Part shown: piece after piece, positions 1-39,504 of the stretch
How the letters are laid out: each line of letters starts with the position of its first letter
Numbering within the stretch: position 1 is the stretch's first letter
Assembly (NCBI RefSeq): GCF_947072685.1
Contig: NZ_CAMTIK010000021.1
Span: 1-39,504 of the forward strand
Length of the DNA stretch: 39,504 nucleotides
Origin: an uncultured Cetobacterium sp.
GTDB lineage: Bacteria > Fusobacteriota > Fusobacteriia > Fusobacteriales > Fusobacteriaceae
Direction: 5' to 3'
Translations under genes and position numbers: made by a program
The notes under the pieces: model-generated
Seen by the model: the letters and a program-made list of their open reading frames with translations, nothing else
What the model was told of the DNA's origin: nothing
Database searches by the model: none

Positions 1-54
1 AGCACACGACTTTTAATCGTGTTGTCACTGGTTCGAGCCCAGTATGACGCACCA
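1..54 (+). tRNA. tRNA-Lys (TTT), 5' part cut off by the window edge
   Basis: The visible part has a 5-bp anticodon stem (CACGA/TCGTG) around the loop CTTTTAA, giving anticodon TTT for lysine. It also has a complete T-arm (ACTGG/CCAGT), the 3' acceptor strand ATGACGC, discriminator A and an encoded CCA end. The D-arm and the 5' acceptor strand lie outside the window. It is the first of six closely packed tRNA genes. Confidence 0.93.
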
Positions 55-61
55 TCTAACC

Positions 62-136
62 GCCCCGTTCGTTCAACGGTTAGGACAATAGATTTTCACT
101 CTATAAACAGGGGTTCGATTCCCCTACGGGGTACCA
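62..136 (+). tRNA. tRNA-Glu (TTC)
   Basis: A full cloverleaf is visible. The acceptor stem is GCCCCGT/ACGGGGT, the anticodon stem ATAGA/TCTAT encloses loop TTTTCAC (anticodon TTC), and the T-arm is AGGGG/CCCCT. The discriminator is A and CCA is encoded. Second gene of the tRNA cluster. Confidence 0.96.
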
Positions 137-139
137 TTT

Positions 140-215
140 GGAAGCATAGCTCAGTTGGGAGAGCACCTGCCTTACAAGCAGGGGGTCACTGGTTCAAGTC
201 CAGTTGTTTCCACCA
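140..215 (+). tRNA. tRNA-Val (TAC)
   Basis: The acceptor stem is GGAAGCA/TGTTTCC (one G-T pair). The anticodon stem CCTGC/GCAGG encloses loop CTTACAA, giving anticodon TAC. The T-arm is intact and CCA is encoded. It lies 3 nt after tRNA-Glu. Confidence 0.96.
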
Positions 216-220
216 TATTT

Positions 221-297
221 GGGGGTGTAGCTCAGTTGGTTAGAGCGCATGCCTGTCACGCATGAGGTCGCGAGTTCGACCCTCGTCACTCCCGCCA
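221..297 (+). tRNA. tRNA-Asp (GTC)
   Basis: The acceptor stem is GGGGGTG/CACTCCC with one G-T pair. The anticodon stem CATGC/GCATG encloses loop CTGTCAC, giving anticodon GTC. The discriminator is G, as usual for tRNA-Asp, and CCA is encoded. Confidence 0.96.
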
Positions 298-327
298 TTT
301 AATTTTTAGATGGAACAAAAGAATAAA

Positions 328-403
<76 letters not shown>

Positions 404-406
404 CTT

Positions 407-489
407 GCGAGGGTGGCGGAATTGGCAGACGCACCAGACTTAGGATCTGGCGTTTCGACGTGAGGGTTCAAGTCCCTCCTCTCGCACCA
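407..489 (+). tRNA. tRNA-Leu (TAG)
   Basis: This is a class II tRNA with a long variable arm (about CGTTTCGACG). The anticodon stem CCAGA/TCTGG encloses loop CTTAGGA, giving anticodon TAG. The acceptor stem is GCGAGGG with its matching 3' strand, and CCA is encoded. It is the last gene of the cluster and is followed directly by a terminator. Confidence 0.96.
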
Positions 490-506
490 CTTTATAAACA
501 AACAGC

Positions 507-535
507 AGTAGACTTCTTAAGAAGTCTACTTTTTT
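507..535 (+). terminator. Intrinsic terminator of the tRNA cluster
   Basis: A nearly perfect palindrome, AGTAGACTTCTT followed by AAGAAGTCTACT, forms a strong hairpin and runs directly into a T-tract. It lies 18 nt after the tRNA-Leu CCA end and closes the tRNA operon. Confidence 0.9.
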
Positions 536-557
536 ATTTATAAGAGTTGTTAATTGC

Positions 558-586
558 TTGAAAACTAAATATCTCTATGGTACAAT
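558..586 (+). promoter_or_regulatory. Probable sigma-70-type promoter for the membrane protein/maf/mreB operon
   Basis: The -35 TTGAAA (558-563) and the -10 TACAAT (581-586) are separated by exactly 17 nt. A TG one base upstream of the -10 makes it an extended -10. It lies about 30 nt before the first start codon at 619 and after the tRNA terminator. Confidence 0.7.
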
Positions 587-618
587 AATATGAAAAAAGT
601 TAATAAAAAGGTGCCTAA

Positions 619-1371
619 ATGAATAAAATAAGATTGTTATTTAACGAAAAAAATATATCCATAATTTTATTACTTTATTTTATTTCAGGATATTTTTATC
701 CGAATTTTTTAAAAAATAATAATATTTATTTATATATAACAGAATACTTTGGAATATATGAAAATTTATTATGGATATTTTTTGCAGGGTATGTATTTTC
801 AATGTTTATGAAAAATCCAATAAAAAGAATAGTTTTAAAAATAAGATTATATTTTATGTTACTTTCTGGTATTTCTATAGGCTATCTATACTTGATAGAG
901 AGTTTGAAAAAATTAGAGGAGACATCTTTGGATAGAGTTCAAGAATTTATTATTCAAGTGGGGATTTTAAATATAAATCTTGGATACTTAGAAATATATA
1001 CGTTTCTAAAAATATACTCAAATGTAAGAAAAGATATTTTTGTAGGAATATTGGTATCTATAATATTTATCTCAACAATTATAATAACAGGTAAGGCAAT
1101 AAAAGGAGTACTGTTATTTATTGTTAACTTCTTTAAAAAAATTTATTTTGATTTAAAAGAGAAAAAACGAATAAAAGAGGAAAAGTTAAAAATAGAAAAA
1201 CAAGAAAAACTTGAAAAAGAAATTTATGAAGAGATCTGTAATATTCAAAAAATTTATCAAGAGAAAGAAAAAAATGAAAAGGATGATGATAATGATGATA
1301 CTAGCATCGAAATCTCCGAGGAGAAAAGAGATACTGAAGCAACTTGGCTTCCAAGTGAAAATCCAAGTTAA
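619..1371 (+). CDS. Multi-pass membrane protein of unknown function with a charged C-terminal tail
   Basis: I do not recognise a family. The 250-residue product has about four hydrophobic segments (roughly residues 13-32, 49-65, 75-93 and 140-175). A very Lys/Glu-rich, probably helical cytoplasmic tail follows (about 180-225), then an acidic end containing a DDDNDD run. The start at 619 follows AAGGTG at a short distance. The last 80 nt overlap the start of maf in another frame, so translation of the two may be coupled. The extreme C-terminus, which is read from maf codons, may be a by-product of that overlap rather than a functional sequence. It is the first gene of an apparent operon running through maf and mreB. 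Confidence 0.7.
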   Translation: MNKIRLLFNEKNISIILLLYFISGYFYPNFLKNNNIYLYITEYFGIYENLLWIFFAGYVFSMFMKNPIKRIVLKIRLYFMLLSGISIGYLYLIESLKKLEETSLDRVQEFIIQVGILNINLGYLEIYTFLKIYSNVRKDIFVGILVSIIFISTIIITGKAIKGVLLFIVNFFKKIYFDLKEKKRIKEEKLKIEKQEKLEKEIYEEICNIQKIYQEKEKNEKDDDNDDTSIEISEEKRDTEATWLPSENPS

Positions 1372-1873
1372 AGATGTAGAAGAAATTAGTTCAAAAGTTG
1401 AACTGATAGATAAAATAAAAGATATCTCCTATAAAAAAGTGATTGAAGTAGCAAAAGAGAATCAGAATTCATTTGTTGTTGGGGCAGACACTCTTGTGGA
1501 GATCGGAGGGGAAGTTCTGGGGAAACCTAAGAATGAGAATGAAGCTAGAGAGATGTTAGAAAAACTTTCAGGAAAAGAGCACAGAGTTATAACTGCGTAT
1601 ACACTAATAAATTTAGAAAAAAATATAAATATTAGTGAAGCTGTAGAAAGTAAAGTGTTTTTTAAATTGATAAGTAGAGAAGAAATTGATTGGTATATAG
1701 AGAGCAAAGAACCTATGGATAAAGCAGGAGCATATGGAATACAGGGTTTAGGAGCTATATTTGTAGATAAAATAGAAGGCGATTTCTTTTCAATTATGGG
1801 ATTTCCAATAAATGACTTTGTTAAAACTTTAAAAAAGTTAGGGATAAATATAAAAGATATACAAAAAATATAA
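1292..1873 (+). CDS. maf: Maf-type nucleoside triphosphate pyrophosphatase
   Basis: Maf proteins hydrolyse dTTP/UTP or modified nucleotides to the monophosphate plus pyrophosphate and act as house-cleaning enzymes. The signature is complete: the N-terminal LASKSPRRKEIL, then VVGADTLV with the catalytic Asp, GKP, and LSGKEHRVITAY. An open frame extends upstream to 1211, but those codons give a Lys/Met-rich stretch unlike the family, whose members begin just before LASKSPRR. I chose the ATG at 1292, preceded by AAAAGGA; the ATG at 1295 is an equal alternative. This gives 193 residues, normal for Maf. It overlaps the 3' end of the upstream membrane-protein gene by 80 nt and is followed 21 nt later by mreB, a common neighbour of maf in bacteria. 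Confidence 0.93.
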   Translation: MMILASKSPRRKEILKQLGFQVKIQVKDVEEISSKVELIDKIKDISYKKVIEVAKENQNSFVVGADTLVEIGGEVLGKPKNENEAREMLEKLSGKEHRVITAYTLINLEKNINISEAVESKVFFKLISREEIDWYIESKEPMDKAGAYGIQGLGAIFVDKIEGDFFSIMGFPINDFVKTLKKLGINIKDIQKI

Positions 1874-1894
1874 ATTGTTTTTAAGGAGAGTAAA

Positions 1895-2941
1895 ATGAAA
1901 AAAATACTTGGAAAATTTTTAGGGATATTTTCGGATGATTTAGGGATAGATTTAGGGACGTCAAATACTTTAATATGTGTAAAAAACAAAGGGATAATAA
2001 TGAATGCGCCATCAGTAGTAGCCATCCACACTAAAACAAAAGAGATTTTTGAAGTTGGAGAAAAAGCGAAGCAGATGATAGGGAGAACTCCACATACAGT
2101 TGAAGCGATAAGACCGTTAAAAAATGGTGTAATTGCTGATTATGAAATTACAGAAAAAATGTTGAGAGAGTTTTATAAAGTTGTTAATAAAGGGAAAACT
2201 TTATCTAGTCCTAGGGTAATAATATGTGTTCCAGCCGGAGTAACACAAGTTGAAAAAAGAGCTGTTATGGATGTTACAAGGGAAGCAGGAGCAAGAGAAG
2301 CTTATTTAATTGAAGAACCGATGGCAGCATCAATAGGGATAGGGTTAAATATCTTTGAACCCGAAGGAAATATGATAGTAGATATTGGTGGAGGAACAAC
2401 AGAAATAGGTGTAATATCACTGGGCGGAATAGTAAAAACGTCATCTTTAAAAATGGCAGGAGATAAGTTTGATTCTTTAATTATAGATTATATAAGACAA
2501 AAGCATAATCTATTTATTGGGGAAAAAACAGCAGAAGAGATTAAGATAGCTGTAGGAGCAGTTGTTGATTTAGAAGAGGATATATTTATTGAAATAAGCG
2601 GAAGAAATGCACTTAGTGGATTACCTAAAAATGTTAAAGTGTATTCATCAGAAATAGCTGAGGCCTTAGAAGAAGCTATTGTTTTAGTTATAGAAGAGAT
2701 AAAAAGTATTCTTGAAAAGACACCACCAGAATTATCTTCGGATATAAAAAGAAAAGGGATATATTTAGCTGGTGGAGGAGCTCTTCTTAGAGGAGTAGAT
2801 AAAAGAATAGCAGAAAGCTTAAGTCTTGAAGTAACTGTCGCAGAAGATCCGTTAAATGCAGTGGTAAATGGAATTCAGCAGCTGTTAAAAGAGTTTGACA
2901 GCTATAAAAGGGTTTTGATTTCTCCAGAAAGTGATTATTAA
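1895..2941 (+). CDS. mreB: Rod-shape determining actin homologue MreB
   Basis: MreB polymerises on the inner membrane and guides lateral cell-wall synthesis in rod-shaped cells. The 348-residue length is typical. The actin-fold ATP sites are all visible: phosphate-1 loop GIDLGTSNT (17-25), phosphate-2 DIGGGTTEIG (163-172) and the adenosine motif LAGGGALLRG (291-300). EPMAASIG lies at 141-148. The first dozen residues (MKKILGKFLGIF) look like the amphipathic membrane-binding helix seen in MreB of diderms. The start has a clear AAGGAGAG ribosome-binding site. No mreC or mreD follows; the next gene is an exported protein of unknown function. Confidence 0.96.
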   Translation: MKKILGKFLGIFSDDLGIDLGTSNTLICVKNKGIIMNAPSVVAIHTKTKEIFEVGEKAKQMIGRTPHTVEAIRPLKNGVIADYEITEKMLREFYKVVNKGKTLSSPRVIICVPAGVTQVEKRAVMDVTREAGAREAYLIEEPMAASIGIGLNIFEPEGNMIVDIGGGTTEIGVISLGGIVKTSSLKMAGDKFDSLIIDYIRQKHNLFIGEKTAEEIKIAVGAVVDLEEDIFIEISGRNALSGLPKNVKVYSSEIAEALEEAIVLVIEEIKSILEKTPPELSSDIKRKGIYLAGGGALLRGVDKRIAESLSLEVTVAEDPLNAVVNGIQQLLKEFDSYKRVLISPESDY

Positions 2942-2952
2942 AAAGGGGTTTT

Positions 2953-4467
2953 ATGAAAAACTTAATATTGGTATTTATATTTCTATGTTCAATATTAAAG
3001 GCGAACTATCTCATCACCAATGGTGAGATAGCTCTTTTTTATGATGGAAAAAATAATGTTTTAAGAAATATAAGAGGAAGAATATATCATAAAGATAAAA
3101 TTGCAAATCTTCAGATATTATTGATAAAAGATTTTAAGATATATCAGATAAGAGATTACTATACAGAAGTAGAATTTAAAGAGGGAAGAAATATTTTTAA
3201 AATGACTTACTCTGTAGAGGGACAAAATATATCTACCTATATTATTCTTTCAAATAAAGATAAAAATAATATGTATGTATATACTGATTTGAAAAATATT
3301 AAGTGGGATTCTGACTATAAAATTGTATATAAAATATCGCCGATGTTATTGACAGGTGGAATTTTAAATAATGGAAGCTATTTTGAGTATGATGATATAA
3401 ATATTTCAAAAGACCCTGGTACCCAAGTTTTTGTGGCAACGGAAAGAGATCTAGATAATTTTAAAGTGAAAGTTTTAGAAGGATCTTTAGTAAAAGAGCT
3501 AGATGAAAGAATATATGTGGTAAAAGATATCAATATAAATAGTAAAAAGGATGACTTTTTAACTATAAATTTTAATAAAGAGATTCCAAATAAAACAGGG
3601 CAATCTTTTAAAGAAATATATGATAGAGAGATTAAATTTTGGATTGATTTTCAAAAAAAATATTTCTATTTAAGAAAATCAATGATAAAACAGATTAAAA
3701 ATTTCTATATAATTAATTCAAACAGTTTTGCTCAAAGTAGGTTAAATGTGAACACGAGTAGGGCTAATTATCTAACTGAATTGAAAGTAACATATTTAAA
3801 TGCTATATTAAATAGAGATAAAAGTATTCTTTCTAAATTTTCATTTGAAAGAGAGAAGGGGATACAAAACATTTACTCATATTACTACTACCTAAAAACA
3901 TTAAACCTACTCAATATAGACATAATGAACAGCAGTGATTTACAAAAATTACTACCTAATATCCAAGAAAATATAAATAAGTCCTATCAAGAGATATTGT
4001 TTAAAGAAGGGGATTGGTTGTCAAATAGCTTTATTTTTTGTGAATTTTTGGATAAATTTAAAGTAATATTTCAATCTGATTTAGATTTAGAAAATATAGA
4101 TTTGATGAAAAAAGATGTGTTAAATAGATTAGAAAGAGAGATTTTAACATCTGAAGGGATAATAAAAAAAAGTTCGTATATAAAGTTTTTAAGTTTGCTT
4201 TCAAAAGAAAAACAAGATAAAAACTTAAATATTTTATTAAAGAGATTGAGTAACCCATATGGGGTTTTAATAAAAAATGGTGAGATACAGTATGTAGAAA
4301 ATTTAGAATTGGCTCTATTTTTATATGAAAAAGGCTTAACCACCGAGAGTGATAAGTTGTTCTATGGATTGAATTATTTTATGGAATATTTTGAAAAGCA
4401 AGATGAAATAGATACGGAAGAGGTATTTTTGTATATAAAAAATATTTATTACAGGGGATTATTATGA
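2953..4467 (+). CDS. Exported protein of unknown function, possibly with a glucoamylase (GH15)-like fold
   Basis: The product has 504 residues. Residues 1-17 form a signal peptide ending LKA, with likely cleavage before Asn18 and no lipobox. The mature N-terminus (NGEIALFYDGKNNVLRNIRG) and the beta-rich first 200 residues resemble the N-terminal sandwich of GH15 glucoamylase-like proteins. The second half is helix-rich, as an (alpha/alpha) barrel would be. I could not identify catalytic glutamates with confidence, so this is a fold guess only, and the enzyme may be inactive. The RBS AAGGGG lies 12 nt after mreB, and the stop codon overlaps the scpB start (ATGA). A terminator-like hairpin lies within codons 18-29. 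Confidence 0.6.
   Translation: MKNLILVFIFLCSILKANYLITNGEIALFYDGKNNVLRNIRGRIYHKDKIANLQILLIKDFKIYQIRDYYTEVEFKEGRNIFKMTYSVEGQNISTYIILSNKDKNNMYVYTDLKNIKWDSDYKIVYKISPMLLTGGILNNGSYFEYDDINISKDPGTQVFVATERDLDNFKVKVLEGSLVKELDERIYVVKDININSKKDDFLTINFNKEIPNKTGQSFKEIYDREIKFWIDFQKKYFYLRKSMIKQIKNFYIINSNSFAQSRLNVNTSRANYLTELKVTYLNAILNRDKSILSKFSFEREKGIQNIYSYYYYLKTLNLLNIDIMNSSDLQKLLPNIQENINKSYQEILFKEGDWLSNSFIFCEFLDKFKVIFQSDLDLENIDLMKKDVLNRLEREILTSEGIIKKSSYIKFLSLLSKEKQDKNLNILLKRLSNPYGVLIKNGEIQYVENLELALFLYEKGLTTESDKLFYGLNYFMEYFEKQDEIDTEEVFLYIKNIYYRGLL
3006..3040 (+). terminator. Terminator-like hairpin inside the start of the gene after mreB
   Basis: CTATCTCATCA (3006-3016) pairs with TGGTGAGATAG (3021-3031) around a CCAA loop. 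This is an 11-bp stem with one G-T pair. It is followed by CTC and six T (3035-3040), the layout of an intrinsic terminator. It lies 65 nt downstream of the mreB stop but within codons 18-29 of the next gene. Translating ribosomes would be expected to mask it, so it could act as a translation-dependent attenuator or set mreB stoichiometry. Termination efficiency is unknown. Confidence 0.55.
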
Positions 4468-5015
4468 ACAACATTAACGATGTAAGAATGAAGGAACAAA
4501 TAGAGTCTATTCTTCTATTAGGAGGAGACGAAGTTAAAATAAAAGATTTGAGTAAATTCTTTTCTTTACCAGTAGAAAAAATATTAGAAGTTTTAGAGGA
4601 GTTAAAAAGAGACAGATTTTTTACTGGAATAAATTTAGAGATAAATGAGGAGATAGTGTATTTAATTACAAATCCCAAATGTGGAGAGGTAATTAATATG
4701 TATTTTAAGCAGGAAGCAAAACCTAAAAAATTGTCCAATGCCGCCTTAGAAACACTTTCAATAATTGCGTATCGTCAACCAGTTACTAAAAGTGAGATAG
4801 AGGCTGTGAGAGGAGTTTCTACAGATAGAGTTATGCAAACTCTGGAAGAGAGAAAATTTGTTAGGATATGTGGAAAAAAAGCAAGTATAGGAAAACCTAA
4901 TCTGTACGAAATCACGGACAAGTTTTTAGGTTATTTGGGAGTATTATCTGTAGAAGAATTACCAAGATATGAAGAGATGAAGGAGAAATTAAATGGAACC
5001 GATGAGAATAAATAA
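4464..5015 (+). CDS. scpB: Segregation and condensation protein B
   Basis: ScpB is the winged-helix kleisin partner of ScpA in the SMC condensin complex and acts in chromosome compaction and segregation. At 183 residues it is the usual size. The core motif LSNAALETLSIIAYRQPVTK (about 92-111) is followed by IEAVRGVSTDRVMQTLEER, both highly characteristic. Two winged-helix domains are expected (about 8-80 and 90-165). The start overlaps the stop of the preceding exported-protein gene (ATGA), and the 3' end overlaps rluB by 23 nt, as is common for scpB-rluB. No scpA lies in the window. Confidence 0.95.
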   Translation: MNNINDVRMKEQIESILLLGGDEVKIKDLSKFFSLPVEKILEVLEELKRDRFFTGINLEINEEIVYLITNPKCGEVINMYFKQEAKPKKLSNAALETLSIIAYRQPVTKSEIEAVRGVSTDRVMQTLEERKFVRICGKKASIGKPNLYEITDKFLGYLGVLSVEELPRYEEMKEKLNGTDENK

Positions 5016-5706
5016 ATATTTAGCACAAAATGGTTATGCATCAAGAAGAGAGATAGATAAGCTTATTGAAAGAAGAGAAGTAAAAGTGAATGGAGAGGTA
5101 GTTTCTCCTGGGCAAAAAGTATCAGATAAAGATGTTATCTTAATAAAGGGAAAAACTTTTGAAAAACCTAAATTTGAAAAAAAATTATATTTTTTATTGA
5201 ATAAACCTAAAGGTGTTTTAAGTGCCTCAAAAGATGATAGAGGAAGAAAAACAGTAGTAGATTTTATTGATACAAAAGAAAGGTTATATCCTATTGGAAG
5301 ATTGGATTCAGAAACAGAAGGAGCAATAATCTTAACTAATGATGGGGATATTTTTAATAAAGTAATTCATCCAAAAGGTGAGGTTTACAAGGAATATTAT
5401 GCTGTTTTAAGAGGTGAAATAAAAGATAAAGAACTTTCTAGGGTAGCAAAAGGAGTTATTTTAGAGGATGGGTTAACGTTACCAGCTAAAACTAAGATTT
5501 TAAAAAGAGATCAAGGTAAAAGTGAAGTTACAATCTCTATAAGAGAGGGAAGAAATCGTCAGGTTAGAAGAATGTTTGATGCTGTGAGATGTCCTGTAAT
5601 TTACCTAAGAAGAGATGCTATAGGTAAAATAAAAATCGGAGACCTAGAGATAGGAAAATATAGAAGATTAACATCAGAAGAGGTAAAATATTTAAAATCA
5701 TTATAA
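4993..5706 (+). CDS. rluB: 23S rRNA pseudouridine synthase, RluB/RsuA family
   Basis: Members of this family isomerise specific uridines in rRNA (RluB acts on helix 89 of 23S rRNA). The N-terminal S4 RNA-binding domain (about 1-60) begins MRINKYLAQNGYASRRE. The catalytic segment GRLDSETEGAIILTNDGD contains the essential Asp, and the C-terminal REGRNRQVRRMF motif is present. The length of 237 residues fits the family. The start at 4993 has AGGAG 7 nt upstream, inside scpB; the ATG at 5002 is an alternative. RluB rather than RluE/F or RsuA is inferred mainly from the scpB neighbourhood. Confidence 0.9.
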   Translation: MEPMRINKYLAQNGYASRREIDKLIERREVKVNGEVVSPGQKVSDKDVILIKGKTFEKPKFEKKLYFLLNKPKGVLSASKDDRGRKTVVDFIDTKERLYPIGRLDSETEGAIILTNDGDIFNKVIHPKGEVYKEYYAVLRGEIKDKELSRVAKGVILEDGLTLPAKTKILKRDQGKSEVTISIREGRNRQVRRMFDAVRCPVIYLRRDAIGKIKIGDLEIGKYRRLTSEEVKYLKSL

Positions 5707-5727
5707 GATTTATAGAGGAGGAAAAAA

Positions 5728-6018
5728 ATGTCTTTAACAAGAGAGGGAGTTCTAGGTGTAGCTAAATTAGCAAGATTAGAATTCAATGAAGAGGAAATTC
5801 AAAGATTCCAAGCAGATCTTAACAACATTTTAGATTATATAGATGTTTTAGGTGAGATAAATACGGATAATGTGGAGCCATTGGTTCAAGTTAATGAGAG
5901 TGGAATGAAGTTAAGAGAAGATATTATTAAAAAATCTTTAACATCAGAAGAAGCTATGAAAAATGCACCAGCATCTCAAGATGGGGCGTTAATCGTACCA
6001 AAAGTAGTAGGAGAATAA
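5728..6018 (+). CDS. gatC: Asp/Glu-tRNA amidotransferase subunit C
   Basis: GatC is the small belt subunit that holds GatA and GatB together in the GatCAB amidotransferase. The 96 residues include the typical start SLTREGVLGVAKLARLEFNE, a DYIDVLGEINTDNVEPL middle, and the LREDIIKKSLTSEEAMKNAP tail that wraps the partner subunits. A strong GAGGAGG site precedes the ATG. It is the first gene of a compact gatC-gatA-gatB block. Confidence 0.95.
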   Translation: MSLTREGVLGVAKLARLEFNEEEIQRFQADLNNILDYIDVLGEINTDNVEPLVQVNESGMKLREDIIKKSLTSEEAMKNAPASQDGALIVPKVVGE

Positions 6019-6038
6019 TTTAGAGGGAGGACTTTTCT

Positions 6039-7484
6039 GTGAAAAAAATATATGAGCTAACAGCTTTTGAAATAAAAGAAAAAATAGCGAATAAAGAGTT
6101 GACATCTGAAGAGGTTATAACTGCAATATTTGATAGAATAGAGGAAACAGATGGAGAGATAGGAAGTTTTGTATCTCTTAGAAAAGAGAAAGCTTTAGCT
6201 GAGGCAAGAGCTATAGATGAAAAAGTAAACAATGGGGAACAGTTAGGAGCTTTAGCAGGAGTTCCAGTAGCGATAAAAGATAATATGGTTTCTGTTGGAG
6301 AACCATCTCAATCAGCATCTAAAATATTAGAGGGATATGAAGGAATATATGATGCAACAGTGGTTAAAAAGTTAAAAGATGCTGGTGCTATAATTATAGG
6401 GAAGACAAATATGGATGAGTTTGCAATGGGTTCAACAACAACAACTTCAGCATATGAAAAAACAACGAAAAACCCTTGGGATTTAGAAAGAGTTCCTGGT
6501 GGAAGTAGTGGAGGCGGAGCAGCCTCTTTATCAGCACAACAATGTTTTATTTCATTGGGATCAGATACTGGTGGAAGTATAAGACAACCCGCATCATTTT
6601 GTGGTGTTGTAGGTTTGAAACCAACTTATGGAAGAGTATCAAGATATGGTCTTATGGCTTTTGCTTCATCACTGGATCAAATAGGTCCGTTTACAAAGAC
6701 AGTAAAAGATTCAGCACTAGCTCTAAATGTGTTGGCGGGTAGCGATGATTATGATTCTACTGTAGAGGATATAGAAGTTCCAAATTATTTAGATTATTTA
6801 ACTGGAGATATTAAAGGAATGAAGATAGGTGTTCCGAAAGAATATTTCATAGAAGGACTTAATTTAGGAGTAAAAAAGGTTGTAGATGAAGCTTTGGAAG
6901 TATTTAAATCTTTAGGAGCAGAAATAGTTGAAATATCTTTACCTCATACAAAATATGCAGCTCCAACTTACTACGTACTAGCACCAGCAGAAGCGAGTTC
7001 AAATCTAGCTAGATTTGATGGAGTAAGGTATGGGCATAGAACTGAAAATCCAAAAAATATAGATGATCTTTATGTGAAATCTAGAAGTGAAGGGTTTGGG
7101 GATGAAGTTAAGAGAAGAATAATGGTAGGAACATATGTTTTAAGTGCAGGATTCTTTGATGCTTACTTTAAAAAAGCTCAAAAGGTTAGAAGACTTATAA
7201 AAAATGATTTTGATAGAGCTTTTGAACAAGTGGATATAATATTTACACCAGTAACACCAGGGCCAGCTTTTAGACTGGATGCTAAAAAAACACCAGTTGA
7301 ACTATATTTAGAGGATATCTTTACGATACCAGCGAACTTAGCGGGAATTCCAGGAATATCTATTCCAGCAGGAATGACAGATGGATTACCTGTAGGAATT
7401 CAATTGCTAGGAAGAGCTTTTGGAGAAAAAGATATATTAAGAGCAGGGGATGCTTTTGAAAAAGCGATAAAGGAGAGAGTGTAA
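6039..7484 (+). CDS. gatA: Asp/Glu-tRNA amidotransferase subunit A (amidase)
   Basis: GatA hydrolyses glutamine and channels ammonia to GatB for conversion of mischarged Glu-tRNA(Gln) and/or Asp-tRNA(Asn). The amidase-signature triad is visible: Lys80 in PVAIKDN, the cis-Ser in GGSSGGG (154-160), and nucleophile Ser180 in SDTGGSIRQPA. The length of 481 residues is normal. The start is GTG at 6039 with GAGGGAGG 8 nt upstream; no nearby ATG fits. Its stop overlaps the gatB start by one base (TAATG), which implies translational coupling. Confidence 0.97.
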   Translation: MKKIYELTAFEIKEKIANKELTSEEVITAIFDRIEETDGEIGSFVSLRKEKALAEARAIDEKVNNGEQLGALAGVPVAIKDNMVSVGEPSQSASKILEGYEGIYDATVVKKLKDAGAIIIGKTNMDEFAMGSTTTTSAYEKTTKNPWDLERVPGGSSGGGAASLSAQQCFISLGSDTGGSIRQPASFCGVVGLKPTYGRVSRYGLMAFASSLDQIGPFTKTVKDSALALNVLAGSDDYDSTVEDIEVPNYLDYLTGDIKGMKIGVPKEYFIEGLNLGVKKVVDEALEVFKSLGAEIVEISLPHTKYAAPTYYVLAPAEASSNLARFDGVRYGHRTENPKNIDDLYVKSRSEGFGDEVKRRIMVGTYVLSAGFFDAYFKKAQKVRRLIKNDFDRAFEQVDIIFTPVTPGPAFRLDAKKTPVELYLEDIFTIPANLAGIPGISIPAGMTDGLPVGIQLLGRAFGEKDILRAGDAFEKAIKERV

Positions 7485-8929
7485 TGGCGAGACAATGGGA
7501 ATCAGTAATAGGACTTGAAGTACACCTTCAATTAAAAACTGGAACAAAAGTATGGTGTGGTTGTGATGCAAACTATGATAATTCAGAAGTAAACACACAC
7601 ACATGTCCAATCTGTTTAGGGCATCCTGGAGCATTACCAAAGTTGAATAAAAAAGTTGTGGAATACGCTATAAAAGGAGCACTAGCTTTAAATTGTAAAA
7701 TAAATAATATAAGTGGTTTTGATAGAAAAAATTATTTCTATCCAGATACACCTAAAAATTATCAGATAACTCAGTTTGAAACTCCATATTGTGAAAATGG
7801 ACATTTGGATGTGAAACTAAACTCAGGAAGAGAATTTAGAGTTGGAATAACAAGAATTCAAATAGAAGAGGACGCAGGGAAATCAATACATATGGGGACA
7901 GAATCACTTATAAATTTTAACAGAGCATCTATGCCACTTGTGGAAATTATATCTGATCCAGATTTAAGAAGTTCAGAAGAAGCTTACGAATACTTAAACC
8001 TTCTAAAGAGCACAATAAAATATACAGGAATAAGTGATGTTTCTATGGAATTAGGATCACTTAGATGTGATGCCAATATCTCTGTTATGGAAAAAGGAAG
8101 TAAAGTATACGGAACAAGAGTCGAAGTAAAAAACTTAAATTCATTTAAAGCTGTAGCAAGAGCTATCGATTATGAAATCGGAAGACAGATTGAGGCAATT
8201 GAAAATGGTGAAATAATAAATCAAGAAACAAGACTTTGGGATGATGACTCTCAAGTGACAAGAATAATGAGAAGTAAAGAGGATGCAATGGACTATAGAT
8301 ATTTTCCAGAGCCAGATCTTCCAAGACTTGTAATTAAAAATGAAGAGATTGAAAGAATAAAAGCATTAATGCCGGAATCAAAGAGTGAAAAATTAGCGAG
8401 ATTTATAAAAGATTATACTTTACCAGAATATGATGCAAATATTTTAACAGATGAGATTGAACTAGCTGATTATTTTGAAAAAGTTGTGGAGTTTACAAAA
8501 AATCCAAAATTATCATCCAACTGGATAATGACAGAGGTTCTAAGAGAACTAAAAGAGAGTGGAAAAACAATAGAGGAATCAAATATAACGTCTGAAGATT
8601 TAGGTAAAATAATAAATCTAATCCAAAAGGATGTAATATCCTCTAAAATAGCTAAACAGTTATTTATAAAAAAATTAACAGATATTAGAGATCCGGAAGT
8701 TATTGTAAAAGAGGATGGAATGGTTCAAGTTGTGGATTTAGGAGAAATTGAAGGAATAGTGAAACAAGTTCTAAACGAGAATCCTAAAATGGTGGAAGAC
8801 TTTAAAAACTCTGATGAAGGCAGAAAACCAAGAGTTTTAAAAGGATTAATTGGACAAGTTATGAAATTATCTAAGGGGAAAGCAAATCCTACGATAGTTA
8901 CAGAGCTTATGGAATCGAAATTGAAATAG
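7484..8929 (+). CDS. gatB: Asp/Glu-tRNA amidotransferase subunit B
   Basis: GatB binds the mischarged tRNA, activates the carboxylate with ATP and transfers the ammonia supplied by GatA. The 481-residue product begins with WESVIGLEVHLQL. It has the four zinc-site cysteines (Cys25, Cys27, Cys41, Cys44), and LGHPGALPKLN follows. Later motifs include RIQIEEDAGKS and DYRYFPEPDLP. The last ~150 residues match the helical/YqeY-like tRNA-binding tail. The start overlaps the gatA stop. Confidence 0.97.
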   Translation: MARQWESVIGLEVHLQLKTGTKVWCGCDANYDNSEVNTHTCPICLGHPGALPKLNKKVVEYAIKGALALNCKINNISGFDRKNYFYPDTPKNYQITQFETPYCENGHLDVKLNSGREFRVGITRIQIEEDAGKSIHMGTESLINFNRASMPLVEIISDPDLRSSEEAYEYLNLLKSTIKYTGISDVSMELGSLRCDANISVMEKGSKVYGTRVEVKNLNSFKAVARAIDYEIGRQIEAIENGEIINQETRLWDDDSQVTRIMRSKEDAMDYRYFPEPDLPRLVIKNEEIERIKALMPESKSEKLARFIKDYTLPEYDANILTDEIELADYFEKVVEFTKNPKLSSNWIMTEVLRELKESGKTIEESNITSEDLGKIINLIQKDVISSKIAKQLFIKKLTDIRDPEVIVKEDGMVQVVDLGEIEGIVKQVLNENPKMVEDFKNSDEGRKPRVLKGLIGQVMKLSKGKANPTIVTELMESKLK

Positions 8930-8938
8930 GTGGGTTAT

Positions 8939-10123
8939 ATGAAAAGAAGAAAATTAATCTCTTTAGGGATTGTAATGTTTGGAATTGCTTTTTTATCTCA
9001 ACCACTTCTAGCTGTTACTAAAACATTGAAAGCAAAATATGAGAATGTAGTACCAATGAGTGTTCGTGTAAATATAATGAACAATGAAGCTGAACCAGAA
9101 TTTCTAAATTATGTGTTTATAAAAAGTGTAGATGCTCCAGTTAGAGAGGATGCTTCTGTTAATTCTAGGGAGATTGTAAGATTTCCTTTTAATACAAAAA
9201 TAAAAGTATTAGAGAAAGTTGAAGCTGGTGGAAATGAGTGGTATAAAGTCGAGCTAAAAGATAATAAGGGTACAAAAGTCGAGGGATATATTTCTGCACT
9301 GCTTGTAAACCTTAGAAGATTTAGATTCGAAGAGATGAACAATAGAGTTAAAAAATTAGAAAACTTCTTAACGTCTGAAGCAGCTAAAGGGAAGGAACTA
9401 GTTTCTGTAAATACGTATGTACCAAATCCTGCTAATCAGAATATGGATAGAGCAAAAGATAAATATGGAGTATCAGCTGATCAAAATGCCAAGTCTATCT
9501 ACAACGGTGAGACACTGTATATTCCAGATAGATCTCTTATGTCTGTTGATTCTGTAAAAGGAAGTGATGCTTATGTAAATACACTTTCAATTCAAGAAAA
9601 ACCATTAAGAGTTAATAAAAATGTTTTAACAAAACACCCAGCAGTAAACCCTAATTTCAGGAAAGTTATAGCCATAGATTTAGAAAATGAAAATCAAGGT
9701 ATTTTTCAAAAAAATGCTGAAGGCAAATGGGAGCTAATAGCTTACACATTAAATAAAACCGGAATGGAGAGTACTTTAGGGTTTGAAACACCAACAGGGT
9801 ACTTTATTGTTCCAGCATTAAAATATGAGATGGGATATAGAGACGAGCAAAACAAAGCTGCGGGTATGGCTAAATATGCTATTCGTTTTTCAGGTGGAGG
9901 ATACATCCATGGAACTCCTATAAATTTTGAAGAGAATATAAATAGAGATTTCTTTTTAAGAGAAAAGGATGGGACATTAGGTACTATCGAAGGAACTAGA
10001 AAATGTATTAGAAATATGGAGTCACATATAAAATTTTTATTTGATTGGGTTACAAATGGAAAAGTAAATAGAAAATCAAATTTTCAGAGTCCTAATGAAA
10101 ATGTAATGGTAATAGTATTTTAA
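8939..10123 (+). CDS. Exported SH3b/L,D-transpeptidase (YkuD) protein
   Basis: This is probably a cell-wall enzyme that forms or edits L,D cross-links in peptidoglycan or anchors proteins to it. From the ATG at 8939 (AGGTGG just upstream) it has 394 residues; a GTG at 8930, directly after the gatB stop, is the less likely start. A signal segment ends near LLAVT (about residue 25). It is followed by a bacterial SH3 domain (about 58-127), a linker with a weak LysM-like stretch ending YNGETLYIPD, and a C-terminal YkuD domain (about 240-370). The active site reads HGT (His324) and TRKCIR (Cys356, Arg358). The canonical Gly before the Cys is Lys here. It is the last gene before a terminator. Confidence 0.82.
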   Translation: MKRRKLISLGIVMFGIAFLSQPLLAVTKTLKAKYENVVPMSVRVNIMNNEAEPEFLNYVFIKSVDAPVREDASVNSREIVRFPFNTKIKVLEKVEAGGNEWYKVELKDNKGTKVEGYISALLVNLRRFRFEEMNNRVKKLENFLTSEAAKGKELVSVNTYVPNPANQNMDRAKDKYGVSADQNAKSIYNGETLYIPDRSLMSVDSVKGSDAYVNTLSIQEKPLRVNKNVLTKHPAVNPNFRKVIAIDLENENQGIFQKNAEGKWELIAYTLNKTGMESTLGFETPTGYFIVPALKYEMGYRDEQNKAAGMAKYAIRFSGGGYIHGTPINFEENINRDFFLREKDGTLGTIEGTRKCIRNMESHIKFLFDWVTNGKVNRKSNFQSPNENVMVIVF

Positions 10124-10137
10124 TAGTATTTTAATAA

Positions 10138-10169
10138 AGGGCAGGCTAGGAATAGCTTGCCTTTTTTTT
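10138..10169 (+). terminator. Intrinsic terminator after the gat/L,D-transpeptidase operon
   Basis: GGCAGGCTA pairs with TAGCTTGCC (one G-T pair) across a GGAA tetraloop, followed by eight T. It lies 15 nt after the transpeptidase stop codon. Confidence 0.93.
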
Positions 10170-10199
10170 GTAAAAATTAAGAAAAAACAATGTATTATA

Positions 10200-10208
10200 T
10201 GATATAAT
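10200..10208 (+). promoter_or_regulatory. Extended -10 promoter for the lpxL-mtnN-folC operon
   Basis: TGATATAAT (TG, one base, then TATAAT at 10203-10208) matches an extended -10 element. No good -35 lies 17 nt upstream. It is placed between the terminator at 10138-10169 and the start codon at 10246, which leaves a leader of about 30 nt. Confidence 0.55.
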
Positions 10209-10245
10209 AAATTTGTTAAATCATATGGGATAGGTGGGAGAAGAG

Positions 10246-11109
10246 ATGTATAAATTACAGTATATAATATTTAAATTTTTTCGTTGGTTATTGCTATTGT
10301 TTCCAGAAAAAACAAGGTTTAAATTTGCAGAAGTATTAGCAGTTTTAGGATACAGATTGATAAAAAAAAGAAGAATTATAGCTCTTGCTAACTTAGAACT
10401 AGCTTTTCCAGAAAAAAGTGAAAAAGATAGAGAAAGAATAGCTCTTGAATCCTATAAAATAATGTCAAAAGCATTTTTATCGACACTGTGGTTTGATGAG
10501 TATTTAAAAAATAATGTTCATATAGAGGATATGGATAGAATTGAAAAGATAAAAGAAAGAGGTCAGGGATTAGCGATTGCTCTCATTCATATGGGTAATA
10601 TGGAGGCTCATTTAAAGGCGACGGAGAGATATAAGGTTGTTACAGTTGCAAAAGCTCAAAGAAATCCGTATATAGATAAATTTATAACAAAATCAAGAGA
10701 AAAATTAAATCTTGTACTTATAAAAAAATCTAAACAAACGTCAAGAGAGCTTCTAGAGCAGATTGAAGAAAAGAATATAATTGCACTATTTAGTGATCAC
10801 AGAGATAAGGGTGCGAGTGTTGAATTCTTTGGGACAGAAACAGTTTCTCCAACAGGAATCATAAATATTGCTCTAAAACATAATATGCCTCTTGTAATAG
10901 GATATAATATTATGAATAGAGACAACACAAGTACTACATATTTTACAGATGAAATAGAGTTAGAAAGAACAGACTCCTTTAAAGATGATGTAAAAAACAA
11001 TACTCAGATGTTAATTTCAAGAATGGAAAGAATAATAATAAACTATCCAAATCAATGGATGTGGTTTCATGATAGATGGAAACTGTATAAAAAAATAGTA
11101 AAAAAATAA
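10246..11109 (+). CDS. Kdo2-lipid A lauroyl/myristoyl acyltransferase family protein (LpxL/HtrB-like)
   Basis: These inner-membrane enzymes add secondary acyl chains to Kdo2-lipid A on the cytoplasmic side. The 287-residue product has an N-terminal membrane anchor (FFRWLLLLFPEK) and the ALANLELAFPEKS segment typical of the family. The HX4(D/E) catalytic motif appears as HMGNME. Later elements are LFSDHRDKGASVEFFG and a C-terminal NQWMWFHDRWK. I chose the ATG at 10246, preceded by GGGAGAAGAG, over the GTG at 10234. This gene is the best evidence here for an LPS-containing outer membrane. Which acyl chain and which position it acts on cannot be told. Confidence 0.88.
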   Translation: MYKLQYIIFKFFRWLLLLFPEKTRFKFAEVLAVLGYRLIKKRRIIALANLELAFPEKSEKDRERIALESYKIMSKAFLSTLWFDEYLKNNVHIEDMDRIEKIKERGQGLAIALIHMGNMEAHLKATERYKVVTVAKAQRNPYIDKFITKSREKLNLVLIKKSKQTSRELLEQIEEKNIIALFSDHRDKGASVEFFGTETVSPTGIINIALKHNMPLVIGYNIMNRDNTSTTYFTDEIELERTDSFKDDVKNNTQMLISRMERIIINYPNQWMWFHDRWKLYKKIVKK

Positions 11110-11149
11110 ACTCAAAATAAATAAAGTTGTAAAATTATAGGAGGAAAAA

Positions 11150-11845
11150 ATGTTGATAGGAATTATAGGTGCAATGAATGAAGAGGTTGTTCAATTAAAA
11201 GAAGCAATGATTCTTGAAAATACAAAAGAAATAGGAGGATATAATTTTTTTGAAGGGAAACTTTTAGAGAAAAATATAGTTTTAGTAGAGTGTGGAATTG
11301 GAAAAGTTAATGCTGCAATTTGTTCAACTCTTTTAATTCAGGAGTTTAATGTGGATAAAGTTTTATTTACAGGTGTTGCAGGAGCTTTAAATCCAGAAAT
11401 AAATATAGGTGATATTGTAGTTTCAACGGATTTGGTGGAACATGATTTTGATGCGACAGCTTTTGGGTATGATCATGGAGTAATACCTAGAATGGAGATT
11501 TCAAAGTTCCAATCAGACAAAGAACTTGTAGAATTAGCAAAAAATGTAGCAATTGATAATTTTGGGAAAAATAGAGTTTTTATGGGAACAATTTTGAGTG
11601 GAGATGTATTTGTTGCATCAATTGACAAAATAAATTGGTTGAGAGAAACATTTAATGGGGAGTGTACAGAGATGGAAGGAGCAGCAGTTGCTCATGTTTG
11701 TCATGTATTAAAAAAACCATTTGTAATAATAAGATCTATATCAGATAAAGCAAATCATGATGCAAATATGAATTTTGATGAGTTTGTTAAATTGGCTGCA
11801 CAAAATTCAAAAGTGATAATAGAAGGTATGTTAAAGGGAATATAA
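11150..11845 (+). CDS. mtnN: 5'-methylthioadenosine/S-adenosylhomocysteine nucleosidase
   Basis: This enzyme cleaves MTA and SAH to adenine plus the thioribose sugar, recycling methionine and purines and feeding autoinducer-2 precursor formation. The 231-residue product starts MLIGIIGAMNEEV, with catalytic Glu12. It has GIGKVNAA for the ribose site, CTEMEGAAVAHVC (the Glu that binds ribose) and IRSISDKA with the base-binding Asp199. A strong AGGAGG precedes the ATG. It is followed 26 nt later by folC. Confidence 0.96.
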   Translation: MLIGIIGAMNEEVVQLKEAMILENTKEIGGYNFFEGKLLEKNIVLVECGIGKVNAAICSTLLIQEFNVDKVLFTGVAGALNPEINIGDIVVSTDLVEHDFDATAFGYDHGVIPRMEISKFQSDKELVELAKNVAIDNFGKNRVFMGTILSGDVFVASIDKINWLRETFNGECTEMEGAAVAHVCHVLKKPFVIIRSISDKANHDANMNFDEFVKLAAQNSKVIIEGMLKGI

Positions 11846-11871
11846 TAATTTTACTTTTAAGGGAGGAGATT

Positions 11872-13119
11872 GTGAACATAGAAAAATTATTGGATGAATT
11901 GTATTCTTACTCACTTCATGGAATAAAATTAGGATTACAAAATATTGAAAAAATTTGTATGGCTATGGGAAATCCTGAAAGAGATTATAAAGTTATTCAT
12001 GTTGCAGGGACTAATGGAAAAGGGTCCACATCGACAACAATAGAAAGAGTACTCCTAGAGTATGGAAAAACAGTAGGAAAATATACATCTCCTCATATAT
12101 TGAGATTCAATGAAAGGATATGCGCAAACGGGAGAGAGATATCAGATAGTGAAGTAGCTTATTATTACTCTTATGTAAAGGGGATAATTGAAGAGATAGG
12201 AATAACACCAACATTTTTTGAGGTAACTACTGCGATGATGTTTAAATATTTTTCTGACAAAAAAGTTGAATATGTTATTTTAGAAGTTGGCATGGGTGGA
12301 AAATATGACGCCACTAATGTGGTTGATGCTGAAATTTGTATAATAACAAATGTAAGTTTAGATCATACAGAGTTTTTGGGAAAGACAATATATGATATTG
12401 CATGTGAAAAAGCTGGAATAATTAAGAAAAATTCAAAAGTTATAGTGGGGAGTTCTGATTCTGAATTTATTAAAGCTATAGAAGAGAAAACTTCAACTTA
12501 TACGAATGTTATTTTAAAATATGAAGATGCTACTCATAGATTGGATTTTGAAAAGTTTAGAACTTATATTGATATTCAAGGTGAAAATTATGAATATTCA
12601 CTTTTTGGAGAGTATCAATATAAAAATTTTTTATGTGCATTAGAAGTTTTAAAAATTTTAAATGTTCCAGAAGATATTATAAAAAAAGGAATGACTCAGA
12701 TTATTTGGCAATGTAGATTTGAAATTATACAGAAAGAAAAGTTAATTATATTGGATGGAGCTCACAATGAAGATGGAGTTAAAACACTTTGTGAAACTTT
12801 GAAAAAAGGATATAAAAGTGAGGAGATAGTATCGATTGTATCAATATTAAAGGATAAAGATAGTATAGAAATTATAAAAATATTAGAAAATTATGTAGAA
12901 GATATTATTTTTACTTCTCTATCTGAAAATAAAAGAGGTCAAAGTGGGAAAGAACTCTACGAAAATTTTGCAAATAAAAAAAATAAGACCTATTGTGAAG
13001 ATATAAGAATTGCATATGAAAATGCTAAAAATAAAAAAAATAAAAAAGTTATTTTGGTATGTGGATCATTTTATCTTTTAAGTAAGTTTAAAGAGGAAGT
13101 ATTAAAATATGAAATTTAA
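11872..13119 (+). CDS. folC: Folylpolyglutamate synthase / dihydrofolate synthase
   Basis: FolC adds glutamate to folates (and often to dihydropteroate) using ATP. The 415-residue Mur-ligase-type protein has the P-loop GTNGKGST (46-53), the FNERI segment, LEVGMGGKYDATNV for the metal site, LDHTEFLGKTIYDIACEKAGIIK and the C-terminal LDGAHNEDGVKTL. The start is GTG at 11872 with GGGAGGAG 5 nt upstream. The end overlaps the next small gene by 11 nt. Confidence 0.94.
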   Translation: MNIEKLLDELYSYSLHGIKLGLQNIEKICMAMGNPERDYKVIHVAGTNGKGSTSTTIERVLLEYGKTVGKYTSPHILRFNERICANGREISDSEVAYYYSYVKGIIEEIGITPTFFEVTTAMMFKYFSDKKVEYVILEVGMGGKYDATNVVDAEICIITNVSLDHTEFLGKTIYDIACEKAGIIKKNSKVIVGSSDSEFIKAIEEKTSTYTNVILKYEDATHRLDFEKFRTYIDIQGENYEYSLFGEYQYKNFLCALEVLKILNVPEDIIKKGMTQIIWQCRFEIIQKEKLIILDGAHNEDGVKTLCETLKKGYKSEEIVSIVSILKDKDSIEIIKILENYVEDIIFTSLSENKRGQSGKELYENFANKKNKTYCEDIRIAYENAKNKKNKKVILVCGSFYLLSKFKEEVLKYEI

Positions 13120-13297
13120 AGTTTTTTTAAAAATTATAAATTTCATTTTATTTTGTATAACTCTATATTATTTATATATATTTGGAAATATACTAAAAAA
13201 CGAATATATTATAAGAGAAAATAAAAAAAGAGATGTTATGGAGATAATAGAAGGGAACTTCAAAGAGAGAAACTTAGATTTTTATAAAAAGAGTTAA
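13109..13297 (+). CDS. Small single-pass membrane protein of unknown function
   Basis: I do not recognise this 62-residue protein. It has one hydrophobic helix (about residues 5-27), preceded by three lysines, and a charged tail of about 30 residues; it is therefore probably inner-membrane with the tail on one side. GAGGAAG 9 nt before the ATG lies within folC, whose end it overlaps by 11 nt, and hprK begins 13 nt after its stop. This tight packing and the ribosome-binding site support translation. No function can be assigned. Confidence 0.6.
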   Translation: MKFKVFLKIINFILFCITLYYLYIFGNILKNEYIIRENKKRDVMEIIEGNFKERNLDFYKKS

Positions 13298-13309
13298 AAA
13301 GGAGTTTGA

Positions 13310-15238
13310 ATGAGAGTTGAAAAAATAAGCTCAAAATTTCCTGAAGTTAAAGATTTGGTGGATGCTTTAAAATTAAAGCCCCTTTTAGAAGTCAATATGA
13401 AAAATGTGATTCAAACTCAAAGTGTTTATAGAGTTGGTTATGAATTGACTGGTTTTTTTTCAGAGGGGGAAGAGTTACAAACAAATGTTAATATTTTAGG
13501 AAGAAAAGAGGGTAGTTATCTAGAGAGAATGGATAAAGTAACTCGAAAAAAAATATTGGAAAAATATTTAAGCTATCCATTTCCAGCGCTGATAGTAACT
13601 TTTGAGAATGCAATTGTGGATGAAATACTTGAGATTGCAAAGAGATACAATAAACCTATTTTAAAATCAGATCTTAAAACATTGGAATTAATAAGAAATG
13701 CAAAGTTTTATCTTCAGAAAATTTTAGCGGAAGAGATAATACTTGATGATTGTATACTTTTAGATATTTATGGTGTTGGAATTCTGCTAAGAGGCTATGA
13801 AGATGCTCGTTTAGGGGCCACAGTTGAACTTTTAGAAAGAGGACATAAATTTATAACGGATACAAGATTAAAAATTCAAAATATAGCCAATAGATTTATT
13901 TTAGGTTCTAATACAGCCGAAAAAGATAAAGGAGATAGTCATTTCTATCTTTTTGGAAAAGATGGAAATGATATAGATGTGACAACTCACTTTGGGATTA
14001 AAAGTACAAGAAAAAGAAAAAAAGTGACACTGTTGATAGAGCTCGAAAAATGGGATGAAAAAAAGTTTTATGACAGATTAGGGTTAGATGAGGTGTATGA
14101 GGAATTTTTAGGATTTAAAATTCCTAAAGTGACACTTCCTGTTAGAAAAGGAAGAAATTTAGCTATAATAATTGAAACTGCCGCAATAAATTATAGATTG
14201 AAAAAAACAGGAGTCAATTCAGCTGAATATTTTTGGAAAGAATCTAAAAAATTAATAGAAGAAAATAGAATAAATAAAAAGCGAGGTTTAGTTGTGGATG
14301 AAAAAACAAGTATGCCAGTAAGATATATAAAATCTAGATTTAATTTAACTATTTTAAGTGGAGAAGAGTTTTTAGATACAAGATATATAACTACAACAGG
14401 TGTCCATAGACCGTCTTTAGCTCTAACAGGATATTTTGATATGTTTGATGAGGACGGGTATAAAGGAATACAACTATTTACCGAAACAGAGTTTAAATAT
14501 TTAGAAAGAATATCTAAAGAGGAGAGAGATCGAAATTTAAATAGATATTTAGAAGAAGATTTTCCATTGATTATAATATCTGGAGTAAAAGAAATTCCTA
14601 AATATTTTTTAGATAAGATAAGAGAACGAGATATAATTTTAATGGAAACTAAACTGGATAGACCAAGCCATGTTGTAGCAACTTTTAGTGCTTATTTAGA
14701 AAATTATTTTGCACCAACAGTTTCAGTGCATGGAGTTTTTGTAGAGTTATATGGTTTTGGAGTTTTGCTTACAGGAAAAAGCGGTATAGGAAAGAGTGAA
14801 ACTGCTTTAGAATTGATTCATAGAGGGCATAGATTGATAGCTGATGATTCAGTTAGACTAGAAAAAGGTGTGATTGGGGATATAACTGGAAGAGCTTCTA
14901 AGTTACCGTATTTCATGGAGATTAGAGGGCTTGGAATAATAGATGTAAAGGCTCTATATGGGGTTGGAGCTGTGAGAATAAGCAAAAGACTGGATATGAT
15001 AATAGAACTTCAAGAATTGAAAAGTGAAGATTATTTAACTGCGATGGATTATCAAGAATCGACAGAAACAATTTTAGGAAATGAAGTTTCAAAAATAAAA
15101 TTATATATATCCTCTGGAAGAAATGCAGCAGCGATGGTAGAAATAGCTGTTATGAATTTAATGGCAAAAAGAATGGGGTATAATTCAGAAGAGGTATATT
15201 TAAAAGAGTTGAAAAATAAAAATTGTAGTAATGATTAA
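13310..15238 (+). CDS. hprK: Tandem-duplicated HPr kinase/phosphorylase (degenerate first copy, active-looking second copy)
   Basis: HPrK/P phosphorylates, and can dephosphorylate, Ser46 of the PTS carrier HPr in carbon catabolite control. The family is normally about 310-320 residues; this protein has 642 and contains two full-length copies. Copy 1 (about 1-325) has LTGFF, YLERM and LLDIYGVGILLRG. Its P-loop has become GYEDARLGA (162-170) and ADD has become TDT. It keeps DRLGLDEVYEEFLG and VTLPVRKGRNLAIIIE (274-289). Copy 2 (about 340-642) has an intact P-loop GKSGIGKS (489-496), ADD (511-513) and EIRGLGIIDV, but its signature loop is degenerate (LYISSGRN, 598-605). ATG with AAGGAG. No ptsH lies in the window. 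Confidence 0.9.
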   Translation: MRVEKISSKFPEVKDLVDALKLKPLLEVNMKNVIQTQSVYRVGYELTGFFSEGEELQTNVNILGRKEGSYLERMDKVTRKKILEKYLSYPFPALIVTFENAIVDEILEIAKRYNKPILKSDLKTLELIRNAKFYLQKILAEEIILDDCILLDIYGVGILLRGYEDARLGATVELLERGHKFITDTRLKIQNIANRFILGSNTAEKDKGDSHFYLFGKDGNDIDVTTHFGIKSTRKRKKVTLLIELEKWDEKKFYDRLGLDEVYEEFLGFKIPKVTLPVRKGRNLAIIIETAAINYRLKKTGVNSAEYFWKESKKLIEENRINKKRGLVVDEKTSMPVRYIKSRFNLTILSGEEFLDTRYITTTGVHRPSLALTGYFDMFDEDGYKGIQLFTETEFKYLERISKEERDRNLNRYLEEDFPLIIISGVKEIPKYFLDKIRERDIILMETKLDRPSHVVATFSAYLENYFAPTVSVHGVFVELYGFGVLLTGKSGIGKSETALELIHRGHRLIADDSVRLEKGVIGDITGRASKLPYFMEIRGLGIIDVKALYGVGAVRISKRLDMIIELQELKSEDYLTAMDYQESTETILGNEVSKIKLYISSGRNAAAMVEIAVMNLMAKRMGYNSEEVYLKELKNKNCSND

Positions 15239-15252
15239 ATGGGGGATTTGAA

Positions 15253-16155
15253 TTGAAAAGAAAAAAAATAAAAATACTAAAAGATTATATATATATTTAT
15301 ATTGGAACAATGATAGCATCTGTTGCAATTAACGCTTTTTTAGTTCCTTCTAACTTAGCACCTGGAGGAGCCACAGGACTTTCGATACTTATAAATTATG
15401 TTACTGGTATTCCGGTAGGAACATTAATTTTTGTAATAAATATACCATTATTTCTGATTGGAATAAAAGTTTTTGGTAAGTCCTATGGAATAAAAACATT
15501 AGCAGGAATATCATTTTTATCTTTTAATGTGGAGATAATAAAAAGTATTGTCCCAGAAATTGATAAATTAATAGACTTTACTAATCCAGGAAATATATTT
15601 TTAGGAACTCTTTATGGTGGAGTTTTAATGGGAGTAGGTCTTGGTATCGTAATAAAAAATGGTGGAACAACAGGTGGAAGCGATATTGTTTCTGGAATTT
15701 TAAATAAATTTTTTAAGATTCCTATAGGTCAAGGATTAGTTATGGTAGATTCTATTGTAGTTCTTTTAGCCGCTTATATATTTGGTGCAGAAAAAGCTTT
15801 ATATGCCCTTATAAATCTTTATGCAACAGGTGTTGTTATAAATAAGATGATAAATGGAGTTGGAGATGCTAAAATGGTCTATATCATAACTTTTGAAATA
15901 GAGAAAGTTAGAAAAATTATAGTGGAAGATTTGGGAAAAACAGGAAATTATTATCAAGCAGAGGCGCTCTATTCTAAAAATAAGAGGGATGTTGTAACAA
16001 CTGTTCTAAGAAATAGAGAGATGCATCTTCTAAAAGAGCTTATAACAGAGGTTGATAAAGAAGCCTTTATAGTAGTTTCAGATGTACATGAAGTTATGGG
16101 AAGAGGTTATACATTTGATTTGGATCTGAATTTGAAAAAACAGAAAGGAAAGTAA
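15253..16155 (+). CDS. YitT-family membrane protein
   Basis: This is a membrane protein of unknown transport role, with 300 residues. The N-terminal part (about 10-200) has five or six hydrophobic segments with the family hallmarks NAFLVPSNLAPGGATGLSI and KNGGTTGGSDIVSGIL. The C-terminal soluble domain (about 210-295, DUF2179-like) contains EAFIVVSDVHEVMGRGY. The start is TTG at 15253, set by GGGGGA 6 nt upstream and by the conserved beginning of the family. It lies 14 nt after hprK and abuts nrnA. Confidence 0.88.
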   Translation: MKRKKIKILKDYIYIYIGTMIASVAINAFLVPSNLAPGGATGLSILINYVTGIPVGTLIFVINIPLFLIGIKVFGKSYGIKTLAGISFLSFNVEIIKSIVPEIDKLIDFTNPGNIFLGTLYGGVLMGVGLGIVIKNGGTTGGSDIVSGILNKFFKIPIGQGLVMVDSIVVLLAAYIFGAEKALYALINLYATGVVINKMINGVGDAKMVYIITFEIEKVRKIIVEDLGKTGNYYQAEALYSKNKRDVVTTVLRNREMHLLKELITEVDKEAFIVVSDVHEVMGRGYTFDLDLNLKKQKGK

Positions 16156-17106
16156 ATGAATGAGATAAATAAAGTTAAAGAAAAGATAGAAGCCGCAAAA
16201 AAGATTCTATTGTTGGGGCATATAAATCCAGATGGAGATACTGTGGGAGCTGGACTTTCCCTACTATTGGGACTAGAGAAAAAATATCCAGAGAAAAAAA
16301 TAAGGTTTATTTTACAGGATAAAGTTCCTGAAAACATCTCTTTTTTAGAGGGGTGTGAAAAAATAGAGAGGATAGAAGATTCTAAAGATGAGACTTATAA
16401 TTTAGTTATATTTGTTGATTCAGCAACTATTGATAGAGTAGGAAGTGCTCAAGAATTGGTAAAAGATGCTTTTAAAATAAATATTGATCATCATATAAGC
16501 AATTCGAATTATGGAGATATAAATATAGTTAAAGATATATCCTCTACTTCTGAGTTGATGTATTCAATATTAAAAGCGTTGGAAATAGAGGTTACTCTTG
16601 ATATGGCGGGAGCAATCTATTTAGGGATTGTAAATGATACTGGAAACTTTGCTCACAGTAATGTGACAGAGAATACATTTAAAGTAGCCGCGAATTTGAT
16701 GGAGTTAGGAGTAAATAATAATAAGATAGTAAATGATTTCTTTAAGTCTAAATCATTTGAAAGAATGAAAGTTTTAGGAAAGGCTCTAAGCGAGATGATT
16801 TTTGTTAAAGAGAAAAAATTGATGTATTTTTATCTTCCGTATGAATATTTAAAGGAAAATGGTATTGAAAGAGATGATACAGAAGGTATTGTAGAAGAAT
16901 TGATAAATTATAGCGGAAGTGAAGCCTCTCTTTTTTTAAGAGGAGAAGCAGATGGAAAAATAAAAGGAAGTTTAAGAAGTAAGCATAATATAGATGTTAA
17001 TAAAATAGCAGGTATATTTAGCGGCGGTGGTCATATAAAGGCAGCTGGATTCACGAGTGAACTTTCAGCAGATGAAATTGTAAAAAAAGTAGTAGAAAAT
17101 TTATAA
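16156..17106 (+). CDS. nrnA: DHH-family phosphoesterase, NrnA-like (nanoRNase / pAp phosphatase)
   Basis: NrnA-type enzymes degrade 2-5 nt RNAs and can hydrolyse 3'-phosphoadenosine 5'-phosphate; some relatives degrade cyclic dinucleotides. The 316-residue protein has the DHH-domain motifs LGHINPDGDTVGAG, FVDSA, INIDHHISN and GIVNDTGNF in order. It has a C-terminal DHHA1 motif (FSGGGHIKAAGF). No extra PAS or GGDEF domain is present, so it is the short NrnA type rather than GdpP. The ATG follows the yitT-type stop with no gap, and the ribosome-binding site AAAGGAAAG lies inside that gene. Confidence 0.92.
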   Translation: MNEINKVKEKIEAAKKILLLGHINPDGDTVGAGLSLLLGLEKKYPEKKIRFILQDKVPENISFLEGCEKIERIEDSKDETYNLVIFVDSATIDRVGSAQELVKDAFKINIDHHISNSNYGDINIVKDISSTSELMYSILKALEIEVTLDMAGAIYLGIVNDTGNFAHSNVTENTFKVAANLMELGVNNNKIVNDFFKSKSFERMKVLGKALSEMIFVKEKKLMYFYLPYEYLKENGIERDDTEGIVEELINYSGSEASLFLRGEADGKIKGSLRSKHNIDVNKIAGIFSGGGHIKAAGFTSELSADEIVKKVVENL

Positions 17107-17142
17107 ATAGTGTATAATCAAAGGAAAATAGGAGGGGTTAGA

Positions 17143-17463
17143 ATGGCAGATTACGATATAGTTTTTTTGAAACCTACAAGATTTGAGGATTGTCTAAAGT
17201 GTGTAGATTATATAAAAACTGATAAAATAGTACATATAAATCTTTGTGATTTAGATTCAGATAAGTCTCAAAGAGTCTTAGACTTTATAAGTGGAGCAGT
17301 GCATATTCAAGAGGGGCAAATAATTAATCCTGGTGAAAAAATATATTGTTCAATTCCCAAAAATAAAAGTTATCAATTAGATTATAAAGAACTTTCAAAT
17401 AATTCAACAAGTCACAGATTTGATGAAGAGGAAGAAATTATTCCAAGATATAATAAAAGATAA
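17143..17463 (+). CDS. sepF: Cell division protein SepF, short form
   Basis: SepF bundles FtsZ filaments and links them to the membrane. The core domain is clear: IVFLKPTRFEDCLKCVDYI, then VHINLCDLDSDKSQRVLDF, then SGAVHIQEGQI and GEKIYCSIPKN (about residues 5-85). The ATG at 17143 has AGGAGGGG 6 nt upstream. The open frame extends back to 17110 but adds only 11 unremarkable residues. With 106 residues it lacks the N-terminal amphipathic membrane-targeting helix and linker found in B. subtilis SepF. The C-terminal tail is acidic, then basic. It is the last gene of the hprK operon. Confidence 0.88.
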   Translation: MADYDIVFLKPTRFEDCLKCVDYIKTDKIVHINLCDLDSDKSQRVLDFISGAVHIQEGQIINPGEKIYCSIPKNKSYQLDYKELSNNSTSHRFDEEEEIIPRYNKR

Positions 17464-17482
17464 AAAAGAAAGTTAAATATTT

Positions 17483-17522
17483 AAAAGCTGATTCCTATCA
17501 TGTATATGAGTCAGCTTTTTTT
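17483..17522 (+). terminator. Intrinsic terminator after sepF
   Basis: AAAAGCTGATTC pairs with GAGTCAGCTTTT (one G-T pair), with a 13-nt loop and a run of seven or more T after the stem. It ends the long lpxL-sepF transcript and faces the 3' end of the 5S rRNA gene on the other strand. Confidence 0.85.
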
Positions 17523-17566
17523 AATTCCATTTCTGACAGCTAAATATATTACAAAAAATAAAAAAA

Positions 17567-17683
17567 CTTGGCAACTACCTATCCTTCCAGAGGGCTGCCC
17601 CCCAAGTACTTTCGGCGTTTACGGGCTTAACTTCCAGGTTCGAAATGTGACTGGGTGTACCTCCGTAGCTATCGTTACCAAGC
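17567..17683 (-). rRNA. rrf: 5S ribosomal RNA, solitary gene
   Basis: On the minus strand, starting at 17683, the ~117-nt sequence has the 5S helix I (CTTGGTAAC with GTTGCCAAG, one G-T pair). It has the conserved loop region TTTCGAACCTGGAAGTTAAG, the CGCCGAAAGTACTTGGGGGG segment, and a 3' half ending GGATAGGTAGTTGCC. A T-tract follows the 3' end and, with helix I, can serve as the terminator. No 16S or 23S gene is adjacent: clpB lies upstream on the same strand and sepF converges from the other side. The exact ends are inferred from helix I. Confidence 0.95.
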
Positions 17684-17692
17684 TATACAATA

Positions 17693-17721
17693 ATAATAAC
17701 ATTTTTTTTGGATTTTGTCAA
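17693..17721 (-). promoter_or_regulatory. Consensus promoter of the solitary 5S rRNA gene
   Basis: On the minus strand, TTGACA (17716-17721) and TATTAT (17693-17698) are spaced by 17 nt. The predicted start falls about 7-8 nt downstream, just at the 5' end of the 5S sequence. The -35 begins one base after the T-tail of the clpB terminator. Confidence 0.88.
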
Positions 17722-17722
17722 C

Positions 17723-17754
17723 AAAAAAATGAGCGTTTTACCGCTCATTTTTTT
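17723..17754 (-). terminator. Intrinsic terminator of clpB
   Basis: The symmetric hairpin AAAAAAATGAGCG / CGCTCATTTTTTT has a 6-nt loop and U-tracts readable on the minus strand. The clpB stop codon (17753-17755) overlaps the base of the 5' arm. Confidence 0.9.
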
Positions 17755-20320
17755 ATTCAGTTACATTGAATAAAATTTGATTTTCATTGTAATCTACTTC
17801 GATAGTTCCTCTTTCTTTAACCTCACCTTTTAAAATAAGTTTGGCGATTTCAGTTTCAATATATTTTTGAATATATCGTCTTAGAGGACGTGCACCAAAT
17901 TGTGGATCATATGCAGATTTAGCTAGAAATTCAGCAGCAGTATCTGTAATTTCAAAATTAATTTTTCTCTCTTTAAGTTTATTTTCAAGAGATTTTAAAA
18001 GTTGACGAACAATGTTTTTAATCTCTTCAATGCCAAGACCTTTAAATAGAATAGTATCGTCAACTCTATTTAAAAATTCAGGTCTAAAGTTTGATAAAAG
18101 CATTTGATTTATATTAAATCTAGTTTCATCATTTAGAGTTGGATCTTCCAAGATCAAGTGACTACCTATATTTGATGTCATTATTATAAGAGTGTTTTTA
18201 AAATCGACAACCTTACCCTGCCCATCAGTTAATCTTCCATCATCTAAAACCTGTAAAAGAATATTAAAAGTATCGGGATGAGCTTTTTCAATCTCATCAA
18301 AAAGAATAACTGAATATGGCTTTCTTCTAATAGCCTCTGTCAGTTGTCCACCTTCTTCATAGCCAACATATCCTGGAGGAGCTCCAATCAATCTGGTAAC
18401 AGAGAATTTGTCCATATATTCACTCATATCGATTCTGATCACATTTTCTTCATTGTCAAAAAGAAAATAAGCAAGAGATTTTGCAAGATAAGTTTTACCA
18501 ACTCCAGTAGGGCCTAAAAAGATAAATGATCCAATTGGTCTATTAGGATCTTTAAGTCCAGCTCTAGCCCTTAGAATGGTTTCAGAAACAGCTTTAACAG
18601 CTTCCTCTTGACCAACAACTCGAGCATTTAAATTATCTTCTAAAGTTAAAAGTTTTTCTTTTTCACTCTCCATCAATTTTGAAAGAGGAATACCTGTCCA
18701 TTTGGAGATTATTTCTGAAATCTCTTCAACAGTGACCTCTTGTTTCACCAATTGATTTATAGGAGCAGATTCCAAACGTTTTTGTTCTTGAATAAGTTCT
18801 TTTTCAAGAGTAGCTAATTTTCCATATTTTAATTCGGCTAATTTATTTAAATCATATTTTCTTTCAGCTTCGAGAATTTCAAGTTTTACTTTTTCAATTT
18901 CTGATTTAATGTCTTTAACTTTATTTAAATCTTGCTTCTCATTTTCCCATTGAGCTTTTAAAACTGATTTTTTATCTACAAGATTTGAAAGTTCTTTTTC
19001 TAGAATATCCAGTCTTTCTTTTGAATATGGATCGGTCTCTTTTTTTAAAGCCTCTCTTTCAATTTCTAACTGCATTACCTTTCGAGTAAGTTGGTCTAAC
19101 TCTTCTGGCATAGAATCCATTTCAGTTCTAATCATAGCTGCTGCTTCGTCTATAAGATCTATAGCTTTATCAGGGAGCTGTCTGTCTGGAATATATCTAT
19201 TGCTAAGAACAGCAGCTTCTACAATAGCTCCATCGGTAATTCTTATACCGTGATAAACTTCAAATTTTTCTTTGATTCCTCTTAATATAGAAATAGTGTC
19301 TTCAACTGAAGGTTCGTTGACCATAACAATTTGGAAACGTCTTTCTAAAGCCGGATCTTTTTCAATGTATTTTCGGTATTCATCCAGTGTTGTAGCTCCG
19401 ATTACTTTAATCTCTCCTCTAGCTAACATAGGTTTTAATAGATTTCCAGCATCCATCGCTCCATCACTTTTTCCAGCACCAACAATAGTATGAATCTCAT
19501 CAATAAATAGTATGATTTCACCATTAGAATCTTCAACTTCTTTTAAAACAGCTTTAAGACGCTCTTCAAACTCACCACGAAATTTAGCTCCTGCAATTAA
19601 AGAACCCATATCAAGTGAAAAAACTTTTTTATTTTTTAAAGAATCGGGGACATCCCCATTTAAAATTCTTTGAGCAAAACCTTCTGCAATAGCAGTCTTA
19701 CCAACTCCTGGTTCACCTATAAGAACAGGATTATTTTTTGTTCTTCTAGATATAATCTGAATAGTTCTCCTAATCTCACTATCTCTTCCTATAATAGGAT
19801 CTATCTTACCTTGTCGAGCTAATTCCACTAAATCACGTCCATATTTTTCCAAGACTTCATATTTCACTTCGGGATTGGGAGAATCCACTTTTTTATTTCC
19901 TCTTATATCTAAGATTGTTTTTTCAAAGTTAGATCGTTCAATTCCAAAGTTAGACATAAAATTGCTGTTGTCCAATAGAGCCATAAATACATGCTCAACA
20001 CTGATATAGGAATCCCCCATTTTTTTCATGAGATTTTGTGCATCTACTAAAATTTGGTTAGTTTTGTTATCTAATCCGGCAGAACTACTTCCACCTTGAA
20101 CTTTAGGAAGACGATTGCATAAATTTTCAAGATTGCTTTGTAAACTTTTGGTATCAACACCCATTTTATTTAGAACACGGACAATAAGACCCTCTTTATG
20201 GGCCACTAAGGCTAGTGCTAAAATTTCAGGTTTAATTGTTTGTTGCATATAAGTCTGAGCCAAAATTTGAGCATCGTTTAAAACAAGCATAGAATTTTCT
20301 GTAAAATCATTAGGATTCAT
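17753..20320 (-). CDS. clpB: ATP-dependent disaggregase ClpB
   Basis: ClpB is the hexameric AAA+ disaggregase that works with DnaK to rescue aggregated proteins. The product has 855 residues from the ATG at 20320, which is 8 nt after AAGGGG; a GTG at 20329 is the alternative. An N-terminal Clp repeat domain (about 5-150) is followed by AAA-1 with [13 protein letters not shown] and the Walker B segment [15 protein letters not shown] long coiled-coil middle domain follows (about 400-530), then AAA-2 with [13 protein letters not shown] and [14 protein letters not shown]. The C-terminal region includes [14 protein letters not shown]. The middle domain distinguishes it from ClpA and ClpC. It lies 35 nt after the Cys-rich gene on the same strand and is probably co-transcribed. 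I see no CIRCE element. Confidence 0.96.
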
Positions 20321-20355
20321 AGATATCACCCCTTAAATATAAATTAAGATAAAAT

Positions 20356-20658
20356 TTACTTCAAACTAATTATTTTATCCTCTTGTCCAGTTTCGATTAA
20401 ATGTTCATTTCTTACTATTTCTATGACTTCCATCATTTTTTTTTGGATGTGATCATAACCTACATCCTTAATATGAGGCAGAATACATTGTGAGCAATCT
20501 TTAATATCTCCCGCAGTATACCTAAAATTTCCTCCACAATCTTTACCTAACATATAAAGAGGGCAGTAGCAGAATAAACAGTTAAAATTGTCAGTATCCT
20601 CCATTTTATGGCATGGAAAAAACTCACAAGACTTATTTTGATTAAATTTATAATTCAT
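20356..20658 (-). CDS. Small cysteine-rich (putative metal-binding) protein
   Basis: The 100-residue protein has eight cysteines (11, 16, 27, 30, 32, 41, 55, 58) in the pattern CEFFPCHK, CLFCYC, CGGNFRYT and CSQC with a following His. This matches what I recall of the Pfam 'cysteine-rich small domain' family (PF04071), whose function is not established; zinc or iron-sulfur binding is an inference. GGGGAGG precedes the ATG at a good distance. It sits directly upstream of clpB, so it may share heat- or redox-stress expression, but this is only positional evidence. Confidence 0.8.
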   Translation of the reverse strand: MNYKFNQNKSCEFFPCHKMEDTDNFNCLFCYCPLYMLGKDCGGNFRYTAGDIKDCSQCILPHIKDVGYDHIQKKMMEVIEIVRNEHLIETGQEDKIISLK

Positions 20659-20691
20659 AAAAACCTCCCCTAGAATAATTATTATAATCTT

Positions 20692-20722
20692 AATATACTA
20701 CTCTTGAGAGATTAAATCAAGA
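20692..20722 (-). promoter_or_regulatory. Candidate promoter with overlapping inverted repeat, upstream of the Cys-rich gene and clpB
   Basis: On the minus strand, TTGATT (20715-20720) and TATATT (20692-20697) are 17 nt apart. An inverted repeat TCTTGA-N9-TCAAGA (20702-20722) covers the -35 and part of the spacer, a position suitable for a repressor. A separate TATAAT lies further downstream (20681-20686) without a matching -35. Confidence 0.45.
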
Positions 20723-20802
20723 AATAAATCACAAGAACTAAGAGTCCAAATTGTTCTTTAAATATTTTCTAGAAAAGATAGCGAAATCCTCTAAAATAGT
20801 CT

Positions 20803-20844
20803 AAAAAAAAGATGTAGTTTAAGTATAAAACTCAAACTACATCT
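20803..20844 (-). terminator. Intrinsic terminator after the nup/yqhQ operon
   Basis: On the minus strand, AGATGTAGTTTGAG pairs with CTTAAACTACATCT (14 bp with one G-T pair) around a 7-nt loop, followed by a long T-run. It lies about 10 nt after the stop codon of the yqhQ-type gene. The rest of the interval up to 20690 shows no gene. Confidence 0.9.
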
Positions 20845-20853
20845 ACAAATTTA

Positions 20854-21771
20854 TTAAAATACTTCAATAGCATTTTCAACTGGTTGGTTTAAAACTACTT
20901 TAAGAGCAACAATAGCAACTTCTAGCTGTTCTAAATCAGGTTCTTTAGTTGTAAGTTTTTGTAAAGCCATTCCAGGAGCAGCAATCATTTTAACAAACCA
21001 TTTATCCAAGTGATTACTAGTATACCTTTGAAGTTCATAAGAGATCCCTGCTATTAAAGGCATAAATAGGACTCTTAAAATTACTTTAGTAAGAAGTTTC
21101 ATGGTGAAACTAGTGGGTGGTGGTAAAATAAAATCTAAAGCAGTAAAAACAATAATGGCAATGAACATAACTATAAGAAGAAAACTAGTTCCACATCTAG
21201 GATGAAGAGTTGTAAAGTTTTTAGCATTTACAGGAGTTAAATCCATATGGTTTTCATATGCGTATATTGATTTGTGTTCAGCTCCATGGTATTGAAAAAC
21301 TCTTTGAATATCTTTTGAAAAAGATATTAGAAAAATATAAAGGACAAAGAAACTCAGTCTCAACAGAGCTTCAAGCATATTGCTATGTATTTTATTATCT
21401 TTGAATAAAAAACTACTTATAACTGAGGGAAGAACAATAAATAGTCCGATTCCCAAAGCTAAAGAGAAAATAGTTGTCATAACAGCTTCTTTTTGAGAAA
21501 GTTGTTCCTCTTCCACTTCAGCTTGATTAGCTGAAAAGGTAAGCTCTTTAATCCCTAAAACTAAAGAATCAAAAAGAGTGATAGCTCCCCTTAAGAAAGG
21601 GATTGTAGAAAGTTTATTTCTACTTTTAGAAATTCTAGTTTTTTTATAAACAATATCTCCGTTAGGTTTTCTAACTGCTGTTGCAAGAAGATCTGCATTT
21701 CTCATCATAACTCCTTCAATAACAGCTTGTCCACCTACACTTGAAAATTTTTTACTATTCATTTTCACCAT
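20854..21771 (-). CDS. YqhQ-type membrane protein (DUF1385)
   Basis: The 305-residue protein has the characteristic N-terminus VGGQAVIEGVMMRNADLLATAVRKPNG, four or so membrane helices (about 100-120, 133-150, 190-215 and 225-240), and the conserved YHGAEHKSIYAYE and LHPRCGTSFLL motifs. The biochemical role of the family is unknown. In this window it follows the nucleoside ABC transporter by 12 nt and shares its terminator. The ATG at 21771 is used; an in-frame ATG at 21762, close to GGTGA, is equally possible. Confidence 0.85.
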   Translation of the reverse strand: MVKMNSKKFSSVGGQAVIEGVMMRNADLLATAVRKPNGDIVYKKTRISKSRNKLSTIPFLRGAITLFDSLVLGIKELTFSANQAEVEEEQLSQKEAVMTTIFSLALGIGLFIVLPSVISSFLFKDNKIHSNMLEALLRLSFFVLYIFLISFSKDIQRVFQYHGAEHKSIYAYENHMDLTPVNAKNFTTLHPRCGTSFLLIVMFIAIIVFTALDFILPPPTSFTMKLLTKVILRVLFMPLIAGISYELQRYTSNHLDKWFVKMIAAPGMALQKLTTKEPDLEQLEVAIVALKVVLNQPVENAIEVF

Positions 21772-21783
21772 CCATAATCTAAG

Positions 21784-22665
21784 TTAGATTGTATTTTTAT
21801 CGTAAGGTTTACCTGAAGCACTCGGTGCAACAGCTTTACCAACAACACCAGCAAGAGCTAGAAGAGTAAGAATATATGGAATCATTTGTATAAACTGTGG
21901 GGGAATAAAAGTGACATATTGCTGAATTACTGTTTGAGCTGCATCAGCAAATCCAAATAGTAAACTCGCAAATAAAACTCCTTTAGGATTCCACTTACCA
22001 AAAACAAGAGCTGCAAGTGCAATAAAACCTCTACCAGCTGACATCTCTTTAGAGAATTGACTAAGAGACCCAATTGAAAGGTAAGTTCCACCAAGTCCAG
22101 CAAAAACTCCTGACATAATAACACCAAAATATCTTATTTTTTCTACACTGATTCCTACAGTGTCTGCGGCAAGTGGATATTCACCAACCGCTCTCATTCT
22201 AAGTCCTGTAACAGTTCTATAAAGGAAATATCCAGACCAAATAGCAATACCATAGATAATATATATAAGTAAAGAGAAGTTAAAAACTAATGGAATTCTA
22301 GTCGCCACGGGGCTATTAGAAGCCTGTTCAAACAAAACCCTTAACATAAAAATTGTAAATCCAGAAGCAAATAGATTGATTGCAACTCCAGAAACTGTTT
22401 GATTACCCTTATATTTTATACTTATTATAGCATGAATTAGGGCGATTAATCCACCAGAGATTGCTCCAGCTAGAATACCAAGAACCCAACTTCCTGTGTA
22501 GTAAGAGATTACAGCAGAAGAGAAAGCACCGATAAGCATCATCCCTTCAAGACCAATATTTACAACACCACAAACTTCAGAAAACATACCACCAATTGCT
22601 GTAATAAGAATTGGTGCTGCTTGTCTGATTGTAGCTAAAATTAAACTTATAATAATATTTACCAT
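21784..22665 (-). CDS. nupQ: Nucleoside/simple-sugar ABC transporter permease (NupQ-like)
   Basis: This is one of two inner-membrane permeases of a BMP-family nucleoside importer. The 293-residue BPD_transp_2-type protein has eight or more hydrophobic segments and the motifs GMFSEVCGVVNIGLEGMMLIGAF near the N-terminus and GRGFIALAALVFGKWNP near the C-terminus. The start overlaps the nupP stop by one base (TAATG), with AGGAGGTG inside nupP. The nucleoside substrate is inferred from the family; the sugar analogues are the alternative. Confidence 0.85.
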   Translation of the reverse strand: MVNIIISLILATIRQAAPILITAIGGMFSEVCGVVNIGLEGMMLIGAFSSAVISYYTGSWVLGILAGAISGGLIALIHAIISIKYKGNQTVSGVAINLFASGFTIFMLRVLFEQASNSPVATRIPLVFNFSLLIYIIYGIAIWSGYFLYRTVTGLRMRAVGEYPLAADTVGISVEKIRYFGVIMSGVFAGLGGTYLSIGSLSQFSKEMSAGRGFIALAALVFGKWNPKGVLFASLLFGFADAAQTVIQQYVTFIPPQFIQMIPYILTLLALAGVVGKAVAPSASGKPYDKNTI

Positions 22666-23714
22666 TACTCAGCACCTCCTTTGGATCCCTTTTCTAACCA
22701 AGTTCTAATCATATTTTCAGCAGCAATAAGTAGTATAATTATTGCTTGAATCATGATAACCATTTGACTAGGAACATTTGTATTAAATTGCATAGCTCTT
22801 CCACCAACTCTAAGAGCGGCAAAAAGTATAGCGGCAAGTAAGGCGCCAATAGGAGTATTTTTTCCAAGTAAGGCAACAGCTATTCCATCAAATCCATAAG
22901 TGGCAGTTAAACCAGTTTTATATGCATATTGTCCAACACCACCAAGAACTCTTTCGATACCACCAAGACCTGCTAGAAATCCTGAAATTCCAAGAGTTAA
23001 AAGGATGATAAATTTAACATTAATACCGTTGTTCTCTGCAGCAGAGGGGTTATATCCAACAGCTTTGATATGATATCCTAAAACTGTTTTTTCAAGAATA
23101 AACCAAACTAAAAAAACGGCAACTAATGCTAAAATAAAACCATAGTTTAAAGGAACCCTTACATCTAAAAGTTTCCCTAATCTTGCGGCTTCAGTAACAG
23201 CTGGAGTTTGAGGATTGATTCCAGGAGCTTTTAAAGGATAATTTAAACAATATTGTTCAAAACTAACAGCTATATAGTTAAGCATGATAGTTGAGATAAC
23301 CTCATGTACTCCGAGTTTTGCTTTTAGCCAACCTGCAATAGAAGCCCAAAGAAAACCAGCAAATCCACCAACAATCAGTATAACAAAAACGTTATTTATA
23401 AAGACATTTGTAACAAAGCCTCCAATAGCAGCAGCAGTCAGTCCAGCCATCATCATCTGTCCTTGAGCACCGATATTGAACATTCCACCTTTAAAAGCGA
23501 CTAGAACTGCCAACCCTGTAAAGATAAGAGGAGTAGCTTCTAAAAGAGTTCTAGCAATAGGAGTAAGACCATCAAAAGCTCCAGAAAATAAGTAATAATA
23601 AGCCTTTACAGGATTTTCTCCCATGTAAAAAATAATACCAGCACCAATAAGTAGAGCCAATAAGACAGCTATTATAGGTACAAGAACATTTAAAATATTT
23701 TTATTTCTAATCAA
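22665..23714 (-). CDS. nupP: Nucleoside/simple-sugar ABC transporter permease (NupP-like)
   Basis: This is the second permease of the nucleoside-type ABC importer. The open frame begins at a TTG at 23741, but the best ribosome-binding site (GGCGGGTGG) points to the TTG at 23714, giving 349 residues starting (M)IRNKNILNVLVP; no ATG is available. Motifs include LIFTGLAVLVAFKGGMFNIG and, near the C-terminus, TYGFDGIAVALLGKNTPIG. About nine membrane segments are visible. With either start it overlaps, or lies within a few bases of, the nupO stop codon. Confidence 0.83.
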   Translation of the reverse strand: MIRNKNILNVLVPIIAVLLALLIGAGIIFYMGENPVKAYYYLFSGAFDGLTPIARTLLEATPLIFTGLAVLVAFKGGMFNIGAQGQMMMAGLTAAAIGGFVTNVFINNVFVILIVGGFAGFLWASIAGWLKAKLGVHEVISTIMLNYIAVSFEQYCLNYPLKAPGINPQTPAVTEAARLGKLLDVRVPLNYGFILALVAVFLVWFILEKTVLGYHIKAVGYNPSAAENNGINVKFIILLTLGISGFLAGLGGIERVLGGVGQYAYKTGLTATYGFDGIAVALLGKNTPIGALLAAILFAALRVGGRAMQFNTNVPSQMVIMIQAIIILLIAAENMIRTWLEKGSKGGAE

Positions 23715-25227
23715 GTTTACCACCCGCCATAAGTATTCCAATTTTTTCTTCGTTTGCTTCTTCTCGAGAAAGTATTCCAGTTATTTTTCCCGCACACATA
23801 ACCGCTATTTTATCAGAAAGATTTAAGACTTCCGATAATTCAGAGGAAACAACCATAACTGCTTTTCCTTTTGCTTTTTCGTTTAGAATTAGCTTGTGAA
23901 TAGATTCTATTGCTCCGATATCCACTCCTCTAGTGGGTTGCCCTGCAATAATCAAATTATTATTTTTCTTTTCAAGTTCTCTGGCAACAATAATCTTTTG
24001 TTGATTTCCACCAGAAAGTCTACCAAAAGCGGTATCTACATTTCTAGGTCTAACATCGTATTTCTCCATAAACATTTGTGCATCTTTTTTTAATTTGCTA
24101 AAGTTTAAAAGCCCAAATTTAGAATATTCTTCTCTTTCTAAACCAAGAGCAAAATTTTCCATGACACTAAATTGAGAAATAGCAGCTCGTTTATGCCTGT
24201 CTTCTGGGATATGAGCTAATCCAAGTTGAGATATTTTTCTTGGTGTTTTTTTCTTTAAGACAATTTGGTCTAGAACCATTTCACCAGAACAGATACCTCT
24301 TAATCCAGTTAAAGCTTCAACAAGTTCAGTTTGGCCACTACCTTCAACACCAGCAATTCCAAGAATTTCTCCTTTTCTAATAGTGAAAGAAGCATTACTT
24401 ACTTTTGTAACACCAAGACTATCTTTTACACTGAGATTTTTGACAGAAAGAACGAGTTCACCAATCTCAACTTCAGGTCTTTCAGTTGTAAATAAAACAG
24501 TTCTTCCAACCATAGCATTGGCAATTTTTTCTTTAGTTGCATCTTTTGTGGGAAAAGTTATAATGTCCTTACCTCTTCTAATAACAGTTATATTATCCGA
24601 AATATCAAGAACTTCTTGAAGCTTATGAGAGATAAAAATAATTGTTTTTCCTTCAGCTATAAGATTGTCCATTATTTTATAAAGCTCTTTTATCTCCTGT
24701 GGAGTAAGTACGGCGGTAGGCTCATCAAAAACTAAAAGGTTAGCACCTTTAAAAAGAATTTTTAATATTTCAACTCTCTGTTGCATACCTATCGATAGAT
24801 CGGAAATTTGTGCATCTGGATCGATAGAGAGTCCATACTTTTTTGAAACATCAATAACATCTTGTCTTGCCTTGTCAATATCAAGAGAGAATCCTTTTTT
24901 AGGCTCTACACCTAAAATCATATTTTCAGCTACTGTCAAGGTTGGAACAAGCATGAAGTGTTGATATACCATTCCAATTCCTAAGTTAGCTGCTTTACTG
25001 GGAGAATCAATTGAAACCTCTTCGTTGTGATAAAATATTTTTCCTGAAGTTGGTGTATATAGACCATTTAACATTTTCATAAGAGTGGATTTACCAGCTC
25101 CATTTTCCCCGACTATAGCATGTTTTTCACCCTTTAAAATTTTTAAAGTGATATCATCATTAGCTATTATTTTGCCATCTAAGAAAGTTTTTCTTATATG
25201 TTGCATTTCTAAGATATAATTATTCAC
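23707..25227 (-). CDS. nupO: Nucleoside/simple-sugar ABC transporter ATPase, double-domain (NupO-like)
   Basis: The 506-residue ATPase has two ABC cassettes. Domain 1 has GENGAGKST (Walker A), LSIGMQQRVEILK (signature) and LLVFDEPTAVL (Walker B). Domain 2 has a degenerate Walker A (GVEGSGQTE), LSGGNQQKIIVAREL, and the Walker B region IIAGQPTRGVD in which the catalytic Glu is Gln, as is usual for the RbsA/NupO group. The start is GTG at 25227 with GGGAGG 7 nt upstream. No BMP-type substrate-binding lipoprotein gene is linked in this window, so the binding protein must be encoded elsewhere. Confidence 0.9.
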   Translation of the reverse strand: MNNYILEMQHIRKTFLDGKIIANDDITLKILKGEKHAIVGENGAGKSTLMKMLNGLYTPTSGKIFYHNEEVSIDSPSKAANLGIGMVYQHFMLVPTLTVAENMILGVEPKKGFSLDIDKARQDVIDVSKKYGLSIDPDAQISDLSIGMQQRVEILKILFKGANLLVFDEPTAVLTPQEIKELYKIMDNLIAEGKTIIFISHKLQEVLDISDNITVIRRGKDIITFPTKDATKEKIANAMVGRTVLFTTERPEVEIGELVLSVKNLSVKDSLGVTKVSNASFTIRKGEILGIAGVEGSGQTELVEALTGLRGICSGEMVLDQIVLKKKTPRKISQLGLAHIPEDRHKRAAISQFSVMENFALGLEREEYSKFGLLNFSKLKKDAQMFMEKYDVRPRNVDTAFGRLSGGNQQKIIVARELEKKNNNLIIAGQPTRGVDIGAIESIHKLILNEKAKGKAVMVVSSELSEVLNLSDKIAVMCAGKITGILSREEANEEKIGILMAGGKLD

Positions 25228-25283
25228 TTAGAATCCTCCCTAAATTAGATTTAAATATCAGTTTGTAAAAATAACCTTTTAAA

Positions 25284-25312
25284 ATTATAGTATGTTATAC
25301 AAAAGTAGTCAA
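25284..25312 (-). promoter_or_regulatory. Promoter of the nup operon
   Basis: On the minus strand, TTGACT (25307-25312) and TATAAT (25284-25289) are separated by 17 nt. It lies in the 90-nt gap between the phosphatase stop and the nupO start. The short leader shows no purine riboswitch or hairpin. Confidence 0.82.
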
Positions 25313-25317
25313 CGTTT

Positions 25318-26829
25318 TTATTCTTCTCTTTTAATGATAACAAAGGTTATATCGTCATTTTGTTCACAACCATCCTGAAATTTATTGATTTCAAACAGAA
25401 GTTTTTGTTTGATCTCTCTAGATGTAAGAAGATAATTTTCTAAGATAACATTTTTTAAACGTTCAATTCCAAAAAGTTCTTTTTTAGAATTTTCAGCTTC
25501 AGTGATTCCATCAGTATAATAGATAACGATATCTCCAACATTGATTTTAAGTTCTCCTTGTTTGTAACTATAATCATCGAGAAATCCGATAGCTACACCT
25601 TTTACAGAGTGTGTTTCAATTTGATGAAGTTCCTTGTTGTAAACTATAAGAGGATTGTGTCCAGCATTGGAGTAAGTTAACATTTTAGTATCGTAATTGT
25701 ATTTACTGTGCATCATAGTTATAAACATATCTTCAGTTATGTCAGGATAGATCAGTTTATTAAGCTTTCGTACATTACAACAGGGTTGTTCACCTTGTAG
25801 TTCAAGAGTTTTTAAAACAGATCTACCAAGAGCCATAAGAAATGCGGCAGGAACTCCTTTTCCACTGACATCGGCGATGGTAATACTAAAAATTTTATCA
25901 TCAAGTAAAGAATAATCGTAGTAATCGCCACCAATCTCTTTAGCGGGTTCAAAAAAAGTAGCTACATCTAAACCAAGAACATGTTTTATTTTTTTTGGAA
26001 TAATTCGTTTTTGAATTCGAGATGCAACTTCAAGTTCTTGAGACATTCTTTCTTTAATAACTAGATCTGAATATATTTGAGCATTATTAATTGCAATAGC
26101 AACCTGTATTGTAAGAGCAGAAATAGTCTCTTCATCACTTTTAATAAGTTTAGATTTATCTTCAATTATAAAGATAACTCCTAACTCTTTTCCTTTTACA
26201 GTAAGCGGAGAGGCAATAATTTTTTCATCAGGAGTTATTGAAAACCCTTTGAGCATCTCACTATAGATCTTTTTAAAATCTTGCCGAGTAAACTGTTCTA
26301 AAATTTCTTCAGGATAACTGAGCTCTCCACGAAAATTGATTTCTCCTTTGATACGTTTATTGATAAGTTTACCACCCTCCCAAAGATAAAGAGAGATTCT
26401 TTTAGCTCCAGTTAAAACAAAGTAAGCATCTAAGATGGTAGAAATAATTTTGTCTAACTCCATAATCGAAAGAACAGTTCTAGAAAGAGAGTTGATATTT
26501 GAAAGACTAGCAACTCTTTGTTCTAGAACCTGATTACTATATTCAAGTTGCTTAGATTTTGTAAGAAGAGAGTTGTATGTTACTTCTAACTCTTTTTTAT
26601 ATTCTCTTAGCTCTTCGATAGAGTTATCAAGCTCTAAATCTTGTTTAATAATATTGGTTATAGCGGCCTCGTAATCATTTTTAAAATCTTCCGAGATATT
26701 TGTTAAAAATTTTTTATCTATAAAACTTTTTAAAATTTGAGACATCTCCTCAGTGTTCTTTTTTTCCTGCTTTTTTAAGCTAAAAAAGAAAATAGCTAGA
26801 AGAGAAATTATTATAAAGTATGCAGTCAA
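25318..26829 (-). CDS. Membrane-anchored GAF/PP2C (SpoIIE-type) serine phosphatase
   Basis: This is likely an RsbU-like phosphatase that dephosphorylates an anti-anti-sigma (STAS) or similar regulator. In the 503-residue product a single N-terminal transmembrane helix (about 3-18) is followed by a coiled coil (about 70-110), a GAF-like sensor (about 115-255) and the SpoIIE/PP2C domain. The metal-binding motifs are GGDYYD, IADVSGKG, YYTDGITEAE and QNDDITFV. The TTG at 26829, 7 nt after GGGAGG, is preferred over the earlier TTG at 26844. The chosen start overlaps the stop of the upstream lipoprotein gene, so the two are probably translated together. No anti-sigma or STAS gene is present here. 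Confidence 0.87.
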   Translation of the reverse strand: MTAYFIIISLLAIFFFSLKKQEKKNTEEMSQILKSFIDKKFLTNISEDFKNDYEAAITNIIKQDLELDNSIEELREYKKELEVTYNSLLTKSKQLEYSNQVLEQRVASLSNINSLSRTVLSIMELDKIISTILDAYFVLTGAKRISLYLWEGGKLINKRIKGEINFRGELSYPEEILEQFTRQDFKKIYSEMLKGFSITPDEKIIASPLTVKGKELGVIFIIEDKSKLIKSDEETISALTIQVAIAINNAQIYSDLVIKERMSQELEVASRIQKRIIPKKIKHVLGLDVATFFEPAKEIGGDYYDYSLLDDKIFSITIADVSGKGVPAAFLMALGRSVLKTLELQGEQPCCNVRKLNKLIYPDITEDMFITMMHSKYNYDTKMLTYSNAGHNPLIVYNKELHQIETHSVKGVAIGFLDDYSYKQGELKINVGDIVIYYTDGITEAENSKKELFGIERLKNVILENYLLTSREIKQKLLFEINKFQDGCEQNDDITFVIIKREE

Positions 26830-27776
26830 TTTATTGCCTCCCAAGTAGAAAACTTACTTTCTAGTGAAGTGTTCATATCTGTATTTTTCCACTCTTTTCT
26901 TTTCCAGTTTAAAAATCGTGAAATTCCAACAGAATAGGATAGAATTAAATTTTCTTTGAGCTCGGTTGGAGAATTTAAACTATATAGATGAGACGAAAGT
27001 TTGTAGTCCTCTGTAGAAAAGAGTTCTTTTCCATCACCAACAAAGATAAGAAGATTATTTTTTAGCACTTTGAAACCAGAAAACTCATTCGAATTTTTAA
27101 AAATAATAGGATTTTTTAACTCTTGTGGCAGTGAAGCTAAATTATTTGAAATAAAAATAGGGCTATCGATAGTTTCCAAAGTATTTGAAGGATTACAATA
27201 TACAAAGTTTTTTTTCAATTTTTTTAAGTTCTCAATAAGAAGAGTTCTATCTATTAAAAGATTTTCCATTAGCAAACTTTTATCAAGTTCAGTATAAAGA
27301 TAAGATGAATTATACATCTCTTTATTATCAGTAAGATTTAATAAAAGGTAATATTGTTTGTTTAATATTTTTTGTATTTCTCCGGCATTTTCAGGAGTTG
27401 CAATATTTAAAGTTTTTAAAACTATTAAATCATTATCTGTTAAATCTTCAGCATTTTTCATTCCAATAATTTCGTTATCAATCCATCCGGACTTAAAAAG
27501 AGATGAGAGATCTTTCTCCATATTCTCATCAACCAAAAGATTTATTCCTTCTTTTTGAGCATCGTTGAGATCTTTTAAAGTTTCGTTGAACTTTTGATAA
27601 AAGGATAGTTTTTCATTATATGAATTAGGATATGTTATAGATATTAAATTAAAATTGTATTCGCCCTTAGGGATAGTATTTTGAAAAATAATATTTTGGC
27701 TGGTATCTCTTCTGTGTGAAAATTCAGAGCATCCCATTAAAATAACTAAAGAAAAAATAACTAATATTTTTTTCAT
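26826..27776 (-). CDS. Lipoprotein of unknown function
   Basis: The 316-residue protein begins with a short lipoprotein signal (MKKILVIFSLVILMGC, lipid attachment at Cys16). The rest is soluble, Asn/Leu-rich and contains no domain I recognise. It starts 3 nt after uvrC, with the ribosome-binding site AAGGAG inside uvrC. Its stop overlaps the phosphatase start, which suggests the two act together, possibly with the lipoprotein as a periplasmic sensor or partner. That link is inferred from layout only. Confidence 0.65.
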   Translation of the reverse strand: MKKILVIFSLVILMGCSEFSHRRDTSQNIIFQNTIPKGEYNFNLISITYPNSYNEKLSFYQKFNETLKDLNDAQKEGINLLVDENMEKDLSSLFKSGWIDNEIIGMKNAEDLTDNDLIVLKTLNIATPENAGEIQKILNKQYYLLLNLTDNKEMYNSSYLYTELDKSLLMENLLIDRTLLIENLKKLKKNFVYCNPSNTLETIDSPIFISNNLASLPQELKNPIIFKNSNEFSGFKVLKNNLLIFVGDGKELFSTEDYKLSSHLYSLNSPTELKENLILSYSVGISRFLNWKRKEWKNTDMNTSLESKFSTWEAIN

Positions 27777-27779
27777 AAA

Positions 27780-29549
27780 TCATATCATCTCCTTTATTTT
27801 TATAGCTAAATTATGTGGTATAAGAGTTTCTAAATCTGCTAAGCTCGCTTTTTTTATTCTTTCGACAGATCCAAAAGTTGTTAAAAGAAGATCTCTTCTT
27901 TTAGGTCCAATCCCGGGAATACTATCGAGTTGACTTGAAACTACTCTTTTACTTCTTAAAAGCCGATGGTATGTAACTCCAAATCGATGAGCTTCATCTC
28001 TAACCCTTTGAAGTATTTTAAGAGCTTCATCATTTTTAGAAAAAATATATGGTTCGGTGCAACCATATTTAAAGATTTGTTCCTCTTTTTTTGCAATACT
28101 TAAAAGTTCAGAAATACCGTTTTTTCCAAGAGAGGTCAATATTTCACCAACTGCGTTTATCTGTCCAAGGCCGCCATCAATAAGGATTATATCAGGGAAA
28201 TCTTTTATATCAAGTTTTCCATATCGACGTTCAATAACTTCTTTCATCATTTGGAAGTCATCTGGAGTATCTTTAGATGTTATCTTAAATTTTCTATAAT
28301 TTTTTTTAGATTTTTTTCCTTCGACACTGACACTCATAGATGCAACAGCATCTTTCCCTTGGATATTAGAGATATCAAAACATTCGATTTTGAATGGAAA
28401 TCGTGTCAAAGAAAGTTTTGAGTAGAGATCTTTTAATCCTTTTTCAACGACAGATTTTTTATTATAGAAATTTTCAATATCTTTTCTTAAGTTTAAAAGT
28501 CCCATATTGAGAAGTTCCCTTCTTCTAGATTTTACTTTTGGAAAAAAAACATTTATTTTTTTATTAAAAAGGGACTCCAAAATATTTTTTATATTATTTT
28601 GTGTACTTTCTAGATTTTCTTGGAAAATAATATTTTTTGGAAGTGGGAATTTTGAATAAAAACGCATCAAAATCTCCTCTAAAAGATTATCGTAAATTAT
28701 TTTGGATAAATCTATAGTCAGTGTATTTTTTCCTAATATTTTCCCTGCACGAATATTTAAAACACATAAAAAAACTCGCTCATCCTCTTTTATAAAAGTG
28801 AAGACGTCTTCATCTATATCTTTTTTATATTCACTGATCTGATTCTGAATATTACATTCAATCTCTTTTTTTTGTTCTCGAAACATAATAGCTTTTTCAA
28901 ATTCCATATTTTCAGCAGCATTCAGCATATCAACTTCAATTTTAGAAAGGATATCCTTTGTATTTCCATTTAAAATCTCTTTAATATCATGTATATTTTT
29001 TGAATATGCTTTTAAAATGCTTTTATCAATACAAGGGCCACTACAAAGCTTCATGTGAAACTTCAGGCAGGGTCTAGAGTAAATTTTGCTCATGTCTCTA
29101 TTACAGTCTCTAATCTGATAGAGTTTAGTCAGTGTTTTTTTTAAGTTCCAAGCTCCAAAAGGGAAGGGACCAAAGAAATCCCCAACTTTAAAATCTAATT
29201 TTTTTGTAGTTCGAATGATAGAGATTTTAGGAAATAACTCCTTAGTTATAAGTATATATGGATAAGTTTTTTGATCTTTTAAATTTATATTATATTTAGG
29301 AGAAAATTTTTTAATTAAATTATTTTCTAAAATAAGTGCATCTGTTTCAGAAGTACAGATTATAAATTCTAAATTATCAATATTTTTAACAAGTTCTTTA
29401 GTTTTCTCATCGATATGCTCTCTATTGAAATACGAAGCTATTCTTTTGGAAAGATTTTTAGCTTTTCCGATATAAATAACTTTTGATTTTTGTTTCATCA
29501 AATAAACACCTGGGTTATCAGGAATATCTTTATTAAATAGAGTGATCAT
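27780..29549 (-). CDS. uvrC: Excinuclease ABC subunit C
   Basis: UvrC makes both incisions during nucleotide excision repair. At 589 residues it is full length. The N-terminal GIY-YIG nuclease (GVYLMK, VIYIGKAKNL) is followed by a cysteine cluster (RDC, RPCLKFHMKLCSGPC) matching the one reported to bind an Fe-S cluster in E. coli UvrC. A UvrB-interaction motif (NMEFEKAIMFREQ), the RNase H-like endonuclease core (ECFDIS, ILIDGGLGQ) and a C-terminal helix-hairpin-helix pair (SIPGIGPKRRDLLL) follow. The ATG at 29549 is 3 nt after the rapZ stop. Confidence 0.96.
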   Translation of the reverse strand: MITLFNKDIPDNPGVYLMKQKSKVIYIGKAKNLSKRIASYFNREHIDEKTKELVKNIDNLEFIICTSETDALILENNLIKKFSPKYNINLKDQKTYPYILITKELFPKISIIRTTKKLDFKVGDFFGPFPFGAWNLKKTLTKLYQIRDCNRDMSKIYSRPCLKFHMKLCSGPCIDKSILKAYSKNIHDIKEILNGNTKDILSKIEVDMLNAAENMEFEKAIMFREQKKEIECNIQNQISEYKKDIDEDVFTFIKEDERVFLCVLNIRAGKILGKNTLTIDLSKIIYDNLLEEILMRFYSKFPLPKNIIFQENLESTQNNIKNILESLFNKKINVFFPKVKSRRRELLNMGLLNLRKDIENFYNKKSVVEKGLKDLYSKLSLTRFPFKIECFDISNIQGKDAVASMSVSVEGKKSKKNYRKFKITSKDTPDDFQMMKEVIERRYGKLDIKDFPDIILIDGGLGQINAVGEILTSLGKNGISELLSIAKKEEQIFKYGCTEPYIFSKNDEALKILQRVRDEAHRFGVTYHRLLRSKRVVSSQLDSIPGIGPKRRDLLLTTFGSVERIKKASLADLETLIPHNLAIKIKEMI

Positions 29550-29552
29550 AGG

Positions 29553-30422
29553 CTACCAATTCCCACGTTCATCTTCTCTATGAAAAGTATAGACATTGGT
29601 TCCTTCAACAGTTTTTAAATCACTTTCTAATTTTCGAACAAATGAAACCGAGCGATGTTTTCCACCACTGCATCCAATACCAATAGTGAGATGTCTTTTT
29701 TCATCCTTCATATATCCAGGGATTAAAAAAACTATTAAATCTAATATTTTTTTATAGAGTTCTTGAGAGATATTAAAGTCCATAACATAGTTGTATACTT
29801 CTTCATCAAATCCGGTTTTTTCTCTTAATTCCGGAATATAGTATGGATTTGGAAGAGTTCTAACATCAAAAATCATATCAGCATCAATAGGAACACCATA
29901 TTTGAATCCAAAAGACTGAATATGGATATTTAAAAATACATTTTTAGAAAATGTTTCGATAGCTGTTTCAATTTTACGTGATAATTCTTTTGCACTTAAA
30001 AAACTTGTATCAATAATTAAATTAGCTTTATCTTTGATATCTTTCATAAGACAAAATTCATCTTGAATACTCTGCAAAAGAGTATCTTTTGTAAGGGGAT
30101 GTTTTCTTCGAGTTAAGTTATATCGATTTAAAATAGCTTGTGTAGAAGCTTCTAAAAAAATTATTTTATAATCAATATTTAATCTATCCACATGGGAGAA
30201 AAAATTTTCAAAATCGTTTTGGTTTATAACCGTTCTAATATCCAGTCCTAAGGCAATCCGTGTAACAGAGTTATCTATTTTAGAGTTTTTTAAATCCTCT
30301 AATATTGAACCGGCAAAACGAAAAGGAATATTATCCATAGTGAAAAAACCTAAATCTTCTAAAGTTTTTAAACCAGTGGACTTACCAGAGCCACTAAGAC
30401 CAGTTAAAATAATCAATTCCAT
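29553..30422 (-). CDS. rapZ: RapZ/YvcJ-family nucleotide-binding protein
   Basis: This protein family includes E. coli RapZ (an RNase adaptor controlling GlmZ sRNA decay) and B. subtilis YvcJ (competence-related, nucleotide hydrolysing). The 289-residue product has Walker A GLSGSGKST near the N-terminus, the TRRKHPL segment, FDVRTLPNPYYIPELRE, and the C-terminal IGIGCSGGKHRSV motif. The open frame runs upstream to 30461, but the ATG at 30422 is supported by GGAGGAG 9 nt before it and by the conserved MELIILTG beginning. Whether it binds sRNA here is unknown. A TATAAT upstream may mark the promoter, without a convincing -35. Confidence 0.92.
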   Translation of the reverse strand: MELIILTGLSGSGKSTGLKTLEDLGFFTMDNIPFRFAGSILEDLKNSKIDNSVTRIALGLDIRTVINQNDFENFFSHVDRLNIDYKIIFLEASTQAILNRYNLTRRKHPLTKDTLLQSIQDEFCLMKDIKDKANLIIDTSFLSAKELSRKIETAIETFSKNVFLNIHIQSFGFKYGVPIDADMIFDVRTLPNPYYIPELREKTGFDEEVYNYVMDFNISQELYKKILDLIVFLIPGYMKDEKRHLTIGIGCSGGKHRSVSFVRKLESDLKTVEGTNVYTFHREDERGNW

Positions 30423-30483
30423 TGTAAAACTCCTCCAAATATCTTTTAGTTTATTATACATTAATACCGAGTAAAATTATATA

Positions 30484-30523
30484 AAAAAATAAAAAATGGA
30501 TAAGGTTATTAACCTGTATCCAT
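30484..30523 (-). terminator. Intrinsic terminator of the GrdX-like gene
   Basis: On the minus strand, ATGGATA and AGGTT (one bulged C between) pair with AACCT and TATCCAT around an AAT loop, followed by TTTTT-A-TTTTTTT. It starts at the stop codon of the GrdX-like gene and separates it from rapZ. Confidence 0.88.
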
Positions 30524-30906
30524 CACATAAAATTGATCTTATCAATGCTATCTCTAATTAAGTTCAAGTCAATAAATCTAAACTCTTCCAGTGAAGTTTC
30601 ATTGGAAAGTTCCTTAGGTGTAAAATTAACTTTTGTTATCAAATCTAAAACACCTAATATTATTTTAATTGAATGAGAATTATCTTCAAGCTGATTATTT
30701 GTAATCAAAATAGATTTAAAAGGGTTATCTTGATTTTCTAAATTATATAAAATAGGATCACTTAAAAGTCTGTGTCCCTCTAGACATTTAGACTCTATAA
30801 AATTTAGAACATCTTCAATACTGTAATCTTTTAAAAAGACAACCTCATCGGTTTCTTTGAAAAAGTTAAAAACTTTATTATTGTTTGTAATTATTTTATA
30901 ATCCAT
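30523..30906 (-). CDS. GrdX-like protein of unknown function
   Basis: The 127-residue protein resembles GrdX, a protein encoded beside glycine/sarcosine reductase operons in clostridia. The resemblance covers the N-terminal YKIITNNNKV, the central GHRLLSDPILYN and NPFKSILITN, and the following SIKIILGVLDLI. The biochemical role of GrdX is not known. Here it is a single-gene unit with its own promoter and terminator, and no selenoprotein reductase gene is nearby. GGAGG precedes the ATG. The family call is from memory of the motif and is moderately certain. Confidence 0.6.
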   Translation of the reverse strand: MDYKIITNNNKVFNFFKETDEVVFLKDYSIEDVLNFIESKCLEGHRLLSDPILYNLENQDNPFKSILITNNQLEDNSHSIKIILGVLDLITKVNFTPKELSNETSLEEFRFIDLNLIRDSIDKINFM

Positions 30907-30944
30907 AAAAATACCTCCAAGTGATATGTAGATTTTCAGTACTA

Positions 30945-30973
30945 ATATTACAACGTAAATCGGAATATATCAA
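30945..30973 (-). promoter_or_regulatory. Promoter of the GrdX-like gene
   Basis: On the minus strand, TTGATA (30968-30973) and TAATAT (30945-30950) are 17 nt apart. It is back to back with the carAB promoter; only 19 nt separate the two -35 boxes, so one regulator could affect both. Confidence 0.7.
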
Positions 30974-30992
30974 GAGTAAAATAAAATAAAAA

Positions 30993-31021
30993 TTGACAAC
31001 TTTTTAAAATTAGTATATACT
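30993..31021 (+). promoter_or_regulatory. Strong promoter of the carAB operon
   Basis: TTGACA (30993-30998) and TATACT (31016-31021) are separated by exactly 17 nt. Transcription should begin near 31028, leaving a leader of about 220 nt before carA that contains a short ORF and a terminator. Confidence 0.88.
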
Positions 31022-31054
31022 TTTTCTCAGAGCAAAAATCAAGGAGGGTGAAGC

Positions 31055-31204
31055 ATGATATTTAAGAGTGGCACAAAAGTTAGAAAAAAGAAAAAATATT
31101 TATTGTCATTTTTAAATCTATTGATTTCATTTTTTACAAATATATTTATATTTTTTAATTTTTTAGTTTTTAATTTTAATATTTATATAAAGCGAGGAAT
31201 ATGA
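31055..31204 (+). CDS. Putative 49-residue carAB leader peptide, very U-rich
   Basis: An ATG 4 nt after a strong AAGGAGGGTG site opens a 49-codon frame ending in TGA at 31202-31204. The predicted peptide has a basic segment (KVRKKKKY, 8-15) and then a very hydrophobic, Phe-rich stretch (10 Phe in total) ending IKRGI. The nucleotide sequence, more than the peptide, seems to be the conserved logic. Codons 18-42 carry U-runs of 4-6 at 31109-31113, 31130-31135, 31151-31156, 31159-31164, 31167-31171 and 31174-31177. The stop codon lies inside the 5' arm of a terminator. This is the layout of a leader peptide for transcription attenuation. It could alternatively be a small membrane peptide. Confidence 0.68.
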   Translation: MIFKSGTKVRKKKKYLLSFLNLLISFFTNIFIFFNFLVFNFNIYIKRGI

Positions 31205-31222
31205 TTTTCATATTCCTTTTTT
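31195..31222 (+). terminator. Attenuator (intrinsic terminator) in the carAB leader
   Basis: AGGAATATGA (31195-31204) pairs perfectly with TCATATTCCT (31208-31217) around a TTT loop, followed by more T (to 31222). It lies upstream of carA and downstream of the promoter, so it would block carAB transcription unless disrupted. The leader ORF stop codon is part of the 5' arm, so a ribosome finishing the leader would prevent the hairpin. Confidence 0.85.
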
Positions 31223-31248
31223 AATGCAAAATTTTAGGAGGGTTCTAA

Positions 31249-32301
31249 ATGAAAGGGAAATTAATTCTTGAAAATGGAATGAGTTTTGAAGGGAAAATTT
31301 TTGGTGAGTTGGGAGAAAGTGTAGGAGAACTTGTTTTCAACACAGGGATGACAGGGTATCAAGAACTACTAACAGATCCATCTTATTATGGGCAAATAGT
31401 TGTGATGACTTATCCGATGGTAGGAAACTATGGAGTTAACTTAGAAGATATGGAATCAGACGGAATTAAATTAAAAGGATTTGTAATAAAAGAGGATGCA
31501 AAATTGCCGAATAATTTCAGATGTGAAATGGCTTTGGATGGGTTTTTAAGACAGTATGGAGTAGTAGGATTTAAAGGGGTGGACACAAGACATTTAACTA
31601 AAATAATAAGAGAAGAGGGGGCTATGAAGGCTCTTATAACTTCAAAAGAGTTAACTCAAAAAGAGATAGATGAACATTTTGAAAAATTTACTAACATAGA
31701 TGCTGTAGAGCAGGTTAGTACAAAAGAGATCTATGAAATTCCAGGATCAGGAAAAAGAATTGGAGTAATAGATTTTGGTGTTAAGAAAAACATTTTGAGA
31801 TCATTTGAAAAAAGAGGAATACATCAAATCGTTTTTCCTTGGAATGTGACAGCAGAAGAGTTGCTTTCTCATAATTTGGATGGAGTGTTTTTATCGAATG
31901 GACCAGGAGATCCCGCAGAATTAACAGCAGTTATAAATGAGATCAAAAAACTGGTTGGGAAATTACCTATAGTTGGAATATGTTTAGGTCACCAGCTTTT
32001 AGCTTGGGCTCTTGGTGGAACTACAAAAAAATTAAAGTATGGTCATAGAGGCTGTAACCATCCAGTTAAAGATTTAGAGAAAAATAGAATCTTTATAACA
32101 TCTCAAAATCATGGATATGTTGTTGATCAAGTGCCTGATTCAATGGAAGTTACACATATCAATTTAAATGATAATTCTATTGAAGGGATGAGAAGTGTGG
32201 AACATAGAATACTTTGTGTTCAATATCACCCTGAGGCGTGGCCAGGACCATCAGATTCAGAATATCTGTTTGATGATTTTTTAAAAGTAATAGAGGGATA
32301 A
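31249..32301 (+). CDS. carA: Carbamoyl-phosphate synthase small subunit (glutaminase)
   Basis: CarA hydrolyses glutamine and passes ammonia to CarB for carbamoyl phosphate synthesis, the first step shared by pyrimidine and arginine biosynthesis. The 350-residue product has the CarA-specific N-terminal domain (FNTGMTGYQELLTDPSY) and a class I amidotransferase domain with nucleophile Cys245 in GICLGHQ and His327/Glu329 in QYHPEA. AGGAGGG precedes the ATG. carB follows 43 nt later. Expression is probably controlled by the upstream leader and attenuator. Confidence 0.97.
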   Translation: MKGKLILENGMSFEGKIFGELGESVGELVFNTGMTGYQELLTDPSYYGQIVVMTYPMVGNYGVNLEDMESDGIKLKGFVIKEDAKLPNNFRCEMALDGFLRQYGVVGFKGVDTRHLTKIIREEGAMKALITSKELTQKEIDEHFEKFTNIDAVEQVSTKEIYEIPGSGKRIGVIDFGVKKNILRSFEKRGIHQIVFPWNVTAEELLSHNLDGVFLSNGPGDPAELTAVINEIKKLVGKLPIVGICLGHQLLAWALGGTTKKLKYGHRGCNHPVKDLEKNRIFITSQNHGYVVDQVPDSMEVTHINLNDNSIEGMRSVEHRILCVQYHPEAWPGPSDSEYLFDDFLKVIEG

Positions 32302-32344
32302 TTTTAGAAAATATTTTAAAATAGAACATTGTAGGAGGAGTTAA

Positions 32345-35300
32345 ATGTTAGATAAAACAATAAAAAAAACACTGGTGATAGGATCGGGTCCTATTATAAT
32401 AGGACAGGCAGCAGAATTTGATTATTCGGGAACTCAAGCTTGTGAAACATTGAAAAAAGAGGGAGTTGAGGTTGTTCTTATAAACTCAAATCCTGCTACA
32501 ATAATGACAGATAAGGCAGTTGCGGATAGAATATATATAGAGCCCATAACAGCAGAGTTTGTAGAAAAGGTTATAGCTAAAGAAAGGCCTGACTCAATAC
32601 TTGCAGGTATGGGAGGACAAACAGCTCTAAACATGGCTGTTGAACTCAATGATAAAGGTATCTTAGAAAAATATGGAGTTAGAGTGATTGGAACTTCTGT
32701 AGAATCAATAAAAAGAGGCGAAGATAGAGAGCTATTTAGAGAAGCTATGGACAAAATAGGCGAACCTATAATTGAAAGTAAAATTGTAGAGAGTTTAGAG
32801 GATGGATTTAGAGTAGCTAAAGAGATTGGTTATCCAGTAGTTGTAAGACCCGCTTATACACTTGGAGGAACTGGTGGTGGAATAGCTGATACGCCTCAAG
32901 AGTTAGAGGACATTTTGTTAAAAGGGCTAAAACTTTCAAGAGTTGGACAAGTTTTAATTGAAAAATCAATTTTGGGTTGGAAAGAAGTTGAGTATGAAGT
33001 AATTAGAGATAAGAATGGAAACTGTATAACAGTTTGTAATATGGAGAATATTGATCCGGTTGGAATTCATACTGGAGATTCAATAGTTGTTGCACCATCG
33101 CAAACACTTTCAGATAGAGAGTATCAGATGTTAAGAACATCATCTTTAAAAATAATAAACGAGATAGGTGTAGTTGGAGGATGTAACGTACAGTTTGCTC
33201 TTCATCCAAAATCATTTGAGTATGCAATTATAGAGATCAATCCAAGAGTATCAAGATCATCTGCACTAGCTTCAAAAGCTACAGGGTATCCTATAGCGAG
33301 AGTTGCTACAAGATTATCTTTAGGTTATACATTAGATGAAGTTGTAAACGAAGTTACTGGAAAAACATTTGCATGCTTTGAACCAGCATTAGACTATATA
33401 GTTGTAAAAATTCCAAAGTGGCCATTTGATAAGTTTAAAAAAGCTAACAAGAGATTAGGGACAAAGATGATGGCAACTGGTGAAGTTATGGCAATTGGGA
33501 ATAACTTTGAAGCTGCATTTTTAAAAGGATTGAGATCGCTTGAAATCGGAACTTATAATTTGGAACATCCAGCAGTAAAGAAGATGACTATGCAAGAGTT
33601 GAAAGAGATTGTTGTAAGACCTGATGACGAGAGAATATTTGTAGTAGCTGAGATGCTAAGAAGAGGTTATGTAAAAGAAAGATTGCAGAAACTAACAGGG
33701 ATAGATAAGTTTTTTATGGAGAAGTTAGAGTGGTTAGTTAAACAAGAGGAGCTTATGAAAAAAATGGAACTTAAAGATTTGAATGAAAAGTTCCTAAAAA
33801 ATGTTAAGAAAAAAGGGTTTGCAGATAAAGGTATATCTCAACTTATGAACGTAAGTGAAAAAGATATTGCAAGAAAAAGAAAAGAGTATGGAATAAAACC
33901 AGTTTACAAAATGGTTGATACTTGTGCAGGAGAGTTTGCAGCGGATTCATCATATTTTTATTCAACATATGATCAATTTGATGAGGTAGAAGTAACTAAT
34001 AATAGAAAGGTAATAGTTATAGGGTCAGGACCTATTAGAATAGGACAAGGAATTGAATTTGATTATTGTACTGTTCACTCAATAAAAACTTTGAGAAAAA
34101 TGGGAATTGAAAGTATAATTATCAACAACAATCCTGAAACTGTTTCTACAGATTTTTCAACTGCAGATAGATTATATTTTGAGCCTCTTGTAACGGAAGA
34201 TGTGATGAATATAATAGAAAAAGAGAATCCAGAAGGAGTTATTATACAGTTTGGAGGACAAACTGCTATAAAGTTAGCTAATGACTTGAGAGATAGAGGA
34301 ATAACAATTTTAGGAACTTCAGCAGAGATGGTTGATGCGGCAGAAGATAGAGAAAAATTTGAAGATATTATGGAGAAATTAGATATAAAAAGACCTAAAG
34401 GAAAAGCGGTTTGGGATAGTGAAACAGGAAAGAAAATTGCTGCTGAGGTTCAATATCCAGTGCTTGTAAGACCTTCTTATGTTTTAGGAGGACAGGGTAT
34501 GGAGATTTGTCACGACGAATTCAACCTTGTTAACTATTTAAATGCCTCTTTTGATAGAGATCCGGAAAATCCAGTTTTAATTGATAAATATTTAAATGGA
34601 ATTGAGGTAGAAGTAGATGCAATCTGTGATGGAGAAGAGATATTGATACCTGGAGTTATGGAACATTTAGAAAGAGCGGGAGTTCATTCAGGAGATTCGA
34701 TAACAATCTATCCACCTCAAAATTTATATAAAGGAACTGAGGAAAAAATAAAAGAAATAACTAGAAAAATAGCAAAAGAATTAAAAATAAAAGGGATGAT
34801 GAATATCCAGTTTATAGCTTATGAAAATGAGTTATATGTAATTGAAGTGAATCCAAGATCATCAAGAACAGTTCCATATATTGCTAAAATTTCAGGAGTC
34901 CCTGTAATCGATATAGCTACTAAAGTAATTATGGGTCAAAAATTAAAGGATTTAGGGTTTGGAACAGGAATATATAAAAGACCGTCTGTAGTTGCTGTAA
35001 AAGTACCAGTGTTCTCAACGGAAAAATTGTCAGGAGTAGAAGTTTCATTAGGACCTGAAATGAAATCTACGGGAGAAGTTTTAGGAGTGGGAAATACAGC
35101 TGATGAAGCGATATATAAAGGTCTTTTAGGTGGTGGAAGAGTACAGAATATAAGAGATAAAAAAGTACTTTTAACTATAAGAGATAAAGATAAAGATGAG
35201 TTTTTACCAGTTGCTAAATCTTTAAAAAATTTAGGATGTCATTTGTTTGCGACAGAAGGGACCCAAAAATATCTTGAAGAGCATGGAATAGAAGCAACAT

Positions 35301-35551
35301 CGGTAAGAAAAATTAACGAAGCAAGTCCTAACATATTGGATCTATTGAAAAATAGAGAGGTTGACTTATTGGTAAACACACCGACTAAGGCAAATGATGC
35401 TCAAAGAGATGGTTTTAAAATAAGAAGAACTGCAATAGAGTATGGAGTAGAAGTTTTAACTTCAATTGACACTTTAAATGCGGTAATAAGAATACAAGAA
35501 AAAAATGTAGATAAGATGAATTTAGATGTATTTGATATTTCAGAAATCTAA
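32345..35551 (+). CDS. carB: Carbamoyl-phosphate synthase large subunit
   Basis: CarB makes carbamoyl phosphate from bicarbonate, ammonia and two ATP. The 1068-residue length is standard. It contains two homologous ATP-grasp halves: [20 protein letters not shown] near residue 14 and [19 protein letters not shown] near 560, each followed by an EINPR/EVNPR metal site. A C-terminal MGS-like allosteric domain follows (from about 930), with [10 protein letters not shown] and [16 protein letters not shown] precedes the ATG. I see no hairpin terminator right after its stop; the riboswitch promoter begins within 10 nt. Confidence 0.97.
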
Positions 35552-35558
35552 AAAAAAA

Positions 35559-35587
35559 TTGACAAAATAAAAAAAAGGGTATACACT
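35559..35587 (+). promoter_or_regulatory. Promoter of the cation-ATPase riboswitch leader
   Basis: TTGACA (35559-35564) is followed by TATACA at 15 nt or TACACT at 17 nt (within 35580-35587). It precedes the riboswitch by about 30 nt and begins just after the carB stop codon. Confidence 0.7.
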
Positions 35588-35615
35588 TTAGAAAAAAAGA
35601 ATACTTATCAGTAAT

Positions 35616-35707
35616 GCTGAGAGGGAGTAGTTATTAAGTATAGTGTCAACATCTCGATTCGAAAGAATCTGGTGCTATACGCCTGTGAGGGTGACAAGAC
35701 TTTTAGC
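35616..35707 (+). ncRNA. yybP-ykoY (manganese) riboswitch aptamer
   Basis: P1 forms between GCTGAGAG (35616-35623) and CTTTTAGC (35700-35707). The conserved GGGAGTAG follows the 5' strand of P1. An inner stem GTATAG/CTATAC (35638-35643 with 35675-35680) encloses GTGTCAAC, a GATTC-GAAA-GAATC hairpin and CTGGTG. The 3' side has GACAAGAC. These conserved blocks and the P-type ATPase gene downstream match the yybP-ykoY class, which senses Mn2+. The 3' strand of P1 is shared with the terminator that follows, so Mn2+ binding should favour read-through (ON switch). Confidence 0.85.
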
Positions 35708-35741
35708 GTGGGTTTTCACCTACGCTAAAAGTCTTTTTTTT
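35697..35741 (+). terminator. Riboswitch-controlled terminator before the cation ATPase
   Basis: AGACTTTTAGCGT pairs with ACGCTAAAAGTCT (apical part GGGTTTTCACCT), followed by a run of T. The 5' arm includes CTTTTAGC, the 3' strand of the riboswitch P1, so the two structures are mutually exclusive. Confidence 0.92.
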
Positions 35742-35769
35742 ATTTTTTATTAAAAGATATGGAGGAAAG

Positions 35770-38376
35770 ATGAAGGATTTTTATTCTAAAAGCAAAGAGA
35801 GTTTGATGAATTATTTTAGCACGTCATCTGATGGGCTAAAAAGCGAAGAATTGGAAATTTTAAAGGAGAAATATGGAGAAAATCAACTGAATAGTAAGGA
35901 GAAAAAAACAGCCTTCAAAGTTTTTTTAGAACAGTTTAAAGATTTCTTAGTAGTTATACTTTTGATAGCGGCCGCAATCTCTTTTATCTCGGGAAATAAA
36001 GAGAGTACTATAGTAATTTTAGCTGTAATAACAATGAACGCTGTACTAGGAACAATTCAACATGTAAAGGCGGAAGAATCTCTTGAAAGTCTAAAGAAGA
36101 TGTCTTCTCCTAGAGCACGAGTAATAAGAGATGGAAGAAAGCAAGAAATCAATTCTTCCGAGCTTTTACCAGGGGATATCGTTTTGGTTGAAGCTGGGGA
36201 TGTTGTTCCAAGTGATGCAAGAGTTATAGAATCATACTCTCTTATGGTAAATGAGAGCTCTTTAACTGGAGAATCGGAGAGTGTTGAAAAGGTAGCTAGT
36301 ATTTTAGATGATGAAAAGTTGACTGTAGGGGATCAAAAAAATATGGTTTTTTCCGGAAGTTTAGTAACCTACGGAAGAGGACAACTTCTAGTAACAGCTA
36401 TAGGAATGGAAACAGAGCTTGGTAAAATAGCATCACTTCTAGATAATACAGAGGAGAGTGCTACTCCGCTTCAAAAATCATTAGAAAAATTTGGGAAAAA
36501 ATTATCGGTAGCAATTATACTGTTATGTATAGTGGTGTTTTTCATGAGTGTGGCTAGAGGAGAGAATACACTTGACTCACTTATGTTTGCAGTAGCACTA
36601 GCTGTGGCTGCTATTCCGGAAGCATTGGGGTCAATAGTGACAATAGTTTTAGCTATAGGGACACAAAAGATGGCAAAAGAGAATGCAATCATAAAAAAAC
36701 TCCACTCTGTTGAATCGTTGGGATGTGTGTCTGTGATTTGTTCCGATAAAACAGGGACATTGACTCAAAATAAAATGACAGTAAAAAAGATTTATGTAGA
36801 TGGAAAAATAGTAGAATCTGAAAAGATATCATTAGACAATACTTTAGAAAAAGAGCTATTAAGAAGTGCACTTCTTTGTAGTGATGCTGTAAGCCATGAG
36901 GGAGAGGAAATTGGAGATCCAACAGAGGTAGCTTTAGTAAATGTAGGGCATATGCATAATCTGAAAGAGGTCAATATAAGAAAGGAATACCCGAGAATAG
37001 AGGAGTTACCTTTTGATTCGGAAAGAAAATTGATGAGTACTACTCATGAGATAGATGGGAAATATTATCTTATAACTAAAGGGGCTCCAGATGTAGTTAT
37101 CGATAGAGCTAAATACATAATTAAAGAGAATGGTGATTATAAGGAGATTGGATTAGGAGAGATAGAAGAGATAAAGAACGCAAATATAAAATTATCAGAA
37201 AGTGGTCTTAGGGTGTTAGCTTTTGCTATAAAAGAGATAGACAGAAAGCAAGAGATAAATTTTGATTTAGAAAAAGAGTTTGCTATAGTTGGGTTGATAA
37301 GTATGATTGATCCGCCGAGAGAGGAATCAAAAAAAGCCGTTGAAGATTGTATAAAAGCTGGAATAAAACCAGTTATGATAACAGGTGATTATAAAGTTAC
37401 AGCAAAGGCTATAGCTAAGGAGATTGGGATATATAAGGAGGGAGATGAAACTTTAAATGGTGTTGAAATTGAAGTTATGTCAGATGAGGAATTGATAAAA
37501 CATGTTCCGAATATCTCAGTATATGCAAGGGTTTCTCCAGAACATAAAATTAGAATAATATCAGCTTGGCAAAAATTGGGGAAAATATGTGCTATGACAG
37601 GGGATGGAGTAAATGATGCTCCAGCTCTTAAAAAAGCTGATGTTGGAATAGCGATGGGAATAACAGGAACAGAAGTATCTAAGGAAGCTGCTTCTATGAT
37701 ACTTACAGACGATAATTTTTCAACAATAATAAAATCTGTAGTAACAGGTAGGAATTTATATGCAAATATAAAGAATTCTATTAGATTTTTATTGTCAGGA
37801 AATACAGCAGGGATACTGGCTGTATTTTATGCATCTCTAATGGGGTTGCCAGTAATATTTGCACCAGTTCATTTGTTATTTATAAATTTATTGACTGATA
37901 GCTTACCTGCAATAGCGATTGGAATGGAACCTTCACATGGAGATGTATTGAATGATAAACCTAGAGAAGCAAATGCTCCTTTGTTAGATAAAAAATTATC
38001 TAGCAGAATTTTGATGGAGGGATTACTGATAGCGATAGCAACAATGGTAGCATTTTACTTAGGTTATAGCAAAGGAAATGCAGCATTAGGAAGCACAATG
38101 GCATTTTCAACACTATGTTTAGGAAGACTTTTCCATGGGTTTAGTTGTAGAGGAAATGGATCAATATTTAAATTAGGAATAACTAGTAATATGTTTAGTA
38201 TCTACGCTTTTTTATTAGGAGCAACACTGTTGTATATAGTCTTATTGATTCCAGCATTTCATGAAATGTTTGCGATTTCAGATTTGACAATTAAAAACTT
38301 TTTGGAAATCAATGTATTAGCGTTTATACCAACATTAATAATACAACTTTTGAAATATATAAAATATGATAGATAA
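35770..38376 (+). CDS. P-type cation-transporting ATPase (P2 type), predicted Mn2+/Ca2+ exporter
   Basis: The 868-residue pump has an N-terminal cation-ATPase domain, the actuator motif TGES (166-169) and the phosphorylation site CSDKTGTLTQ with Asp326. The hinge motif TGDGVNDAPALKKADVGIAMG and ten membrane segments follow. The M4 motif is PEALG (283-287) rather than the PEGLP of SERCA-type pumps. M5 has GNTAG where SERCA has a Ca2+ site I glutamate, and M6 has NLLTDSLPA. These features and the upstream Mn2+ riboswitch suggest Mn2+ (perhaps also Ca2+) export from the cytoplasm. The ATG follows a GGAGG site. Confidence 0.9.
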   Translation: MKDFYSKSKESLMNYFSTSSDGLKSEELEILKEKYGENQLNSKEKKTAFKVFLEQFKDFLVVILLIAAAISFISGNKESTIVILAVITMNAVLGTIQHVKAEESLESLKKMSSPRARVIRDGRKQEINSSELLPGDIVLVEAGDVVPSDARVIESYSLMVNESSLTGESESVEKVASILDDEKLTVGDQKNMVFSGSLVTYGRGQLLVTAIGMETELGKIASLLDNTEESATPLQKSLEKFGKKLSVAIILLCIVVFFMSVARGENTLDSLMFAVALAVAAIPEALGSIVTIVLAIGTQKMAKENAIIKKLHSVESLGCVSVICSDKTGTLTQNKMTVKKIYVDGKIVESEKISLDNTLEKELLRSALLCSDAVSHEGEEIGDPTEVALVNVGHMHNLKEVNIRKEYPRIEELPFDSERKLMSTTHEIDGKYYLITKGAPDVVIDRAKYIIKENGDYKEIGLGEIEEIKNANIKLSESGLRVLAFAIKEIDRKQEINFDLEKEFAIVGLISMIDPPREESKKAVEDCIKAGIKPVMITGDYKVTAKAIAKEIGIYKEGDETLNGVEIEVMSDEELIKHVPNISVYARVSPEHKIRIISAWQKLGKICAMTGDGVNDAPALKKADVGIAMGITGTEVSKEAASMILTDDNFSTIIKSVVTGRNLYANIKNSIRFLLSGNTAGILAVFYASLMGLPVIFAPVHLLFINLLTDSLPAIAIGMEPSHGDVLNDKPREANAPLLDKKLSSRILMEGLLIAIATMVAFYLGYSKGNAALGSTMAFSTLCLGRLFHGFSCRGNGSIFKLGITSNMFSIYAFLLGATLLYIVLLIPAFHEMFAISDLTIKNFLEINVLAFIPTLIIQLLKYIKYDR

Positions 38377-38427
38377 TAAAATGCTTTGATTTAGAGACAA
38401 ACCGTTTGATAATACCTCGCTATAATG

Positions 38428-38456
38428 TTGTTTTTTATAGTGTAAAGTGCTAAAAT
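38428..38456 (+). promoter_or_regulatory. Candidate promoter of the lipoprotein amidotransferase gene
   Basis: TTGTTT (38428-38433) and TAAAAT (38451-38456) are spaced by 17 nt. A perfect TATAAT at 38421-38426, with only a weak -35, is an alternative. The choice between them is uncertain. Confidence 0.35.
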
Positions 38457-38489
38457 AATATATATAACACTTGTTATGTATATTTTTTT
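38457..38489 (+). terminator. Possible terminator after the cation ATPase
   Basis: An almost all-AT stem of about 12 bp (38457-38468 with 38473-38484, one G-T pair) with an ACTT loop is followed by T. It may end the ATPase transcript 80 nt after its stop. Its AT-only stem is weak, and it overlaps the candidate start region of the next gene. Confidence 0.35.
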
Positions 38490-38508
38490 AGATTTGGGGA
38501 GGAATTAA

Positions 38509-39318
38509 ATGAAAAAAATTCGATTAACATTGTTTTTTTTACTTATTATTGTTTTGTTTGTTTTAGGTGGGTGTAAAAGTTCTGCTACAAAAGATGATTC
38601 ACCAGTTAAAATTGGAATTTCATGGGAAAGAGAATTTCCTAAAAATGAAGTACCAGAAGATGTTCAAGTATATATAGATTCTATAAAAAGAGCGCATGCT
38701 ATTCCGGTATTGCTACCACGAATTACGAATGAACAAGAAGCATTAAATGCTTTAAAAACGGTTGATGCGCTTGTTTTAACTGGTGGAGAAGATATCGATC
38801 CAGTTTACTATTCTGAAAAACCACATAAAAACTTAGAAGAGTTAAAAAATGATCGTGATATTTCTGATTATTGGTTATTGAAAGTTGGTTTAAAAGAAGA
38901 TTATCCAATTTTAGGAACTTGTCGTGGAATGCAATTCTTAAATATAGTTCTTGGAGGCACACTGTATCAAGATTTACCAACTGAGTATATTTCTAATATT
39001 TCTCATAGAGACCCTAAAAAAGTTGATTTTGCCCGACATATTATAAAGGTAACGGATACTAACTCGAATTTGTTCTCAATGTTAAATGTTAACAAAATAA
39101 CTGTTAATTCTTGGCATCATCAAGCTGTTGAAAGACTTGGAAAAGGATTGAAAGTTGTTGCCCTTTCTCCAGATGGTATTATTGAAGCTGTTGAACTTGA
39201 GAGTGCTTCGTTTGTTGTAGGTGTTCAATTTCATCCAGAGTGGCATGTTGTTGAAAATGAAAATGAATTTTTACCAATTTTCTTAGGACTAAAAGAAGCA
39301 GGACTAAAGAATAGATAA
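38509..39318 (+). CDS. Lipoprotein with a class I glutamine amidotransferase (peptidase C26, PuuD-like) domain
   Basis: The domain family includes gamma-glutamyl-GABA hydrolase (PuuD) and gamma-glutamyl hydrolases. In the 269-residue product the triad is present: nucleophile Cys138 in LGTCRGMQ, with His242 and Glu244 in FHPEWH. ALVLTGGEDIDPVYY is the family's N-terminal motif. Unusually, the protein starts with a lipoprotein signal (lipobox VLGGC, Cys22), so the enzyme should act outside the cytoplasm on gamma-glutamyl compounds. Five of its ten Arg codons are CGA/CGT, while the neighbours use AGA almost throughout, which suggests a different origin. GGGGAGG precedes the ATG. The substrate is unknown. 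Confidence 0.83.
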   Translation: MKKIRLTLFFLLIIVLFVLGGCKSSATKDDSPVKIGISWEREFPKNEVPEDVQVYIDSIKRAHAIPVLLPRITNEQEALNALKTVDALVLTGGEDIDPVYYSEKPHKNLEELKNDRDISDYWLLKVGLKEDYPILGTCRGMQFLNIVLGGTLYQDLPTEYISNISHRDPKKVDFARHIIKVTDTNSNLFSMLNVNKITVNSWHHQAVERLGKGLKVVALSPDGIIEAVELESASFVVGVQFHPEWHVVENENEFLPIFLGLKEAGLKNR

Positions 39319-39331
39319 AAAATAGCTAAAT

Positions 39332-39381
39332 AATTAGGAGGTTTCTATGCCGTTAGGTTTGGAAGTCTCCTTATTTTTTTA
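39332..39381 (+). terminator. Intrinsic terminator after the lipoprotein amidotransferase
   Basis: A stem of about 15 bp, with one mismatch and a few G-T pairs, forms between the region around AATTAGGAGGTTTC and GGAAGTCTCCTTATT. It is followed by a T-rich tail (TTTTTTT). It lies just after the amidotransferase stop. The AGGAGG and ATG inside the stem look like a gene start, but no open frame of useful length follows. Confidence 0.75.
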
Positions 39382-39411
39382 TTGTTGTTGTATGTCCTGT
39401 AATTCTACTTC

Positions 39412-39440
39412 AAAAAAAAAAACACTCTTATGAGTGTTTT
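39412..39440 (-). terminator. Intrinsic terminator of the minus-strand tRNA gene
   Basis: AAAACACTC and GAGTGTTTT pair around a TTAT loop. On the minus strand the stem runs into a tract of about ten T. It lies just past the 3' end of the partial tRNA-Met. Confidence 0.85.
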
Positions 39441-39452
39441 GTATTTTTAAAA

Positions 39453-39504
39453 TGGTGCCTAGAAAAGGATTCGAACCTTCGACCGCTCGGGTATGAACCG
39501 AGTG
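39453..39504 (-). tRNA. tRNA-Met (CAT), elongator type, 5' part cut off by the window edge
   Basis: On the minus strand, the anticodon stem CTCGG/CCGAG encloses loop TTCATAC, giving anticodon CAT. The T-arm (AAAGG-like pairing around TTCGAAT), the acceptor 3' strand and an encoded CCA follow. The anticodon stem lacks the three consecutive G-C pairs of initiator tRNA, so this is elongator Met. A tRNA-Ile whose C34 is modified to lysidine cannot be fully excluded. Confidence 0.88.

What the first reader, a model, noticed from the sequence alone, without database searches (positions are those of the whole stretch)
13310..15238. Double-length HPr kinase with reciprocal loss of motifs in its two copies
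The protein is two complete HPrK/P units in tandem. Copy 1 has lost the P-loop (GYEDARLGA) and the ADD motif, but keeps DRLGLDE and the signature loop PVRKGRN. Copy 2 keeps the P-loop GKSGIGKS and ADD, but its DRLG segment is gone and its signature loop reads LYISSGRN. Known: the C-terminal conserved loop of HPrK/P is important for phosphorylase activity and acts within a hexamer. Inference: the two halves may have split the functions, with one chain supplying kinase chemistry and the other the regulatory or phosphorylase surface. Three double-length chains could then mimic the usual hexamer. Copy 2 could also simply be kinase-only.
Basis: partly seen in the sequence, partly recalled or inferred. 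Interest (0 to 1): 0.72.

Follow-up and report, generated by a model that had tools for sequence, protein, structure and literature searches.

The report
Tandem HPr kinase with split catalytic site
Fusobacteria carry their sugar-control enzyme HPr kinase as two fused copies that have each lost a different part of the active site, so the two copies probably build one working site between them, and one relative has trimmed the protein down to just those two complementary parts.

Summary
The ORF at 13310-15238 (642 aa) holds two full HPrK/P units, and the motif loss is reciprocal. It is not a local oddity. 64 of 69 HPrK-bearing Fusobacteriota genomes encode the same 608-676 aa tandem. In all 64 distinct tandem proteins, copy 2 alone keeps His140, the P-loop Ser162 and an intact catalytic set, while copy 1 alone keeps catalytic Arg245 (DRLG) and the Pro of the K3 loop. 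Published hexamer descriptions say an adjacent subunit supplies Arg245, the K3 loop and the C-terminal helix to each active site. The split therefore follows the cis/trans anatomy of a shared site: copy 1 most likely supplies the trans half to copy 2. A natural minimal form (one MAG, 269 aa) keeps only the copy-1 trans segment and the copy-2 core. HPr co-evolves: the Ser46-type paralogue has Ser46 in all 68 HPrK+ genomes examined and Asn46 in all 20 HPrK- genomes that have it, effectively one evolutionary event. A split of kinase from phosphorylase is not supported, because both use one site. The tandem itself was noted for F. nucleatum in 2008; I found no published analysis of the split. No assay was possible.

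The parts
13310..15238 (+). Tandem HPr kinase/phosphorylase gene (642 aa), two HPrK_N + HPrK_C units
   Evidence: AlphaFold2 model pLDDT 84.9, pTM 0.70, matches 1KO7 TMt 0.86
13310..14287 (+). Copy 1 (residues 1-326): pseudokinase half that keeps the trans-acting elements
13793..13819 (+). Degenerate P-loop of copy 1, GYEDARLGA (canonical GxSGxGKSE)
   Evidence: Ser162-equivalent 0/64; Lys or Arg at the Walker Lys position in 59/64
13856..13864 (+). ADD motif of copy 1 replaced by TDT
   Evidence: Asp179-equivalent kept in 8/64 copy 1
14072..14092 (+). DRLGLDE of copy 1, holding Arg256 = catalytic Arg245 of canonical HPrK/P
   Evidence: Arg in 64/64 copy 1, DRLG lost in copy 2; trans role from PMC9399212
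14138..14158 (+). K3 loop of copy 1, PVRKGRN
   Evidence: Pro 64/64 in copy 1, 0/64 in copy 2
14288..15235 (+). Copy 2 (residues 327-642): catalytic half with ATP/phosphate site
14729..14731 (+). His474 = catalytic His140
   Evidence: 64/64 in copy 2, 0/64 in copy 1
14774..14797 (+). P-loop of copy 2, GKSGIGKS
   Evidence: Lys161 and Ser162 equivalents 64/64
14843..14848 (+). Asp512-Asp513 (ADD), catalytic Asp179
   Evidence: 64/64 in copy 2
14918..14935 (+). EIRGLG signature of copy 2, Glu204 and Arg206 equivalents
   Evidence: 64/64 in copy 2; Glu 11/64 in copy 1
15014..15064 (+). Segment of copy 2 where DRLG should be (KSEDYLTAMDYQ), motif absent
   Evidence: the Arg aligned in 4 copies is in YLTRVN, not a DRLG motif
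15101..15124 (+). Degenerate K3 loop of copy 2, LYISSGRN

Best explanation
This is a bifunctional HPr(Ser46) kinase/phosphorylase in which an ancient duplication and fusion turned a homo-oligomeric enzyme into a fused pseudo-heterodimer with one composite catalytic site per chain. Copy 2 supplies the cis half (His140, P-loop, Asp179, Glu204, EIRGLG). Copy 1 supplies the half that an adjacent subunit normally donates in trans (Arg245 of DRLG, K3 loop, C-terminal helix). The mirror site, made of copy 1's P-loop and copy 2's DRLG/K3 loops, has decayed. Three chains would make a pseudo-hexamer with three live sites instead of six. The substrate is the Ser46-bearing HPr paralogue encoded next to ptsI. 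Shown: the reciprocal loss, its phylum-wide conservation, the minimal form and the HPr Ser46 association. Taken from the literature: the trans role of these elements in canonical hexamers. Inferred: that copy 1 and copy 2 meet in this way, that the enzyme is active, and the stoichiometry.
For: Complementary catalytic residues in 64/64 distinct tandem proteins. Perfect segregation of one-copy-only conserved positions along the C domain, 13 vs 5, Fisher p = 1.2e-4. [quoted passage not shown] G067 minimal protein (269 aa): no HPrK_N domain found in that genome, copy-1 P-loop half deleted, but copy-1 DRLG/IPIKKGR/helix and copy-2 HGV/P-loop/ADD/RGLG kept, in the syntenic position before the DHH gene; AlphaFold2 gives one confident fold, pTM 0.86. 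Ser46-type HPr: Ser46 in 68/68 HPrK+ genomes read including G067, Asn46 in 20/20 HPrK- genomes that have it. Tree: copy 1, copy 2 and canonical units form separate groups, fitting one old duplication.
Against: No activity data. The HPrK-loss/Asn46 association is one event on the AlaRS tree (1 independent pair). The minimal form rests on one 88%-complete MAG, the only genome of its genus held. Which symmetry axis carries the trans contact was not readable here; copies cannot alternate around a three-fold axis, so the model needs the contact to be two-fold or rearranged. The AlphaFold models returned no coordinates, so contacts were not measured, and the full-length pTM is only 0.70. The trans role comes from a secondary description of the crystal structures.
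Confidence: 0.8

Rival explanations
1. Copy 1 is a structural or regulatory pseudokinase (scaffold or effector sensor) and copy 2 carries out catalysis alone or with another copy 2.
For: Copy 1 lost most of the P-loop; degenerate site keeps Lys/Arg at the Walker Lys position in 59/64; both N domains are kept in the tandems tested.
Against: Catalytic Arg245 is kept in 64/64 copy 1 and its DRLG motif lost from copy 2; the minimal form discards most of the rest of copy 1 and keeps the trans elements.
Confidence: 0.12
2. One reading: copy 2 is the kinase, copy 1 the phosphorylase or its regulator.
For: The K3 loop, linked to dephosphorylation, is canonical only in copy 1.
Against: Kinase and phosphorylase use one active site (PMC9138534); copy 1 has no usable phosphate-binding site or catalytic Asp/His in most members.
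Confidence: 0.05
3. Degenerating relic or assembly artefact without HPr kinase function.
For: One genome (G056) has in-frame stops in the gene; most Leptotrichiaceae-like genomes lost it.
Against: Catalytic positions invariant across the phylum; Ser46 kept wherever HPrK is kept; same fused ORF in 64 genomes.
Confidence: 0.02

Closest known systems
Canonical HPr kinase/phosphorylase (L. casei, S. xylosus, M. pneumoniae; PDB 1JB1/1KKL, 1KO7, 1KNX)
   Same: Same two-domain unit, same motifs, same HPr(Ser46) system; composite site with Arg245/K3 loop/C-terminal helix from an adjacent subunit
   Different: One unit per chain with every motif in each chain; here two units per chain with motifs split between them
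Fusobacterium nucleatum tandem HPrK (PMC2405797, 2008)
   Same: Same architecture, noted as 'two HPrK domains in tandem'; F. vincentii shows the same split
   Different: Reported in one sentence; the parts of the paper read here do not discuss motif loss, composite site, minimal form or HPr link
ABC transporters with one degenerate composite nucleotide site (from own knowledge)
   Same: Works alike: two halves share interface sites, one site kept and the mirror site decayed by reciprocal motif loss
   Different: Unrelated fold and function; analogy only
C-domain-only HPrK of Alphaproteobacteria and Coxiella (3TQF; PMC2405797)
   Same: Lacks the N domain, as does the G067 minimal form
   Different: Single canonical C domain; G067 fuses a copy-1 remnant to a copy-2 core

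Membership tests
HPr kinase/phosphorylase (TIGR00679, PF02603+PF07475) | HPrK_N and HPrK_C domains over cut-off | tested here: met
   both halves; TIGR00679 510.5 bits for the whole protein
HPr kinase/phosphorylase (TIGR00679, PF02603+PF07475) | Walker A, His140, Asp179, Glu204, Arg245 all present in the protein | tested here: met
   met per chain, split between copies in 64/64
HPr kinase/phosphorylase (TIGR00679, PF02603+PF07475) | Each repeat unit carries a complete motif set | tested here: not met
   this makes it a variant, not a standard member
HPr kinase/phosphorylase (TIGR00679, PF02603+PF07475) | HPr with Ser46 in the same genome | tested here: met
   L120, G000:C31:8969-9205, NGKSIMGLM, adjacent to ptsI
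HPr kinase/phosphorylase (TIGR00679, PF02603+PF07475) | Same fold as solved HPrK/P | tested here: met
   model against 1KO7: TMt 0.86, E 8e-28
HPr kinase/phosphorylase (TIGR00679, PF02603+PF07475) | Hexameric assembly with shared sites | not testable with these tools
   single-chain prediction only, no coordinates
HPr kinase/phosphorylase (TIGR00679, PF02603+PF07475) | Kinase and phosphorylase activity on HPr Ser46 | not testable with these tools
   needs purified protein
HPrK-related kinase families (NF003883, TIGR04352, TIGR04355) | Score over curated cut-off | tested here: not met
   170.8 vs 252, 17.9 vs 200, 20.5 vs 200 bits
CcpA-dependent catabolite repression | CcpA equivalog in the genome | tested here: not met
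   none over the TIGR01481 cut-off in 12 fusobacterial genomes; only weaker LacI-type matches

The most novel reading that the evidence does not exclude
The fused enzyme has one live composite site per chain, and the decayed mirror site (GYEDAKLG with a conserved Lys/Arg, opposite the conserved SSGRN loop of copy 2) has been turned into a regulatory site for phosphate or a sugar phosphate, giving a hexamer-like particle with three catalytic and three sensory sites.
Probability: 0.2. Interest if true: 0.78.

Novelty: new variant of a known kind. Interest (0 to 1): 0.62.

Why it matters
In ordinary HPrK/P all six sites are identical, so the cross-subunit contribution of Arg245 and the K3 loop is hard to isolate genetically. 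Fusobacteria have done the experiment: cis and trans parts sit in different copies and can be mutated one at a time. This makes the inter-subunit mechanism and the kinase/phosphorylase switch directly testable, and the 269-residue minimal form offers a candidate single-site HPrK. It also suggests that Ser46-HPr regulation persists in a phylum where no CcpA equivalog was found in the 12 genomes searched, so its output there is open.

Tried and rejected
Misassembly or private oddity: rejected, same tandem in 64 genomes. Kinase/phosphorylase split: rejected on one-active-site evidence. A K3-loop change at the L. casei V267 position: considered and dropped, V267 aligns to a Val kept in 54/64 copy 1. 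The HPr Ser46 association looks overwhelming by genome count but is one independent event, so it is not used as a statistic. Tandem HPrK outside Fusobacteriota: none among the matches listed in the outside genomes (listed ORFs at most 504 aa; the table was cut). Literature search for the symmetry axis of the trans contact found nothing decisive. Other papers on fusobacterial tandem HPrK: none in the CC-licensed library. rpoB species tree dropped because no rpoB was found in the incomplete G067 assembly; AlaRS used instead. Third weak HPrK_C match in G030/G032 is below cut-off and was ignored.

Full report
What is there. The ORF at 13310-15238 encodes 642 aa with two complete HPrK_N + HPrK_C units. 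The window genome groups with Cetobacterium in Fusobacteriaceae. Neighbours are MTA/SAH nucleosidase and a FolC-like Mur ligase upstream and YitT, DHH and SepF downstream.

How widespread. In 98 Fusobacteriota genomes, 69 have HPrK_C matches. By my count from that table, 64 carry one tandem ORF of 608-676 aa, three are cut by contig ends, one is broken by stops and one (G067) is a 269 aa minimal form. Most Leptotrichiaceae-like genomes (family code f4) have lost it. In 98 genomes outside the phylum, the HPrK ORFs listed reach at most 504 aa and none is a tandem. The tandem in F. nucleatum was reported in one sentence in 2008 (PMC2405797), and a F. vincentii record shows the same split.

How the motifs divide. 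Canonical numbering follows E. faecalis/L. casei, which is S. xylosus + 4. Across 64 distinct tandem proteins copy 2 has His140, Lys161, Ser162, Asp179, Glu204 and Arg206 in 64/64; copy 1 has His140 0/64, Ser162 0/64, Asp179 8/64, Glu204 11/64. Copy 1 has Arg245 64/64 and Pro266 64/64; copy 2 has no DRLG motif and Pro266 0/64. Using 30 outside HPrKs as reference, 13 conserved C-domain positions survive only in copy 2, all before S. xylosus residue 222, and 5 survive only in copy 1, all after it (p = 1.2e-4). Copy 1, copy 2 and canonical units are separate groups in the tree, so the split is as old as the sampled phylum, including the class-level outlier G097.

Why this makes sense. PMC9399212 describes the solved hexamer: each HPr touches two enzyme subunits, the catalytic site of one and the C-terminal helix and Arg245 of the other, and the K3 loop of an adjacent subunit occupies a pocket seen in the monomer between P-loop and K3 loop. 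Copy 2 therefore kept what acts in cis and copy 1 kept what acts in trans. After fusion, only one of the two mirror-image sites in each copy-1/copy-2 pair was maintained. PMC9138534 says one active site does both kinase and phosphorylase reactions, so a division into kinase copy and phosphorylase copy is unlikely.

The minimal form. G067 encodes 269 aa in the syntenic place, between an MTA/SAH nucleosidase plus SPOR-like gene and DHH. No HPrK_N domain is found in that genome. The copy-1 part keeps a first hairpin, HFDRLG, IPIKKGR and the C-terminal helices and has lost the P-loop half; the copy-2 part keeps HGV, GKSGVGKS, ADD and EVRGLG and has lost the GRN loop. AlphaFold2 predicts a single compact fold, pLDDT 86.3, pTM 0.86. 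It is one MAG and the only genome of its genus held.

Evidence that it works on HPr. Fusobacteriota have two main HPr paralogues. The Firmicutes-like one (GLHARPSSLF...NGKSIMGLM; next to ptsI in the window genome) has Ser46 in all 68 HPrK+ genomes read, including G067, and Asn46 in all 20 HPrK- genomes that have it. The other type keeps Ser46 in most HPrK- genomes too. On an AlaRS tree this is a single loss event with one independent pair, so it is consistent but not statistically independent evidence. Two HPrK- genomes carry a third divergent paralogue with Ser, set aside by eye rather than by a tree. No CcpA equivalog reaches the curated cut-off in 12 genomes, so the downstream output is unknown.

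Structure. The full-length model (pLDDT 84.9, pTM 0.70) matches 1KO7 with TMt 0.86. No coordinates were returned, so inter-copy contacts could not be measured. PMC9138534 gives the hexamer one three-fold and three perpendicular two-fold axes. Copy 1 and copy 2 cannot alternate around a three-fold axis, so the simplest assembly has each chain as one two-fold pair and three chains per particle; this is inference.

Verdict. A new variant of HPrK/P: a fused, half-of-sites enzyme with a split catalytic site. The tandem is known; the reciprocal split, its phylum-wide fixation, the natural minimal form and the HPr Ser46 link appear unreported in the literature I could search, which excludes most subscription journals.

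Noticed in passing
17566-17682 (-): A solitary 5S rRNA gene between sepF and clpB; no other rRNA match anywhere in the window.
   Followed up: no
1-489 (+) and 39456-39504 (-): tRNA cluster at one end and a partial tRNA at the other; the contig seems to break at tRNA repeats.
   Followed up: no
L182 (G081), L183 (G076): A third, divergent HPr paralogue with Ser at position 46 in two HPrK-less genomes.
   Followed up: partly
L125 (G064), L123 (G091), L122 (G092): The second, PTS-type HPr has Ala at position 46 (KAITKLL) in some HPrK-less genomes.
   Followed up: no
L079 (G056): Tandem hprK broken by two in-frame stops in a 62%-complete MAG.
   Followed up: no
about 13111-13297 (+): Short ORF, probably one membrane helix, between the folC-like gene and hprK, overlapping the folC stop (read from the sequence).
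   Followed up: no
25321-26844 (-): SpoIIE-type phosphatase with a GAF domain in a phylum not known for sporulation.
   Followed up: no

What the first reader, a model, noticed from the sequence alone, without database searches (positions are those of the whole stretch)
35559..38376. Mn2+ riboswitch predicts that the downstream P-type ATPase is a manganese exporter
The leader has the yybP-ykoY conserved blocks and a P1 strand shared with a strong terminator, which is the standard Mn2+-ON design. Automated annotation would probably call the protein a calcium pump. The regulation argues for Mn2+ detoxification.
Basis: partly seen in the sequence, partly recalled or inferred. Interest (0 to 1): 0.5.

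Follow-up and report, generated by a model that had tools for sequence, protein, structure and literature searches.

The report
Manganese-type riboswitch before a cation pump
A stretch of RNA in front of a calcium-pump-like gene has the build of a known manganese-sensing switch, so the pump probably expels manganese; this is a sound new example of a published arrangement, although calcium cannot be ruled out from sequence.

Summary
Bases 35606-35716 form a yybP-ykoY-type (Mn2+) aptamer: L1 blocks, an L3 loop with the Mn-sensing adenosine, and a P1.1 switch helix whose 3' strand is also in the 5' arm of an 18-pair terminator, just before an 868-aa P2A ATPase.

That reflects the model, which also misses E. 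coli mntP and alx at its gathering score and passes in 0 of 98 genomes of the window's phylum. Thirty-one leaders of related ATPases covary (15 of 29 pairs changed on both sides; 0 of 500 shuffles as high). A model built only from six RF00080-detected leaders recovers mntP and 20 of 20 relatives given, the window weakest (19.4 bits). A lineage model hits 37 of 42 family genomes that carry the ATPase, 0 of 19 without. About 30 of 80 named relatives, mostly Bacillota, show the same pairing.

Mn2+ export is likely but unproven: the cation site resembles the Listeria Ca2+ pump LMCA1, and the pneumococcal MgtA system is reported to respond to Mn2+ and Ca2+. New member of a known kind; the by-products are a lineage Rfam does not see and the breadth of the pump association.

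The parts
35559..35587 (+). sigma-70-like promoter candidate TTGACA-17-TACACT
   Evidence: consensus match 10 of 12; 5 found in region against 2.2 expected, so weak
35606..35716 (+). yybP-ykoY-type (Mn2+) riboswitch aptamer with flanks, three-way-junction form without a P2 hairpin
   Evidence: R1 89.9 bits (by construction, it is in the training set); R2, trained without any ATPase leader as far as checked, 19.4 bits at 35609-35714, best in window; covariation in 31 leaders
35614..35623 (+). P1.1 switch helix, 5' strand
   Evidence: pairs with 35700-35709; helix 1
35624..35629 (+). L1 5' strand GGAGUA
   Evidence: invariant in 31 of 31 leaders
35638..35648 (+). P3.1 5' strand, paired with 35670-35680
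   Evidence: 11 pairs, 7 with changes on both sides, 99.4% of cells paired
35649..35655 (+). L3 loop ACAUCUC; A35651 corresponds to the Mn2+-sensing adenosine (A48 of X. oryzae, A41 of L. lactis)
   Evidence: C35650 and A35651 invariant in 31 of 31; published L3 letters from passages in PMC6754395; the correspondence is my alignment
35656..35669 (+). P3.2 hairpin GAUUC-GAAA-GAAUC
   Evidence: read from the sequence
35681..35692 (+). P4 hairpin (GCC with GGU)
   Evidence: helix 5, 98.9% of cells paired
35700..35709 (+). P1.1 switch helix, 3' strand, shared with the terminator
35696..35745 (+). intrinsic terminator: 18-pair stem 35696-35735 and T-rich tail
   Evidence: (0.1 expected)
35770..38376 (+). 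P2A-type P-type ATPase, 868 aa, LMCA1-like; probable Mn2+ (possibly Mn2+/Ca2+) exporter
   Evidence: Pfam E1-E2_ATPase, Cation_ATPase_N and _C; LMCA1 E 6.4e-229, 47% identity

Best explanation
The leader is a transcriptional ON riboswitch of the yybP-ykoY (Mn2+) class. When Mn2+ is scarce, the strand CUUUUAGCGU folds into the 18-pair terminator and transcription stops before the gene. When Mn2+ rises, the ion docks loop L1 on loop L3 (contact to A35651), P1.1 is stabilised, the same strand is held in P1.1, the terminator cannot form, and the ATPase is made. The ATPase then expels Mn2+ (perhaps Ca2+ too) at a single site like that of LMCA1. Shown here: anatomy, conservation, covariation, shared strand, class membership by model searches, gene association. 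Inferred: ligand, direction of regulation, and transported ion.
For: 31 distinct leaders of related ATPases align: L1 and the C-A of L3 are invariant, 94.3% of cells pair, 15 of 29 pairs change on both sides against 7.8 in shuffles and 1-6 in slid versions. In 30 of 31 a T-tailed hairpin takes in the P1.1 3' strand; the 31st, L056, had its flank cut short by my extraction. R2, built only from 6 RF00080-detected leaders (sub-cut-off, E 1.2e-7 to 0.0025), hits E. coli mntP (33.8 bits) and 20 of 20 relatives given (19.4 to 53 bits). R3 hits E. coli alx, absent from its training, at 26.7 bits, E 5.7e-5. R1 hits 37 of 42 family genomes with the ATPase and 0 of 19 without. A sense-strand descriptor hits upstream of 27 of 80 named relatives, antisense 0 of 80. 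Two genomes of another family carry it before an ATPase of a different branch. Precedents seen in passages: L. lactis YoaB and C. difficile CD2503, S. pneumoniae MgtA.
Against: No RF00080 hit at any threshold tried. The window is the weakest of the 20 leaders with R2, and a whole-genome R2 search did not list it while listing a 14-bit site. R1 does not find E. coli mntP significantly (13.7 bits, E 1.2) and R2 misses alx. P2 is absent. The cation-site residues compared are those of a Ca2+ pump, and the two motifs I tabulated (M4, M6) do not cleanly separate riboswitch-linked from other pumps. Four of 42 family genomes with the ATPase showed no such leader in the flanks read. The genome also holds an MntP-family protein. 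One review calls these riboswitches 'OFF' switches (PMC11477304), against the ON mechanism in PMC11087558 and PMC9190785.
Confidence: 0.78

Rival explanations
1. The leader is a yybP-ykoY relative but the system is mainly a Ca2+ (or joint Mn2+/Ca2+) sensor and exporter, as described for pneumococcal MgtA/CaxP.
For: A review passage states that Ca2+ binds the S. pneumoniae mgtA aptamer with higher affinity than Mn2+, that Mn2+ activates transcription more in vitro, and concludes that the switch regulates Ca2+ efflux (PMC9495176). Closest solved protein is the Ca2+ pump LMCA1, with one site II-type site and an Arg in place of site I; the Arg is conserved here. Two RF00080-type leaders checked in other family genomes precede Na/Ca-exchanger-family genes.
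Against: The adenosine that gives Mn2+ its N7 contact is invariant, though this does not exclude Ca2+ since the pneumococcal aptamer is called canonical too. The genome has a separate ATPase (L020) that passes the PMCA-type Ca2+ cut-off and shows no leader.
Confidence: 0.3
2. It is a structured attenuator of another class, resembling yybP-ykoY by convergence, with an unknown ligand.
For: No RF00080 hit at all; P2 absent.
Against: R2 links it to E. coli mntP and R3 to alx. Leaders of two related genes differ by an A-U/G-C exchange at the last P3.1 pair together with the ACA/UCA forms of L3 known from X. oryzae and L. lactis.
Confidence: 0.04
3. The stretch is only an intrinsic terminator of the carAB transcript with a chance GGGAGUAG, and the ATPase is expressed independently.
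For: The terminator is the strongest structure and carB ends at 35551.
Against: Covariation outside the terminator (P1.2, P3.1, P4), and the element persists where the coding end just upstream is, by eye, not that of carB (L036, L044; L105, L106).
Confidence: 0.02

Closest known systems
S. pneumoniae mgtA (caxP) yybP-ykoY riboswitch and P-type ATPase (NAR 2019, gkz494; not held, known from passages in PMC9495176, PMC9331361, PMC11434433)
   Same: yybP-ykoY aptamer with a three-way junction in front of a P-type ATPase; Mn2+ export reported
   Different: the window pump falls in a different supported group from the streptococcal loci L164 and L172; by eye those leaders keep a hairpin after L1 and lack a clear P4, while the window has P4 and no P2
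L. lactis yoaB riboswitch (Mn2+-ON, transcriptional) and YoaB
   Same: P1.1 shared with an intrinsic terminator (PMC11087558 and PMC9190785 passages); P-type ATPase
   Different: four-helix aptamer, L3 UCA41AU43UC instead of ACAUCUC; YoaB itself was not in my sample
E. coli mntP and alx riboswitches
   Same: L1 letters; mntP has the same UCA-UGG ending of P3.1 and an ACAU L3 (read)
   Different: other genes downstream; mntP has a P2-like hairpin; mntP is described as a translational switch (abstract start of PMC11647493 in a search listing), whereas this one has a terminator
LMCA1 (lmo0841), Listeria Ca2+-ATPase
   Same: 47% identity, PEAL, M6 N and D, M8 Arg
   Different: known as a Ca2+ pump; whether its gene has this leader was not tested

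Membership tests
yybP-ykoY (Mn2+) riboswitch | L1 loop letters GGAGUA with (A/G)AGA | tested here: met
   GGAGUA invariant in 31 of 31 leaders
yybP-ykoY (Mn2+) riboswitch | L3 with the invariable Mn2+-sensing adenosine as third base | tested here: met
   ACAUCUC; C-A invariant in 31 of 31; published ACA48 and UCA41. By count, L3 is 7 bases in 23 and 8 bases in 8 of the 31
yybP-ykoY (Mn2+) riboswitch | P1.1, P1.2, P3.1 helices supported by covariation | tested here: met
   5, 1 and 7 pairs with changes on both sides; the structure was named by me
yybP-ykoY (Mn2+) riboswitch | three- or four-way junction of P1, (P2), P3, P4 | tested here: met
   P1, P3, P4 present; no P2 hairpin in the 31 aligned leaders; a three-way form is described for S. 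pneumoniae mgtA
yybP-ykoY (Mn2+) riboswitch | found by a model built from other members only | tested here: met
   R2: window 19.4 bits, E 0.011 in 138 kb, E 0.0031 in the window with filters off, next site 14.6 bits; but not listed in the whole-genome R2 search
yybP-ykoY (Mn2+) riboswitch | Rfam RF00080 gathering score (a library threshold, not a biological criterion) | tested here: not met
   no hit; E. coli mntP reaches 41.6 of 45 bits and neither mntP nor alx passes in the loci fetched
yybP-ykoY (Mn2+) riboswitch | Mn2+ binding and Mn2+-dependent antitermination | not testable with these tools
   needs in vitro transcription or probing
P2A-type cation ATPase (LMCA1/SERCA/SPCA) | DKTGT, cation ATPase N and C domains, M4 PEAL, M6 N and D | tested here: met
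NCBIfam calcium-pump equivalogs TIGR01522, TIGR01116, TIGR01517 | curated score cut-off | tested here: not met
   673.6 of 798.3, 624.7 of 703.4, 483.5 of 507.05 bits
Mn2+-exporting P-type ATPases (YoaB/MgtA) | Mn2+ transport or Mn2+ tolerance | not testable with these tools
   needs an assay; the M4 and M6 motifs tabulated do not settle it

The most novel reading that the evidence does not exclude
The LMCA1-like branch of bacterial 'calcium' pumps may be ancestrally a manganese-detoxification branch: many members sit behind Mn2+-type riboswitches, in the window's phylum and in records named mostly as Bacillota, including Alkalibacterium, whose pump was the closest to LMCA1 of the 80 named ones (64%). 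LMCA1, the model bacterial Ca2+ pump, would then have Mn2+ as a natural cargo.
Probability: 0.2. Interest if true: 0.55.

Novelty: new member of a known kind. Interest (0 to 1): 0.33.

Why it matters
It gives a regulatory reason to doubt the calcium label towards which sequence scores pull this pump, shows a lineage of the Mn2+ riboswitch that the standard Rfam model does not see (0 of 98 genomes of the phylum over cut-off, against 39 of 98 hit by a lineage model), and shows that the pairing with LMCA1-like pumps is common in the named sample, which makes the Mn2+/Ca2+ question for that pump family directly testable.

Tried and rejected
Rfam as a yes/no test was set aside after the E. coli controls failed it. 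In its favour, RF00080 does pass its cut-off in 2 of 14 control genomes (not said which; E. coli, B. subtilis and Caulobacter vibrioides ring at E<=0.01), and L. lactis, home of the crystallised yoaB switch, rings only at E<=10. An alignment with alx (A2) and one with mntP (A4) looked misaligned in P3 and were not used for models; R2 was therefore built from six leaders, four of them near-copies (A5). RNAalifold's own structure paired GGG with UUU instead of forming P1.1; I replaced it by the published topology, so one search counts a structure I named.

A look for a Mn2+-specific signature in the pump covered only the M4 and M6 motifs: PEAL in 15 of 19 riboswitch-linked pumps of the window's phylum, 10 of 30 named riboswitch-linked and 8 of 50 named unlinked pumps; I did not test whether this merely follows relatedness. 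The M6 pattern was unread in 1 of 19, 13 of 30 and 20 of 50. The tree used 27 descriptor labels; R3 later added L122, L137 and L138 and did not find L162, so some 'none' labels there are probably wrong. Label changes on that tree: 20 against 35 in shuffles, so the trait is clustered but gained or lost often. I ran no structure prediction, since LMCA1 structures cover the fold, and no search of the viral, plasmid or phage collections. No call names the window's organism or phylum; that it is Fusobacteriota is my recollection of such sequences, not a result.
Full report
What is there. Between carB (ends 35551) and an 868-aa P-type ATPase (35770-38376) lies a leader that folds as a yybP-ykoY aptamer followed by a terminator. 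In window letters: P1.1 35614-35623 with 35700-35709; L1 GGAGUA 35624-35629 with AAGA 35696-35699; P1.2 35630-35632 with 35693-35695; P3.1 35638-35648 with 35670-35680; L3 ACAUCUC 35649-35655; P3.2 35656-35660 with 35665-35669; P4 35681-35683 with 35690-35692. The terminator stem is 35696-35735 with a T-rich tail. The strand 35700-35709 belongs to both P1.1 and the terminator.

Rfam says no, and why that is not decisive. RF00080 gives nothing in the window at gathering, nothing in 301 bases at E<=10, and in the whole genome only a 7.5-bit site on another contig. As controls I fetched E. coli K-12 mntP and alx: neither reaches the gathering score in those loci; mntP scores 41.6 of 45 bits (E 5.1e-9); alx was not run at the relaxed threshold. 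Over 98 genomes of the phylum RF00080 passes its cut-off in 0 and gives E<=0.01 in 5; in the tool's 14 named control genomes it passes in 2. So the model is strict for this lineage, and the window is far from it even so.

Comparative evidence. The ATPase has a strong relative (E<=1e-150) in 42 of 61 genomes of the family. I read the sequence upstream of one locus from each of these 42 (L002-L012, L032-L062). One search found the motif in 35 of 42, three of them duplicates, giving 32 distinct stretches; the other seven were L052, L055, L057, L058, L059, L061 and L062. L055 and L057 (the latter cut at its 5' end) were recovered by R1, and the genome of L052 by a longer stretch (L108). The last four gave no hit with R3 in the flanks read. 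L060, a form with P2, was left out of A1, which therefore has 31 rows. For the structure I named, 94.3% of cells pair, 15 of 29 pairs have changes on both sides (shuffles 7.8, 0 of 500 as high), and slid versions reach at most 6. The count of further pair types is not exceptional (65 of 500 shuffles as high). The helix P3.2 is out of register in the 8 rows with a longer L3.

Model R1 from A1 hits 39 of 98 phylum genomes at E<=0.01. Comparing: 37 of the 42 family genomes with the ATPase have it, 0 of the 19 without; the other two of the 39 are in another family of the order. In the window's own genome the next site has 19 bits against 89.9. The R1 score of the window is by construction. R1 gives L060 20.0 bits (E 0.028) and mntP only 13.7 bits (E 1.2), so R1 alone does not reach the accepted class.

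Independent test of class. R2 was built from six leaders that RF00080 itself detects below its cut-off, none of them an ATPase leader as far as I looked: the downstream genes of two were checked and are Na/Ca-exchanger-family, two more look alike by eye, two were not examined. R2 hits mntP at 33.8 bits and 20 of 20 relatives given (15 of the 31 A1 rows plus L060, L105, L106, L107, L108); the window is last with 19.4 bits, E 0.011 in 138 kb; alx was missed. With filters off the window site is the best in the window (E 0.0031; next 14.6 bits). The whole-genome R2 search did not list it. R3, from 22 sequences including the window and mntP but not alx, finds alx at 26.7 bits, E 5.7e-5.

Match to crystal-structure detail. 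Passages of PMC6754395 give L3 as ACA48U49ACU52 in X. oryzae and UCA41AU43UC in L. lactis, the third base being the invariable adenosine whose N7 binds Mn2+. The window has ACAUCUC. The two leaders of genome G044 (L107, L108) have UCG-UCA...CCGG where the window has UCA-ACA...CUGG: the closing P3.1 pair is G-C there and A-U here, while L3 takes the other published form. The 31 leaders lack a P2 hairpin; a review passage describes the S. pneumoniae mgtA aptamer as a three-way junction (PMC9495176).

Switch design. In 30 of 31 leaders a T-tailed hairpin takes in the P1.1 3' strand and so competes with P1.1; the exception had its flank cut short. In the window the terminator alone is -26.4 kcal/mol and the P1.1 duplex alone -11.1 (other aptamer helices not counted), which fits the logic described for L. 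lactis, where Mn2+ stabilises P1.1 against the terminator (passages of PMC11087558 and PMC9190785). A C. difficile review words the class as 'OFF' switches (PMC11477304); I follow the mechanistic papers.

The pump. Pfam and NCBIfam place it among P2A/Ca-type ATPases, below every calcium equivalog cut-off. The closest solved protein is LMCA1 (E 6.4e-229; 47% identity). LMCA1 has one Ca2+ site between M4 and M6, with Arg795 in place of site I (PMC11977196 passages); the window shares PEAL, the M6 N and D and the Arg. So these residues do not separate Mn2+ from Ca2+. A second ATPase of the same genome (L020) passes the PMCA-type calcium cut-off and shows no leader; but ATPase L106 of another family, which does have the leader, passes that same cut-off, so the label is not a guide to the ion.

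Breadth. A descriptor (L1 letters plus a P1.1 of at least 5 pairs) hits upstream on the sense strand in 27 of 80 and on the antisense strand in 0 of 80. R2 at E<=0.05 supports 21 of those 27; its one other row at E<=1 is an antisense site elsewhere. R3 at E<=0.02 finds sense-strand upstream sites in 29 of 80: 26 of the 27 plus L122, L137 and L138; it also reports an antisense site in L122 and, at E 0.055, a second site in L139. They include Streptococcus caballi and S. uberis, Enterococcus rivorum, Parvimonas parva and Alkalibacterium subtropicum; most of the rest are titled as Clostridia or relatives. In a FastTree of 107 pumps the window lies in a supported group of 31, of which 25 carry the label.

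Precedent and novelty. L. lactis YoaB and C. difficile CD2503 (PMC11477304 passages) and S. pneumoniae MgtA (PMC9331361 and PMC11434433 passages) are P-type ATPases under this riboswitch. The primary MgtA paper was not held. Searches for Fusobacterium with riboswitch and manganese and Fusobacterium nucleatum with yybP-ykoY listed 9 and 2 papers, none about such an element by title or abstract start; I read none of them, and the genus was my guess at the host. I therefore call this a new member of a known kind.

Noticed in passing
L107:338-1340: In one relative (G044) a second copy of the element (R1 84.1 bits; R2 53 bits) precedes a zinc metalloprotease HtpX gene (NCBIfam cut-off passed). A paper holding HtpX, manganese and yybP-ykoY was listed (PMC10550928, not read).
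   Followed up: partly
L109:383-2600, L110:392-1490: In other family genomes RF00080-type leaders (below cut-off) precede sodium/calcium-exchanger-family genes (for the first gene of L109 and for L110); L109 seems to have two such units in tandem, and L111 looks alike by eye. Another 'calcium' transporter behind a Mn2+-type switch.
   Followed up: partly
L105:1192-4023, L106:539-3382: In a second family the element precedes an ATPase of a different branch (L106 is 32% identical to LMCA1, and passes the PMCA-type cut-off), suggesting the switch was paired with such pumps more than once.
   Followed up: partly
L195 (G000:C13:2537-2986): The window's genome also encodes an MntP-family protein; R3 finds no leader of this class in the fetched flank. 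An Nramp-family importer is at L196.
   Followed up: partly
L012 and L014 (G008:C25:35490-38082): One relative has the ATPase reading frame interrupted while its leader looks intact.
   Followed up: no
window 38509-39318: Peptidase C26-type glutamine amidotransferase with, by eye, a lipoprotein-like start (GGCKS) follows the ATPase.
   Followed up: no
window 30523-30906: Minus-strand gene matching GrdX (NCBIfam, over cut-off). The same window has tRNA genes at 1-489 and a minus-strand 5S rRNA at 17566-17682.
   Followed up: no
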